From Fidelibacterota bacterium (GTDB taxonomy: Bacteria > Fidelibacterota > Marinisomatia > Marinisomatales > Marinisomataceae), in NCBI GenBank assembly GCA_028140795.1, contig JAOIOW010000005.1:1-41848 (forward strand): a DNA stretch of 41,848 nt, read 5' to 3'. The stretch's first letter is position 1, and the number at the start of each line of letters is the position of its first letter. Positions 1-41,848 of the stretch are shown piece after piece. Under the pieces are notes generated by a model. The model saw only the letters and a list, made by a program, of their open reading frames with translations, searched no databases and had not been told where the DNA came from. Both the position numbers and the translations under genes were made by a program.

Positions 1-1
1 C

Positions 2-253
2 GGAGTTCCTATGTCTTCTGGAACTACATCAGTTCAAGTAAATGAAGTCATTCCTTATGTGCAAACAGGGCAGCTAATAGGATTGTTAGCTGGTATGCCT
101 GGTGCTGCAGAATATGAAAAATTAATCAATGTTCCTGGAATTGCAATTCAAGGTATGGCTGCACAGTCATTTGCTCACATTGTAATAGTAATTTTTATTG
201 TGTTTGGTAATTTGGCATTCTTTTTAAAGCAGAGAAGAGATAGGAAGTATTAA
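2..253 (+). CDS. C-terminal end of an unidentified membrane protein (5' truncated)
   Basis: The reading frame is open from base 2, so the gene begins before the window and the ATG at 11 is probably internal. The visible part has a soluble stretch with the segment MPGAAEYE (about residues 29-36 counted from that ATG). It ends in one hydrophobic helix (AHIVIVIFIVFGNLAFFL) and a basic tail, KQRRDRKY. The orientation suggests a C-terminally anchored protein with its tail in the cytoplasm. Its stop is one base before the ATG of the next gene, a 7-TM protein, so the two are probably translated together and may form a complex. I do not recognise the family and assign no function. Confidence 0.75.
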   Translation, partial: GVPMSSGTTSVQVNEVIPYVQTGQLIGLLAGMPGAAEYEKLINVPGIAIQGMAAQSFAHIVIVIFIVFGNLAFFLKQRRDRKY

Positions 254-254
254 T

Positions 255-1031
255 ATGAGTTTTTCAGCAATATTAGGAGCATGGATTGCGGCGTTTTTAA
301 CGCTTGGTATTTTCTCATATCTCTACAGAGATAATCCTTTTTACAAGATTGCTGAGCATGTATTTGTTGGTGTATCTGCTGCATATGTAGCGGCAATTAG
401 TTTTTGGACACAAATTTATCCAAATCTTTTTGGAAGATTATTTCCAAAAGATGGCCCTCTAGCCTTTACTGGTCTAGAGTTTGATTTTAATCATGAATTT
501 AATATTCTTTATTTATTCCCAATGTTATTGGGTATAATGATGTTGATAAGCGTCTTTCAACAATTTAATTGGATGGCACGTTGGGGAATTGCTTATACAG
601 TTGCTATTGCTGCAGGATTGAAAGCATTTGGTTATTTAAATTCAAATGTTCTAAATCAGGTTAAAGCTAGTTCTGTCGATATATTTAGCGGTTCTTTACC
701 ATTTTTCAGCTTAGGAGGAGATAGTGTTTTTAATAACATTGTCCTTGTTGTTGGTACTTTAAGTGCATTGATGTATTTTTATTTTTCTAAAGAGCAAACA
801 GGAAACTTTGGAAGATTTACAAGATTAGGTATTTATTTCCTCATGGTAAGCTTTGGAGCATCATTTGGATTCGCAGTCATGGGAAGAATTTCATTACTAG
901 TTGGAAGATTTAACGATTTAATTGAATATTCGTCTGCAGATTACAATTATGCAACTCTTGGAGTCTTGGTATTCATTATCGTTACTTTAGGATTCTGGTC
1001 ATTCCAAAATCCTGAACGAAAGGAGAACTAG
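255..1031 (+). CDS. Unidentified 7-TM inner membrane protein
   Basis: A 258-residue integral membrane protein. Hydrophobic segments lie at about residues 5-24, 34-52, 82-101, 109-128, 158-178, 190-212 and 232-250, joined by short loops. Between the second and third helices is a soluble loop with Gly-Arg-Leu-Phe-Pro-Lys-Asp. No catalytic motif is evident. The gene starts one base after the stop of the preceding C-anchored membrane protein, and the lysine aminotransferase gene follows three bases after its stop, so all three are probably one transcript. The pairing with the upstream protein suggests a two-component membrane complex, but the function is unknown. Confidence 0.8.
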   Translation: MSFSAILGAWIAAFLTLGIFSYLYRDNPFYKIAEHVFVGVSAAYVAAISFWTQIYPNLFGRLFPKDGPLAFTGLEFDFNHEFNILYLFPMLLGIMMLISVFQQFNWMARWGIAYTVAIAAGLKAFGYLNSNVLNQVKASSVDIFSGSLPFFSLGGDSVFNNIVLVVGTLSALMYFYFSKEQTGNFGRFTRLGIYFLMVSFGASFGFAVMGRISLLVGRFNDLIEYSSADYNYATLGVLVFIIVTLGFWSFQNPERKEN

Positions 1032-1034
1032 TAA

Positions 1035-2384
1035 ATGAACAAGTCTGATATTAGAAAAGTTATCAGCAAAAGTATTTTAGCTGATGGGATGTCACCTGTC
1101 ATAGATCTTGAAAAATCTCATGGATCATGGTTGGTTGATAAGGTTACTGGAAAAGAATATTTAGATTTATTCTCAATGTTTGCCTCTTTGTCAGTTGGTT
1201 ATAATCATCCATACGTTTTAGAGCAATCTGAAAGATTAAAATTGGCTGCAATCAATAAGCCTACAAACTCAGATGTATACTCACAGGAAATGGCCGAGTT
1301 TGTACAAACTTTTAAAAGAGTAGCGCAACCAGACTACCTTCCATTAACATTCTTTATTGAAGGTGGAGGTTTAGCTGTTGAAAATGCATTAAAAGCAGCA
1401 TTTGATTGGAAGAGAAGGAAAAACTTAGCAAAAGGCAGTTCTGCAAAAGGAGAAAAGGTTATTCACTTTCAACAATGTTTTCATGGTAGAACAGGTTATA
1501 CTATGTCTTTAACTGACTCTCCTGATAAGCGTAAAGTTATGTATTTTCCAAAATTTGATTGGCCAAGAATTACCAATCCAAAAATAACTTTTCCCATTGA
1601 AGATAATTTAGATAACATTATTGAGCTTGAAAATAAAGCAATTAATGAGATTAAAGATGCAATTAATGCAAATCCTGATAATATTGCCTCTATCATCATT
1701 GAGCCAATTCAAGGTGAAGGTGGTGATAATCATTTCAGATGTGAGTTTATGCAATCTTTAAGAGATATTTCGGATGAGAATGATATTATTCTCATTTATG
1801 ATGAAGTTCAAACTGGTGTAGGAGTTACCGGAAAAATGTGGGCTCATCAGCACTTTTCTACTGGTATTTGTACAAGTAATTGTAATTGTGGAGATGGTCT
1901 TTCTGCTAAACCTGACATCATTTCATTTGGTAAAAAAACACAGGTTTGTGGTGTGGCTGCTAGCACTAGGTTTGATGAGGTTGAAGGCAATGTTTTTCGT
2001 GAATCATCTCGTATAAATTCTACATGGGGTGGAAGTTTAGTCGATATGGTAAGATTAACAATTTATTTAGAGCTTATTGAAAAAGAAAATCTCGTAGATA
2101 AAGCTGCACAAACAGGTTTATTCTTGCAACAGAGTTTACACGATCTTCAAAATGAATTTCCTTCTCTAGTCTCCAATGCTAGAGGAAAAGGGTTGTACTG
2201 TGCTTTTGATCTTCCTTCAAGTGAAGATAGAGATAAATTAGCTAATCTATTACTTGATGAAGGATCTATTTTGTTAGGTTCAGGAAATTATTCTATTAGA
2301 TTTAGGCCTCATTTAAATGTTACCGAAGATGATATCAATTTCGGAATGGATTGTTTTAGAAGAGCTCTTAATAAATTGTCATAA
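1035..2384 (+). CDS. lat: L-lysine 6-transaminase (PLP, class III)
   Basis: Predicted to transfer the epsilon-amino group of L-lysine to 2-oxoglutarate, giving 2-aminoadipate 6-semialdehyde (allysine) and glutamate in the cytosol. Class III features are visible: EGGGLAVENALKAA near 109-122, FHGRTGYTMSLT near 149-160, Asp256 in LIYDEVQTG for the pyridine nitrogen, and SFGKKTQVCG with the probable Schiff-base lysine at 300. FPKFDWPRI near 171-179 is typical of lysine 6-transaminases rather than ornithine or GABA enzymes. The 449-residue length fits the family. A Cys-rich stretch (ICTSNCNCGDG, about 278-288) just before the active-site lysine is odd. No semialdehyde dehydrogenase lies next to it, so the pathway it serves is not shown. 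Confidence 0.9.
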   Translation: MNKSDIRKVISKSILADGMSPVIDLEKSHGSWLVDKVTGKEYLDLFSMFASLSVGYNHPYVLEQSERLKLAAINKPTNSDVYSQEMAEFVQTFKRVAQPDYLPLTFFIEGGGLAVENALKAAFDWKRRKNLAKGSSAKGEKVIHFQQCFHGRTGYTMSLTDSPDKRKVMYFPKFDWPRITNPKITFPIEDNLDNIIELENKAINEIKDAINANPDNIASIIIEPIQGEGGDNHFRCEFMQSLRDISDENDIILIYDEVQTGVGVTGKMWAHQHFSTGICTSNCNCGDGLSAKPDIISFGKKTQVCGVAASTRFDEVEGNVFRESSRINSTWGGSLVDMVRLTIYLELIEKENLVDKAAQTGLFLQQSLHDLQNEFPSLVSNARGKGLYCAFDLPSSEDRDKLANLLLDEGSILLGSGNYSIRFRPHLNVTEDDINFGMDCFRRALNKLS

Positions 2385-3076
2385 TGTCTGATAAAGGTCA
2401 ATTATTTGTCGTTGGCACACCAATTGGCAATTTAGAAGATATAACCCTAAGGGCAATTTCTACTCTTCAAAATGTTGATACTATTCTTGCTGAAGACACA
2501 AGAAACTCAAAAAAACTTTTAGATGCTCACAACATCGATACCAAAATGATGAGCTATCATGATCACAGCAGTGAAAAGGAAATAAAAAAGATAGTTAATT
2601 TATTACTTGAGGGACAAGATTTAGCACTTATTTCAGATGCTGGAACACCTACAATCAGTGATCCGGGCTATGGTTTAATAAGAGATTGTATTAAACATGA
2701 TATTTCTATCGTCCCAATTCCCGGAGCATCATCAATTACTGCAGCTATGAGTGTATCAGGATTACCATCAGACTCATTTACGTTTATTGGTTTTCTACCT
2801 CAAAAAAAAGGAAGATTGAAAAAAATTAATCAGTTAAAAGAATTGGATAATACTATCATTCTTTTTGAAAGTCCATACAGACTTGAAAAGACATTAAATC
2901 AATTATTTGAACATCTTGGAAATAGATCTGTAGTAGTCGGTAGAGAATTAACTAAGTTGTATGAAGAAGTTATTAGAGGTAATTTAAGCGATATAATTTT
3001 GCATTTTTCTAAATCAAAAATAAAAGGTGAAATAGTAATAATGATAGGTAAGGACGATGACAGAATCAATTTCTAG
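2384..3076 (+). CDS. rsmI: 16S rRNA (cytidine1402-2'-O)-methyltransferase RsmI
   Basis: Uses S-adenosylmethionine to 2'-O-methylate C1402 in the decoding centre of 16S rRNA. The tetrapyrrole-methylase-fold motifs are clear: GTPIGNL (11-17), AEDTRNSKKLL (36-46), SDAGTPTISDPGY (84-96) and PGASSITAA (113-121), then FIGFLPQKKGR and FESPYRL. At 230 residues it lacks the C-terminal extension of the roughly 285-residue enterobacterial protein; shorter forms are common in the FCB group. The ATG overlaps the last base of the lat stop codon, and the 3' end overlaps tmk by 20 bases, so it sits in a translationally coupled housekeeping run. Confidence 0.95.
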   Translation: MSDKGQLFVVGTPIGNLEDITLRAISTLQNVDTILAEDTRNSKKLLDAHNIDTKMMSYHDHSSEKEIKKIVNLLLEGQDLALISDAGTPTISDPGYGLIRDCIKHDISIVPIPGASSITAAMSVSGLPSDSFTFIGFLPQKKGRLKKINQLKELDNTIILFESPYRLEKTLNQLFEHLGNRSVVVGRELTKLYEEVIRGNLSDIILHFSKSKIKGEIVIMIGKDDDRINF

Positions 3077-3686
3077 TGGAAAGTTTATAACAGTTGAAGG
3101 TATTGATGGTTGCGGTAAAACAACCCAAGCCGAATTTATTATTGATGGATTAGTGGAAGCAGGTCTTTCAGCTAAGATTGTTAGGGAGCCGGGTGGAGAT
3201 CCGATTTCTGAGTCTATTAGAAAATTACTTCTTCATGCAGAAGAATCTATGTCAGATAGAGCTGAAGCATTGCTAATGATTGCTAGCAGAGCACAATTAA
3301 CTGATAAGGTAATTTTACCTCAAGTAATTAATGGAACATGGGTTGTTGCAGATAGGTACGCAGATTCAACTTTAGCATATCAAGGTGGAGGTAGAGGCTT
3401 AAGTGTTCAGTCTTTAGATAGTATAAATGAATTTGGTACATATACTCTCAAACCTGACTTGACATTTTTTATTGATATTTCAGTTGATGTAGCAAATACT
3501 CGAATGAGAGTTGAAAGGGATAGAATAGAAAAAGAAGGAGATGGATTTCAGCAAAGAGTAAGAGAACAATATTTAAAATTGCATGAAAATGAGCCTGAAA
3601 GAGTAATCTTAATTAACGGCGAACAATCAATTGAAGATGTTCGAGCAGAAATCTGGAACCATGTAAAAGAAAAACTTGAATTATGA
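3057..3686 (+). CDS. tmk: Thymidylate kinase
   Basis: Phosphorylates dTMP to dTDP with ATP, the step before dTTP in DNA precursor synthesis. Visible features are the P-loop GIDGCGKT (15-22), the substrate segment REPGGDPISE (43-52), the Asp-Arg motif at 99-100 in VADRYADSTLAYQGGG, and an Arg-rich LID region near 145-160 (RMRVERDRIEKEG). The length of 209 residues is normal. Its start lies inside the rsmI gene, with an AAGGA three bases upstream as a close Shine-Dalgarno. The final ATGA is shared with the start of the S41 peptidase gene, so expression is probably coupled on both sides. Confidence 0.95.
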   Translation: MTESISSGKFITVEGIDGCGKTTQAEFIIDGLVEAGLSAKIVREPGGDPISESIRKLLLHAEESMSDRAEALLMIASRAQLTDKVILPQVINGTWVVADRYADSTLAYQGGGRGLSVQSLDSINEFGTYTLKPDLTFFIDISVDVANTRMRVERDRIEKEGDGFQQRVREQYLKLHENEPERVILINGEQSIEDVRAEIWNHVKEKLEL

Positions 3687-5356
3687 AATCATTTAAATTT
3701 TATTTTTACGCGCTGTTAGTTCTTACAGTAATTTCCTTTAGTTATGTTAGGACGCAGCAAATGGATATTTACAGAGAAATTGCTCGTTCTCAGCAGCAAA
3801 TAATGACTGTTTATAAATACCTTCTTACGGAATACATTCACGAGCTTGATGTAACCGAACTTACAACGAGAATTATCGATTCAATGCTTTCAAATTTTGA
3901 TCCATATACGGAATATTATCAAGAAAAAGATCTTGAAGACTTATCATTAAAAACAGAGGGTGAGTTTAGTGGTGTTGGTCTTGAAATTTATATGTACGAA
4001 GATCAGTTAACTGTTGTAAGCCCAATTGAAGGATCTCCTGCATCAAGGTCTGGAATTTATACTGGAGATGCAATTATGAATATTGATGGTGAACCAACTG
4101 CCGGTCTAGAATTAAAGGATGCAACCAGCAAGATTAGAGGTAGGGCTGGAACTGAAGTAATATTAACTATCAAAAAACCTAAAACAGGCGAAGTGCAAGA
4201 TTATTCAATTATTAGAGATGTTATAACAATTAAAGATATTCCGTTTTATGGTATGGTGAATGATGACGTTGGATACCTACGAATTACTAATTTTTCAGTC
4301 AACACTGCTAATGAAACTAAAGATGCTATAATAAGCCTAATGCAAGACGGAGCGAGTAATGTTATTATTGATTTAAGAGATAATCCTGGAGGACTACTGT
4401 CTTCGTCATTAGACTTATTAGATTTAATTCTTCCAAAAAATCTTGAGCTAGTTTCAACAAAAGGAAGGGCTGGTAAGAGTATTAAAAATTATAAAACACT
4501 AAATAATGCGCTTATTCCAGAAACGATTAACATGGCAGTTTTAATTAATGGCGCAAGTGCTTCTGCGAGTGAAATTGTTGCAGGAGTTCTTCAGGATTAT
4601 GACCGAGCTATTGTTTTGGGTAGTCAATCATTTGGAAAAGGTTTAGTGCAAACTGTGATTGGAATCAATCAAGAAACTGCTCTTAAAATCACCAATTCTA
4701 AATACTATATTCCAAGCGGAAGATCACTTCAAAAAAGAGAATTTATTGATGATGATTTGATTGCTGATTCCTCAACTATCGCAGATTCGTTATTTCAAAC
4801 CAAAGCAGGAAGATTAGTAGTTGGCGGGGGTGGTATAGCTCCTGATGTTATTGTAAAAGACGAAGGATCATATCCACTTGCTGCTTCCATTTTAAGAAGT
4901 GGGGCTTATTTTAAATTTGTTCAGGAGAATAATGATCAATACGCTTCAATTGATGAAGTTTTAGCTGACAATGAATTGATGACAAAATTTAAAGTATTTA
5001 TTGAGGAAAATGATATAAGTGGATATGTTGATGGACAAGAAGATTTAAAGTTAGCAAAAGAAAAACTTTCCAAAAAAGATGAAAAGAATTTATTTATTAA
5101 TAATGCTTTTAGTGTTATAGAAAAACAAATTGAAAAAGCTCAATCTGCAATGTTTGAAGATGAAAAAGAAATAATCCAACGTATGATTCATGGAGAATTT
5201 GCATTCTACTATAACGGTTATGAAGGTAGATACAATCTTTACTTAAAAGATGATATGGTTGTTTTAAAAGCACTGGAAATTTTTGCTGATGAGTCTCAAT
5301 ATTTATCCATTTTATCAAACACAGAATCCACTGAAGTGGCATCTGTTAATAATTAA
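3683..5356 (+). CDS. S41 carboxyl-terminal processing protease with PDZ domain
   Basis: A 557-residue CtpA/Prc-type serine protease, probably anchored in the inner membrane and acting in the periplasm. The N-terminal segment (about 4-22) is a signal anchor. A helical N-terminal region (30-90) is followed by a PDZ domain (about 95-165, GVGLEI...SPASRSGIYTGD) and the S41 core. Catalytic Ser294 in NGASASASE and Lys319 in SFGKG are 25 residues apart, as in characterised CTPs. VIIDLRDNPGG (227-237) is the substrate carboxylate region. The C-terminal 150 residues are charged and helical. The start overlaps the tmk stop. Its substrate cannot be read from the sequence. Confidence 0.93.
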   Translation: MKSFKFYFYALLVLTVISFSYVRTQQMDIYREIARSQQQIMTVYKYLLTEYIHELDVTELTTRIIDSMLSNFDPYTEYYQEKDLEDLSLKTEGEFSGVGLEIYMYEDQLTVVSPIEGSPASRSGIYTGDAIMNIDGEPTAGLELKDATSKIRGRAGTEVILTIKKPKTGEVQDYSIIRDVITIKDIPFYGMVNDDVGYLRITNFSVNTANETKDAIISLMQDGASNVIIDLRDNPGGLLSSSLDLLDLILPKNLELVSTKGRAGKSIKNYKTLNNALIPETINMAVLINGASASASEIVAGVLQDYDRAIVLGSQSFGKGLVQTVIGINQETALKITNSKYYIPSGRSLQKREFIDDDLIADSSTIADSLFQTKAGRLVVGGGGIAPDVIVKDEGSYPLAASILRSGAYFKFVQENNDQYASIDEVLADNELMTKFKVFIEENDISGYVDGQEDLKLAKEKLSKKDEKNLFINNAFSVIEKQIEKAQSAMFEDEKEIIQRMIHGEFAFYYNGYEGRYNLYLKDDMVVLKALEIFADESQYLSILSNTESTEVASVNN

Positions 5357-5358
5357 TA

Positions 5359-7089
5359 ATGAGCTCAGATCTGCAACATATCGGACTCGATATAGGCTCT
5401 TTTTTTAAACAGAAAAATATTTCTTCAGTGTTTACGTTGTGCGGTGGCCATATCTCTCCAATTCTTGTTGGGTGTGAAAAAGAAAATATTGATATCATTC
5501 AAGTTCGTGATGAAGTATCTGCTGTATTTGCTGCTGATGCGGTTTCAAGATTAACTGATTCTGTAGGAGTAGCAATTGTTACTGCAGGGCCCGGAGTTAC
5601 TAATACAATTACAGCAATAAAAAATGCTCAGATGGCTCAATCTCCAGTACTATTAATTGGAGGAGCAGCAGCAACACTATTAAAGGGAAGAGGTTCGTTG
5701 CAAGACATTGATCAAATTTCGTTATTAAAAACGTATGTAAAATCAGCTGTTAGCGTAAAAAAAACAAGAGATGTGGTACCAACACTAGCTAATGCCTTAA
5801 ATACTGCTATTTCGGGTGTTCCAGGACCCGTATTTGTCGAATTACCTATTGATTTGCTTTATCCGGAAGAAGATATTAGAAAAGAGTTTATGAATCAGCT
5901 TCCAAAAAGTGGATTTTTTGGAAAAATTGCTCATTGGTATGTAAACAGACACCTTAATGATTTATTTTCATCAAAAAAATCATCTGTAAAGATAAAACCT
6001 GTAAAAGAATTTAAATTAGATCAACGCAAAATTGATAAAGCTGCACTCGCAATTGTAAAAGCTAAAAAACCTGTTTTTCTTTTAGGAAATCAAGTAACTC
6101 AGAACAAAGAATTTTTACCAATGTGCTTAAAAAGTATTGATAAGCTTTCAGTACCAACATTTACCTCAGGAATGGCTAGAGGTTGTTTTGGTTCTTCAGA
6201 TAAGTACTTTTTTAGACATAATAGAAAACATGCTTTAAAAAATGCTGATGTGGTTGTTACTTTAGGTATTCCATTAGATTTTAGATTGGGATATGGATTT
6301 TCAATCGGCAAAGATGCGACATTAATCTCCATAAATAAGTCCAAAGAAGACTTAAATAAAAATAGAAAACCTGATATTGGAATGCATGCAGATCCATCGA
6401 GAATTATGCATGAAATAGGAAAAATCATAAATCCTCCTTCTTGCCAAAACTGGATAGAAGAATTAATTAAGCTTGAAAAAAATAGAGAAAATGAAATTCA
6501 ACAATTCTCAGAACATAAAACTGATTTTGTCAATCCAGTTCATTTATGTAAAACAATCGATAAGTTTATTGACGAAGAAAGTATTTTAGTTGCAGATGGT
6601 GGAGATTTTGTTGGAACTGCTTCCTATACAATTAGACCCAGAAGCCCATTAGGATGGTTAGATCCTGGACCATTTGGAACATTGGGAGTGGGTGGAGGAT
6701 TTGCAATTGGAGCTAAAACTTCTTTTCCAAAAAAAGAAGTTTGGGTTTTTTATGGAGATGGTGCTAGTGCTTATAGTTTGGCAGAATTTGATACTTTATG
6801 CAGGCATAAGCTACCGGTAATTGCAATTATTGGAAATGATGCGTCATGGCAACAGATTGCTCGTGAACAAAAACAAATGTTGGGTAGTAATATTGGAACA
6901 GAACTAGCATTTAATGCTTATGAAAAAGTAGTTGAAGGCTACGGAGGTAAAGGTTACTATGTTGAAAACCATGATACATTAGATGAGACACTAAAACGAG
7001 CAAAAGAAGATGCAAAATTAGGATATCCAGTTTTAGTAAATATTAAAATTTCAAAGTCTGATTTTAGAAAAGGCTCAATATCGGTATAA
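5359..7089 (+). CDS. ThDP-dependent 2-hydroxyacyl-CoA lyase-like enzyme (ILVBL/HACL2 type)
   Basis: A 576-residue thiamine diphosphate enzyme of the acetolactate-synthase fold. The catalytic Glu52 lies in [21 protein letters not shown] and [17 protein letters not shown] follow. The cofactor motif GDGASAYSL leads to GNDASW about 25 residues later. From memory, these segments, together with [24 protein letters not shown] and the C-terminal DFRKGSISV, match human ILVBL (HACL2) much more closely than bacterial IlvB. HACL2 cleaves 2-hydroxyacyl-CoA to an aldehyde and formyl-CoA. The gene begins two bases after the S41 gene and its stop overlaps the DoxX-like gene. No regulatory IlvN-type subunit is adjacent, which argues against acetolactate synthesis. 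The exact substrate is inferred. Confidence 0.85.
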
Positions 7090-7457
7090 TGATGAATTTC
7101 AAATTTATAACAATTATAATTATGTCATGCTTTTATATGAATGTGGGAGTAAAACATTTTATTGAACCAGAATGGTTTTTACAGATAATGCCTCCAAACT
7201 TTCCTCATCACTATGAAGCAGTATATTGGAGTGGTTTTTTTGAGCTTCTTTTTGGATTTTTACTAATAAATCCAAAGACAAGACAGCTTGCTGGGTGGGG
7301 AATAATTTTTGTTATGATTACAGTTTTCCCTGCAAATTTATATCTAGCTGTAACAGATGGGGCAGCGATGAATATTTCCAAAGAACTTGCTTGGGGCAGG
7401 TTGCCATTTCAATATATGTTTATAGGACTAGCATTTTGGCATGCAAAGGATAATTGA
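7089..7457 (+). CDS. DoxX-like small membrane protein
   Basis: A 122-residue protein with four hydrophobic segments at about 3-20, 45-63, 67-88 and 104-120. The arrangement GVKHFIEPEWF, then a Gly-rich helix GFFELLFGFLL and a FPANLYLA segment is typical of the DoxX/DoxD-like superfamily, whose small members are of uncertain function and are often linked to redox enzymes. The first ATG overlaps the last base of the upstream ThDP enzyme gene, and a second ATG follows directly, so either codon may start translation. The overlap suggests it is co-made with the ThDP lyase and may associate it with the membrane, but that is speculation. Confidence 0.75.
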   Translation: MMNFKFITIIIMSCFYMNVGVKHFIEPEWFLQIMPPNFPHHYEAVYWSGFFELLFGFLLINPKTRQLAGWGIIFVMITVFPANLYLAVTDGAAMNISKELAWGRLPFQYMFIGLAFWHAKDN

Positions 7458-7529
7458 AAAAATTTTTAATAAAATCATGCAATTTTTTGCTTGGTTTATA
7501 ATTAATTCAAAAGATAAATAGGAGAAAAA

Positions 7530-8402
7530 ATGTTAAACAGAATTTTATTAATATTAATTATTTCAGGGTTTATTAATGCTCAAGATGAACAAAAAGTAGT
7601 TTTAATTACGGGTACTGCATATGGTATTGGTAAATCAACTGCTGAACTTTTAATTGATAAAGGTCATATTGTTTATGGGGGTGATATTCTTGTTGAAGAA
7701 AACTTATACTTAAATGATATTGGGGGTACCGCACTTGAAATGGATGTTACAAACCAAGAACATATAGACAAGGCAATAAACCAGATAATCTCAGAGCAAG
7801 GTAGAGTAGATGTGCTTGTCAATAATGCAGGTTTAGGTGTTTATGGTGCAATTGAAGATGTATCAATGGAAGATATATATTATCAATATGATGTGAACCT
7901 TTTTGGTTTGGCAAGAGTTACAAAAGCAGTTTTACCTTATATGAGAGAAAAAGAAAGTGGATTAATAGTAAATATAAGCTCTGTATTAGGTGAAACATAT
8001 GGGCCATTAGCTGGTTGGTATTTATCTACAAAACATGCTTTAGAAGGTTGGTCAGATGCACTAAGAGTTGAACTGAAAGAGTTTGATATCGACGTTGTTG
8101 TTGTACAACCAGGTGCTATTAATACCAATTTTTCAAATGTTACAAAAACATATATTGATAAGTATAGAGAAAACTCAGCTTATCAACATCTTTATGGTGA
8201 ACCTATAACAGATACTGGAAATGAGGTTTTATCAAACCAATCAGATCCAATTGTTATTGCTAAGGTGATTAATAAGGCAATGAATGCTAGAAATCCTAAA
8301 ACAAGGTATGCTGCTGGAGCATATAGTAAAATTGGTATATTTTTGCGTAAAATTATGACAGATAAGATGTTTGATCGATTTATACTTTTTATTAGTGATT
8401 AG
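7530..8402 (+). CDS. SDR-family oxidoreductase with an N-terminal export leader
   Basis: A 290-residue classical short-chain dehydrogenase. TGTAYGIG (27-34) binds the dinucleotide, NNAG is at 98-101, and the catalytic set is Ser150/151, Tyr164 and Lys168 (YLSTK). It probably oxidises or reduces a hydroxyl/carbonyl substrate with NAD(P). The unusual part is the leader: residues 1-18 read MLNRILLILIISGFINAQ, which looks like a Sec signal peptide with an Ala-X cleavage site. The ATG has a strong AGGAG seven bases upstream and no other Met precedes the Rossmann motif, so the leader seems real. Either this NAD(P) enzyme is exported, or the leader is an uncleaved membrane anchor. Confidence 0.88.
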   Translation: MLNRILLILIISGFINAQDEQKVVLITGTAYGIGKSTAELLIDKGHIVYGGDILVEENLYLNDIGGTALEMDVTNQEHIDKAINQIISEQGRVDVLVNNAGLGVYGAIEDVSMEDIYYQYDVNLFGLARVTKAVLPYMREKESGLIVNISSVLGETYGPLAGWYLSTKHALEGWSDALRVELKEFDIDVVVVQPGAINTNFSNVTKTYIDKYRENSAYQHLYGEPITDTGNEVLSNQSDPIVIAKVINKAMNARNPKTRYAAGAYSKIGIFLRKIMTDKMFDRFILFISD

Positions 8403-8442
8403 AAAGTGTATTATTTATAGTTATCCTAAATTATAATATTTA

Positions 8443-8516
8443 GGGCGATTAGCTCAGTTGGTTAGAGTATCTGCTCGACACGCAGAGGGTCACTGGTTCG
8501 AATCCAGTATCGCCCA
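8443..8516 (+). tRNA. tRNA-Val (GAC)
   Basis: A complete 74-nt cloverleaf. The acceptor arms GGGCGAT (8443-8449) and ATCGCCC (8509-8515) pair fully, with discriminator A at 8516. The D arm is GCTC/GAGT with a 9-nt loop containing GG. The anticodon stem TCTGC/GCAGA encloses the loop TCGACAC, placing anticodon GAC at 8477-8479. The variable loop is 5 nt and the T arm is ACTGG-TTCGAAT-CCAGT. CCA is not encoded. Position 33, normally U, is C here (8476). The 37-base segment 8478-8514 is repeated exactly at 9661-9697, so this gene borders the small island downstream. Confidence 0.95.
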
Positions 8517-8553
8517 CGTTCTCAATAAAGACATATATTGACGTGAAACAAAG

Positions 8554-8583
8554 AAAGGGCTTTAATTAAAGCCCTTTTTTTTA
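8554..8583 (+). terminator. Intrinsic terminator after tRNA-Val
   Basis: A perfect 24-nt palindrome (8554-8577) with AAAGGGCTTTAA pairing to TTAAAGCCCTTT, running into a tract of T residues. It lies 38 bases beyond the tRNA and 14 bases before the next ORF, so it ends the tRNA transcript, or the SDR-tRNA transcript. The stem is symmetric, so some termination in the opposite direction is possible. Confidence 0.88.
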
Positions 8584-8596
8584 TTAGATTATTAAC

Positions 8597-8812
8597 ATGG
8601 ACATTAGTTTTTCAGTTATAATATATCAAATTATTCTTGGCACAGTTCAATACCTTGGTTGGAAATTTGGTGGAAAGTTGGGAGGATTAATTGGATTATT
8701 GGCTGTAATTTTTTGGACTTTATCTAACACATATAATGTTCTTAGATTTTTCCAATTGTTTGTCCAAGGTTTTATAGCTTTAGCTCTTTTTCAAGAGATG
8801 CAGGAAGAATAG
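8597..8812 (+). CDS. Small hydrophobic protein in the tRNA-flanked island
   Basis: A 71-residue protein, almost entirely hydrophobic, with probable helices at about 5-20, 24-44 and 48-65 and an acidic tail (QEMQEE). The middle contains GWKFGGKLGGLIGLL, a Gly-rich helix-packing pattern. I do not recognise it. It lies between the tRNA terminator and the GIY-YIG gene, 21 bases upstream of the latter, and no obvious Shine-Dalgarno precedes it. It could be a small membrane effector or an accessory to the nuclease, but a role is not shown. Confidence 0.55.
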   Translation: MDISFSVIIYQIILGTVQYLGWKFGGKLGGLIGLLAVIFWTLSNTYNVLRFFQLFVQGFIALALFQEMQEE

Positions 8813-8833
8813 TTCACCTCATACTGATTTTCT

Positions 8834-9562
8834 ATGAAGAAATCATTTTCAAAAAAAACTATCAAAAAACTTCAAAATTATGTTTACGCATACATAGATA
8901 AATCCACGGAAGAAATACTTTATGTTGGTAGAGGAGTAGGAAATAGAGCATTTGCTCACATACCAAAGTATAATAAATTAGGTAAAAACGTAAAGATAGA
9001 TATTTTAAGGCATGGATTATCGCCTAACCAGGCTAAAAGAATAGAGTCTACATTAATTGACTCTCTTGGTTTTGAGAATCTTGATAACAAAGTTAAAGGC
9101 AACAAATCTAATATTTTTGGCAGAGTTTCAGTGGAGGATATTGATAAAAGATTTGGTTCAGGAGAGATCTTTTTAGATAATTTTAAACACCACGTTATTT
9201 GCTTTTTTCCTCATAAAGCTTTAGCAGAAGGTCATAATTATTATGACGCTTGTAGGCAATTTTGGTCAATTTCACATGAAAGAGTTTTCGAAAAAAATGG
9301 AAACAAATTCAAATATGAATATGCGTTATTATGTATGGGAAATTTTGTTGAAGAAGTATATAAAATTATAGATTGGTTCCCAGCTGGAACAACTCATTCT
9401 TCAAGGAATTTTAATGTCGAAAAAAAAGATGATTTAAAAAGGTTAGAATTCATTGGACAAATTGCTGATAAAAAAATAAGAAATTTTTATAGACATAAAT
9501 CTATAATGCATGAAAAAAATAAGCCAGTTAAGCCTATCGAAAGAGGATTCAGATACTTCTGA
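8834..9562 (+). CDS. LEM-3-like GIY-YIG nuclease
   Basis: A 242-residue predicted DNA endonuclease. The N-terminal domain (about 14-90) is a GIY-YIG module of the LEM-3-like type: VYAY (17-20) replaces GIY, LYVGRG (29-34) holds YIG, Arg38 follows in GNRAFAH, and Glu71 in AKRIEST fits the metal-binding glutamate. The remaining 150 residues contain ACRQFWSISHERVF, a YEYALLCMGNFVEEVYKIIDWFPAGT segment (written here in part), and a LEFIGQIA segment. They resemble a modified-base or ligand-binding domain seen attached to other predicted nucleases, but that is from memory. It lies between tRNA-Val and a degenerate tRNA copy, with no integrase nearby. It may be a homing-type, defence or repair nuclease. 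Confidence 0.8.
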   Translation: MKKSFSKKTIKKLQNYVYAYIDKSTEEILYVGRGVGNRAFAHIPKYNKLGKNVKIDILRHGLSPNQAKRIESTLIDSLGFENLDNKVKGNKSNIFGRVSVEDIDKRFGSGEIFLDNFKHHVICFFPHKALAEGHNYYDACRQFWSISHERVFEKNGNKFKYEYALLCMGNFVEEVYKIIDWFPAGTTHSSRNFNVEKKDDLKRLEFIGQIADKKIRNFYRHKSIMHEKNKPVKPIERGFRYF

Positions 9563-9603
9563 AACTTGTGGAAAGTGATGTGTTCAAAGCGTAAACTGGG
9601 TAT

Positions 9604-9623
9604 ACAAATTGACTACAATTTGT
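9604..9623. repeat. Inverted repeat near the distal end of the island
   Basis: ACAAATTG (9604-9611) and CAATTTGT (9616-9623) are perfect 8-base arms around ACTA. No T-tract follows, so it is a poor intrinsic terminator. It sits between the GIY-YIG gene and the tRNA-like copy and could be an operator, a recombination half-site or a weak transcript end. Confidence 0.5.
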
Positions 9624-9629
9624 AATTAT

Positions 9630-9699
9630 GGGTGATCAAAGAGGAATACAATCTGCGTGAACACGCAGAGGGTCACTGGTTCGAATCCAGTATCGCCTA
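9630..9699 (+). pseudogene. Degenerate tRNA-Val copy (tRNA-like sequence or distal attachment site)
   Basis: Bases 9661-9697 repeat tRNA-Val 8478-8514 exactly. One change (C to T at 9698) follows, then AC again. Upstream, TCTGC (9652-9656) and an acceptor-like GGGTGAT (9630-9636) are also present. GGGTGAT can pair with ATCGCCT (9692-9698) over all seven positions through two G-U pairs. The D arm is lost (12 nt, no stem) and the anticodon loop is enlarged: CTGCGTG and CACGCAG form a hairpin around AA. It cannot be a normal tRNA. It is either a decayed tandem duplicate or the far attachment repeat of an element inserted at the tRNA 3' end. Confidence 0.8.
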
Positions 9700-9702
9700 C
9701 AT

Positions 9703-10656
9703 ATGGTAAAAAAAATATTTTTTATAATGCTATTTTTTGTTTTATCGTGTGAAGATAATATCACAAGTGAACAAGAAGATGGTCATAACCATGACGACCA
9801 CGATCATTCAAGCGATACAATTTTTACTCCACTTGCTCCTCCTGAAAATGGTTTTCAATTAAGATTTGGACCGATGGAAATACCCCCCAATTCAGAACGA
9901 GAGGTTTTTCAATATACTGATATTGGACATTCGGAAGATATTTATGTAAATCGTGTTGAATTTGAAATGAGACCTGGAAGTCATCATTTTATACTTTATT
10001 CATTTAATCCTGGGACAACAAATCTACCAAATCTTAATGAAGTTAGAGATTTGTATGACGAAAGTGGTCAATATAATCAAAGCACTTTTCAATCCATGGA
10101 GGAGCATATTGCTCTTTTTGGTACGCAATGGTCTAGACTAAATTACCAACTACCTGCTGGTATTGCAGTACGTTTACCAGCTGAATTTGGATTAGATCAA
10201 AACAGTCACTATGTTAATCAGTCCGATACAACATTAATTGGAGAAGTAATTACTAATATCCATACGTTAGATTATAGTGAGGTAGAACATATTGCAGAGC
10301 TTTTTTCTTTATCAAATGAACAAATTTATTTACCTGCAAATCAATCAACTACAATCACAAGAACATTTTACTTTGACAGTGAAAATAATATTGGTCAACT
10401 TTTTTCACATGCACATCAGTTGATGACAAATTTTGTGGTAGAAATTGATGGTGGTTCAAGAAATGGTGAAGTGGTGTACCAGAATGATGATTGGTCCCAT
10501 CCTCCAATAGTAAATTACGATCCTGCAATCAAGTTAAATGCAGGTGAAGGTTTAAAAATGATTGCAACTTACAACAATCCACATTCTTATCCTGTCATTT
10601 ATGGTCTAAAATCTACTGATGAAATGATGATGATTTTCGGATGGAGATTTCAATAA
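9703..10656 (+). CDS. PHM/DBH-type copper monooxygenase-like lipoprotein
   Basis: A 317-residue lipoprotein. The signal peptide ends in FVLSC with Cys16 as the lipid site, followed by a His-rich linker (GHNHDDHDH, 27-35) that could bind metal. The body matches the copper type II, ascorbate-dependent monooxygenase pattern. His94-His95 (GSHHF) and His169 (HYVN) fit the CuH site; His236-X-His238 (SHAHQ) and Met308 (STDEM) fit the CuM site. All six ligands of the peptidylglycine hydroxylating monooxygenase type therefore seem present. It probably hydroxylates an unknown substrate with O2 in the periplasm or at the surface. The ATG lies four bases after the tRNA-like copy and has no Shine-Dalgarno. 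The haloalkane-dehalogenase-like gene follows closely. Confidence 0.75.
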   Translation: MVKKIFFIMLFFVLSCEDNITSEQEDGHNHDDHDHSSDTIFTPLAPPENGFQLRFGPMEIPPNSEREVFQYTDIGHSEDIYVNRVEFEMRPGSHHFILYSFNPGTTNLPNLNEVRDLYDESGQYNQSTFQSMEEHIALFGTQWSRLNYQLPAGIAVRLPAEFGLDQNSHYVNQSDTTLIGEVITNIHTLDYSEVEHIAELFSLSNEQIYLPANQSTTITRTFYFDSENNIGQLFSHAHQLMTNFVVEIDGGSRNGEVVYQNDDWSHPPIVNYDPAIKLNAGEGLKMIATYNNPHSYPVIYGLKSTDEMMMIFGWRFQ

Positions 10657-10666
10657 AAATCTTATC

Positions 10667-11536
10667 GTGAATAATGATATTCCAAGTTGGTTACTAAAGC
10701 AACTACCCTACGAACATTCATGGATAAACGTTGGCAAAAAAATGCATATTATGAAAAAAGGTGCTGGCAAACCTATAGTAATGGTGCATGGCAATCCTAT
10801 GTGGGGATATTTATATAAAAAAGTCTTAGATGGGCTTGATGATAGTCATAGATATATCATTCCTGATTTAATTGGTTTTGGATTTTCTGAGAAGGTGAGT
10901 ATTAATGAACACTCACTTGAGGCTCATAGTATGTGGATGGCAAAATTTTTTAGTACTATTGAAGAAGAGAAAATTGGTCTTGTTGTTCATGATTGGGGAG
11001 GTATGATTGGAATAGCAGGTGCTATGAAAGCAGGAAAAAAAATTGATGGCTTGGTAGTGATGAATACAGCAATAACTGCTCCAAAAGATGGGTTTAAGCC
11101 TACTTGGTTTCACAGTCTTTCACAAGTACCGCTTATAAGTAGTTTTTTGTTTAGAGGTTTAAATTTTCCGCTATCATTTTTAAATCGTTTTGTGAGTGTT
11201 CCAGGATCATTTGATTCAGAAGCAATGAAAGCATATAAATATCCTTTAAGAAAATTTAAAAACAATTGTGCTCCATTAGCATTAGCAAGAATGGTACCCA
11301 ACAGCATGCATCATCCAAGTGTGTCTCTTGAAAAAGAGATTGAGACATATCTTGGTTCATATGATGGTCCTGCACAAATTGTTTGGGGTATGAATGATCC
11401 TGTAATGTGGAAGCTAAGAAGAAGAACTTCTAGATTATTACCTCAAGCAAAGGTAGTAAAAACAAAAGCAGGACATTTTGTTCAAGAAGAAACTCCTGAA
11501 GAAGTAATTACAGCAATTAAAGAAATTTTTAAATAA
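10667..11536 (+). CDS. Haloalkane dehalogenase-like alpha/beta hydrolase
   Basis: A 289-residue cytosolic alpha/beta hydrolase starting at GTG. The oxyanion/halide segment HGNPMWGYLY begins at His41. The nucleophile elbow VVHDWGG places Asp109 followed by Trp110. Asp244 in WGMNDP and His270 in AGHFVQEETPEE complete a probable catalytic triad. An Asp nucleophile followed by Trp is the haloalkane dehalogenase pattern, with the acid after a late strand as in subfamily I. Products would be an alcohol and halide. The close relative OleB, which decarboxylates beta-lactones in olefin synthesis, shares this pattern, but no oleACD genes are nearby. It starts 10 bases after the copper monooxygenase-like gene, so the two are probably co-transcribed. 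Confidence 0.82.
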   Translation: MNNDIPSWLLKQLPYEHSWINVGKKMHIMKKGAGKPIVMVHGNPMWGYLYKKVLDGLDDSHRYIIPDLIGFGFSEKVSINEHSLEAHSMWMAKFFSTIEEEKIGLVVHDWGGMIGIAGAMKAGKKIDGLVVMNTAITAPKDGFKPTWFHSLSQVPLISSFLFRGLNFPLSFLNRFVSVPGSFDSEAMKAYKYPLRKFKNNCAPLALARMVPNSMHHPSVSLEKEIETYLGSYDGPAQIVWGMNDPVMWKLRRRTSRLLPQAKVVKTKAGHFVQEETPEEVITAIKEIFK

Positions 11537-11575
11537 ACGCTTTACAAAATCTTTAGAATTAAATATTATGTTTAC

Positions 11576-11965
11576 GTGAAAAATACTTTAAATATTAATA
11601 TGGATAACATTGCAATTGGTTTTTCAGTTGCATGTGCATTGCATTGTCTTTTATTACCAATTGCTATCATTTTTTTACCAGCGTTATCTTCTACATTTTT
11701 AGGATCAGAAGATTTTCATAAAACACTACTTTACTTTGTTATTCCCTCAAGTATTATAGCATTATCACTTGGATGTAAGATGCATGGAAAATACAATGTT
11801 TACCTTTATGGAATCTTTGGAATAGCTACCCTTTTAATTGCAGCCTTTTTTGGACATGATTATTTTGGTGAAAATGGAGAGACTATTCTTACACTTTTAG
11901 GTGCAAGTATTGTTTCATTTGGACATTTTAAAAATCAAAAATTATGCGCTGAATGCTGTAACTAA
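11576..11965 (+). CDS. MerC-domain membrane protein
   Basis: A 129-residue four-helix membrane protein. The MerC signature CALHCLLLPIA has Cys20, His23 and Cys24 in the first helix, and the C-terminal tail carries CAECC, another metal-ligand cluster. MerC proteins import mercuric ion or handle other soft metals; without a mer operon here, copper or a similar metal is as likely. The first start is GTG at 11576, but the ATG at 11600 (MDNIAIGF) would also give a full MerC domain. The gene ends tail-to-tail with the phosphatase gene, overlapping it by four bases, which may shape transcript ends for both. Confidence 0.82.
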   Translation: MKNTLNINMDNIAIGFSVACALHCLLLPIAIIFLPALSSTFLGSEDFHKTLLYFVIPSSIIALSLGCKMHGKYNVYLYGIFGIATLLIAAFFGHDYFGENGETILTLLGASIVSFGHFKNQKLCAECCN

Positions 11966-13308
11966 TTATTTTTAAGACTGTTTATTCCATTCTCATTTTT
12001 AATCAAATCAAAAGAATCAAATAGATCACCAATAGCAGTATATGATCTATATGAAAGCTTATTACCGTCAATTGAAATGACCTGAAATAACTGTTTATTT
12101 TCACCAGCCTTATGTCGAGTAGCTTTATATTGATCCCAGGTAGGTTTTATATCATATTGTTTTGGTCCACTTACGGATACAACATAAACTGTACCTGTAG
12201 CATCTTTAATATTGGTACCGGTTAATAAATTCTTTTCATATAAGCTTTCAGATCCTCTAGCATAAGTATGATCATGTCCTTGAAGTGCTAAATCTACACC
12301 ATATTTATCAAAAAGCGGCTTCCAGCGTTTACGTCTTTCTGGATAATCTCTTTTGGTTGTTGCGGAGTATAATGGATGATGAAAAAAAGCAATTGTCCAT
12401 TTATGAGGGTTATTTTTTAAAACAGTTTCTAGCCATTCCATTTGTTCATCAATTTTTACATTACTATTTAAAGCAATAAATCGAACACCTTGATAATCTA
12501 AAAAGTAATTGGTTTCAAGAAGATCGGAAACGCCATTATTTGGTAATGTAAATTGATGATTCCATTGAATGGATAATGTTTTCTTTCTTGTAGGAATATC
12601 TTTTTGGTATAGTGGTCTATATTCATGGTTACCAGGTACTGCTAAAGAGGGAAGGGTTCTATGAATCCATCCACCAGCAGCAAACCATTCATGCCATTCT
12701 TCTTCATTATGAGCATCATCAATTAAATCTCCAGCATGTAAAATAAAACTAGCTTCAGGAGCTTTTTTGTAACCTTCTCTAATTAATCTTGACCACAAAT
12801 CATAAATGTAATTTTGAGCATCACCAACATAAAGAAATGAGAACGGTTCGTTGGTCTTGTGCGCGGTGGTAAATTGTATCCATTCACTCCAATGTTTGCC
12901 ATCGCCAACACGATATGCATAGGTTGTATTGGGTTCTAAGCCAGTGAAAGTAACAGAATGATAGTTATGATTTAAGGTGTTAAAAGATTTTTTTGAATTC
13001 AAATAGTGATTTATAACATTTGAATATTTCAGATTTGAAGTTTTAGCAATAAACCTATCTGATTTTAGTATAAATTTTGGGTCTGCCTTTGCAACAGCAA
13101 TTTCCCCAAAACCTTTATTAATTTCTCTGCTAGTTCTCCAAGTTACACTGACAGTAGTAGCTGGATCATCTGAATAGTTTAATAAAATATGGTCAGGAAA
13201 TTTTTTTGGGTTACTCCAATTTTTATCAAATTCTGTTTTCTTTGGAAAAGACTGAGCAAATATCATTGTGCTCAATAAAAATATCATTAAAGTTAACTTT
13301 TTATGCAT
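11962..13308 (-). CDS. Purple-acid-phosphatase-like metallophosphoesterase, secreted
   Basis: A 448-residue exported protein with a signal peptide (about 1-19, ending MIFAQS). A fibronectin-like N-terminal domain (about 40-150: TTVSVTWRTS...GLEPNTTYAYRVGD) is followed by a metallophosphoesterase core. Probable dinuclear metal ligands are Asp163 and Tyr167 (VGDAQNY), Asp194 (HAGDLIDD), Asn227 (PGNHEY), the FFHHPLYS histidines and the GHDHTYARG histidines. This order is that of purple acid phosphatases, which hydrolyse phosphomonoesters with a Fe-metal centre. It is transcribed away from the PhoD-like gene at 13388, so the 79-base gap holds divergent promoters. Two phosphatases side by side suggest phosphate scavenging. 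Confidence 0.9.
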   Translation of the reverse strand: MHKKLTLMIFLLSTMIFAQSFPKKTEFDKNWSNPKKFPDHILLNYSDDPATTVSVTWRTSREINKGFGEIAVAKADPKFILKSDRFIAKTSNLKYSNVINHYLNSKKSFNTLNHNYHSVTFTGLEPNTTYAYRVGDGKHWSEWIQFTTAHKTNEPFSFLYVGDAQNYIYDLWSRLIREGYKKAPEASFILHAGDLIDDAHNEEEWHEWFAAGGWIHRTLPSLAVPGNHEYRPLYQKDIPTRKKTLSIQWNHQFTLPNNGVSDLLETNYFLDYQGVRFIALNSNVKIDEQMEWLETVLKNNPHKWTIAFFHHPLYSATTKRDYPERRKRWKPLFDKYGVDLALQGHDHTYARGSESLYEKNLLTGTNIKDATGTVYVVSVSGPKQYDIKPTWDQYKATRHKAGENKQLFQVISIDGNKLSYRSYTAIGDLFDSFDLIKNENGINSLKNN

Positions 13309-13387
13309 CGCTTATAATAACAAATATTTCCTTCATTGCGTAATTAAAAAATAAGATTTAATTTTTTTTTAAATCAAAGGATATAAA

Positions 13388-14404
13388 ATGAAACAAATAA
13401 TTTTTATAGCACTTTTTCTACTCACTTCATGCGAAGAAAACCAACCAATTGAAAACGTAAAAAATCCCAATGTGTATAGTATTGGTTTTGGTTCATGCTT
13501 AACTCAAGAGCGTTCTATGCCAATTTTCAATACCATTAAAGCAGAAAACTATGATTTATTTCTAATGTTAGGCGATAATGTTTACGGAGACTCAGAGCGT
13601 GAAGATTTGCTTGAATTAAGAGAAGCATATGACAAACAGCGTCAAAATTTTGATAGTTTCAATTTTAATTTTCCATTTGAAGCTATTTGGGATGATCATG
13701 ATTATGGTTTAAATGACGCCGGAAAAGAATATGCATATAAAGAAGATGCTGAACAATTATTCTTAGATTTTTGGAACATACCAGAAGATGATATAAGAAG
13801 AACAAGACCTGGTTTATATTTTGAATGGATTGAAAGTATAGATGGAGTTACTGTTCAAATGTTATTTTTAGATACAAGATTTTTTAGAGATGGATTGCTT
13901 CCAACCGATGAAAGAGGTGCACCAGGAAAAGAACGCTATCTTCCACAAACCGATACTTCTACAAGTATGCTGGGAGATGTTCAATGGAATTGGCTAGAGC
14001 AAAAAATGGCTTCAGAAGTAGACCATCGAATTATTGTCTCATCTATTCAGTTTTTAGCCATGGGTCATGGTTGGGAAGCATGGAAAACGATGCCTCATGA
14101 ACGACAAAGATTAATTGATTTAATTGATCAATCTTCTTCTGATTCTGTTTTATTTATTTCAGGAGACAGACATAGAGGCGGATTATATCAATTAACTTCT
14201 GCTTCAGGAAAAAATATTGTTGAAATGACATCATCTAGTTTGAATTTATCATTCACAAATGATGAAGAAGCTGGTCCTTTAAGAGTTGGCCCTACATTCG
14301 TTCAAGAAAACTACGGTGAAATTCTATTAGACAAGTTATCAAATGAACTAACAGTGAACCTAAAAGATAATCAAGGAAGAATTATCCAGTCTGTTGATAT
14401 TTAA
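13388..14404 (+). CDS. PhoD-like alkaline phosphatase family lipoprotein
   Basis: A 338-residue lipoprotein (LLTSC, Cys15). The PhoD-type metallophosphoesterase motifs are FGSCLTQE (35-42), MLGDNVYGDS (59-68), IWDDHDYGLND near 100, a DTRFFRDG segment near 161, and FISGDRHRGG near 257. This family includes phosphodiesterases and alkaline phosphatases that use calcium and iron. QFLAMGHGWEAWK just before the final motif is typical of the bacterial subgroup without a long PhoD N-domain. An AGG at 13378-13380 gives a reasonable ribosome site. It is divergent from the purple-acid-phosphatase-like gene. The ATG of the SGNH hydrolase overlaps its stop. Confidence 0.87.
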   Translation: MKQIIFIALFLLTSCEENQPIENVKNPNVYSIGFGSCLTQERSMPIFNTIKAENYDLFLMLGDNVYGDSEREDLLELREAYDKQRQNFDSFNFNFPFEAIWDDHDYGLNDAGKEYAYKEDAEQLFLDFWNIPEDDIRRTRPGLYFEWIESIDGVTVQMLFLDTRFFRDGLLPTDERGAPGKERYLPQTDTSTSMLGDVQWNWLEQKMASEVDHRIIVSSIQFLAMGHGWEAWKTMPHERQRLIDLIDQSSSDSVLFISGDRHRGGLYQLTSASGKNIVEMTSSSLNLSFTNDEEAGPLRVGPTFVQENYGEILLDKLSNELTVNLKDNQGRIIQSVDI

Positions 14405-15189
14405 TGCTGTCAATCTATTACGTTCTTAACCTATTATTTCTATTAATTTGTTATCCGATAATAAGTGCGCAGTTAAAGGATATTAGAAAAAATGTTCCTG
14501 TGCTTGAACCTCCTACTGATTTTCAAGGCGAAGAACATGTTGGCAGTGAAAAAAATAAGCATATAGTTTTTATTGGCGAAAGCACGATGGTAGCTTTGGG
14601 AATGCCTTCACACAAAAAAGCATTTGCAGGAACCCTTGCAAGAAACATTGCCGAAACTACTAACACCAATATTTCATGGAAGGTGTATGCCAAAAATGGA
14701 ATTACTGCTGAAAGAGTTCATTCAAAGCTTTTAAAGCAAATAAATGATGAGCAGGTGGATTTATTTGTAGTTGGTTTAGGAGGAAACGATTCATTTCGCT
14801 TTACACCACCATGGAGGTGGAAAAAAGAAATGGAAAATATTATCAACTACTTTAAGAGTAATTTTCCAGCCTCAAAAATAGTTATCATTAACATGCCGCC
14901 AACAAGAGAATTTCCTATTTTTTCAAAGTTGATGCGTTTTTTTGTTGGAAATATGACAGATATTTTAAGAATAAAGTTGAAAGGAATTGAAGGCAATAAC
15001 GTCCTTTATTTAGACGATAAAATTACCTTTAATCAATTTTTATCCATTGCAAATGATACGAAGTTAATTATAGATGATTTCTTTGAAACAGATCGGTTGC
15101 ATCCATCACTATATACTTATCAGCTTTGGGCAAAAAGTAGTGCAAATGATATTTTAGAAAAAGGATTCATAAAGAAAGAGGGACTATAA
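14404..15189 (+). CDS. Secreted SGNH/GDSL-type hydrolase
   Basis: A 261-residue esterase-like protein with an N-terminal signal sequence (1-22, ending IISAQ). The SGNH blocks are visible: nucleophile Ser60 in FIGESTMVALG (block I is GES rather than GDS), Gly127-Asn128-Asp129 in GLGGNDS (block III), and Asp230-X-X-His233 in DRLHPS (block V). It could hydrolyse an ester or remove acyl or acetyl groups from lipids or polysaccharide. The ATG shares its first base with the last base of the PhoD-like stop, so the two are coupled. A short stretch without dyad structure separates it from the glycosylase gene. Confidence 0.85.
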   Translation: MLSIYYVLNLLFLLICYPIISAQLKDIRKNVPVLEPPTDFQGEEHVGSEKNKHIVFIGESTMVALGMPSHKKAFAGTLARNIAETTNTNISWKVYAKNGITAERVHSKLLKQINDEQVDLFVVGLGGNDSFRFTPPWRWKKEMENIINYFKSNFPASKIVIINMPPTREFPIFSKLMRFFVGNMTDILRIKLKGIEGNNVLYLDDKITFNQFLSIANDTKLIIDDFFETDRLHPSLYTYQLWAKSSANDILEKGFIKKEGL

Positions 15190-15266
15190 AGTCCCTCAAT
15201 TTTGTTGACATTGAATTAATGTATATTGAACTGAAATACGTTTCAATTATATATTTCAATACTATT

Positions 15267-16049
15267 ATGCCTGAAATATCTGAAGTTAGACTAACAGCTC
15301 AATTTGTAACCGCAGCCAATACAAATCGTACTATTCAAGATGTCACTTATCTTAAAACAAATAAGTTAAAATTAGTTGAAGAAATAGACGTTGTTGGTAA
15401 AAAAATTAGTGCAGTTAGTAGAGGAAAAGAACTAAAATTGTTTTTTGATAGCGAGCCAGTTGTTATTTCACTGGGAATGACCGGATGTTTTAAAAACTTT
15501 CAAAAAAGAGGTTACAAAAATAAACATTGGAAGCATGGGCATATTCGTTTTCGAATGAGTGATGATTCTTGGTTTTGCTGGAGCGATGTTAGAAGGTTTG
15601 GAAAAAGCATATCAAAAGATTGGAATCCAAATAGAGGACCGGATGTATTCGATGAAGAAAAAGCTTTTCGAGAACACATTATGGATAACTTAAATCATCG
15701 AGATTTTTTAAAGCCAGCTCACACAGCTATTATGAATCAGAAATGGTTTAATGGAATGGGAAATTATCTTAGAGCTGAGATTTTAGGTAAATGGGATAAG
15801 AACCCTTTCCAACCTCTTAAAAAACTTATAAATAAGCCTTTTTTAGATCATGTAGTTGAACAGATACATGATACTTATAGATTGGGTGGTGGAGAGCTTT
15901 ATTCTTGGATGAACGAAAATAAATCACATCAAGATCAGGCATTTCATAATTGGATGAAGTTTTATGGAAAAACACAAAAAATGACAGATGTTCAAGGTAG
16001 GACATTTTGGTATGCAAAAAAATGGCATAAAGCTTTAAATCTGTTATAA
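15267..16049 (+). CDS. Fpg/Nei-type DNA glycosylase without zinc-finger cysteines
   Basis: A DNA glycosylase/AP lyase for oxidised bases. I place the start at the internal ATG 15267 because this family needs Pro as residue 2 (catalytic N-terminal nucleophile) and Glu as residue 3; this start gives MPEISEV and 260 residues. A longer frame begins at 15219. RGKELKLFF carries the hairpin lysine, SLGMTGCF is a core strand, and GMGNYLRAEILG is the helix-two-turn-helix region. The C terminus ends DVQGRTFWYAKKWH with no CxxC pairs, so the usual zinc finger is replaced by a zincless finger that keeps the key Arg, as in NEIL1. The nine-base gap to the hydroxylase gene suggests co-transcription. Confidence 0.85.
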   Translation: MPEISEVRLTAQFVTAANTNRTIQDVTYLKTNKLKLVEEIDVVGKKISAVSRGKELKLFFDSEPVVISLGMTGCFKNFQKRGYKNKHWKHGHIRFRMSDDSWFCWSDVRRFGKSISKDWNPNRGPDVFDEEKAFREHIMDNLNHRDFLKPAHTAIMNQKWFNGMGNYLRAEILGKWDKNPFQPLKKLINKPFLDHVVEQIHDTYRLGGGELYSWMNENKSHQDQAFHNWMKFYGKTQKMTDVQGRTFWYAKKWHKALNLL

Positions 16050-16057
16050 ATTATACC

Positions 16058-17293
16058 ATGGACTCATCAATCATCATTACATTTGCAATTCCATTGTTTT
16101 TTGGGCTTATTCTTATTGAGTTTTTTTACGGGGTTGTAACTAAGCAAAACAATTATCGAATCAATGATGCTATTACAAGCATGTCCTTAGGATTGATAAG
16201 CCGTTTTGTACCCATTTTAGGGTTAGGATTTCAGTATGTTGTTTATAAGGCTGTAGCAGAGCATTATAATTTCAACCTATTAAATGGTGAAGAAGTTTGG
16301 GTGTGGGTTACTGCTTTTATATTATATGATGTTTGCTATTATTGGATGCATAGAATTCATCATGAAATTAAGGTATTTTGGGCAACTCACGTTGTGCATC
16401 ATCATGGCGAAGAATTCAACTTGTCTACTGCACTGAGACAAACCAGTACTGGTTTTCTATGGAAATGGGTTTTCTTTCTTCCGATGTTTATTATTGGAAT
16501 TCCTCCTCACATTTATGTATCGGTTGCTGGATTAAATTTGGTATATCAATTTTGGGTACACACTGAACATATTGGAAGATTAGGATTTTTAGAGTACATA
16601 TTTGTTACTCCATCAAATCATAGAGTTCATCATGCACAAAATGAAGACTATCTTGATGCAAACTATGGAGGAGTGTTCATTCTTTGGGATAGATTATTTG
16701 GTACCTTTATTGATGAAAGAACGGATTTAAAACCTGTCTATGGAACAGTAAAACCCTTAAAGTCATTCAATCCGTTTTGGGCCAATATTGAAGTTTTTTA
16801 TCAAATGATTTTTGACTCGTATCATACTGCGAAATGGTCTGATAAAATTAAAGTATGGTTTTCGCCTCCTAGTTGGAGACCGGACGATGTTTCTTCATTG
16901 TATCCAATTCAAAAAAATGATTTATCAAGTTTTGAAAAATATGATCCTGAAATATCTTTGAGAGAAAAAATATTTACTGGTACACAGTTTGCAGTAATAA
17001 ATATCATGACGGTTATTATGTTATTTAACGTTCAGAATTATCTTTATGCAGAAATTATTGCTATTGTTTTGCTAGTAGTATCTTCATCTATTACTAATTC
17101 ATTTATCTTGGACGGTAAACGATTTGGATACAAGGCTGAATTATTTAAATCTATTGCAGTATTGGCTTGTTTAAATCTAGGATACTTCTCATCCTCAATG
17201 AGCTTTTTTGTGATGTGTTATGCTCTATTTACTTTGCTAGTTTCAACATTCATTCTTTTATCGAGAGATAAAAATATTATTTCGCCAGTTTAG
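16058..17293 (+). CDS. Fatty acid hydroxylase / alkylglycerol monooxygenase-like membrane enzyme
   Basis: A 411-residue polytopic membrane di-iron oxygenase. The eight-histidine set of the sterol desaturase/fatty acid hydroxylase superfamily is complete: HRIHH (98-102), HVVHHHGE (111-118), His168 and His171, and HRVHH (188-192). Segments such as ALRQTSTGFLW, YQFWVHTEHIGRLG and DANYGGVFILWDRLFGTF are close to eukaryotic alkylglycerol monooxygenase (TMEM195) as I remember it. That enzyme opens ether lipids with O2 and tetrahydrobiopterin. A C-terminal block of four extra helices (about 310-405) extends beyond the core. A flavin monooxygenase gene begins one base after its stop, suggesting a shared oxidative lipid or small-molecule pathway. 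Substrate unknown. Confidence 0.85.
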   Translation: MDSSIIITFAIPLFFGLILIEFFYGVVTKQNNYRINDAITSMSLGLISRFVPILGLGFQYVVYKAVAEHYNFNLLNGEEVWVWVTAFILYDVCYYWMHRIHHEIKVFWATHVVHHHGEEFNLSTALRQTSTGFLWKWVFFLPMFIIGIPPHIYVSVAGLNLVYQFWVHTEHIGRLGFLEYIFVTPSNHRVHHAQNEDYLDANYGGVFILWDRLFGTFIDERTDLKPVYGTVKPLKSFNPFWANIEVFYQMIFDSYHTAKWSDKIKVWFSPPSWRPDDVSSLYPIQKNDLSSFEKYDPEISLREKIFTGTQFAVINIMTVIMLFNVQNYLYAEIIAIVLLVVSSSITNSFILDGKRFGYKAELFKSIAVLACLNLGYFSSSMSFFVMCYALFTLLVSTFILLSRDKNIISPV

Positions 17294-17294
17294 T

Positions 17295-18560
17295 ATGTCT
17301 GACAATCCAAAAATTGCTATTATTGGAGCTGGTCCATCAGGAATTACGGCACTTAAAAACCTAGCTACTAATGGGTTTGATGTAACATGCTTTGAAATGA
17401 ATGATCAGATTGGAGGAAATTGGGTTTATAAAGATAAAACGGGTCATTCAAGCGTATTTAAAACTACACATATTATAAGTTCAAAAAAATTCTCAGAATA
17501 CACTGATTTTCCAATGCCTGATGATTATCCTGATTATCCATCTGGAGCTGAGCTGCTTGCTTATTTTAATAGTTATGTTAACAAGTTTGATTTAAAACAG
17601 CATATAAAATTTAATACCAAAGTTGTTAAAGCGATACCGCTTGAGAATAAATGGAAGTTATTTTTTGAAGATTCAAGTGAAGATTTTGATTATTTGATAG
17701 TTGCAAACGGTCATCATTGGAGTCCAAGAATTCCTACTTTTGAAGGAGAGTTTAGTGGAGAGCTGATGCATTCTCATCAGTTTAAAAACAATGAATATTT
17801 TAAAGACAAATCTGTGTTGGTTGTTGGAGGCGGAAATTCTGCGTGCGATATTGCTGTTGAAGTAAGTAGGGTAGCTAAAAAAACATCTATTAGCATGAGG
17901 AGAGGATACCATTTTATTCCAAAGTTTATGATGGGAATTCCTTCGGATGCTTATTACGCTAAAACCTTATGGATTCCACAACGAATAAGGCTATTTTTTC
18001 AAAAATTAGCTCTTAGATTTGTCCAAGGTAATTATGAAAATTATGGATTACAAAAACCCGATCATGACATATTGCAATCTCATGCAACTGTAAATTCAGA
18101 ACTATTATATTTTATTAAGCATGGTAAAATAAGTCCTAAAAAAAATATAAGTCGTTTTTCAGGAAGTGATGTAGAATTTATTGACGGAGAAAAAGAAGAT
18201 TATGATATAGTTCTTTTTGCTACAGGTTACAAAATAAGTTTTCCATTTTTTAGCACTTCAAATATTGATTATGAAAATAATGACATTGATTTATATAATT
18301 TCTGTTTTCATCCCAAGCATTCCAATTTGATGTTTGTTGGATTATTACAACCGCTAGGATGTATCTGGCCTTTATCTGATCTTCAATCACAGCAAATAGT
18401 GAAATATTTAAGAAATGAATGGAATTTGCCAAAAGATTTTGAGAAAGCTGTTCGTAATCAGCAGAACAGTATGCCATATGACTTCATAGATACTCCAAGG
18501 CATAAGCTAGAAGTTGACTACCATGCGTTTAGTAAGCATCTTCAGAACGAAATTAATTAA
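17295..18560 (+). CDS. Flavin-containing monooxygenase (FMO class)
   Basis: A 421-residue class B flavin monooxygenase. IIGAGPSG (8-15) binds FAD and VVGGGNSA near 177 binds NADPH. The FMO fingerprint FSGELMHSHQF (F-x-G-x-x-x-H-x-x-x-F) is near 157, and LFATGY near 310 is the second FMO motif. The last position of the fingerprint is Phe, which points to an N/S-oxygenating FMO rather than a Baeyer-Villiger enzyme, where Trp is usual. The start ATG lies one base after the AGMO-like gene, so the two are almost certainly one transcript. The amine or sulfur substrate cannot be deduced. Confidence 0.88.
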   Translation: MSDNPKIAIIGAGPSGITALKNLATNGFDVTCFEMNDQIGGNWVYKDKTGHSSVFKTTHIISSKKFSEYTDFPMPDDYPDYPSGAELLAYFNSYVNKFDLKQHIKFNTKVVKAIPLENKWKLFFEDSSEDFDYLIVANGHHWSPRIPTFEGEFSGELMHSHQFKNNEYFKDKSVLVVGGGNSACDIAVEVSRVAKKTSISMRRGYHFIPKFMMGIPSDAYYAKTLWIPQRIRLFFQKLALRFVQGNYENYGLQKPDHDILQSHATVNSELLYFIKHGKISPKKNISRFSGSDVEFIDGEKEDYDIVLFATGYKISFPFFSTSNIDYENNDIDLYNFCFHPKHSNLMFVGLLQPLGCIWPLSDLQSQQIVKYLRNEWNLPKDFEKAVRNQQNSMPYDFIDTPRHKLEVDYHAFSKHLQNEIN

Positions 18561-18566
18561 GACAAA

Positions 18567-18659
18567 TTGAAAAACGAACCGGAATATAAAATCATCATTT
18601 TTTTAGTAGCTGCTTGGATTATCATTTTTTTATCATTGTTAATTTCGTTTCAGGTTTGA
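18567..18659 (+). CDS. Possible 30-residue single-pass membrane peptide
   Basis: A TTG-started frame seven bases after the FMO stop. It encodes a charged start (KNEPEYK) followed by one hydrophobic helix (IIIFLVAAWIIIFLSLLI). The layout matches small single-TM proteins coded between real genes elsewhere in this window, and the next small membrane gene starts five bases beyond its stop. No clear ribosome site is seen and the start codon is weak, so it may be chance. Confidence 0.3.
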   Translation: MKNEPEYKIIIFLVAAWIIIFLSLLISFQV

Positions 18660-18664
18660 TTCTA

Positions 18665-18862
18665 ATGCAGAAACTGTTCCTGATTTTACATTGGATTGGC
18701 TTAGCAATGACTACAGTTATGTTAGTTTTATCATTTTTGGATCAAAGTAGAGATGAGTATATCATTCACATTATAGCTTCTAGTATGCCTTTGGCTTGTA
18801 TTTGGATAATTCGAAATTACTTTATTGAAAAGTGTAGGTTTTTTCCATTCTTAAAAAATTAG
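18665..18862 (+). CDS. Small two-helix membrane protein
   Basis: I choose the ATG at 18665 (MQKLFLILHWIGLA), giving 65 residues. A longer frame from 18614 adds 17 hydrophobic residues that overlap the upstream small peptide. Helices lie at about 4-22 and 31-49 and a basic patch at the end (EKCRFFPFLKN). I do not recognise the family. It follows the FMO gene on the same strand and precedes a promoter/operator-like region, so it is probably the last gene of the AGMO-FMO transcript. Confidence 0.5.
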   Translation: MQKLFLILHWIGLAMTTVMLVLSFLDQSRDEYIIHIIASSMPLACIWIIRNYFIEKCRFFPFLKN

Positions 18863-18864
18863 TT

Positions 18865-18895
18865 TTGACTTTCTAAAATGTAAAGTGTACTTTAC
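18865..18895 (+). promoter_or_regulatory. Promoter with overlapping palindromic operator candidate
   Basis: TTGACT at 18865-18870 resembles a -35 element. Seventeen bases later TACTTT (18888-18893) is a weak -10. The -10 is embedded in a palindrome at 18880-18895: GTAAAGT and ACTTTAC, 7-base arms around GT. The coding start of the DUF2207 gene is 15 bases beyond the palindrome. A dimeric repressor bound here would block the polymerase. The regulator is not identified in the window. Confidence 0.4.
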
Positions 18896-18910
18896 TAGCA
18901 GGGCAAGTTA

Positions 18911-20602
18911 ATGAATCAACTTAAAAAACTATTTACAATTTTTCTTTTTGCTTGCTTTATCATTGCAGCTGATAAGTCTTATAAAATCGTATCTACAGAC
19001 ATCAAATCTTTTATCAAGCAAGATGGCTCAATTGATTTTATTGAGAAAAGAGAATTTGATTTTACTGGTAGCTTTTCCTACGTATATCAAGATATTCCTA
19101 AGAGAGGTTTTGATCAAATATATGACATTCAAGTATCAGCAAATAATGTTCCATTTATTAATTCAGACACCAAAGATGCAGGTACGTTTATTATTCAAGA
19201 AAAAAATAGTTTTTATAGAATATATCTATATCACAAATCTCAGGATGAAAAAAAGTTATTCACCGTAAAATATTCCTTAAGTCAACCATTTACGGTAGGT
19301 CCAAATGATAGTCAATTTTATTGGATTTACCTGTCAGATAAATGGGATAAAAGACCTGGAAGCTTAGCTATTTCACAGACTTTCGTAAGTCAAATCTCAG
19401 AAAAAGATATTACTTATCAGCTTGAAAGACCTTCAAGCTCCAAAGAGTATAATTTAAATATTGAAGGTAACACTTTAAGTTTTATGTCTGATGACTTTTC
19501 AAGCAGCACTGAAATGAAGCTTCGAACCATTTTTCCATCATCATATTTTGTAGATGTTGAGATAAATAATGAAAATTTTTCATTAGCAGCATTAGAAGAG
19601 AAAAAAAGAAATAAAGAGTTGGTCCAATACTTTATTGGATTTCTTGCACTATTTTCCATTGTTTCATTTATCAGTTATTATAGAAGAAACTTGAAAAAAT
19701 TCAAGCTAGACATTGATGAGAATCAGCAATTTACATCATTCCCATCAGACCACCATCCTGTTGTAATTAATGGACTGATCTATCGTGAATTGACACTTGG
19801 ACCTACTGGGTATGGGATATTATCAACATTATTTGAACTTGCCTCATTAAAAAAATTATCAATTGAGGTAATCGAAAAAGGAAAATGGTTTAAATCAAAA
19901 CGTTTGAAAGTCACTGTTCATAATACGGACATGGATGAGGTGCAAAGTAGTTTTGCAAAACTGTTATTAACACGTTTAAGAAAATTTGGAAAGAATACAA
20001 CCTTTAAAGATGTCTTTAGTGAATTTCAGATGCGTTCGTATAAATGGAAGAAATTAAAAACAGAGGAGCTTTCAAGAAATGGTTGGGTGGATACATCTGG
20101 ATCTGATGAAAAATATAGATTAGCAATAATACAATTTCTAATTATGGGTGTAATTATTGGATTTTCAATTACATTTAAAACTTTTATTGGTTTCATATCT
20201 ATTTTACAATTTATTTTCTTTTTATCAATTCTCATGGGAAGTAGATTAACAAAGGAAGGTCAATTACTTTTCAATCAGTGGGGACTATTTTATTCCCAAT
20301 TATCAGAAAATAAAGTCGATGTCTCACATTTTGATGCAGATTTATTGCTTCAATATTGTTTAGCCTTAGGTATTCAACCTAAAAGTCTTGAATCTGTGAT
20401 CAAAAGAATTGAAGATGAGAATGACAGTGCATTCGTTTGGATGTACCATCAAGGAGGATCTTCAAGTACTTCCTCAATGGCTTCAATTATAAGCGATGTA
20501 GCTACAACCGGTACTACAATTTCAGCTTCATACGGAGGAGATGGTGGCGGTGCTGGCGCTGGAGGTGGAGCAGGTGGTGGCGGTGGCGGTGGCGCTGGAT
20601 AA
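18911..20602 (+). CDS. DUF2207-family membrane protein with Gly-rich tail
   Basis: A 563-residue protein with a signal peptide (about 1-20). A periplasmic beta-rich DUF2207 domain follows (about 22-225, typified by YKIVSTDIKSFIKQDGSIDF and VYQDIPKRG). There is a TM helix near 240-258, a cytosolic region, a second hydrophobic block near 405-445, and a final soluble region. The end is almost pure Gly with some Ala (SYGGDGGGAGAGGG and on), which is typical of DUF2207/YciQ-like proteins in many bacteria. The function of the family is unknown. A promoter with a palindromic operator precedes it, and the genes either side seem separate. Confidence 0.85.
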   Translation: MNQLKKLFTIFLFACFIIAADKSYKIVSTDIKSFIKQDGSIDFIEKREFDFTGSFSYVYQDIPKRGFDQIYDIQVSANNVPFINSDTKDAGTFIIQEKNSFYRIYLYHKSQDEKKLFTVKYSLSQPFTVGPNDSQFYWIYLSDKWDKRPGSLAISQTFVSQISEKDITYQLERPSSSKEYNLNIEGNTLSFMSDDFSSSTEMKLRTIFPSSYFVDVEINNENFSLAALEEKKRNKELVQYFIGFLALFSIVSFISYYRRNLKKFKLDIDENQQFTSFPSDHHPVVINGLIYRELTLGPTGYGILSTLFELASLKKLSIEVIEKGKWFKSKRLKVTVHNTDMDEVQSSFAKLLLTRLRKFGKNTTFKDVFSEFQMRSYKWKKLKTEELSRNGWVDTSGSDEKYRLAIIQFLIMGVIIGFSITFKTFIGFISILQFIFFLSILMGSRLTKEGQLLFNQWGLFYSQLSENKVDVSHFDADLLLQYCLALGIQPKSLESVIKRIEDENDSAFVWMYHQGGSSSTSSMASIISDVATTGTTISASYGGDGGGAGAGGGAGGGGGGGAG

Positions 20603-20685
20603 ACTGCTAGTCACATTTAACTACCTACTTGTCTCAAAATTTTTTATTCACTAATATTATTCATTAACAAACTGGAGCAGTAATA

Positions 20686-21105
20686 ATGAAAAATTTTTTA
20701 GTATTTTTTTTGCTTTTAAGTCTTAGTTTTTCTCAATCTAAAGTTTCAATTCAAGATAAAGAAATTGAGATAAATGAAAACGAGGCAGTTGTAGAAGTTT
20801 TAGGAATGGTTTGCTCAATGTGCGCTTTTGGAATTGGTGAAGGTTTTGCAAAAACTGATTTCATCGACAAGTCTAAATTTACAGATGGGGTTTCTGTTGA
20901 TATTGATGCTCAATATGTACAGCTTGGTCTATTAGAATCAACAAATATAAATCCTGAAAAAATTGTACAGGTTATTGAAGATGCTGGATATGATGTAAAC
21001 CTACTTTTTATTCTCCAGAATAAAAAATTAACTAAGTTTAGCATGGACAAGCTAGGCATTTTACAGCCAATCGCATTTAATTTTAGTTCCGAACTTGATA
21101 GCTAA
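20686..21105 (+). CDS. Exported heavy-metal-associated (HMA-like) domain protein
   Basis: A 139-residue protein with a signal peptide (1-16, ending SFSQS) and an HMA-like domain. GMVCSMC (40-46) supplies the Cys43/Cys46 pair that binds Cu(I) or similar metals, and a ferredoxin-like strand pattern continues through VSVDIDAQYVQL and VIEDAGYDV near 97-105. Being exported, it would act as a periplasmic metal chaperone, not as a cytosolic CopZ. A GGAG about 10 bases before the ATG is a usable ribosome site. The gene that follows overlaps its region if read from its earliest start, so the two may cooperate. Confidence 0.8.
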   Translation: MKNFLVFFLLLSLSFSQSKVSIQDKEIEINENEAVVEVLGMVCSMCAFGIGEGFAKTDFIDKSKFTDGVSVDIDAQYVQLGLLESTNINPEKIVQVIEDAGYDVNLLFILQNKKLTKFSMDKLGILQPIAFNFSSELDS

Positions 21106-21115
21106 AAAATCATTT

Positions 21116-21718
21116 ATGTTGAGAAAACTTTTTGCTTTAATCATACTTTTTAGTGCTATATCTGCTCATCCAGTAATATTTAAAAACGGAAAAGTGTTTT
21201 GGATAACACAAAATCCAAGTTTTAATGATATAAGGTTTGGTATTTCTAAGACAAGCAATTGGTTAATTGGTGGAAGATTTCTTGAAGACAGAAAGTCAAA
21301 TGAAACCTTTGCATTAGTTAATAATAATTATTTAGCCAAGAGATGGAATAACAGAAATTCTCAAGCAAATCTTTACTTGCTTTCAAGCGTTGGATTCAAT
21401 ACTAAAAATTCTAAAAGTATGGGAACTTTTGGAATTCATGGAGACTGGGAAGATAGGAGATTTATGGTTATGCAAATGCTTGAATATTATTCTCATAGCA
21501 GCGCTTCAGTTTCGAATACTCGTCTTGCGTATAGTCCTTATACAGTAGACTATTCAAAAACCTCTACATGGCTTATAGCACATTACAGAATTGAATATTC
21601 CCATAGTAAATATTCTTACATGTTTTTTCCAGTAGTTCGATTATTCAAAAGGAATTATCTTGTTGAAATTGGATCTAATGGAGATAATACTTTTTTATCC
21701 TTCATGACACATTTTTAG
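21116..21718 (+). CDS. Exported protein of unknown function after the HMA-like gene
   Basis: I start at ATG 21116 (MLRKLFALIILFSAISAHP), which gives a clean signal peptide cleaved before His-Pro and 200 residues. A longer TTG frame from 21095 overlaps the HMA-like gene. The mature part has alternating polar and hydrophobic stretches ending in Phe (NTFLSFMTHF), as in small outer-membrane beta-barrels. HPVIFKNGKVFWI at the mature N terminus would expose a His that might bind metal, which is speculative. The gap to the HMA-like stop is 10 bases, so the two genes are probably co-transcribed and might form a metal-handling pair. Confidence 0.7.
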   Translation: MLRKLFALIILFSAISAHPVIFKNGKVFWITQNPSFNDIRFGISKTSNWLIGGRFLEDRKSNETFALVNNNYLAKRWNNRNSQANLYLLSSVGFNTKNSKSMGTFGIHGDWEDRRFMVMQMLEYYSHSSASVSNTRLAYSPYTVDYSKTSTWLIAHYRIEYSHSKYSYMFFPVVRLFKRNYLVEIGSNGDNTFLSFMTHF

Positions 21719-21765
21719 CTGGTTCTATTTGTTTTTTTAATTCCAAAGCCTTATTTTCTTCGCAA

Positions 21766-21900
21766 ATGCTAAAACAATTAAATAATCTATCAAATAGTCT
21801 TATTTCAATTTTAGATACAAAGGTAGGATTTTATCTATCTCTAATATTTACTGTTGGGGTAGCATCATTAATTTTTTTACAGGTGCTTACAAATGGATGA
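21766..21900 (+). CDS. 44-residue single-pass membrane protein
   Basis: ATG at 21766 opens a frame with a polar N-terminal part (MLKQLNNLSNSLISILDTK) and one helix (GFYLSLIFTVGVASLIFLQ). Its stop overlaps the start of the next small frame by eight bases, a layout typical of translational coupling. The family is not recognised. Support is the overlap, the coherent topology and the lack of any other gene in this gap. Confidence 0.5.
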   Translation: MLKQLNNLSNSLISILDTKVGFYLSLIFTVGVASLIFLQVLTNG

Positions 21901-21997
21901 AATGATAGCAAAAATTGTTCATGTATGCTTAGATAGCAAATTGGTTTTAGTATTGATTTTTATCGCATTTGTACTAAAATTATTTAGTGTTTATTAA
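21893..21997 (+). CDS. 34-residue single-pass membrane protein
   Basis: Starts at ATG 21893 inside the end of the preceding small frame and ends TAA 21995-21997. It has a short polar part (MDEMIAKIVHVCLDSK) and one helix (LVLVLIFIAFVLKLF). It is unrecognised, and is listed because overlapping starts and stops and shared topology occur in all four small genes of this stretch. Confidence 0.45.
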   Translation: MDEMIAKIVHVCLDSKLVLVLIFIAFVLKLFSVY

Positions 21998-22018
21998 ACT
22001 TAACTTACAGAGGGAAAA

Positions 22019-22198
22019 ATGAACTCAAATTCATGGTATCTTTTAATGATTCTTTCAATTCTGATGGCTGTATTACTATTCCTAAATGTTCCAGGATATG
22101 AAAATGCTGCTTCAGCTAGACAAGTAGGAGTTTTTGTAGGATTATGGGCTCCAACTTTTGGAATCTTAGGAGTAAGAGCACAATTAAATGAGAAATAA
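22019..22198 (+). CDS. 59-residue two-helix membrane protein
   Basis: The best supported of the small genes here: AGAGGG lies a few bases before ATG 22019 and an intrinsic terminator begins 17 bases after the stop. Helices are at about 5-24 and 38-53, separated by NVPGYENAASARQVG. The second helix contains WAPTFGILGVR. No family is recognised. It probably ends the transcript that begins further upstream. Confidence 0.65.
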   Translation: MNSNSWYLLMILSILMAVLLFLNVPGYENAASARQVGVFVGLWAPTFGILGVRAQLNEK

Positions 22199-22214
22199 TC
22201 CTTTTCATTTGGTT

Positions 22215-22246
22215 TAAAAAAGGGGCTTTTTAGCCCCTTTTTTTTT
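22215..22246 (+). terminator. Intrinsic terminator after the small membrane genes
   Basis: AAAAAGGGGCT pairs with AGCCCCTTTTT around a short loop, followed by continuous T residues to 22246. A textbook rho-independent terminator. It separates the small-gene cluster from the following 38-residue frame and GNAT gene. Confidence 0.92.
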
Positions 22247-22257
22247 ATATTCCTTCC

Positions 22258-22374
22258 ATGATAGAATGGGGACCATTTACATTTCAACATCCAATAGAGC
22301 TTCCAATGTTCTTTTTGTGCATTATTTTCGTTGTATTTATGGTATTCAACTTAGCTATGAATGAAGACGATTAA
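22258..22374 (+). CDS. 38-residue single-pass membrane protein
   Basis: ATG 22258 opens a frame with an amphipathic start (MIEWGPFTFQHPIELP), one helix (MFFLCIIFVVFMVFNLA) and an acidic tail (MNEDD). The stop is directly followed by the ATG of the acetyltransferase, with no base between, which favours real coupled translation. It begins just after a terminator, so its promoter is not obvious; readthrough or a promoter within the terminator region is needed. Family unknown. Confidence 0.5.
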   Translation: MIEWGPFTFQHPIELPMFFLCIIFVVFMVFNLAMNEDD

Positions 22375-22836
22375 ATGCTTTCAATTAGAGAATATGTCCA
22401 TCAGTTAGATTGGGACAATATTTGCAGAATCCATGACAATGCTAGAATTATTGAGCTTGACGGATCTGTGTCTGAAAAAGCTTTTATACCATTGGCTGAT
22501 TGTTATAAAGAAGAAGAGCTGTTTGATTCATCTATTTTTATTGGTGAGCAAAATAACGAAACAATAGGTTTTGTAGCTTTTAATAAACACGAGATTACAT
22601 GGCTATATGTTGATCCTAGGTTTTTCCGAAATGGATATGGAAGAAGATTGCTAAATTTTGCATTAGAAAAAACCTCTAAGCCTGTAAAAGTAACGGTGTT
22701 AAACAATAATTCTAGAGCAATATCATTATATAAATCATGTGGTTTTAAAGTTGTATCTGAAAGCAAGGGAAAGATTCCATTGACGGATATTGAAGCAACT
22801 GGCTTAAAAATGGAAAAAGCTGATGAAAATGTTTAA
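22375..22836 (+). CDS. GNAT-family N-acetyltransferase
   Basis: A 153-residue acetyltransferase. The acetyl-CoA pyrophosphate loop is seen in YVDPRFFRNGYGRRLL (about 80-95, with the R/Q-x-x-G-x-G/A pattern), then NNNSRAISLYKSCGFKVV near 111-128, the motif B region typical of RimI-like proteins. The substrate could be a protein N terminus, an antibiotic or a small amine; nothing specific is visible. The gene starts directly after the 38-residue peptide stop and overlaps the next small membrane gene by 14 bases. Confidence 0.87.
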   Translation: MLSIREYVHQLDWDNICRIHDNARIIELDGSVSEKAFIPLADCYKEEELFDSSIFIGEQNNETIGFVAFNKHEITWLYVDPRFFRNGYGRRLLNFALEKTSKPVKVTVLNNNSRAISLYKSCGFKVVSESKGKIPLTDIEATGLKMEKADENV

Positions 22837-23032
22837 CTTTTTTCTTCTATGGATTTTTGGATTCTTTGTTCTTCTTGCATTTGATTTATTTGTAGAAGCG
22901 TTTATTTTTGAGTGGCTAAAATGGAACGGAACGAATAAAAATGATTGGTTCTTTGCTTTGTGGTGGGGGGTTGTTGCAGTTTGGTTTTTTTTCGGATTAA
23001 AAACTCTTTTTGATTTAAATAAAACAAATTAA
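22823..23032 (+). CDS. 69-residue two-helix membrane protein
   Basis: A small protein rich in Phe and Trp with helices at about 4-27 and 42-60 and a central loop (EWLKWNGTNKND). It overlaps the acetyltransferase gene by 14 bases and is followed nine bases later by the DUF2256 frame. The family is not recognised. It may be a short, two-pass protein of the kind often found in operon tails. Confidence 0.6.
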   Translation: MKMFNFFLLWIFGFFVLLAFDLFVEAFIFEWLKWNGTNKNDWFFALWWGVVAVWFFFGLKTLFDLNKTN

Positions 23033-23041
23033 TTTTTTACG

Positions 23042-23194
23042 TTGAAAAAAGTAAATCTTCCTTCCAAAATTTGTCCTGTTTGTGGGTTCTCATTTAATTG
23101 GAGAAAAAAATGGAGAAAAACTTGGGAAGAAGTAATCTATTGCAGTGAAAAATGCAGAAGAAATAAAAATAAAATTGAGAAGAATGATAAATAA
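23042..23194 (+). CDS. DUF2256 zinc-ribbon-like protein
   Basis: A 50-residue protein starting at TTG. CPVCG (11-15) and CSEKC (34-38) make a four-cysteine zinc-binding pattern, with [17 protein letters not shown] between and a basic tail, which matches DUF2256 proteins as I remember them. Their role is unknown but they are often coded beside cryptochrome/photolyase genes, and a photolyase gene lies 0.7 kb downstream here. Its 3' end overlaps the start of the S1/P1-type nuclease gene by 11 bases, so the three genes appear to share one transcript. Confidence 0.8.
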
Positions 23195-23942
23195 ATTAAT
23201 ATGCCTTACATTGATGTTGACCATTCTATTCCCGTGGGGAAAAACTGGTCACAGAGCTACTGGCGAGGTAGCAGAGTCCTACTTAACTGATAAAACTCGT
23301 TCAGAGATTCAGAAAATATTAAAAGATCCTTCATTAGCAGTTGCAAGTACTTGGGCTGATGAAATGCGCTCCAATCCAGATTTCAGAAAATATAGTACAT
23401 GGCACTATGTTAATATGCCACATAATGTTAGATATACAGATTCAAAAAAATCTTCAAAAGGAGATGTAGTTCAGGCAATTAAACTTTGTAAAAAAAACTT
23501 AAAAGACTCTAATACAAGTATTGAAGATAAAGCTTTTTATTTACGTTTTCTTGTACACCTTGTCGGAGATATTCATCAGCCACTTCATGTAGGAAGAGCA
23601 GAAGATAGAGGTGGAAATGATATTAAAGTTAAATGGTTTGGAAATGATACAAATCTTCATCGTGTTTGGGATACGCATATTATTGACGACTTTCAAATGA
23701 GTTACACAGAGCTTGCAAATCATCTTCAAAATAATTTTAATGCTGCGGATATTACATTGATGACAGAAGATGAATGGATTGATGAATCGCAACAATTAGT
23801 TAATAAGGTCTATTCAGAGGTAAAAAATAAAGATAGTTTAGGCTACACATATATTTATGAAAATTTTGATTTAATAAAATTACAATTATTTACAGCTGGA
23901 GTAAGACTGGCTGATACTTTAAACAATATATTTGATGAGTAA
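23184..23942 (+). CDS. S1/P1-type zinc nuclease, exported
   Basis: A 252-residue nuclease for single-stranded DNA/RNA or 3'-nucleotides. I choose ATG 23184; the frame also reads back to 23145. The signal peptide (1-17) would leave Trp18 as the mature N terminus, which in this family binds zinc through its own amino group. The other ligands follow in order: His23, Asp59, His74, His125, Asp129, His135, His159, Asp163 ([13 protein letters not shown] and NLHRVWDTH). It probably acts in the periplasm or outside to scavenge phosphate and nucleosides. The start overlaps DUF2256 and the stop overlaps the photolyase gene. Confidence 0.9.
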
Positions 23943-25353
23943 ATTAGCAATTCACTGGTTTAGGAGAGATTTGAGGTTAGCAGATAACCCATCTTTACAT
24001 TATGCAGCCCAAAATGGTCCTGTAACGCCAATATTTATCCTTGATACAGTAAATAACACTCAAAAAGAGTTTAATCTTGGAGAAGCTAGCTCCTGGTGGC
24101 TTCATCATTCCCTCAATTCCTTAAATGAATCATTGGGTGATAGAATAAATTGTTTTTCTGGAGATCCCTTAAAAATCATTGAACAATTGATAAGTGCTTA
24201 TGAAATAGAATCTTTTTCATGGAATAGATGTTACAGTCCATGGGAAATCGAAAGAGATACTAAAATTAAATCACTTTTAAAAGATAATGATATTGAAGTG
24301 AAAACATTTAATGCTTCGCTATTATGGGAGCCTTGGGAGATTTTAAAAGATGATAATACTCCTTATAAAGTCTTTTCACCATTCTATAGAAAAGGCTGCT
24401 TAAAAAAACATGCTGGCCCAAGAGAGGTTGTTGAAAAAAATGATTATAGTTTTTCCGATAAGCTTGCCTCTTCAAGCGATATAGACTCATTAAACCTACT
24501 TCCAAAACATCATTGGAAGGATAAGTTAAATAAACATTGGAAGATTGGAGAGGAGTCTGCAATGGAAAAATATATTCATTTCAGAGACAATGGTTTAACA
24601 GGTTATAAAGAAGGAAGGAATTTTCCTGCTCAAGAAAACGTATCGGTTTTATCTCCTCATTTGCATTTTGGTGAAATCTCACCTCATCAAATATGGTTTG
24701 ATATTAAGAGTGCTTGCCCAGAAAAAGATGTTGCTCATTTTCATAGTGAATTAGGATGGAGAGAATTCTCATATTATTTGATATACCATTTTCCATTTAT
24801 GTGTACAGAAAATTTGAATAAACGATTCGATAAATTTCCTTGGTCAGAAAATCATGATTTTCTTTTGGCATGGCAAAAGGGAAAAACAGGCTATCCAATT
24901 GTAGATGCTGGTATGAGACAGTTATGGGAAACAGGATATATGCATAATCGTGTGAGAATGATTGTCGCTTCATTCTTAGTCAAAAATCTCTTGATTGACT
25001 GGAGAGTAGGAATGGAATGGTTTAATGATTGCTTGTGTGACGCAGATTTAGCAAATAATACTGCTAGCTGGCAATGGACTGCAGGAAGCGGAGCTGATGC
25101 TGCGCCATATTTTAGAATATTTAATCCTATATTACAGGGAAAGAAATTTGATCCAGACGGAGAGTATACTAAGCATTTTGTACCAGAGTTAAAAAATCTT
25201 CCTTCAAAATTTTTATTTGCTCCATGGGAAGCAGATGATTCTGTTTTTGAAGAGGCAGGAATTAATTATGGAGAAGATTATCCAAAACCAATAGTTTCTA
25301 TAGAAGAATCTAGAGATATTGCTTTAAAAGCATATGATCAAATTAAAGGATAA
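23935..25353 (+). CDS. DNA photolyase / cryptochrome family
   Basis: A 472-residue flavoprotein that repairs cyclobutane pyrimidine dimers by light-driven electron transfer. The N-terminal alpha/beta antenna domain starts HWFRRDLRLADNPSL. The FAD-binding helical domain includes SELGWREFSYYL near 276, GYPIVDAGMRQLWETGYMHN near 322, and RVRMIVASFLVKNLLIDWR, WQWTAGSGADAAPYFRIFNP near 380-399. The pattern is that of class I CPD photolyases, and the length is typical. The start overlaps the nuclease stop by eight bases. With DUF2256 upstream, a UV-response group is plausible. A surface-ocean lifestyle would fit, but that is inference. Confidence 0.92.
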   Translation: MSKLAIHWFRRDLRLADNPSLHYAAQNGPVTPIFILDTVNNTQKEFNLGEASSWWLHHSLNSLNESLGDRINCFSGDPLKIIEQLISAYEIESFSWNRCYSPWEIERDTKIKSLLKDNDIEVKTFNASLLWEPWEILKDDNTPYKVFSPFYRKGCLKKHAGPREVVEKNDYSFSDKLASSSDIDSLNLLPKHHWKDKLNKHWKIGEESAMEKYIHFRDNGLTGYKEGRNFPAQENVSVLSPHLHFGEISPHQIWFDIKSACPEKDVAHFHSELGWREFSYYLIYHFPFMCTENLNKRFDKFPWSENHDFLLAWQKGKTGYPIVDAGMRQLWETGYMHNRVRMIVASFLVKNLLIDWRVGMEWFNDCLCDADLANNTASWQWTAGSGADAAPYFRIFNPILQGKKFDPDGEYTKHFVPELKNLPSKFLFAPWEADDSVFEEAGINYGEDYPKPIVSIEESRDIALKAYDQIKG

Positions 25354-25416
25354 ATTGAATTATTTAATTTTAATATATAGATTAATTATGGTAGCCAACT
25401 AAACTAGGAGTAAAAT

Positions 25417-26076
25417 ATGTATCTAGAAAAACTAAACAAACAATTAGATGAGTTTCATTTATTAAAACATCCATTTTATGTTGCATGGAATAATGGAGAG
25501 TTAAACCAAGAAATATTAAAAGATTACGCTGAACAATATTATCAACACATTAAGGCGTTTCCTCGCTACATCAGTGCTACACATTCAATTTGTGAAGACA
25601 TTGAAAACAGAAAAATTTTACTTGATAATCTTAGCGATGAAGAAGATTTCAATAAAGATCACCCAATGCTTTGGAAACAGTTTGCACTAGCAGTTGGAGC
25701 GGATAAAAATTCCGTTGAAACAGTTGAGCATGAACATTTCACCAAAAAAATGATTGATAATTTTTTCAGACTTTCTAGATCAACTTATGCTGAAGGATTA
25801 GGTGCTTTATATGCATATGAAAGACAAGTTCCTGAAATTGCAGAAACTAAAATTAAAGGACTTGTAGATCATTATGAAGTATCGTCAGACGAGGGATTAG
25901 AATATTTTGTCCTTCATAAAGATGCTGACGTTGAACATAGAGAGCAAAGCGCTGAATTAATGAATAAGCTTTCAGATGAAGAAAAAATCTTAGCCAAAGA
26001 AGCAGGATTATCCACTGTAAAAGTATTGTGGGGCTTTCTTTCTGGTCTATGTGAAAAACATAATATTCAAGCTTAG
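25417..26076 (+). CDS. CADD-family di-iron protein, probable para-aminobenzoate synthase
   Basis: A 219-residue heme-oxygenase-fold protein of the TenA/PqqC-like CADD group. In chlamydiae this protein makes para-aminobenzoate for folate by consuming one of its own tyrosines. Using a constant 6-7 residue offset I can place each known position: metal ligands Glu75, His82, Glu135, His167, Asp171 and His174 (HKDADVEH), tyrosines 21 and 37 (equivalent to CADD Tyr27/43), and Lys145 (CADD Lys152). GALYAYERQVPEIA and NLSDEED are family signatures. A good AGGAG precedes the ATG. It stands between photolyase and apt. Function from homology; the chlamydial numbers are from memory. Confidence 0.82.
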   Translation: MYLEKLNKQLDEFHLLKHPFYVAWNNGELNQEILKDYAEQYYQHIKAFPRYISATHSICEDIENRKILLDNLSDEEDFNKDHPMLWKQFALAVGADKNSVETVEHEHFTKKMIDNFFRLSRSTYAEGLGALYAYERQVPEIAETKIKGLVDHYEVSSDEGLEYFVLHKDADVEHREQSAELMNKLSDEEKILAKEAGLSTVKVLWGFLSGLCEKHNIQA

Positions 26077-26127
26077 AATCATTTGTTTGAATTCATCATT
26101 TAAATGCGTATTATGCGCGCAATAAAA

Positions 26128-26655
26128 ATGAATATTGAACAAATAAAAGAAACAATAACAATCGTTAAAGATTATCCTATTAAGGGTATAGTATTTAAAG
26201 ATATTACTACACTTTTAGAAAATCCTGAGGCATTCAAATCTACTGTTGATATTATGGTAGACAAGGTGAAACACTTAGATTTTAATAGAGTGGTAGGAGT
26301 TGAATCTAGAGGATTTTTCTGGTCTGGACCAATTGCTTATGCTTTATCAAAATCATTTGTATTAGCTAGAAAGCCTGGAAAATTGCCAAGAAAAGCAGCT
26401 GAAAAATTCTTTTCTTTAGAGTATGGTACTAACACTGTACATATTCATGAAGATGCAATTTCAAAAGGAGATAAAGTATTAGTAGTAGATGATTTAATTG
26501 CAACCGGTGGTACTGCAATGGCCACTGCTGAACTTTGTCAGGAATTAGGTGCCTCTGAAGTGCATATAATTGCGTTAATTGACCTACCTAAGTTAGGTGG
26601 ATCAAAAAAATTAGCTGATAAATTCGGCGAAGTAATAACTCTTTTAGATTATTAA
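26128..26655 (+). CDS. apt: Adenine phosphoribosyltransferase
   Basis: Salvages adenine with PRPP to AMP in the cytosol. Motifs: VKDYPIKGIVFKDITTLL near 13-30, GVESRGFFW (flexible region), ARKPGKLPRKA, and the PRPP loop VVDDLIATGGTA near 123-134. The chosen ATG at 26128 (MNIEQIKE) gives 175 residues, close to the usual family length. The frame also contains ATGs at 26104 and 26113 that would add a short basic leader. No strong ribosome site separates these options. The gene ends tail-to-tail with the alkylsulfatase gene, overlapping it by four bases. Confidence 0.93.
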   Translation: MNIEQIKETITIVKDYPIKGIVFKDITTLLENPEAFKSTVDIMVDKVKHLDFNRVVGVESRGFFWSGPIAYALSKSFVLARKPGKLPRKAAEKFFSLEYGTNTVHIHEDAISKGDKVLVVDDLIATGGTAMATAELCQELGASEVHIIALIDLPKLGGSKKLADKFGEVITLLDY

Positions 26656-28355
26656 TCATTAACGAATAATGAGGAGAATTGAAGAAATTTTATTGATTCT
26701 CCATCAATTCTAAGTTTGCCTGACGCAATAGCTCGGGCAGCACTTTCTGTTTTTAAAATAATTCCTTTCCAAGTATCAGAATCAACAGAAACAATTACAT
26801 CATAATCATCTTTGTAAGAATTTGATACTTCAGCGATTTGGTTTCGTATGACAACTCCATATGTTTCATTTAAATCAGTAATATTAAAACCCACTTTAAT
26901 CAATTTACCTTTTGCTTTAATTGGATCAAGTCTTGGTCCCATAGCATCAAAAAAAGTGGATAGAGGAATATTTTTTGCTTGTTCTGCAGATATAGAATAT
27001 TCTAACGATGGAGTTATTTTACCTGATAATTCATATGCTTCAGATAGATAGTAGTTTCTAGCTATAGGATTTTTCTCAATCTGTGATAGATTTTCAAGTG
27101 ATTCACTGTATAAGTTTTTGATATCTTTATCATTTGGAAAATTTAATAATCCTATATCGCTCAATTCTGCAGCCCATTGGTAATTTGAAGAATTATTAGC
27201 TTTATTAATTTGTTCTATTAATTGCTCTTTAGAGCCAATCAATTCAAAAATATGTCTTGCTCTTTTTTTCTTAGATAATGGCTCTAAGTTTACCGCTCTT
27301 CCGTCGAAAAATCCTAAATATCCATTATAAACATTTCTAATGCTCCAAGATACTTTTCCATATTTTTCCTCTAAATCATAACTTTCTAAGAAAAAGGAAG
27401 GGTATTCAAATTCTTCGACCAGTTCATCTGGTGTTTTGCCAGCATTGGCACCTCTAATTGCATAATCATGAATAAATTGAATAGCATCCCTATAAATCGA
27501 TAATCGTTTTTCAATTACATCTTTGCCTTTAAGAAAAGGACCATGGCAGCTAATCAAGTATTGCGGTTGATATGATCGCATAGCGTCAACGGATTTATAC
27601 CAACTTTTTGAATCTCTGTAAGAAGTTCCTCTGATAGTATACAGATTAGGAAATCTCATATAATAATTATCAGCACTAATAACTACGTCTTTCTCAGGGT
27701 AATAAATGATGATTTGATCATCTGTTTCACCAGGGGTATGTTGAATTTCAAGATCAATACCACCTACAGAAAGTTTATTTGTTTGAAGTTCAAAAAAATG
27801 TGTTGGATAAATTACTGGTGGTTGTTCAAAATCAAAATTTAGCGTAAACCCAAGTCCGTGACCTCTTTTTAAGCTATCTGGTAAAAAATGACCAAATTGT
27901 TTCATGCCTCTTTTAGTAAGTATTGGTCGAAGTAGATTGTTTTGGTCAAAAAATCCTTTTTGAAATGTAGCATGAGCATAAACCTTGGTATTGTACTCAT
28001 AAAATCCTGGAGCACCTCTCCAATGATCCACATGTGAATGCGTATAAATAATAGCTTCATTTGGTAGATTAGAGATTTTTTTAAACTCATCATTAATTTG
28101 TTTTCCTAATTCAGGATCTTCTGTCGTATCGATGATGATATTGCCAGTGTCTCCAACAATAAGTATTGAATTGGCTAAACCATAGCCAATAGCAACATAA
28201 ACATTGTCTACGACTTGGTAGATTCCTTTTTCAAAATAAAAATCATCATCTACATGAATATTGTCAGAAAATGGAGCTGAATTATCAGTATTGCTTCGCT
28301 TATTATCATTGCAAGAAATAATTAGAGCCAAAAGTAGATAAAATAATATTCTCAT
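26652..28355 (-). CDS. Alkyl/aryl sulfatase-like MBL-fold lipoprotein (SdsA1 type)
   Basis: A 567-residue exported lipoprotein (LIISC, Cys15). The metallo-beta-lactamase domain has the zinc motif YTHSHVDHW (His106, His108, Asp110, His111) and a later metal region in HTPGETDDQIIIYYP. A helical dimerisation segment follows (about 350-430, LEPLSKKKRARHIFELIG) and the end is an SCP2-like sterol-carrier domain (about 455-567). This three-domain order is that of SdsA1/Pisa1 alkylsulfatases, which hydrolyse sulfate esters such as dodecyl sulfate to alcohols. It is somewhat shorter than the roughly 650-residue SdsA1. It is divergent from the aminotransferase gene across a 94-base gap. Confidence 0.9.
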   Translation of the reverse strand: MRILFYLLLALIISCNDNKRSNTDNSAPFSDNIHVDDDFYFEKGIYQVVDNVYVAIGYGLANSILIVGDTGNIIIDTTEDPELGKQINDEFKKISNLPNEAIIYTHSHVDHWRGAPGFYEYNTKVYAHATFQKGFFDQNNLLRPILTKRGMKQFGHFLPDSLKRGHGLGFTLNFDFEQPPVIYPTHFFELQTNKLSVGGIDLEIQHTPGETDDQIIIYYPEKDVVISADNYYMRFPNLYTIRGTSYRDSKSWYKSVDAMRSYQPQYLISCHGPFLKGKDVIEKRLSIYRDAIQFIHDYAIRGANAGKTPDELVEEFEYPSFFLESYDLEEKYGKVSWSIRNVYNGYLGFFDGRAVNLEPLSKKKRARHIFELIGSKEQLIEQINKANNSSNYQWAAELSDIGLLNFPNDKDIKNLYSESLENLSQIEKNPIARNYYLSEAYELSGKITPSLEYSISAEQAKNIPLSTFFDAMGPRLDPIKAKGKLIKVGFNITDLNETYGVVIRNQIAEVSNSYKDDYDVIVSVDSDTWKGIILKTESAARAIASGKLRIDGESIKFLQFSSLFVND

Positions 28356-28449
28356 ATTTTAAAATATAAGTCATATTGCGGTATATTTTAAATAAATTAG
28401 ATTGTTATAATAATCGGAACAAAAAAACAAAAATCACATACATAGAACA

Positions 28450-29319
28450 ATGAGTTTGATATCATTTTCAAGAGACAAATTTATTCCATCTGATGAGGTG
28501 AGTCTTTCTGTAAGGGGAAATTATTTAAGCATTACTCGCGGTTATCAGGTTTTCACATTTTTTAAAACTACTAATAATGGAGTACCTGTTTTTCTTGATG
28601 ATCACATTGATAGAATTGTAGGAAATGCTCAGGCAATGAAAATGAATTTATCTTATTCAAAACAGGATATTAAAGGCTTGGTTCATCAAACATTAGAAAA
28701 AAATGATTTTTCAAAGAGTGAGTGTAATGTGATGATCATTTTTGCGGGTAAAGCTCCAGATGATATTTCAGGTTTAGTTTCATCACAAGAAGTTGATTTG
28801 TTTATTGTTACATCTCCAATTAAAAAATATCCTAAGGAATCTTATCAAAATGGAATTTCATTAGGTCTGTATGAATTTGAAAGGATTGATGCTGAAGTTA
28901 AGACACCTTATACATATTACGGTGGAATGAAAGCACATAGGTCTCTAGTGCATGAAGGGCCTTTTGATGAAGCGCTGTACACAAGCAAAGATGAAATTTT
29001 AGAAGGAACTACGTTTTCATTTTTTATTGTTAAAAACGGATCTGTAATAACTCCAAAGCTTGATGGAAGAATCTTAGGAAGTGTTACAAGAAAAAATTTG
29101 TTAAGAATTATGGATGCTCAAAACATTCAACATAGTGAATCTATAATTTCAATTGAGGATTTAAAAAGTTCTAGCGAAGCATTTATAGCTTCTGCGAATA
29201 GAGATTTAATACCTGTAGTTTCAGTAAGTGGTAATAAAATAGGTGACGGTAAAATTGGACCAGTGTATGAAAAGTTGATGAGCTTGTATCAACAGGAGTT
29301 ATTAAAAATTAATATATAA
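28450..29319 (+). CDS. PLP-dependent aminotransferase class IV
   Basis: A 289-residue fold-type IV PLP enzyme. An N-terminal SLSVRGNYLSITRGYQVF segment and DDHIDRI match the small domain. EVKTPYTYY holds the probable PLP lysine near 155, and LEGTTFSFFIVKNGSVITPK (about 194-213) is the typical E-G-x-x-x-N/F-x-F motif that binds phosphate. The family includes branched-chain aminotransferase, D-amino acid transaminase and aminodeoxychorismate lyase; this sequence does not decide between them. Since a CADD-type PABA synthase is present, a lyase role is not required. It is divergent from the alkylsulfatase gene, and a palindrome follows its stop. Confidence 0.8.
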   Translation: MSLISFSRDKFIPSDEVSLSVRGNYLSITRGYQVFTFFKTTNNGVPVFLDDHIDRIVGNAQAMKMNLSYSKQDIKGLVHQTLEKNDFSKSECNVMIIFAGKAPDDISGLVSSQEVDLFIVTSPIKKYPKESYQNGISLGLYEFERIDAEVKTPYTYYGGMKAHRSLVHEGPFDEALYTSKDEILEGTTFSFFIVKNGSVITPKLDGRILGSVTRKNLLRIMDAQNIQHSESIISIEDLKSSSEAFIASANRDLIPVVSVSGNKIGDGKIGPVYEKLMSLYQQELLKINI

Positions 29320-29320
29320 A

Positions 29321-29340
29321 ATAAGCAATTAATTGCTTAT
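29321..29340. repeat. 20-bp perfect palindrome
   Basis: ATAAGCAATTAATTGCTTAT is a perfect 20-base palindrome just after the aminotransferase stop. No T-tract follows, so it is not a standard terminator. It ends 29 bases before a TATAAT box and could be an operator for the downstream lipoprotein genes. Confidence 0.6.
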
Positions 29341-29368
29341 ACTGGGAACAAGATGATTATTTTTAATG

Positions 29369-29374
29369 TATAAT
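29369..29374 (+). promoter_or_regulatory. -10-like box before the lipoprotein genes
   Basis: TATAAT at 29369-29374 lies 28 bases before ATG 29403; AGAGAGG (29391-29397) is a strong ribosome site. No good -35 is visible at the usual distance. The 20-bp palindrome at 29321-29340 may act as an operator here. Confidence 0.4.
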
Positions 29375-29402
29375 TTAAAAATAACAAAATAGAGAGGAAA
29401 AA

Positions 29403-29807
29403 ATGAAAAATCTGACTTTTGTATTATTTTTATCATTCATTTTAACTGGATGTGCAATGCAAGCTCCTACAGCTCCTGCAGAATCAAATGACTTTACTTT
29501 AGGTAAAGTTCAATCACAGTTAAAAGAGGGAATGAGTTCATCTCAAGTTGTGTCTTTGCTTGGTTCGCCAAATTTAGTTACAAGCACGAAAGATGGTGGA
29601 GAAGCATGGACCTACGATAAAATTTCACAAGAATCTGAATCATCAAGCGTTTCTGGAGCTGGAGCAGGTTCAAGTGGTAATTTTTTTGGTATTTTTGGTG
29701 GCGGTCGTTCAAAATCGTCAAATTCTAGTAAAAATCTTACTTTAATTGTAAAATTAAATTCAGAAGGTCTTGTTACAGACTTTAAATACCAAAGTATCAA
29801 ATACTAG
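29403..29807 (+). CDS. SmpA/OmlA (BamE)-like small lipoprotein
   Basis: A 134-residue lipoprotein (FILTGC, Cys17). LKEGMSSSQVVSLLGSPNLV (about 40-59) followed by EAWTYDKI is the classic BamE/OmlA-like pattern (GMs-x-x-V-x-x-LG-x-P and W-x-Y), a small alpha-beta outer-membrane fold. A Ser/Gly-rich insert (about 82-112) separates this from the last strand (LTLIVKLNSEGLVTDFKY). In well-known BamE it stabilises the BAM machine; many relatives are not BAM parts. Its gene is followed four bases later by two paralogous lipoprotein genes, so the three proteins may act together in the envelope. Confidence 0.82.
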   Translation: MKNLTFVLFLSFILTGCAMQAPTAPAESNDFTLGKVQSQLKEGMSSSQVVSLLGSPNLVTSTKDGGEAWTYDKISQESESSSVSGAGAGSSGNFFGIFGGGRSKSSNSSKNLTLIVKLNSEGLVTDFKYQSIKY

Positions 29808-29811
29808 AAAA

Positions 29812-30309
29812 ATGAACAAAAATTTACTCTTAGCCTTATCATTAGGCGTTGTACTTAGCGGATGTGCATCTATGATGCCAGAACGTACAACAGCTGTAAA
29901 AAGAGCAACTGAAACTAAAGAGTACGAAGTTTCCACCAAAGAGCTAATAACTGCTTCTATCGGAACATTCCAAGATCTTGGATATACTATTGATGTTCTT
30001 AATGCTGAGTTTGGTTTAATTACTGCAAGTAAGAAACAAGGAACAACTGCAACTAGAACTAATCTTGAAGAAGATCCTTTTGAAGCTTTCTGGCGCGCAT
30101 TAACTGGAATTGAAAATAAAGATGATGTTATAATAGCTCCATTGACTTTATCTGCTACAATTACTGTTAAAGAAATTTCAACCGAACCGACATTATCATC
30201 TTTAAGAGTAAACTTTGAAGGTGGAGATCGTAAATTCTCTGATTTATTTTTCAAAAGTTTCTTTGCCGCTCTTGATAAATCATTATTTTTAGATCAAGCA
30301 ATTAATTAA
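29812..30309 (+). CDS. Tandem lipoprotein paralog 1
   Basis: A 165-residue lipoprotein (VVLSGC, Cys18). I use ATG 29812, which gives the leader MNKNLLLALSLGVVLSGCAS; a longer frame starts at TTG 29770. The conserved block KEYEVSTKELITASIGTFQD (38-57), then LGYTIDVLNAEFGLITASK, is shared with the next protein, as is the C-terminal SSLRVNFEGGDRKFSD...LDKSLFLDQ. The two genes are one base apart. I do not recognise a named family; the conserved pattern fits a small outer-membrane or periplasmic lipoprotein domain. Function unknown. Confidence 0.8.
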   Translation: MNKNLLLALSLGVVLSGCASMMPERTTAVKRATETKEYEVSTKELITASIGTFQDLGYTIDVLNAEFGLITASKKQGTTATRTNLEEDPFEAFWRALTGIENKDDVIIAPLTLSATITVKEISTEPTLSSLRVNFEGGDRKFSDLFFKSFFAALDKSLFLDQAIN

Positions 30310-30310
30310 A

Positions 30311-30880
30311 ATGTTTAAAAAAATTGCAATACATTCTTTTCTTTTAACCTTTTTGTTAATGAGTTGCGCCTCGTCAGGTGGCTCATCAAAAAAATCTACC
30401 GCTGCTCAAAGAGCTGTAGAAACAAGAGAGTACGACGTAAGCTCTAAAGACTTAATGCAGTCTACAATTGGAGCTTTCCAAGACTTGGGGTTTACAATTG
30501 ATACATTAAATGAAGAGTTTGGACTAATTACAGCTAGCAAAATTGAAAAACCTAAAAAAGAAGAACCTTCAGATGCTCAAAAAGCTCTAGGAGCTATTGT
30601 TGCTATTGCAGCTATTGCATGGTTAATAGCCTCTGACTGGGATGGTGATTCAAATGGTGGTGGAAGAAGAAGTGATGGAGAAACTGTAGTCGTAAAAGAC
30701 TATAAGCTCTCTGCAACAGTTACGGTGAAAGCCATAAATGACTCCGAGCCTTATTTATCATCCTTGAGAGTTAATTTTGGTGGTTCAGAAAGAAAAAGAT
30801 CCATGCAATTTTTTAGAGAATTTTTTACTTCAATCGACAAATCATTATTTCTTGATGAAACAATAGAAGATTTATCTTAA
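30311..30880 (+). CDS. Tandem lipoprotein paralog 2 with an extra hydrophobic insert
   Basis: A 189-residue lipoprotein (LLMSC, Cys19). It repeats the paralog's blocks: EYDVSSKDLMQSTIGAFQDL (about 40-59), TLNEEFGLITASK, and at the C terminus LSSLRVNFGG and DKSLFLDE. It differs by a central insert (about 87-120) containing the hydrophobic segment ALGAIVAIAAIAWLIAS and an acidic/Gly stretch, so it may also enter the membrane. The one-base spacing to its neighbour implies coupled translation and recent duplication. Function unknown. Confidence 0.8.
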   Translation: MFKKIAIHSFLLTFLLMSCASSGGSSKKSTAAQRAVETREYDVSSKDLMQSTIGAFQDLGFTIDTLNEEFGLITASKIEKPKKEEPSDAQKALGAIVAIAAIAWLIASDWDGDSNGGGRRSDGETVVVKDYKLSATVTVKAINDSEPYLSSLRVNFGGSERKRSMQFFREFFTSIDKSLFLDETIEDLS

Positions 30881-30927
30881 AAATAAATTCTAATTTCTAC
30901 TTTTTATTCTTATACTTTATCTCTGAG

Positions 30928-33900
30928 ATGATAATAAAATATCTATATAAATTATTTTTAATAGCGATTATATCTTCACAAATTTTTGGTGGATCATTTG
31001 GAAAAAGTCATTCCGCAGAACTTTTGAGTAGAGGAAGATCTGTTCCAATTGCGATGTTTGATGATACTCTTGTAGCAGCCAAAACATTTTCATCTCTTAC
31101 CTCAAGAATTTTAGATGTGTATTCTTATGATGTAGCAGCAAATCAACTTGTAAAAGAATCTGAGATGATTTCTCCAAATCCTATGCCTGGAGATGATTTT
31201 GGTTTTAGCATCGCTTTAACATCTGACTATATGATTGTTGGGGCACCAGGTTATAAAAATGGACATGGAATTGCTTATTTATATAAAAAAAATAACGGAA
31301 AATGGGAGTTAAACAATACTTTTGAGAATCCAGTACCTTCAAACGTAACTGGAACACCTCATAAGTTTGGTTATAATGTTACATTAAGTGATGAGTATGT
31401 ATCTATTTCATCTCCATTTTACAATGATGGACTTGTATATGTTTATAGCTTAGATAGCATTGATAGCAGTAGATTATCAAGCAAACCTTTTCACACAATA
31501 GATGTGAGGAAACTAGGAGATGTTGAAGGGTGTTATGCTATTGGTCCCAATAAGTTTGGATTTGGTATTTCAGCTTCTTTTAACAATAATAAATTACTTA
31601 TCGGATCGTTGAAAGAATTTGTTTACATGATTGAATATAAAGACGGGATTCCATTTGGAATTGACATTCCAAGTCCAAGTAGTGTAAAAAGTGAAGAATC
31701 TAAAATTAAATTCGGTGAGTCAGTCTATGTAGGAAAAAGAAATTTGTATATATCTGCACTTGAAGATGACGGTGGTAAGGGTCGTGTTTTTGTATATCCC
31801 TATTTGCAATCAACTAGAACTGATGACGATCAAAATCCTTGGACAAATCCTTATGAAGTTCAACCCGTTTTATTAGAAGAAAATTCACATTTTGGATATA
31901 AGATTGTTGAACGTGATGATAAAGTTTCCATATCAACTTTTAATGAAGGTAAGATTTTTAATTATATTATTAATAATTCTGATCGTCTTGAGTTAATAGA
32001 CGATATTGAAAGCACATCTGATGAGTATTTTGGTAGAAATATAGTATTAAGTGATAATCTTTTGGTTACTGGGGCATATTATGCGGATAAGCTTTATGCT
32101 TTTGACTTCAACACATCAAACAAAGGTATTGTATCAACTTTTTCAACTGGTATTGGTAGTACATCGATTAAAAATAAAATTGAATGTACAAATGGGTTTG
32201 CTGGATCTTATCCTTGTAAAGATATGGACTTAATGTCTTTTACTGATAAGACCGAGATTGGTGGTTCAAATTCAACATCTTTAAATGATATTTGGGGATG
32301 GACTGACCCTCAAACTGGAAAAGAGTATGCGCTTGTAGGTATGAGCAATGGAACTTCTTTTGTAGATATATCTAATCCTGAAAATCCTGTCTTTATCGGT
32401 AGATTGCCTACCCAAACCAATAATTCAACATGGAGAGACTTAAAAGTTTATCAAAATCATGTATTTATTGTTTCTGAAGCAAGTGGACATGGTATGCAGG
32501 TATTTGATTTAACTGAGCTAAGAAATTTCAACGGAAATCCTTTTACATTTTCTAATACAGCATATTATAGTGGTTTTGGAAATGCTCACAATATTTTTAT
32601 TAATGAAGATACTGGTTTTGCCTATGCAGTAGGTACTGGAACCTGTGGACCAGGAGGATTACATATTATTGATATTTCTACTCCTAGTTCACCAACAAAA
32701 TCTGCCTGTGTATCAGACCCAAATACTGGGAGATCAAACACTGGATATTCTCATGATGTTCAGTGTGTTGTTTATGATGGTCCTGATTCAGCGTATGTAG
32801 GAAAAGAGATTTGTTTTGGCTCAAACGAAACCAGAGTGTGGATTTCAGATGTTAGCACTAAGTCAGATGATAATAGTGGTGCTAAGACTATTGGTCTTGG
32901 TAGTTATGACAACTATTATACTCACCAAGGCTGGTTAACCGAAGATCACAGATATTTTATTGTTAATGACGAGTTAGATGAGTCTAATAATGCTTATAAT
33001 AATACCAGAACCTTAATTTGGAATGTAGAAGATTTAAATAATCCAGTAGTACATAAAACGTACTTTGGTCCAACACCAGCTATTGATCATAATAATTATA
33101 TTATTGGAAATAATGTATACATGTCCCATTATACAGCTGGATTGAGAGTGATGGACATTTCAGATATTTCTAATCCAACTGAATCAGCTTATTTTGATGT
33201 TTATCCATCGAGTAATAATACTTCGTTTGATGGTACTTGGAGTAATTTTCCATATTATGGCAGTGGAAGTATTGTTGTAACTGGTATAGATGAAGGATTG
33301 TTTGTTGTTAGTCCTAGCGGAAGTGGACCTGCACCTGCACCGGAGGTAACATATACGATTCCTAGCGATGGAAATGTTACTTTCAATTGGCAAGATTTAA
33401 TTTGTATATCTTCCTGTACAGTAAATATTTATAGATCGCTAGAGCCTGGATTTACCCCAGATTCTTCAAACTTATTAACAAGTGTAAACTATCCAACATT
33501 TGAATTTACAGATTCTAATTTGGATGAGAATATTTTTTATTATTATAGACTTTCAGTAACTAGTAATGGACAAGAAAGCTTGTTTACTGATGAAATTCAA
33601 GTAAAGCCTGTGTTTGTCCCTAATCAAGCACCAACAATAGATACACCAGATGATGTTCAATTCTTTGAAGATAACAGATATGATGTTGTATTAACTGGTA
33701 TTAGTTACGGAAATGATATTAATCCTCAAAATATTACTATAGATGCATCTTCTGATAATGACGATTTATTTTCAGATGTTTCTATAGATTATGATCCAGC
33801 AGCTGATCCAATACTTTTATCATTAATTCCAAATCAAGATAAATATGGTACATCATTAATTACTTTAACTGTTAAAGATGATGGTGGAATTGTTGGTGGC

Positions 33901-34638
33901 GGTGTTGATTCAACTGTGGTTTCATTTAACGCTGAAGTATTACCAGTCAATGATGCGCCTGCAAGTTTCAGCACGGTTGGAGAATATTTTATTTCTGATG
34001 GAGAATATATAACAGGAATAGATTTTAGAACCTTATATATAACCCCAGAAAATGTAAATGATTCATTAAGGTTTGTATGGAATGCCACAACAGACATTGA
34101 TGGTGATGATGTTTCTTATCGAATGATAGGATATCAAGGACTTGAATTCTTAACAATGGATGAAAGCGAGTATATCACAGATAATTATAAAACTTGGGCC
34201 TTGAAAGATTTGGCTGCTCAAACGGATACAGTTACAGTGCTTGAAGGCTTTTGGAATGTTATTGCGAGCGATGGTTCATTATCACGTTCAGCATCTCTTT
34301 TAAACGGTCAAATGCGAATTGATAGTAGACAGCTAATTCCTGATATTTTAGCAATAAGACAGAGCTATCCAAATCCATTTACTAATTTTACTACTATTGA
34401 ATATGATGTTCCTTCAGAGCAAAACGTGGTAATTAGAATTTTTAATATCAAAGGTCAAACAGTTAGAACTCTTGTGAACGAAGACAAAAATGCAGGATAC
34501 TATACAGTTGTTTGGGATGGTACTAATGATAACGGTGATGAAGTAAGTTCAGGTGTCTATTTTTGTCAAATGTACACTCCAAAAAATCCAAATGGCGGAC
34601 AGTTTGTCAAAGCCAACAAAATGGTTAAAATTAGATAA
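30928..34638 (+). CDS. Large secreted surface protein with type-IX-like sorting tail
   Basis: A 1236-residue exported protein with a signal peptide (about 1-21). The first third (about 25-390) has FG-GAP-like beta-propeller repeats (GDDFGFSIAL, HKFGYNVTLS, SHFGYKIVE). The second (about 410-800) is a choice-of-anchor-B/LVIVD-type domain with repeated DISNPENPVFIGRL and DISTPSSPTK motifs. Then come a fibronectin III-like domain (805-895), a cadherin-like domain (905-1010, NQAPTI...NDAPASF) and a C-terminal FlgD-Ig domain (YPNPF, SSGVYFCQM, ending KMVKIR). The tail is that of proteins exported by the type IX system, and probably fixes it to the cell surface. Ligand or activity unknown. Confidence 0.88.
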   Translation: MIIKYLYKLFLIAIISSQIFGGSFGKSHSAELLSRGRSVPIAMFDDTLVAAKTFSSLTSRILDVYSYDVAANQLVKESEMISPNPMPGDDFGFSIALTSDYMIVGAPGYKNGHGIAYLYKKNNGKWELNNTFENPVPSNVTGTPHKFGYNVTLSDEYVSISSPFYNDGLVYVYSLDSIDSSRLSSKPFHTIDVRKLGDVEGCYAIGPNKFGFGISASFNNNKLLIGSLKEFVYMIEYKDGIPFGIDIPSPSSVKSEESKIKFGESVYVGKRNLYISALEDDGGKGRVFVYPYLQSTRTDDDQNPWTNPYEVQPVLLEENSHFGYKIVERDDKVSISTFNEGKIFNYIINNSDRLELIDDIESTSDEYFGRNIVLSDNLLVTGAYYADKLYAFDFNTSNKGIVSTFSTGIGSTSIKNKIECTNGFAGSYPCKDMDLMSFTDKTEIGGSNSTSLNDIWGWTDPQTGKEYALVGMSNGTSFVDISNPENPVFIGRLPTQTNNSTWRDLKVYQNHVFIVSEASGHGMQVFDLTELRNFNGNPFTFSNTAYYSGFGNAHNIFINEDTGFAYAVGTGTCGPGGLHIIDISTPSSPTKSACVSDPNTGRSNTGYSHDVQCVVYDGPDSAYVGKEICFGSNETRVWISDVSTKSDDNSGAKTIGLGSYDNYYTHQGWLTEDHRYFIVNDELDESNNAYNNTRTLIWNVEDLNNPVVHKTYFGPTPAIDHNNYIIGNNVYMSHYTAGLRVMDISDISNPTESAYFDVYPSSNNTSFDGTWSNFPYYGSGSIVVTGIDEGLFVVSPSGSGPAPAPEVTYTIPSDGNVTFNWQDLICISSCTVNIYRSLEPGFTPDSSNLLTSVNYPTFEFTDSNLDENIFYYYRLSVTSNGQESLFTDEIQVKPVFVPNQAPTIDTPDDVQFFEDNRYDVVLTGISYGNDINPQNITIDASSDNDDLFSDVSIDYDPAADPILLSLIPNQDKYGTSLITLTVKDDGGIVGGGVDSTVVSFNAEVLPVNDAPASFSTVGEYFISDGEYITGIDFRTLYITPENVNDSLRFVWNATTDIDGDDVSYRMIGYQGLEFLTMDESEYITDNYKTWALKDLAAQTDTVTVLEGFWNVIASDGSLSRSASLLNGQMRIDSRQLIPDILAIRQSYPNPFTNFTTIEYDVPSEQNVVIRIFNIKGQTVRTLVNEDKNAGYYTVVWDGTNDNGDEVSSGVYFCQMYTPKNPNGGQFVKANKMVKIR

Positions 34639-34641
34639 ATT

Positions 34642-35256
34642 ATGAAACCATTAAAGAGCCTATATCAATGGGTTTTATCTTGGGCAGAAAGTGCATATGG
34701 TACGTTAGTATTATTTTTAGTCGCTTTTGCTGAATCTTCATTTTTTCCAGTACCAGCTGATCCACTTTTGATGGCACTATGTCTTGGAAAAGTTAAAAAG
34801 TCTATGTACTACGTCTTTATGTGCACTCTTGGTTCTGTATTAGGAGGAGTATTTGGCTTCATGATAGGATATTTTTTATGGTATACTCCAGGCGGTGAGC
34901 TAACAGGAGTTGCAAACTTTTTTTTCCGTGTAATTCCAGGTTTTACACCTGAGGTATTTGATAACGTTGGTGCTCAGTACGATGCGCATAATTTTTTAGT
35001 AATATTTACAGCAGCATTTACACCAATTCCTTACAAAGTCTTTTCAATTACTGCGGGTGTATTTCAAATCAATCTTCCAACATTTATTATTGCTTCTATT
35101 TTAGGTAGAGGCGGAAGATTCATCATTATAGGGTTGTTAATAAGATTTTTCGGAGAACCAATTAAAGCGATGATGGATAAGCATTTTAATACTTTTATTA
35201 TAGTATTAACTATAATCTTTGCATTAAGTTATGTTTTAATAGGATATTTATTTTAA
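34642..35256 (+). CDS. YqaA/DedA-family (VTT domain) membrane protein
   Basis: A 204-residue inner-membrane protein. VLFLVAFAESSFFPVPADPLLMAL near 22-45 (shown in part) is the re-entrant acidic/Pro motif of DedA-like proteins, followed by Gly-rich helices (LGSVLGGVFGFMIGY) and FTPIPYKVFSITAG near 131-144, the second re-entrant loop. ILGRGGRFIIIGLL follows. DedA/YqaA proteins move lipids or ions across the membrane; Und-P recycling is one reported role for some DedA proteins. The gene begins three bases after the surface protein and precedes a peptidase with its own ribosome site. Confidence 0.85.
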   Translation: MKPLKSLYQWVLSWAESAYGTLVLFLVAFAESSFFPVPADPLLMALCLGKVKKSMYYVFMCTLGSVLGGVFGFMIGYFLWYTPGGELTGVANFFFRVIPGFTPEVFDNVGAQYDAHNFLVIFTAAFTPIPYKVFSITAGVFQINLPTFIIASILGRGGRFIIIGLLIRFFGEPIKAMMDKHFNTFIIVLTIIFALSYVLIGYLF

Positions 35257-35266
35257 AGGAGAAAGA

Positions 35267-36292
35267 ATGAAAATATTATTAATTATGTTATTATTTATTA
35301 TTTCATGTACTGAAACAAATCAAAAATTTAGTTCAAACAATAAAATTGAGTTATTTAATACTTCATCGGAAATAACAATTAAAGATCTTAAAAATCACAT
35401 CGGATTTTTAGCATCTGATGATCTGGAAGGAAGAGCTTCAGGTACTTTTGGTGACGAAATGGCAAAAGATTATATTAAAAAATTCTTTGAAAATGCTTCT
35501 TTACCCACAAAAAGAACAGTTGAAATCCAAGAGCATTATGTTCCCGCAGAAAGAAAATGGAACTTAAAGCCAGAAGATATGACGGTAAAAACATACAATA
35601 TCATTGCAACATTGCCTGGAAATGACCCCATTCTAAAGGATGAATATGTAGTTATAGGCGGTCATTATGACGGTGGAGCTGCAACCGCAGCACAACTTAA
35701 AAAACTTAGTGGAGATAAAATTTATAATAATGCAGATGACAATGCCTCAGGAACTGCTACTGTTTTAGAGTTGTTTGAAAAGTATGCTTCAACAAATTCT
35801 AATAAAAGAACATTAGTTTTCATACTTTTTGGCGGGGAAGAGCTAGGATTATTAGGATCAAAATATTATGTTGAAAATCCCACAATAAATCTCAATCAAG
35901 TTCAATTGATGATTAATTTGGATATGATGGGAAGATTAACTGAAGAATTATTATATGTTGGAGGTGTTACATCAGGAGAAGGTTTTAAAGAACAGTTGCA
36001 AATACATTTTGATAAAACTGATATGAACATAGATGCATATTCTAATACACCTCATGCGGAAGACAGAAGGTATAATAGATTGTTCCAAAGATCTGACCAT
36101 TATAATTTTTATAAAGAAGGTGTTCCTTGCATTTTCTTTTTTACAGGTATTCACGATGACTACCATAGACCATCCGATGAAATTGATAAACTTAATTTTG
36201 ATGGAATTCAAAAAATTGCAAATCTCGTTGATTCAATTGTGATTGATTTCTCTTCAAATCGTCGTCTTAAATTCCAAGAAATAACAGATTAA
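35267..36292 (+). CDS. M28-family metallopeptidase lipoprotein
   Basis: A 341-residue lipoprotein (FIISC, Cys15) of the aminopeptidase M28 family. An N-terminal lid segment (ASDDLEGRASGTFGDEMAKDYI, cited in part) is followed by VIGGHYDG (zinc His-x-Asp), NADDNASGTA (bridging Asp), FGGEELGLLGS (catalytic and zinc Glu), NLDMMGRL (Asp) and DYHRPSDE (His). All five expected zinc ligands and the catalytic Glu are present. It probably removes amino acids from peptides in the periplasm, fitting an organism that scavenges peptides. AAAGGAG lies six bases before the ATG. It is followed by a region with two dyad elements and the TonB receptor. Confidence 0.9.
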   Translation: MKILLIMLLFIISCTETNQKFSSNNKIELFNTSSEITIKDLKNHIGFLASDDLEGRASGTFGDEMAKDYIKKFFENASLPTKRTVEIQEHYVPAERKWNLKPEDMTVKTYNIIATLPGNDPILKDEYVVIGGHYDGGAATAAQLKKLSGDKIYNNADDNASGTATVLELFEKYASTNSNKRTLVFILFGGEELGLLGSKYYVENPTINLNQVQLMINLDMMGRLTEELLYVGGVTSGEGFKEQLQIHFDKTDMNIDAYSNTPHAEDRRYNRLFQRSDHYNFYKEGVPCIFFFTGIHDDYHRPSDEIDKLNFDGIQKIANLVDSIVIDFSSNRRLKFQEITD

Positions 36293-36298
36293 ATACAT

Positions 36299-36325
36299 TA
36301 TTATTGAGATTTAATCTCAATAATA
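36299..36325. promoter_or_regulatory. Fur-like operator dyad 1 before the TonB receptor
   Basis: TATTATTGAGAT and ATCTCAATAATA are perfect 12-base arms around TTA. The centre is TGAGATT-T-AATCTCA, a perfect 7-1-7 palindrome of the kind recognised by Fur-family (Fur/Zur/PerR) repressors. It lies 62 bases upstream of the receptor start. Confidence 0.55.
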
Positions 36326-36356
36326 CTTGTTTTTCAGTTTTTTTCTATTTATAATT

Positions 36357-36376
36357 CTGAGACTAAATCTCAATAA
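36357..36376. promoter_or_regulatory. Fur-like operator dyad 2 before the TonB receptor
   Basis: CTGAGACTAAATCTCAATAA repeats 17 of 20 bases of the first dyad (TTGAGATTTAATCTCAATAA). Its core TGAGACT-A-AATCTCA is a 7-1-7 palindrome with one mismatch. It ends 10 bases before the receptor ATG (36387), close enough to block transcription start or early elongation. Confidence 0.5.
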
Positions 36377-36386
36377 AGGAGAGAAA

Positions 36387-38576
36387 ATGAAAAAAAACGT
36401 ATTATTTATTTTATTGTTTAATTTAATTTTTGCGAATAATCCAAATATTGTTGCCGAATCAGATTCAACGAAACCAATTGCATTAGATGCTGTTGAAGTA
36501 CTTGCAGAATCAAAGAGTATTACTTCAGGAATGTTTCTTAGAAATGCTGAGCCAAGTGATGTGGTTAGTAAATCTGAGTTAGATCAATTTAGATACACAG
36601 ATATTCACCGAATTGTTGGTAGAATTCCAGGTGTGTATATTTCGGAGGAAGACGGTTTGGGTTTAAGACCAAATATTGGCGTTAGAGGTACTGGCTCATT
36701 AAGAATGGAAAAACTTAACGTTATGGAAGATGGTGTTTTAATTGCTCCAGCTCCATATGCTTCACCAGCTGCTTATTATTCACCAACTGCTGGTAGAATG
36801 GAATCAATTGAGGTAAGAAAAGGTTCTACCCAAATAAAACATGGTCCATTTACTACAGGTGGTTCTTTGAATTATATTTCAACTTCAATTCCAACTTCTA
36901 AACTTAATTCGGTATCATTAGATATTGGAAGCTTTGGTAAAACACTAATGCAAGTGAGATCTGGTGATTCAATGGGTAAGTTTGCTTACTTAATTGAATT
37001 ATACTCCGATAAAATGGATGGTTTTAAGGAGCTTGATGGCGGGGGAGACACTGGTTATACTAAAACTGACTTTATGACAAAGTTAAGATATAGTTTCAGT
37101 GAGTCACATGCTCTTGAATTTAAATATTCCATGACAGATGAGTTGTCAGATGAAACTTATCTAGGATTAACAGACGCAGATTACAGCGATAATCCATTAC
37201 GTAGATATAGAGCAACTGCTCTTGACGAAATGGATGCTGATCATTCGCAAGTTATGCTATCATATGCTGCAAAAATCAATGATAATATGAGCTTAGCTAT
37301 TGTAGGGTATAGTAATAATTTTGCAAGAAATTGGTACAAACTAAATAAGGTGAATGGTATGAGTTTGAGTTCAATTACTAAGCCAACTGCAGACGGATGG
37401 AATGAATTTTATTTACTAATGGATGCAGAAAATAGTGCTGATGATGCCTACAGAATTAAGGCCAACAATAGGGAGTATTATTCTTCAGGTGTTCAAGCAG
37501 TATTTAATGTTAATGCTGGTAATCATGATGTTCAGGCTGGATTAAGAATTCATAGTGATGAAATGGATAGATTCCAGTGGGAAGATCGTTATGGAATGCA
37601 AAATGGTAAACTAGTAATGACAACTCAAGCAACGAAAGGATCAGATTCAAATAGAATCGATTCTGCTGAAGCTACAGCTCTTTTTATAGAAGATAGATTT
37701 ACTTCTGGAGATATGACTGTTACAGCTGGTGCTAGATACGAAGAGATTACAGTTATGAGAGATGATTGGGGCAAGACAGATCCTGATAGATCTGAAACTC
37801 CATCTCAAAGAAAACATACAATGGATGTGGTTGTTCCAGGTATTGGTATAGAGTATGCAATCAATGAATTTCAAACTGTTTCAGTTGGTGTTCATAAAGG
37901 ATTTGCTCCTCCAGGACCAGGTACATCTGGAGTTACTGATAAAGCAGTTGATCCAGAAACTAGCATGAATACAGAAATTGGATTTAAATCTAATCAAGGT
38001 TTAAATAGCTTAGAATTCACTCTGTTTACGAATAGTTATGATAACTTATTAGGAGCAGATACTGCAGCTTCAGGCGGTGGTTCAGACGAACTATTCAATG
38101 GAGGTGCTGTAGATATTTCAGGTTTTGAGCTATATTTAAGAAGAATCCTTGTTGATAACGGAAGAATTCAAATGCCATTAGAATTATCATGGACAAGCAC
38201 AAACTCAGAATTTCAGGAATCATTTGATGGTTTTTGGGGTGAGGTGTCTAAAGGTGATGAATTACCATATCTTCCTGATACAATGATTTCATTAAATCTT
38301 GGGCTGAATGTCGATAAGCTTTCAGCAAATATTAGCATGAAGAAAACATCAGAAATGAGAACAGTTGCTGGTTCAGGAAGAATTGCAGAATCAAATGCAA
38401 CTGATGAACTAACTATTATTGACCTTGGTTTGAGATATACTCTTCAAGACAATATTAGACTATCAGTTGGTATCAATAATTTCATGGATGATGACGGTAT
38501 AGCGGCAAGACGTCCTTATGGAGCAAGACCGACAATGCCACGTAGTTTCTCATTAGGAGTAGATTATACTTTTTAA
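36387..38576 (+). CDS. TonB-dependent outer membrane receptor (FecA-like plug)
   Basis: A 729-residue TonB-dependent transporter; the start ATG 36387 has AAAGGAG just before it, while a longer frame begins at 36327. The signal peptide is about 1-17. The plug domain (about 45-160) has PSDVVSKSELDQFRYTDIHR, GRIPGVYI, GVRGTGS, and SIEVRKGSTQIKHGPF (cited in pieces). The remainder is a 22-strand-type barrel ending in PRSFSLGVDYTF with C-terminal Phe. The plug resembles FecA-type siderophore/ferric citrate receptors. Two 7-1-7 dyads upstream suggest metal-repressed expression. The ligand is not identified. A strong terminator follows, so it is probably transcribed alone. Confidence 0.9.
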   Translation: MKKNVLFILLFNLIFANNPNIVAESDSTKPIALDAVEVLAESKSITSGMFLRNAEPSDVVSKSELDQFRYTDIHRIVGRIPGVYISEEDGLGLRPNIGVRGTGSLRMEKLNVMEDGVLIAPAPYASPAAYYSPTAGRMESIEVRKGSTQIKHGPFTTGGSLNYISTSIPTSKLNSVSLDIGSFGKTLMQVRSGDSMGKFAYLIELYSDKMDGFKELDGGGDTGYTKTDFMTKLRYSFSESHALEFKYSMTDELSDETYLGLTDADYSDNPLRRYRATALDEMDADHSQVMLSYAAKINDNMSLAIVGYSNNFARNWYKLNKVNGMSLSSITKPTADGWNEFYLLMDAENSADDAYRIKANNREYYSSGVQAVFNVNAGNHDVQAGLRIHSDEMDRFQWEDRYGMQNGKLVMTTQATKGSDSNRIDSAEATALFIEDRFTSGDMTVTAGARYEEITVMRDDWGKTDPDRSETPSQRKHTMDVVVPGIGIEYAINEFQTVSVGVHKGFAPPGPGTSGVTDKAVDPETSMNTEIGFKSNQGLNSLEFTLFTNSYDNLLGADTAASGGGSDELFNGGAVDISGFELYLRRILVDNGRIQMPLELSWTSTNSEFQESFDGFWGEVSKGDELPYLPDTMISLNLGLNVDKLSANISMKKTSEMRTVAGSGRIAESNATDELTIIDLGLRYTLQDNIRLSVGINNFMDDDGIAARRPYGARPTMPRSFSLGVDYTF

Positions 38577-38620
38577 GGTTGTCTTCATTGCATTTTACTC
38601 TTAGGCCTTTTAAAGTAACA

Positions 38621-38657
38621 GAACGCCCGAACCTCTGTCATTCGGGCGTTCCTTTTT
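38621..38657 (+). terminator. Intrinsic terminator after the TonB receptor
   Basis: GAACGCCCGAA (38621-38631) pairs perfectly with TTCGGGCGTTC (38641-38651) around a nine-base loop, followed by CTTTTT. It closes the receptor transcript 45 bases after its stop and isolates the downstream DUF5916 gene. Confidence 0.9.
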
Positions 38658-38735
38658 AAAGGAACTTCTTTTAATTTTTTCAGTCAAATAATTAGTTATT
38701 TTTTATAATTTTTTTTACTTATAATTACAGGCTCA

Positions 38736-40961
38736 ATGAAAATATATTTAATTACTATAATACTTATTTCATCAGTTTTTGGACAATCCTATAAGGATTT
38801 AACAGAAAGACCAACTTACAATCCGATAAAAATTGATGAGCCTATACTATTCGACGGCGTTGTTGACGACCTAGAATGGTCAAGAGCTCAAGTAGCAACA
38901 AACTTCAATGGATCTGGCACTTTCCAAGGTCAACCTTCAGATCTAAAAACAGAAGCAAGATTATTTTATGATGATAAAAATATTTATGTTGGATTTAAAG
39001 CTTTTGTTGATAGAGATGATTTAAGATATAGTATTACTAAAAGAGATAATCTTGATGAAAAAGATGATAGAGTTTGGATCAACATTGATGCTTTTGATGA
39101 TGAGTCATTAACGTATGGTCTTGGTGTTAGCGCAGGCGGAGCACAAATAGATGGAAGAGCAACTTATGGTTTTGATAAATCTTTAGATCTTATTTATGAA
39201 TCAAAGGTGTCCATTTTTGAAGATAGATATGAAGTTGAGTTAGTTATTCCATTTTCAAGTTTACGTTATTCGCTTTCCCCAATTCAAACATGGAGAATTG
39301 ATTTTGGTAGAGGTTTTACTTTAGATGATGAGCTCACAAGATATGTCTATTGGACATCTAGATTGGAAGGAATTGCATGTCAGACCTGTCAATTAGCATT
39401 TCTAAAAGATATCGAACCTCCAAAACAAAAAAGAGGTGATATCGAATACATTCCGTCTGTAGTTGCAGGCGTATCAGAAGATTTTGCTTCAAATACGTCA
39501 GCATCGTCAGACGAAGCTTCATTATTTATGAAGCTTCCTATTTCTTCTATAGATCTATTAGAAATAGCATTAAATCCTGACTTTAGTCAGATTGAGTCTG
39601 ATGATATCAAAAACGACGTTAATACTGTAAATGCACTATATTTTGAAGAAAAAAGACCATTTTTTAGTCAAGGTGCAGAACTTTTTCAATTTTCTCCTCA
39701 GAGAGGATTTATAAATTTATTTTATTCCAGGACAATAAATGATCCATCTATTGCAGCAAAATATACTGGTAAAATTGGTAAAACATCATATGGTATAATT
39801 AGTGCTCGCGATGAGTCATCCTTGCTATTATTACCATTCGAAGAAACAAGTACAGTTGTAACCATGGGAAAGAGTACTTCTAATATTATTCGTGCAAAAA
39901 GAATGATTGGTGGTAACGGGGGATCTATTGGAGCTATTTTGTCAAATAGAGTGTTTGATAATGCTGGAGATATGACAACAGCAGGTTTAGATATACACTA
40001 CCATCCAGGTAATAATTATCATTTAACTTTACATGCAACTGCATCTATACATAATGAATCCGATAATTTTGAATATGTTTATGAACCTACTGGCAATGAT
40101 AGTGACATAACATTTGACAGTGGAAGATATACTAAAAATTTTGACGGGGAAAAAGTAACTGGTAACGCGTTAGGTTTTAGCGTAAATAAAAGAGATAGAA
40201 CAGACAATTTTGGGCTTGTTTTAAGATTGCGTTCTCCTGGCTTTAGAACTAGTAATGGTTTTGAAACCAATAGTGCAACAAAGTGGTTGAAAGCAAGTAG
40301 AGGAAAAACTGTTTATTACGATGAACATCCAAAACTGCTTAAAACTAATTATGGAATATCGACCATTTATAAAACCAACTATACTGGTCTTATCAAAAAA
40401 CAAGAATTATCAATGTCTACAAGTTCAGATTTAAAAAACGGAGATTTTTTTAAAGTTAGTGCAGAGATTGAGAATGAAAATTTTAGAGGATACCAATTTG
40501 ACAACTTGTATGAATTTGAGTTTGGATATAGAAATCAATTGAATTCAGACCTAAAGCTTTACAATGAGCTTCAATCAAGAAATATAATTGTAAGAAATTT
40601 AGATGTTCCTCAAAAGTCAGATTATTATCAAATAAAGAGCTATATTGAGTACAGAGTGTCAGATAAATCTAACTTCGGAGTTGGAGTATCTTACCAAAAA
40701 GCAGAAGATTATTATGATGGAATTTTATTAAATGCTCGTATAAACAATTCATTTAATTCAAAACTTACCATGAGAACTAAGATTCAATATAGCGATTTTT
40801 CAAATTCATGGTTTATTGAGCCAATGATAACATATCAGCCTAATGCATTTAGCGCTCTGTATTTTGGTGTAAATGATCTGCTTCAGACAGAAGACAACAT
40901 AATTTCAAGCTTAACCGAAAGCAAAAGACAAATATTTATTAAATTTCAATACTTATTCTAA
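38736..40961 (+). CDS. CBM9-like plus DUF5916 outer membrane protein
   Basis: A 741-residue exported protein with signal peptide (1-16, ending SVFGQ). The N-terminal region (about 35-220: IDEPILFDGVVDDLEWSRA, DDKNIYVGFKAF, IPFSSLRYS) is a CBM9-like beta-sandwich. The rest is DUF5916, with DIEYIPSV, LNPDFSQIESD, and FEEKRPFFSQGAELF as its best signatures, and a C-terminal beta-barrel ending in IFIKFQYLF. Proteins of this type are common in marine FCB bacteria; their function is unknown, with substrate binding at the outer membrane a fair guess. A TATAAT (38720-38725) lies upstream. The small lipoprotein gene begins 14 bases beyond the stop. Confidence 0.88.
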   Translation: MKIYLITIILISSVFGQSYKDLTERPTYNPIKIDEPILFDGVVDDLEWSRAQVATNFNGSGTFQGQPSDLKTEARLFYDDKNIYVGFKAFVDRDDLRYSITKRDNLDEKDDRVWINIDAFDDESLTYGLGVSAGGAQIDGRATYGFDKSLDLIYESKVSIFEDRYEVELVIPFSSLRYSLSPIQTWRIDFGRGFTLDDELTRYVYWTSRLEGIACQTCQLAFLKDIEPPKQKRGDIEYIPSVVAGVSEDFASNTSASSDEASLFMKLPISSIDLLEIALNPDFSQIESDDIKNDVNTVNALYFEEKRPFFSQGAELFQFSPQRGFINLFYSRTINDPSIAAKYTGKIGKTSYGIISARDESSLLLLPFEETSTVVTMGKSTSNIIRAKRMIGGNGGSIGAILSNRVFDNAGDMTTAGLDIHYHPGNNYHLTLHATASIHNESDNFEYVYEPTGNDSDITFDSGRYTKNFDGEKVTGNALGFSVNKRDRTDNFGLVLRLRSPGFRTSNGFETNSATKWLKASRGKTVYYDEHPKLLKTNYGISTIYKTNYTGLIKKQELSMSTSSDLKNGDFFKVSAEIENENFRGYQFDNLYEFEFGYRNQLNSDLKLYNELQSRNIIVRNLDVPQKSDYYQIKSYIEYRVSDKSNFGVGVSYQKAEDYYDGILLNARINNSFNSKLTMRTKIQYSDFSNSWFIEPMITYQPNAFSALYFGVNDLLQTEDNIISSLTESKRQIFIKFQYLF

Positions 40962-40975
40962 GGAGTATACAAAAT

Positions 40976-41428
40976 ATGAAAAAACTAGTAATCATCTGTT
41001 TGACATTAACAATGTATGGTTGCGTATCTTTGTCGATAGGAAACAGGTCGATAGCAAACGAAGAAAATAAAAATGCCAATGATTCAAATACAGTTTATTC
41101 GCAAAATGGCAAGACAATGGTAGCCATAAATTATATACTTCCCCAAAGGGCTGGACAATTTGAGATGTTAACAAAGACAATTATAATGCCTGCTATGAGG
41201 AGAGAGGATGGAGAAGTATTTAAAAGTTTAAAATTTTTAGTTCCAGAAGAGCAAAATGAAGATGGTAATTTAACTTATATGTTTATAGCAGATCCTTATT
41301 TAGAAGAAAAAAATTATGATATTTTTGAAGTACTTGTATCCCAATATGGAAGAACAAGAGCCGAAGAATATTTTGATCGTTGGATTAGTTGTTTTGCATA
41401 TGAGCAAGAAGTCATTTCTTTTAGATGA
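40976..41428 (+). CDS. Small lipoprotein of unknown function
   Basis: A 150-residue lipoprotein. The leader MKKLVIICLTLTMYGC has Cys16 as lipid site. The mature region is polar with an Asn-rich linker (ENKNANDSNTVYSQNGK), then strands and helices (AINYILPQRAGQFEML, PYLEEKNYDIFEVLVSQYG, cited in parts) and a last helix with two aromatic residues. The pattern could fit a ferredoxin-like monooxygenase/dimeric barrel domain, but evidence is weak. A GGAG lies about 11 bases before the ATG. It seems co-transcribed with the DUF5916 gene. Confidence 0.7.
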   Translation: MKKLVIICLTLTMYGCVSLSIGNRSIANEENKNANDSNTVYSQNGKTMVAINYILPQRAGQFEMLTKTIIMPAMRREDGEVFKSLKFLVPEEQNEDGNLTYMFIADPYLEEKNYDIFEVLVSQYGRTRAEEYFDRWISCFAYEQEVISFR

Positions 41429-41472
41429 TAAAAACATATCATTTTGACGACATCTATAGTAAATTTTCTTTA

Positions 41473-41848
41473 ATGAATTCATTAAAAACGTTTTTAACAA
41501 CTATCCTCCTTATAAGCCTATCGTTTGCTCAAAGTGCGAGAGATGTGGAAGCAGAAAACCCCGCAAGCGATAACTGGCAGGAAAATTATCGATCACTTGA
41601 AAGAGGAGAATCAAAAGTTAACATCTACTCCAACGCTGCAGTAGCAGACGTATTTGTATGGAATTCAACATGGTTGTCGACTGAAAGAACGTTTCCAGCA
41701 GTTATATCATTACCTACTGACAATCAAGTTTACACTATAAGCTTATATCCTCAATCACAGTTTCAATATCTAACGAACGAATTACAAAATTTTGATTTTG
41801 ACGCAAGAGATGTTTCTGAGTTTGAACTTCTTCAAGAAGAATTTGAAA
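41473..41848 (+). CDS. N-terminal part of an exported protein (3' truncated)
   Basis: The frame opens at ATG 41473 and runs off the window (125 residues seen). It begins with a signal peptide (MNSLKTFLTTILLISLSFAQ), then SARDVEAENPASDNWQENYR and a beta-rich stretch (VNIYSNAAVADVFVWNSTWL, cited in part). The start resembles surface proteins with a PEGA-like or Ig-like fold, but no family is fixed. It is 44 bases after the lipoprotein stop. Confidence 0.65.
   Translation, partial: MNSLKTFLTTILLISLSFAQSARDVEAENPASDNWQENYRSLERGESKVNIYSNAAVADVFVWNSTWLSTERTFPAVISLPTDNQVYTISLYPQSQFQYLTNELQNFDFDARDVSEFELLQEEFE

Follow-up and report, generated by a model that had tools for sequence, protein, structure and literature searches.

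A CADD-family gene predicted to encode a self-sacrificing p-aminobenzoate synthase, very probably the only PABA source of a free-living marine bacterium of the Marinimicrobia (SAR406)

CADD, the CT610 protein of Chlamydia trachomatis, has a reported role in host apoptosis in Chlamydia. The locus described here raises the question of whether a protein of the same family can supply p-aminobenzoate (PABA) for folate in a free-living marine bacterium, in place of the PabA/PabB/PabC pathway, as a preliminary description of the window (the whole 41,848-nucleotide stretch of DNA that was analysed) had proposed. The marine setting that it proposed is right: the host is a member of the Marinimicrobia (SAR406), its nearest records being single cells and MAGs of that group, and it is represented by an assembly of 921 kb in 12 contigs that is 85.8% complete. 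Our analysis indicates that the gene very probably encodes a single-turnover, O2-dependent dimetal PABA synthase of the CADD family and that this enzyme is very probably the bacterium's only source of PABA for folate. The features on which the argument depends are as follows.

25417..26076, + strand: predicted gene for a CADD-family (TIGR04305) self-sacrificing p-aminobenzoate synthase of 219 aa (open reading frame, profile, alignment and fold)
25406..25410, + strand: ribosome-binding site AGGAG, 6 bases 5' of the CADD ATG (read from the sequence)
25477..25479, + strand: codon for Tyr21, the predicted sacrificed ring donor, equivalent to CADD Y27 and NePabS Y25 (alignment; PMC11965152)
25525..25527, + strand: codon for Tyr37, an essential tyrosine, equivalent to CADD Y43 and NePabS Y41 (alignment; PMC11965152)
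25816..25818, + strand: codon for Tyr134, the first metal-selecting aromatic residue, equivalent to CADD Y141 and NePabS F148 (alignment; PMC11965152)
25849..25851, + strand: codon for Lys145, the predicted amine donor, equivalent to CADD K152 and NePabS K159 (alignment; PMC11965152)
25903..25905, + strand: codon for Tyr163, the second metal-selecting aromatic residue, equivalent to CADD Y170 and NePabS F177 (alignment; PMC11965152)

The reading frame runs for 219 codons from an ATG on the + strand, exactly as first delimited, and its product belongs to the CADD family. The TIGR04305 profile, named "CADD family putative folate metabolism protein" in NCBIfam, matches the protein over its full length (model positions 1-212 of 212) at 292.9 bits, which is 93 bits above the cut-off of 200. 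The PqqC and BesC models, which represent enzymes of the same superfamily, give far weaker matches of about 40 bits, some 250 bits lower. The host genome has no other TenA/PqqC-superfamily match. Among solved structures, the best sequence matches are Chlamydia trachomatis CADD (1rcw, E=7e-51; also 8va9) and then 9pj4, annotated as a 4-aminobenzoate synthase (E=2.5e-42). We take 9pj4 to be the Nitrosomonas europaea enzyme NePabS (NE1434), because its sequence has the Tyr, Lys and Phe positions described for NePabS in PMC11965152. The AlphaFold2 model of the protein is all-helical and confident (pLDDT 95.3, pTM 0.91), and its four top fold matches in the PDB are all CADD crystal structures (TM 0.92-0.93, rmsd 1.2-1.5 A). 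The next match is PqqC, with an E-value of 3e-8 or worse that is more than 6 orders of magnitude weaker. The predicted fold is thus haem-oxygenase-like and nearest to CADD, the superfamily fold being held in common with PqqC, BesC and UndA.

The protein is 41% identical to CADD over 210 residues and 40% identical to NePabS. The six predicted metal ligands, E75, H82, E135, H167, D171 and H174 (three His and three carboxylate), align with E81, H88, E142, H174, D178 and H181 of CADD and are the same in NePabS, while Y21, Y37 and K145 align with Y27, Y43 and K152 of CADD and with Tyr25, Tyr41 and Lys159 of NePabS. The residue numbers first proposed for this alignment were correct. Both tyrosines had also been put forward as candidates for sacrifice. 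This holds for Y21, but the equivalent of Y37 is essential and is not sacrificed (PMC11965152). In addition, Y41 and W86 correspond by alignment to two NePabS residues whose alteration lowered activity (PMC11965152). Thirteen functional positions were compared in total, and all 13 are identical to CADD, among them the two tyrosines associated with Mn/Fe use, and 11 of 13 are identical to NePabS. NePabS, which has Phe148/Phe177 and uses Fe/Fe, differs from the Tyr134/Tyr163 of the window protein, and a loop of roughly 10 residues in NePabS has no counterpart in the window protein. The ligands, Y21, Y37, Y41, W86 and K145 are invariant across an alignment of 28 homologs with identities as low as 36%, and the dN/dS of the gene is 0.03-0.09 inside the genus and 0.14 against SAR11. 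The gene is therefore under strong purifying selection, and for these reasons the residue set is no chance match.

By analogy with CADD and NePabS, we infer the following reaction. The dimetal centre would activate O2, and an oxidising hole would move via nearby aromatic residues (candidates are Y134, Y163, W86, Y41 and Y37) to Tyr21. The side chain of Tyr21 would then be cleaved, leaving glycine, and would be oxidised with further O2 to the carboxylate, with the amino group supplied by Lys145. FolP would join the resulting PABA to the pterin from FolK. Such a reaction could yield at most one PABA per protein molecule.

The metals are the part of this scheme for which an alternative deserves the most attention. 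Tyr134 is invariant in the 28 aligned homologs, of which 12 have Tyr and 16 have Phe at position 163. The window's genus has Tyr/Tyr at this pair, as CADD does, Tyr/Phe occurs in the copies from SAR11 and in the majority of those from other Marinimicrobia, and NePabS has Phe/Phe. In NePabS, the F148Y change allowed the enzyme to work with both metal pairs, and its preference moved to Mn/Fe with F177Y as well as with the F148Y/F177Y double change (PMC11965152). Because Tyr occupies both 134 and 163, and because the NePabS mutants behaved in this way, a Chlamydia-like Mn/Fe pair is predicted for the window protein, an assignment made from two residues and based on two studied enzymes. That base (PMC11965152), together with the report that metal choice is not encoded by the primary ligands (PMC13108848), leaves some room for a CADD-type PABA maker that uses Fe/Fe, or either pair, or that follows a different electron route. 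We consider this unlikely, though not negligible, since Y134 and Y163 are the same as in CADD and the corresponding double change switched NePabS to Mn/Fe (PMC11965152).

The distribution of the gene in the phylum was examined in 175 Marinimicrobia genomes, each at least 80% complete. CADD was above cut-off in 31 of these and PabB was counted in 61, PabB and TrpE having been split by hand from score and frame length. The two occurred together in one genome only (G140, which carries both on short contigs), where 10.8 were expected (Fisher one-sided p=7e-6). The p value was 3e-4 without the window's genus and 0.01 when counted by genus, and these two adjustments are the extent of the correction for kinship. 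CADD and PabB are thus nearly mutually exclusive in the phylum. Since many genomes have neither, CADD cannot be assumed wherever PabB is lacking. In a genus designated g19 (G079, G081, G082), CADD was found in one species and PabB in two, which is possibly a recent swap of PABA routes.

Within the window's own genus, CADD was found in 21 of 24 genomes, counting intact, partial and frameshifted copies, and PabB in none of the 24, eight of which are at least 90% complete. FolK was present in 23 and FolP in 22. The count of 21 rather than 22 reflects the removal of a match in G009 that, by BLAST, does not resemble the window protein. The copies in G007 and G022 are broken; a reading of them as pseudogenes was rejected because neighbouring genes are also frameshifted, which makes sequencing error a more probable cause than gene death. 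The G008 copy is frameshifted as well. In the G007 stretch (L061, 1-12650), most genes are frameshifted, consistent with sequencing errors, and gene-loss calls from G007 are unsafe. Two genomes that are 94-95% complete (G006 and G023) have FolK and FolP and lack CADD and PabB. These are either assembly gaps or candidate PABA-uptake species. Since they keep both later enzymes, PABA uptake may be enough for some relatives.

These two near-complete relatives bear on a second alternative, in which the protein is a CADD-fold oxidase acting on a separate small-molecule substrate, like PqqC, BesC or UndA, and makes no PABA, which would be imported. A weak resemblance to the PqqC and BesC families also agrees with it. 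Against it, Y21, Y37 and K145 are invariant together with the metal ligands in 28/28 aligned homologs, the PqqC and BesC scores fall short by the margin given above, and CADD alternates with PabB across the phylum. We therefore judge an oxidase of this kind improbable.

The gene is solitary, as first described; no folate gene lies near it in the window, and none was recognised, by eye, among the listed CADD neighbours in other Marinimicrobia families. Its genus-conserved neighbours are a photolyase, an adenine phosphoribosyltransferase (APT) and an alkyl-sulfatase-like protein. Two genes on its 3' side are listed here.

26652-28355, - strand: alkyl-sulfatase-like metallo-beta-lactamase protein with an SCP2 domain, adjoining CADD and APT throughout the genus
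28450-29319: class IV aminotransferase, third gene 3' of CADD, its place kept throughout the genus; over no NCBIfam cut-off

The search for pabA, pabB and pabC that had been proposed as a test, which covered the host genome by family searches and in a few selected stretches, found no complete pabABC set. The host's one chorismate-binding enzyme scores 548.7 bits against the TrpE equivalog cut-off of 517.7, falls under every PabB cut-off and lies inside a complete trpEGDCFBA run, and the profile search found no PabB in the 85.8% complete assembly. FolP is present (TIGR01496, 333.7 bits against a cut-off of 162.6), as is FolK. The host has two class IV aminotransferases, both far under the PabC cut-offs, and the one at 28450-29319 was rejected as PabC for this reason. 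Moreover, without PabB any PabC in this host would lack a substrate. In the genus, 19 of 24 genomes have no chorismate-binding enzyme; each of the other five has a single copy of TrpE size, and those copies that were scanned proved to be TrpE. These 19 genomes are thus without TrpE too, which suggests that tryptophan auxotrophy is widespread in the genus; the window's genome retains its full operon. Canonical synthesis, through moonlighting TrpE/TrpG or a pabB in the unassembled 14% with a class IV aminotransferase (28450-29319 or C1:287242) acting as PabC, could appeal to the incomplete assembly, the family common to TrpG and PabA and the weak aminotransferase matches to PabC models, but it is highly improbable given those 19 genomes, the TrpE-sized copies of the other five, the eight genomes at least 90% complete, scanned copies that exceed the TrpE equivalog cut-off and aminotransferase scores far below the PabC cut-offs.

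The closest CADD homologs outside the genus (61-63% identical) come from SAR11.

L057 and L058, 6001-6672 in each: CADD homologs in two SAR11 (Pelagibacteraceae) single-cell genomes

In the CADD tree, the window's genus and these two copies form one clade (support 100/100), separate from the other Marinimicrobia copies. This suggests transfer of the gene between SAR406 and SAR11, two streamlined ocean lineages, or both may have acquired it from a donor outside the sample. Each of the two SAR11 genomes has one chorismate-binding enzyme, TrpE. By eye, CADD has an MFS transporter-like neighbour in both, and in L058 reading frames judged in the same way to be adenylylsulfate reductase follow a few genes downstream of it. 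Carriage by phage or virus was dismissed, as neither IMG/VR nor a set of 50,697 phage records contained a relative, and carriage by plasmid was dismissed as well, the matches being remote and PqqC-like only.

Enzymes of this kind are already known, including outside Chlamydia. NePabS was demonstrated genetically and biochemically (PMC11965152), and a non-chlamydial member is therefore less novel than the preliminary description implied. Unlike chlamydial CADD, the window gene is in a free-living marine host and outside any folate gene cluster; NePabS likewise has a free-living host and no folate gene cluster. The PabA/PabB/PabC pathway leads to the same product as is predicted here (PABA for FolP), but its enzymes are unrelated to CADD and start from chorismate. 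Two aspects appear to be new. First, a free-living ocean genus apparently obtains its PABA from CADD alone. Secondly, the Chlamydia-like Tyr/Tyr metal-selecting residues occur outside a host cell, where they would predict Mn/Fe use. No account of a CADD route emerged from a literature search on PABA or folate in Marinimicrobia. The interest of the case thus lies in genome-wide evidence for a sole PABA route in such a genus, combined with these residues. A broader proposal is that streamlined bacteria living free in the ocean depend for folate solely on a self-consuming PABA synthase that uses Mn/Fe; it concerns this SAR406 genus, whose gene has its closest outside relatives in SAR11 single cells. 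For this proposal we see about even chances.

If these readings are correct, there are several consequences. First, folate synthesis in these uncultured ocean bacteria would require oxygen and metal, and an entire protein for every PABA molecule. Secondly, annotation based on pabABC only could miss the CADD route, so that such genomes might be misjudged as auxotrophic for folate or PABA. Third, the family would offer a natural Tyr/Tyr, Tyr/Phe and Phe/Phe series for probing metal choice. Lastly, a free-living Tyr/Tyr enzyme with Tyr/Phe relatives bears on the published idea that Mn/Fe reflects iron limitation in the host, and Mn/Fe use would not be an adaptation to life within a host cell.
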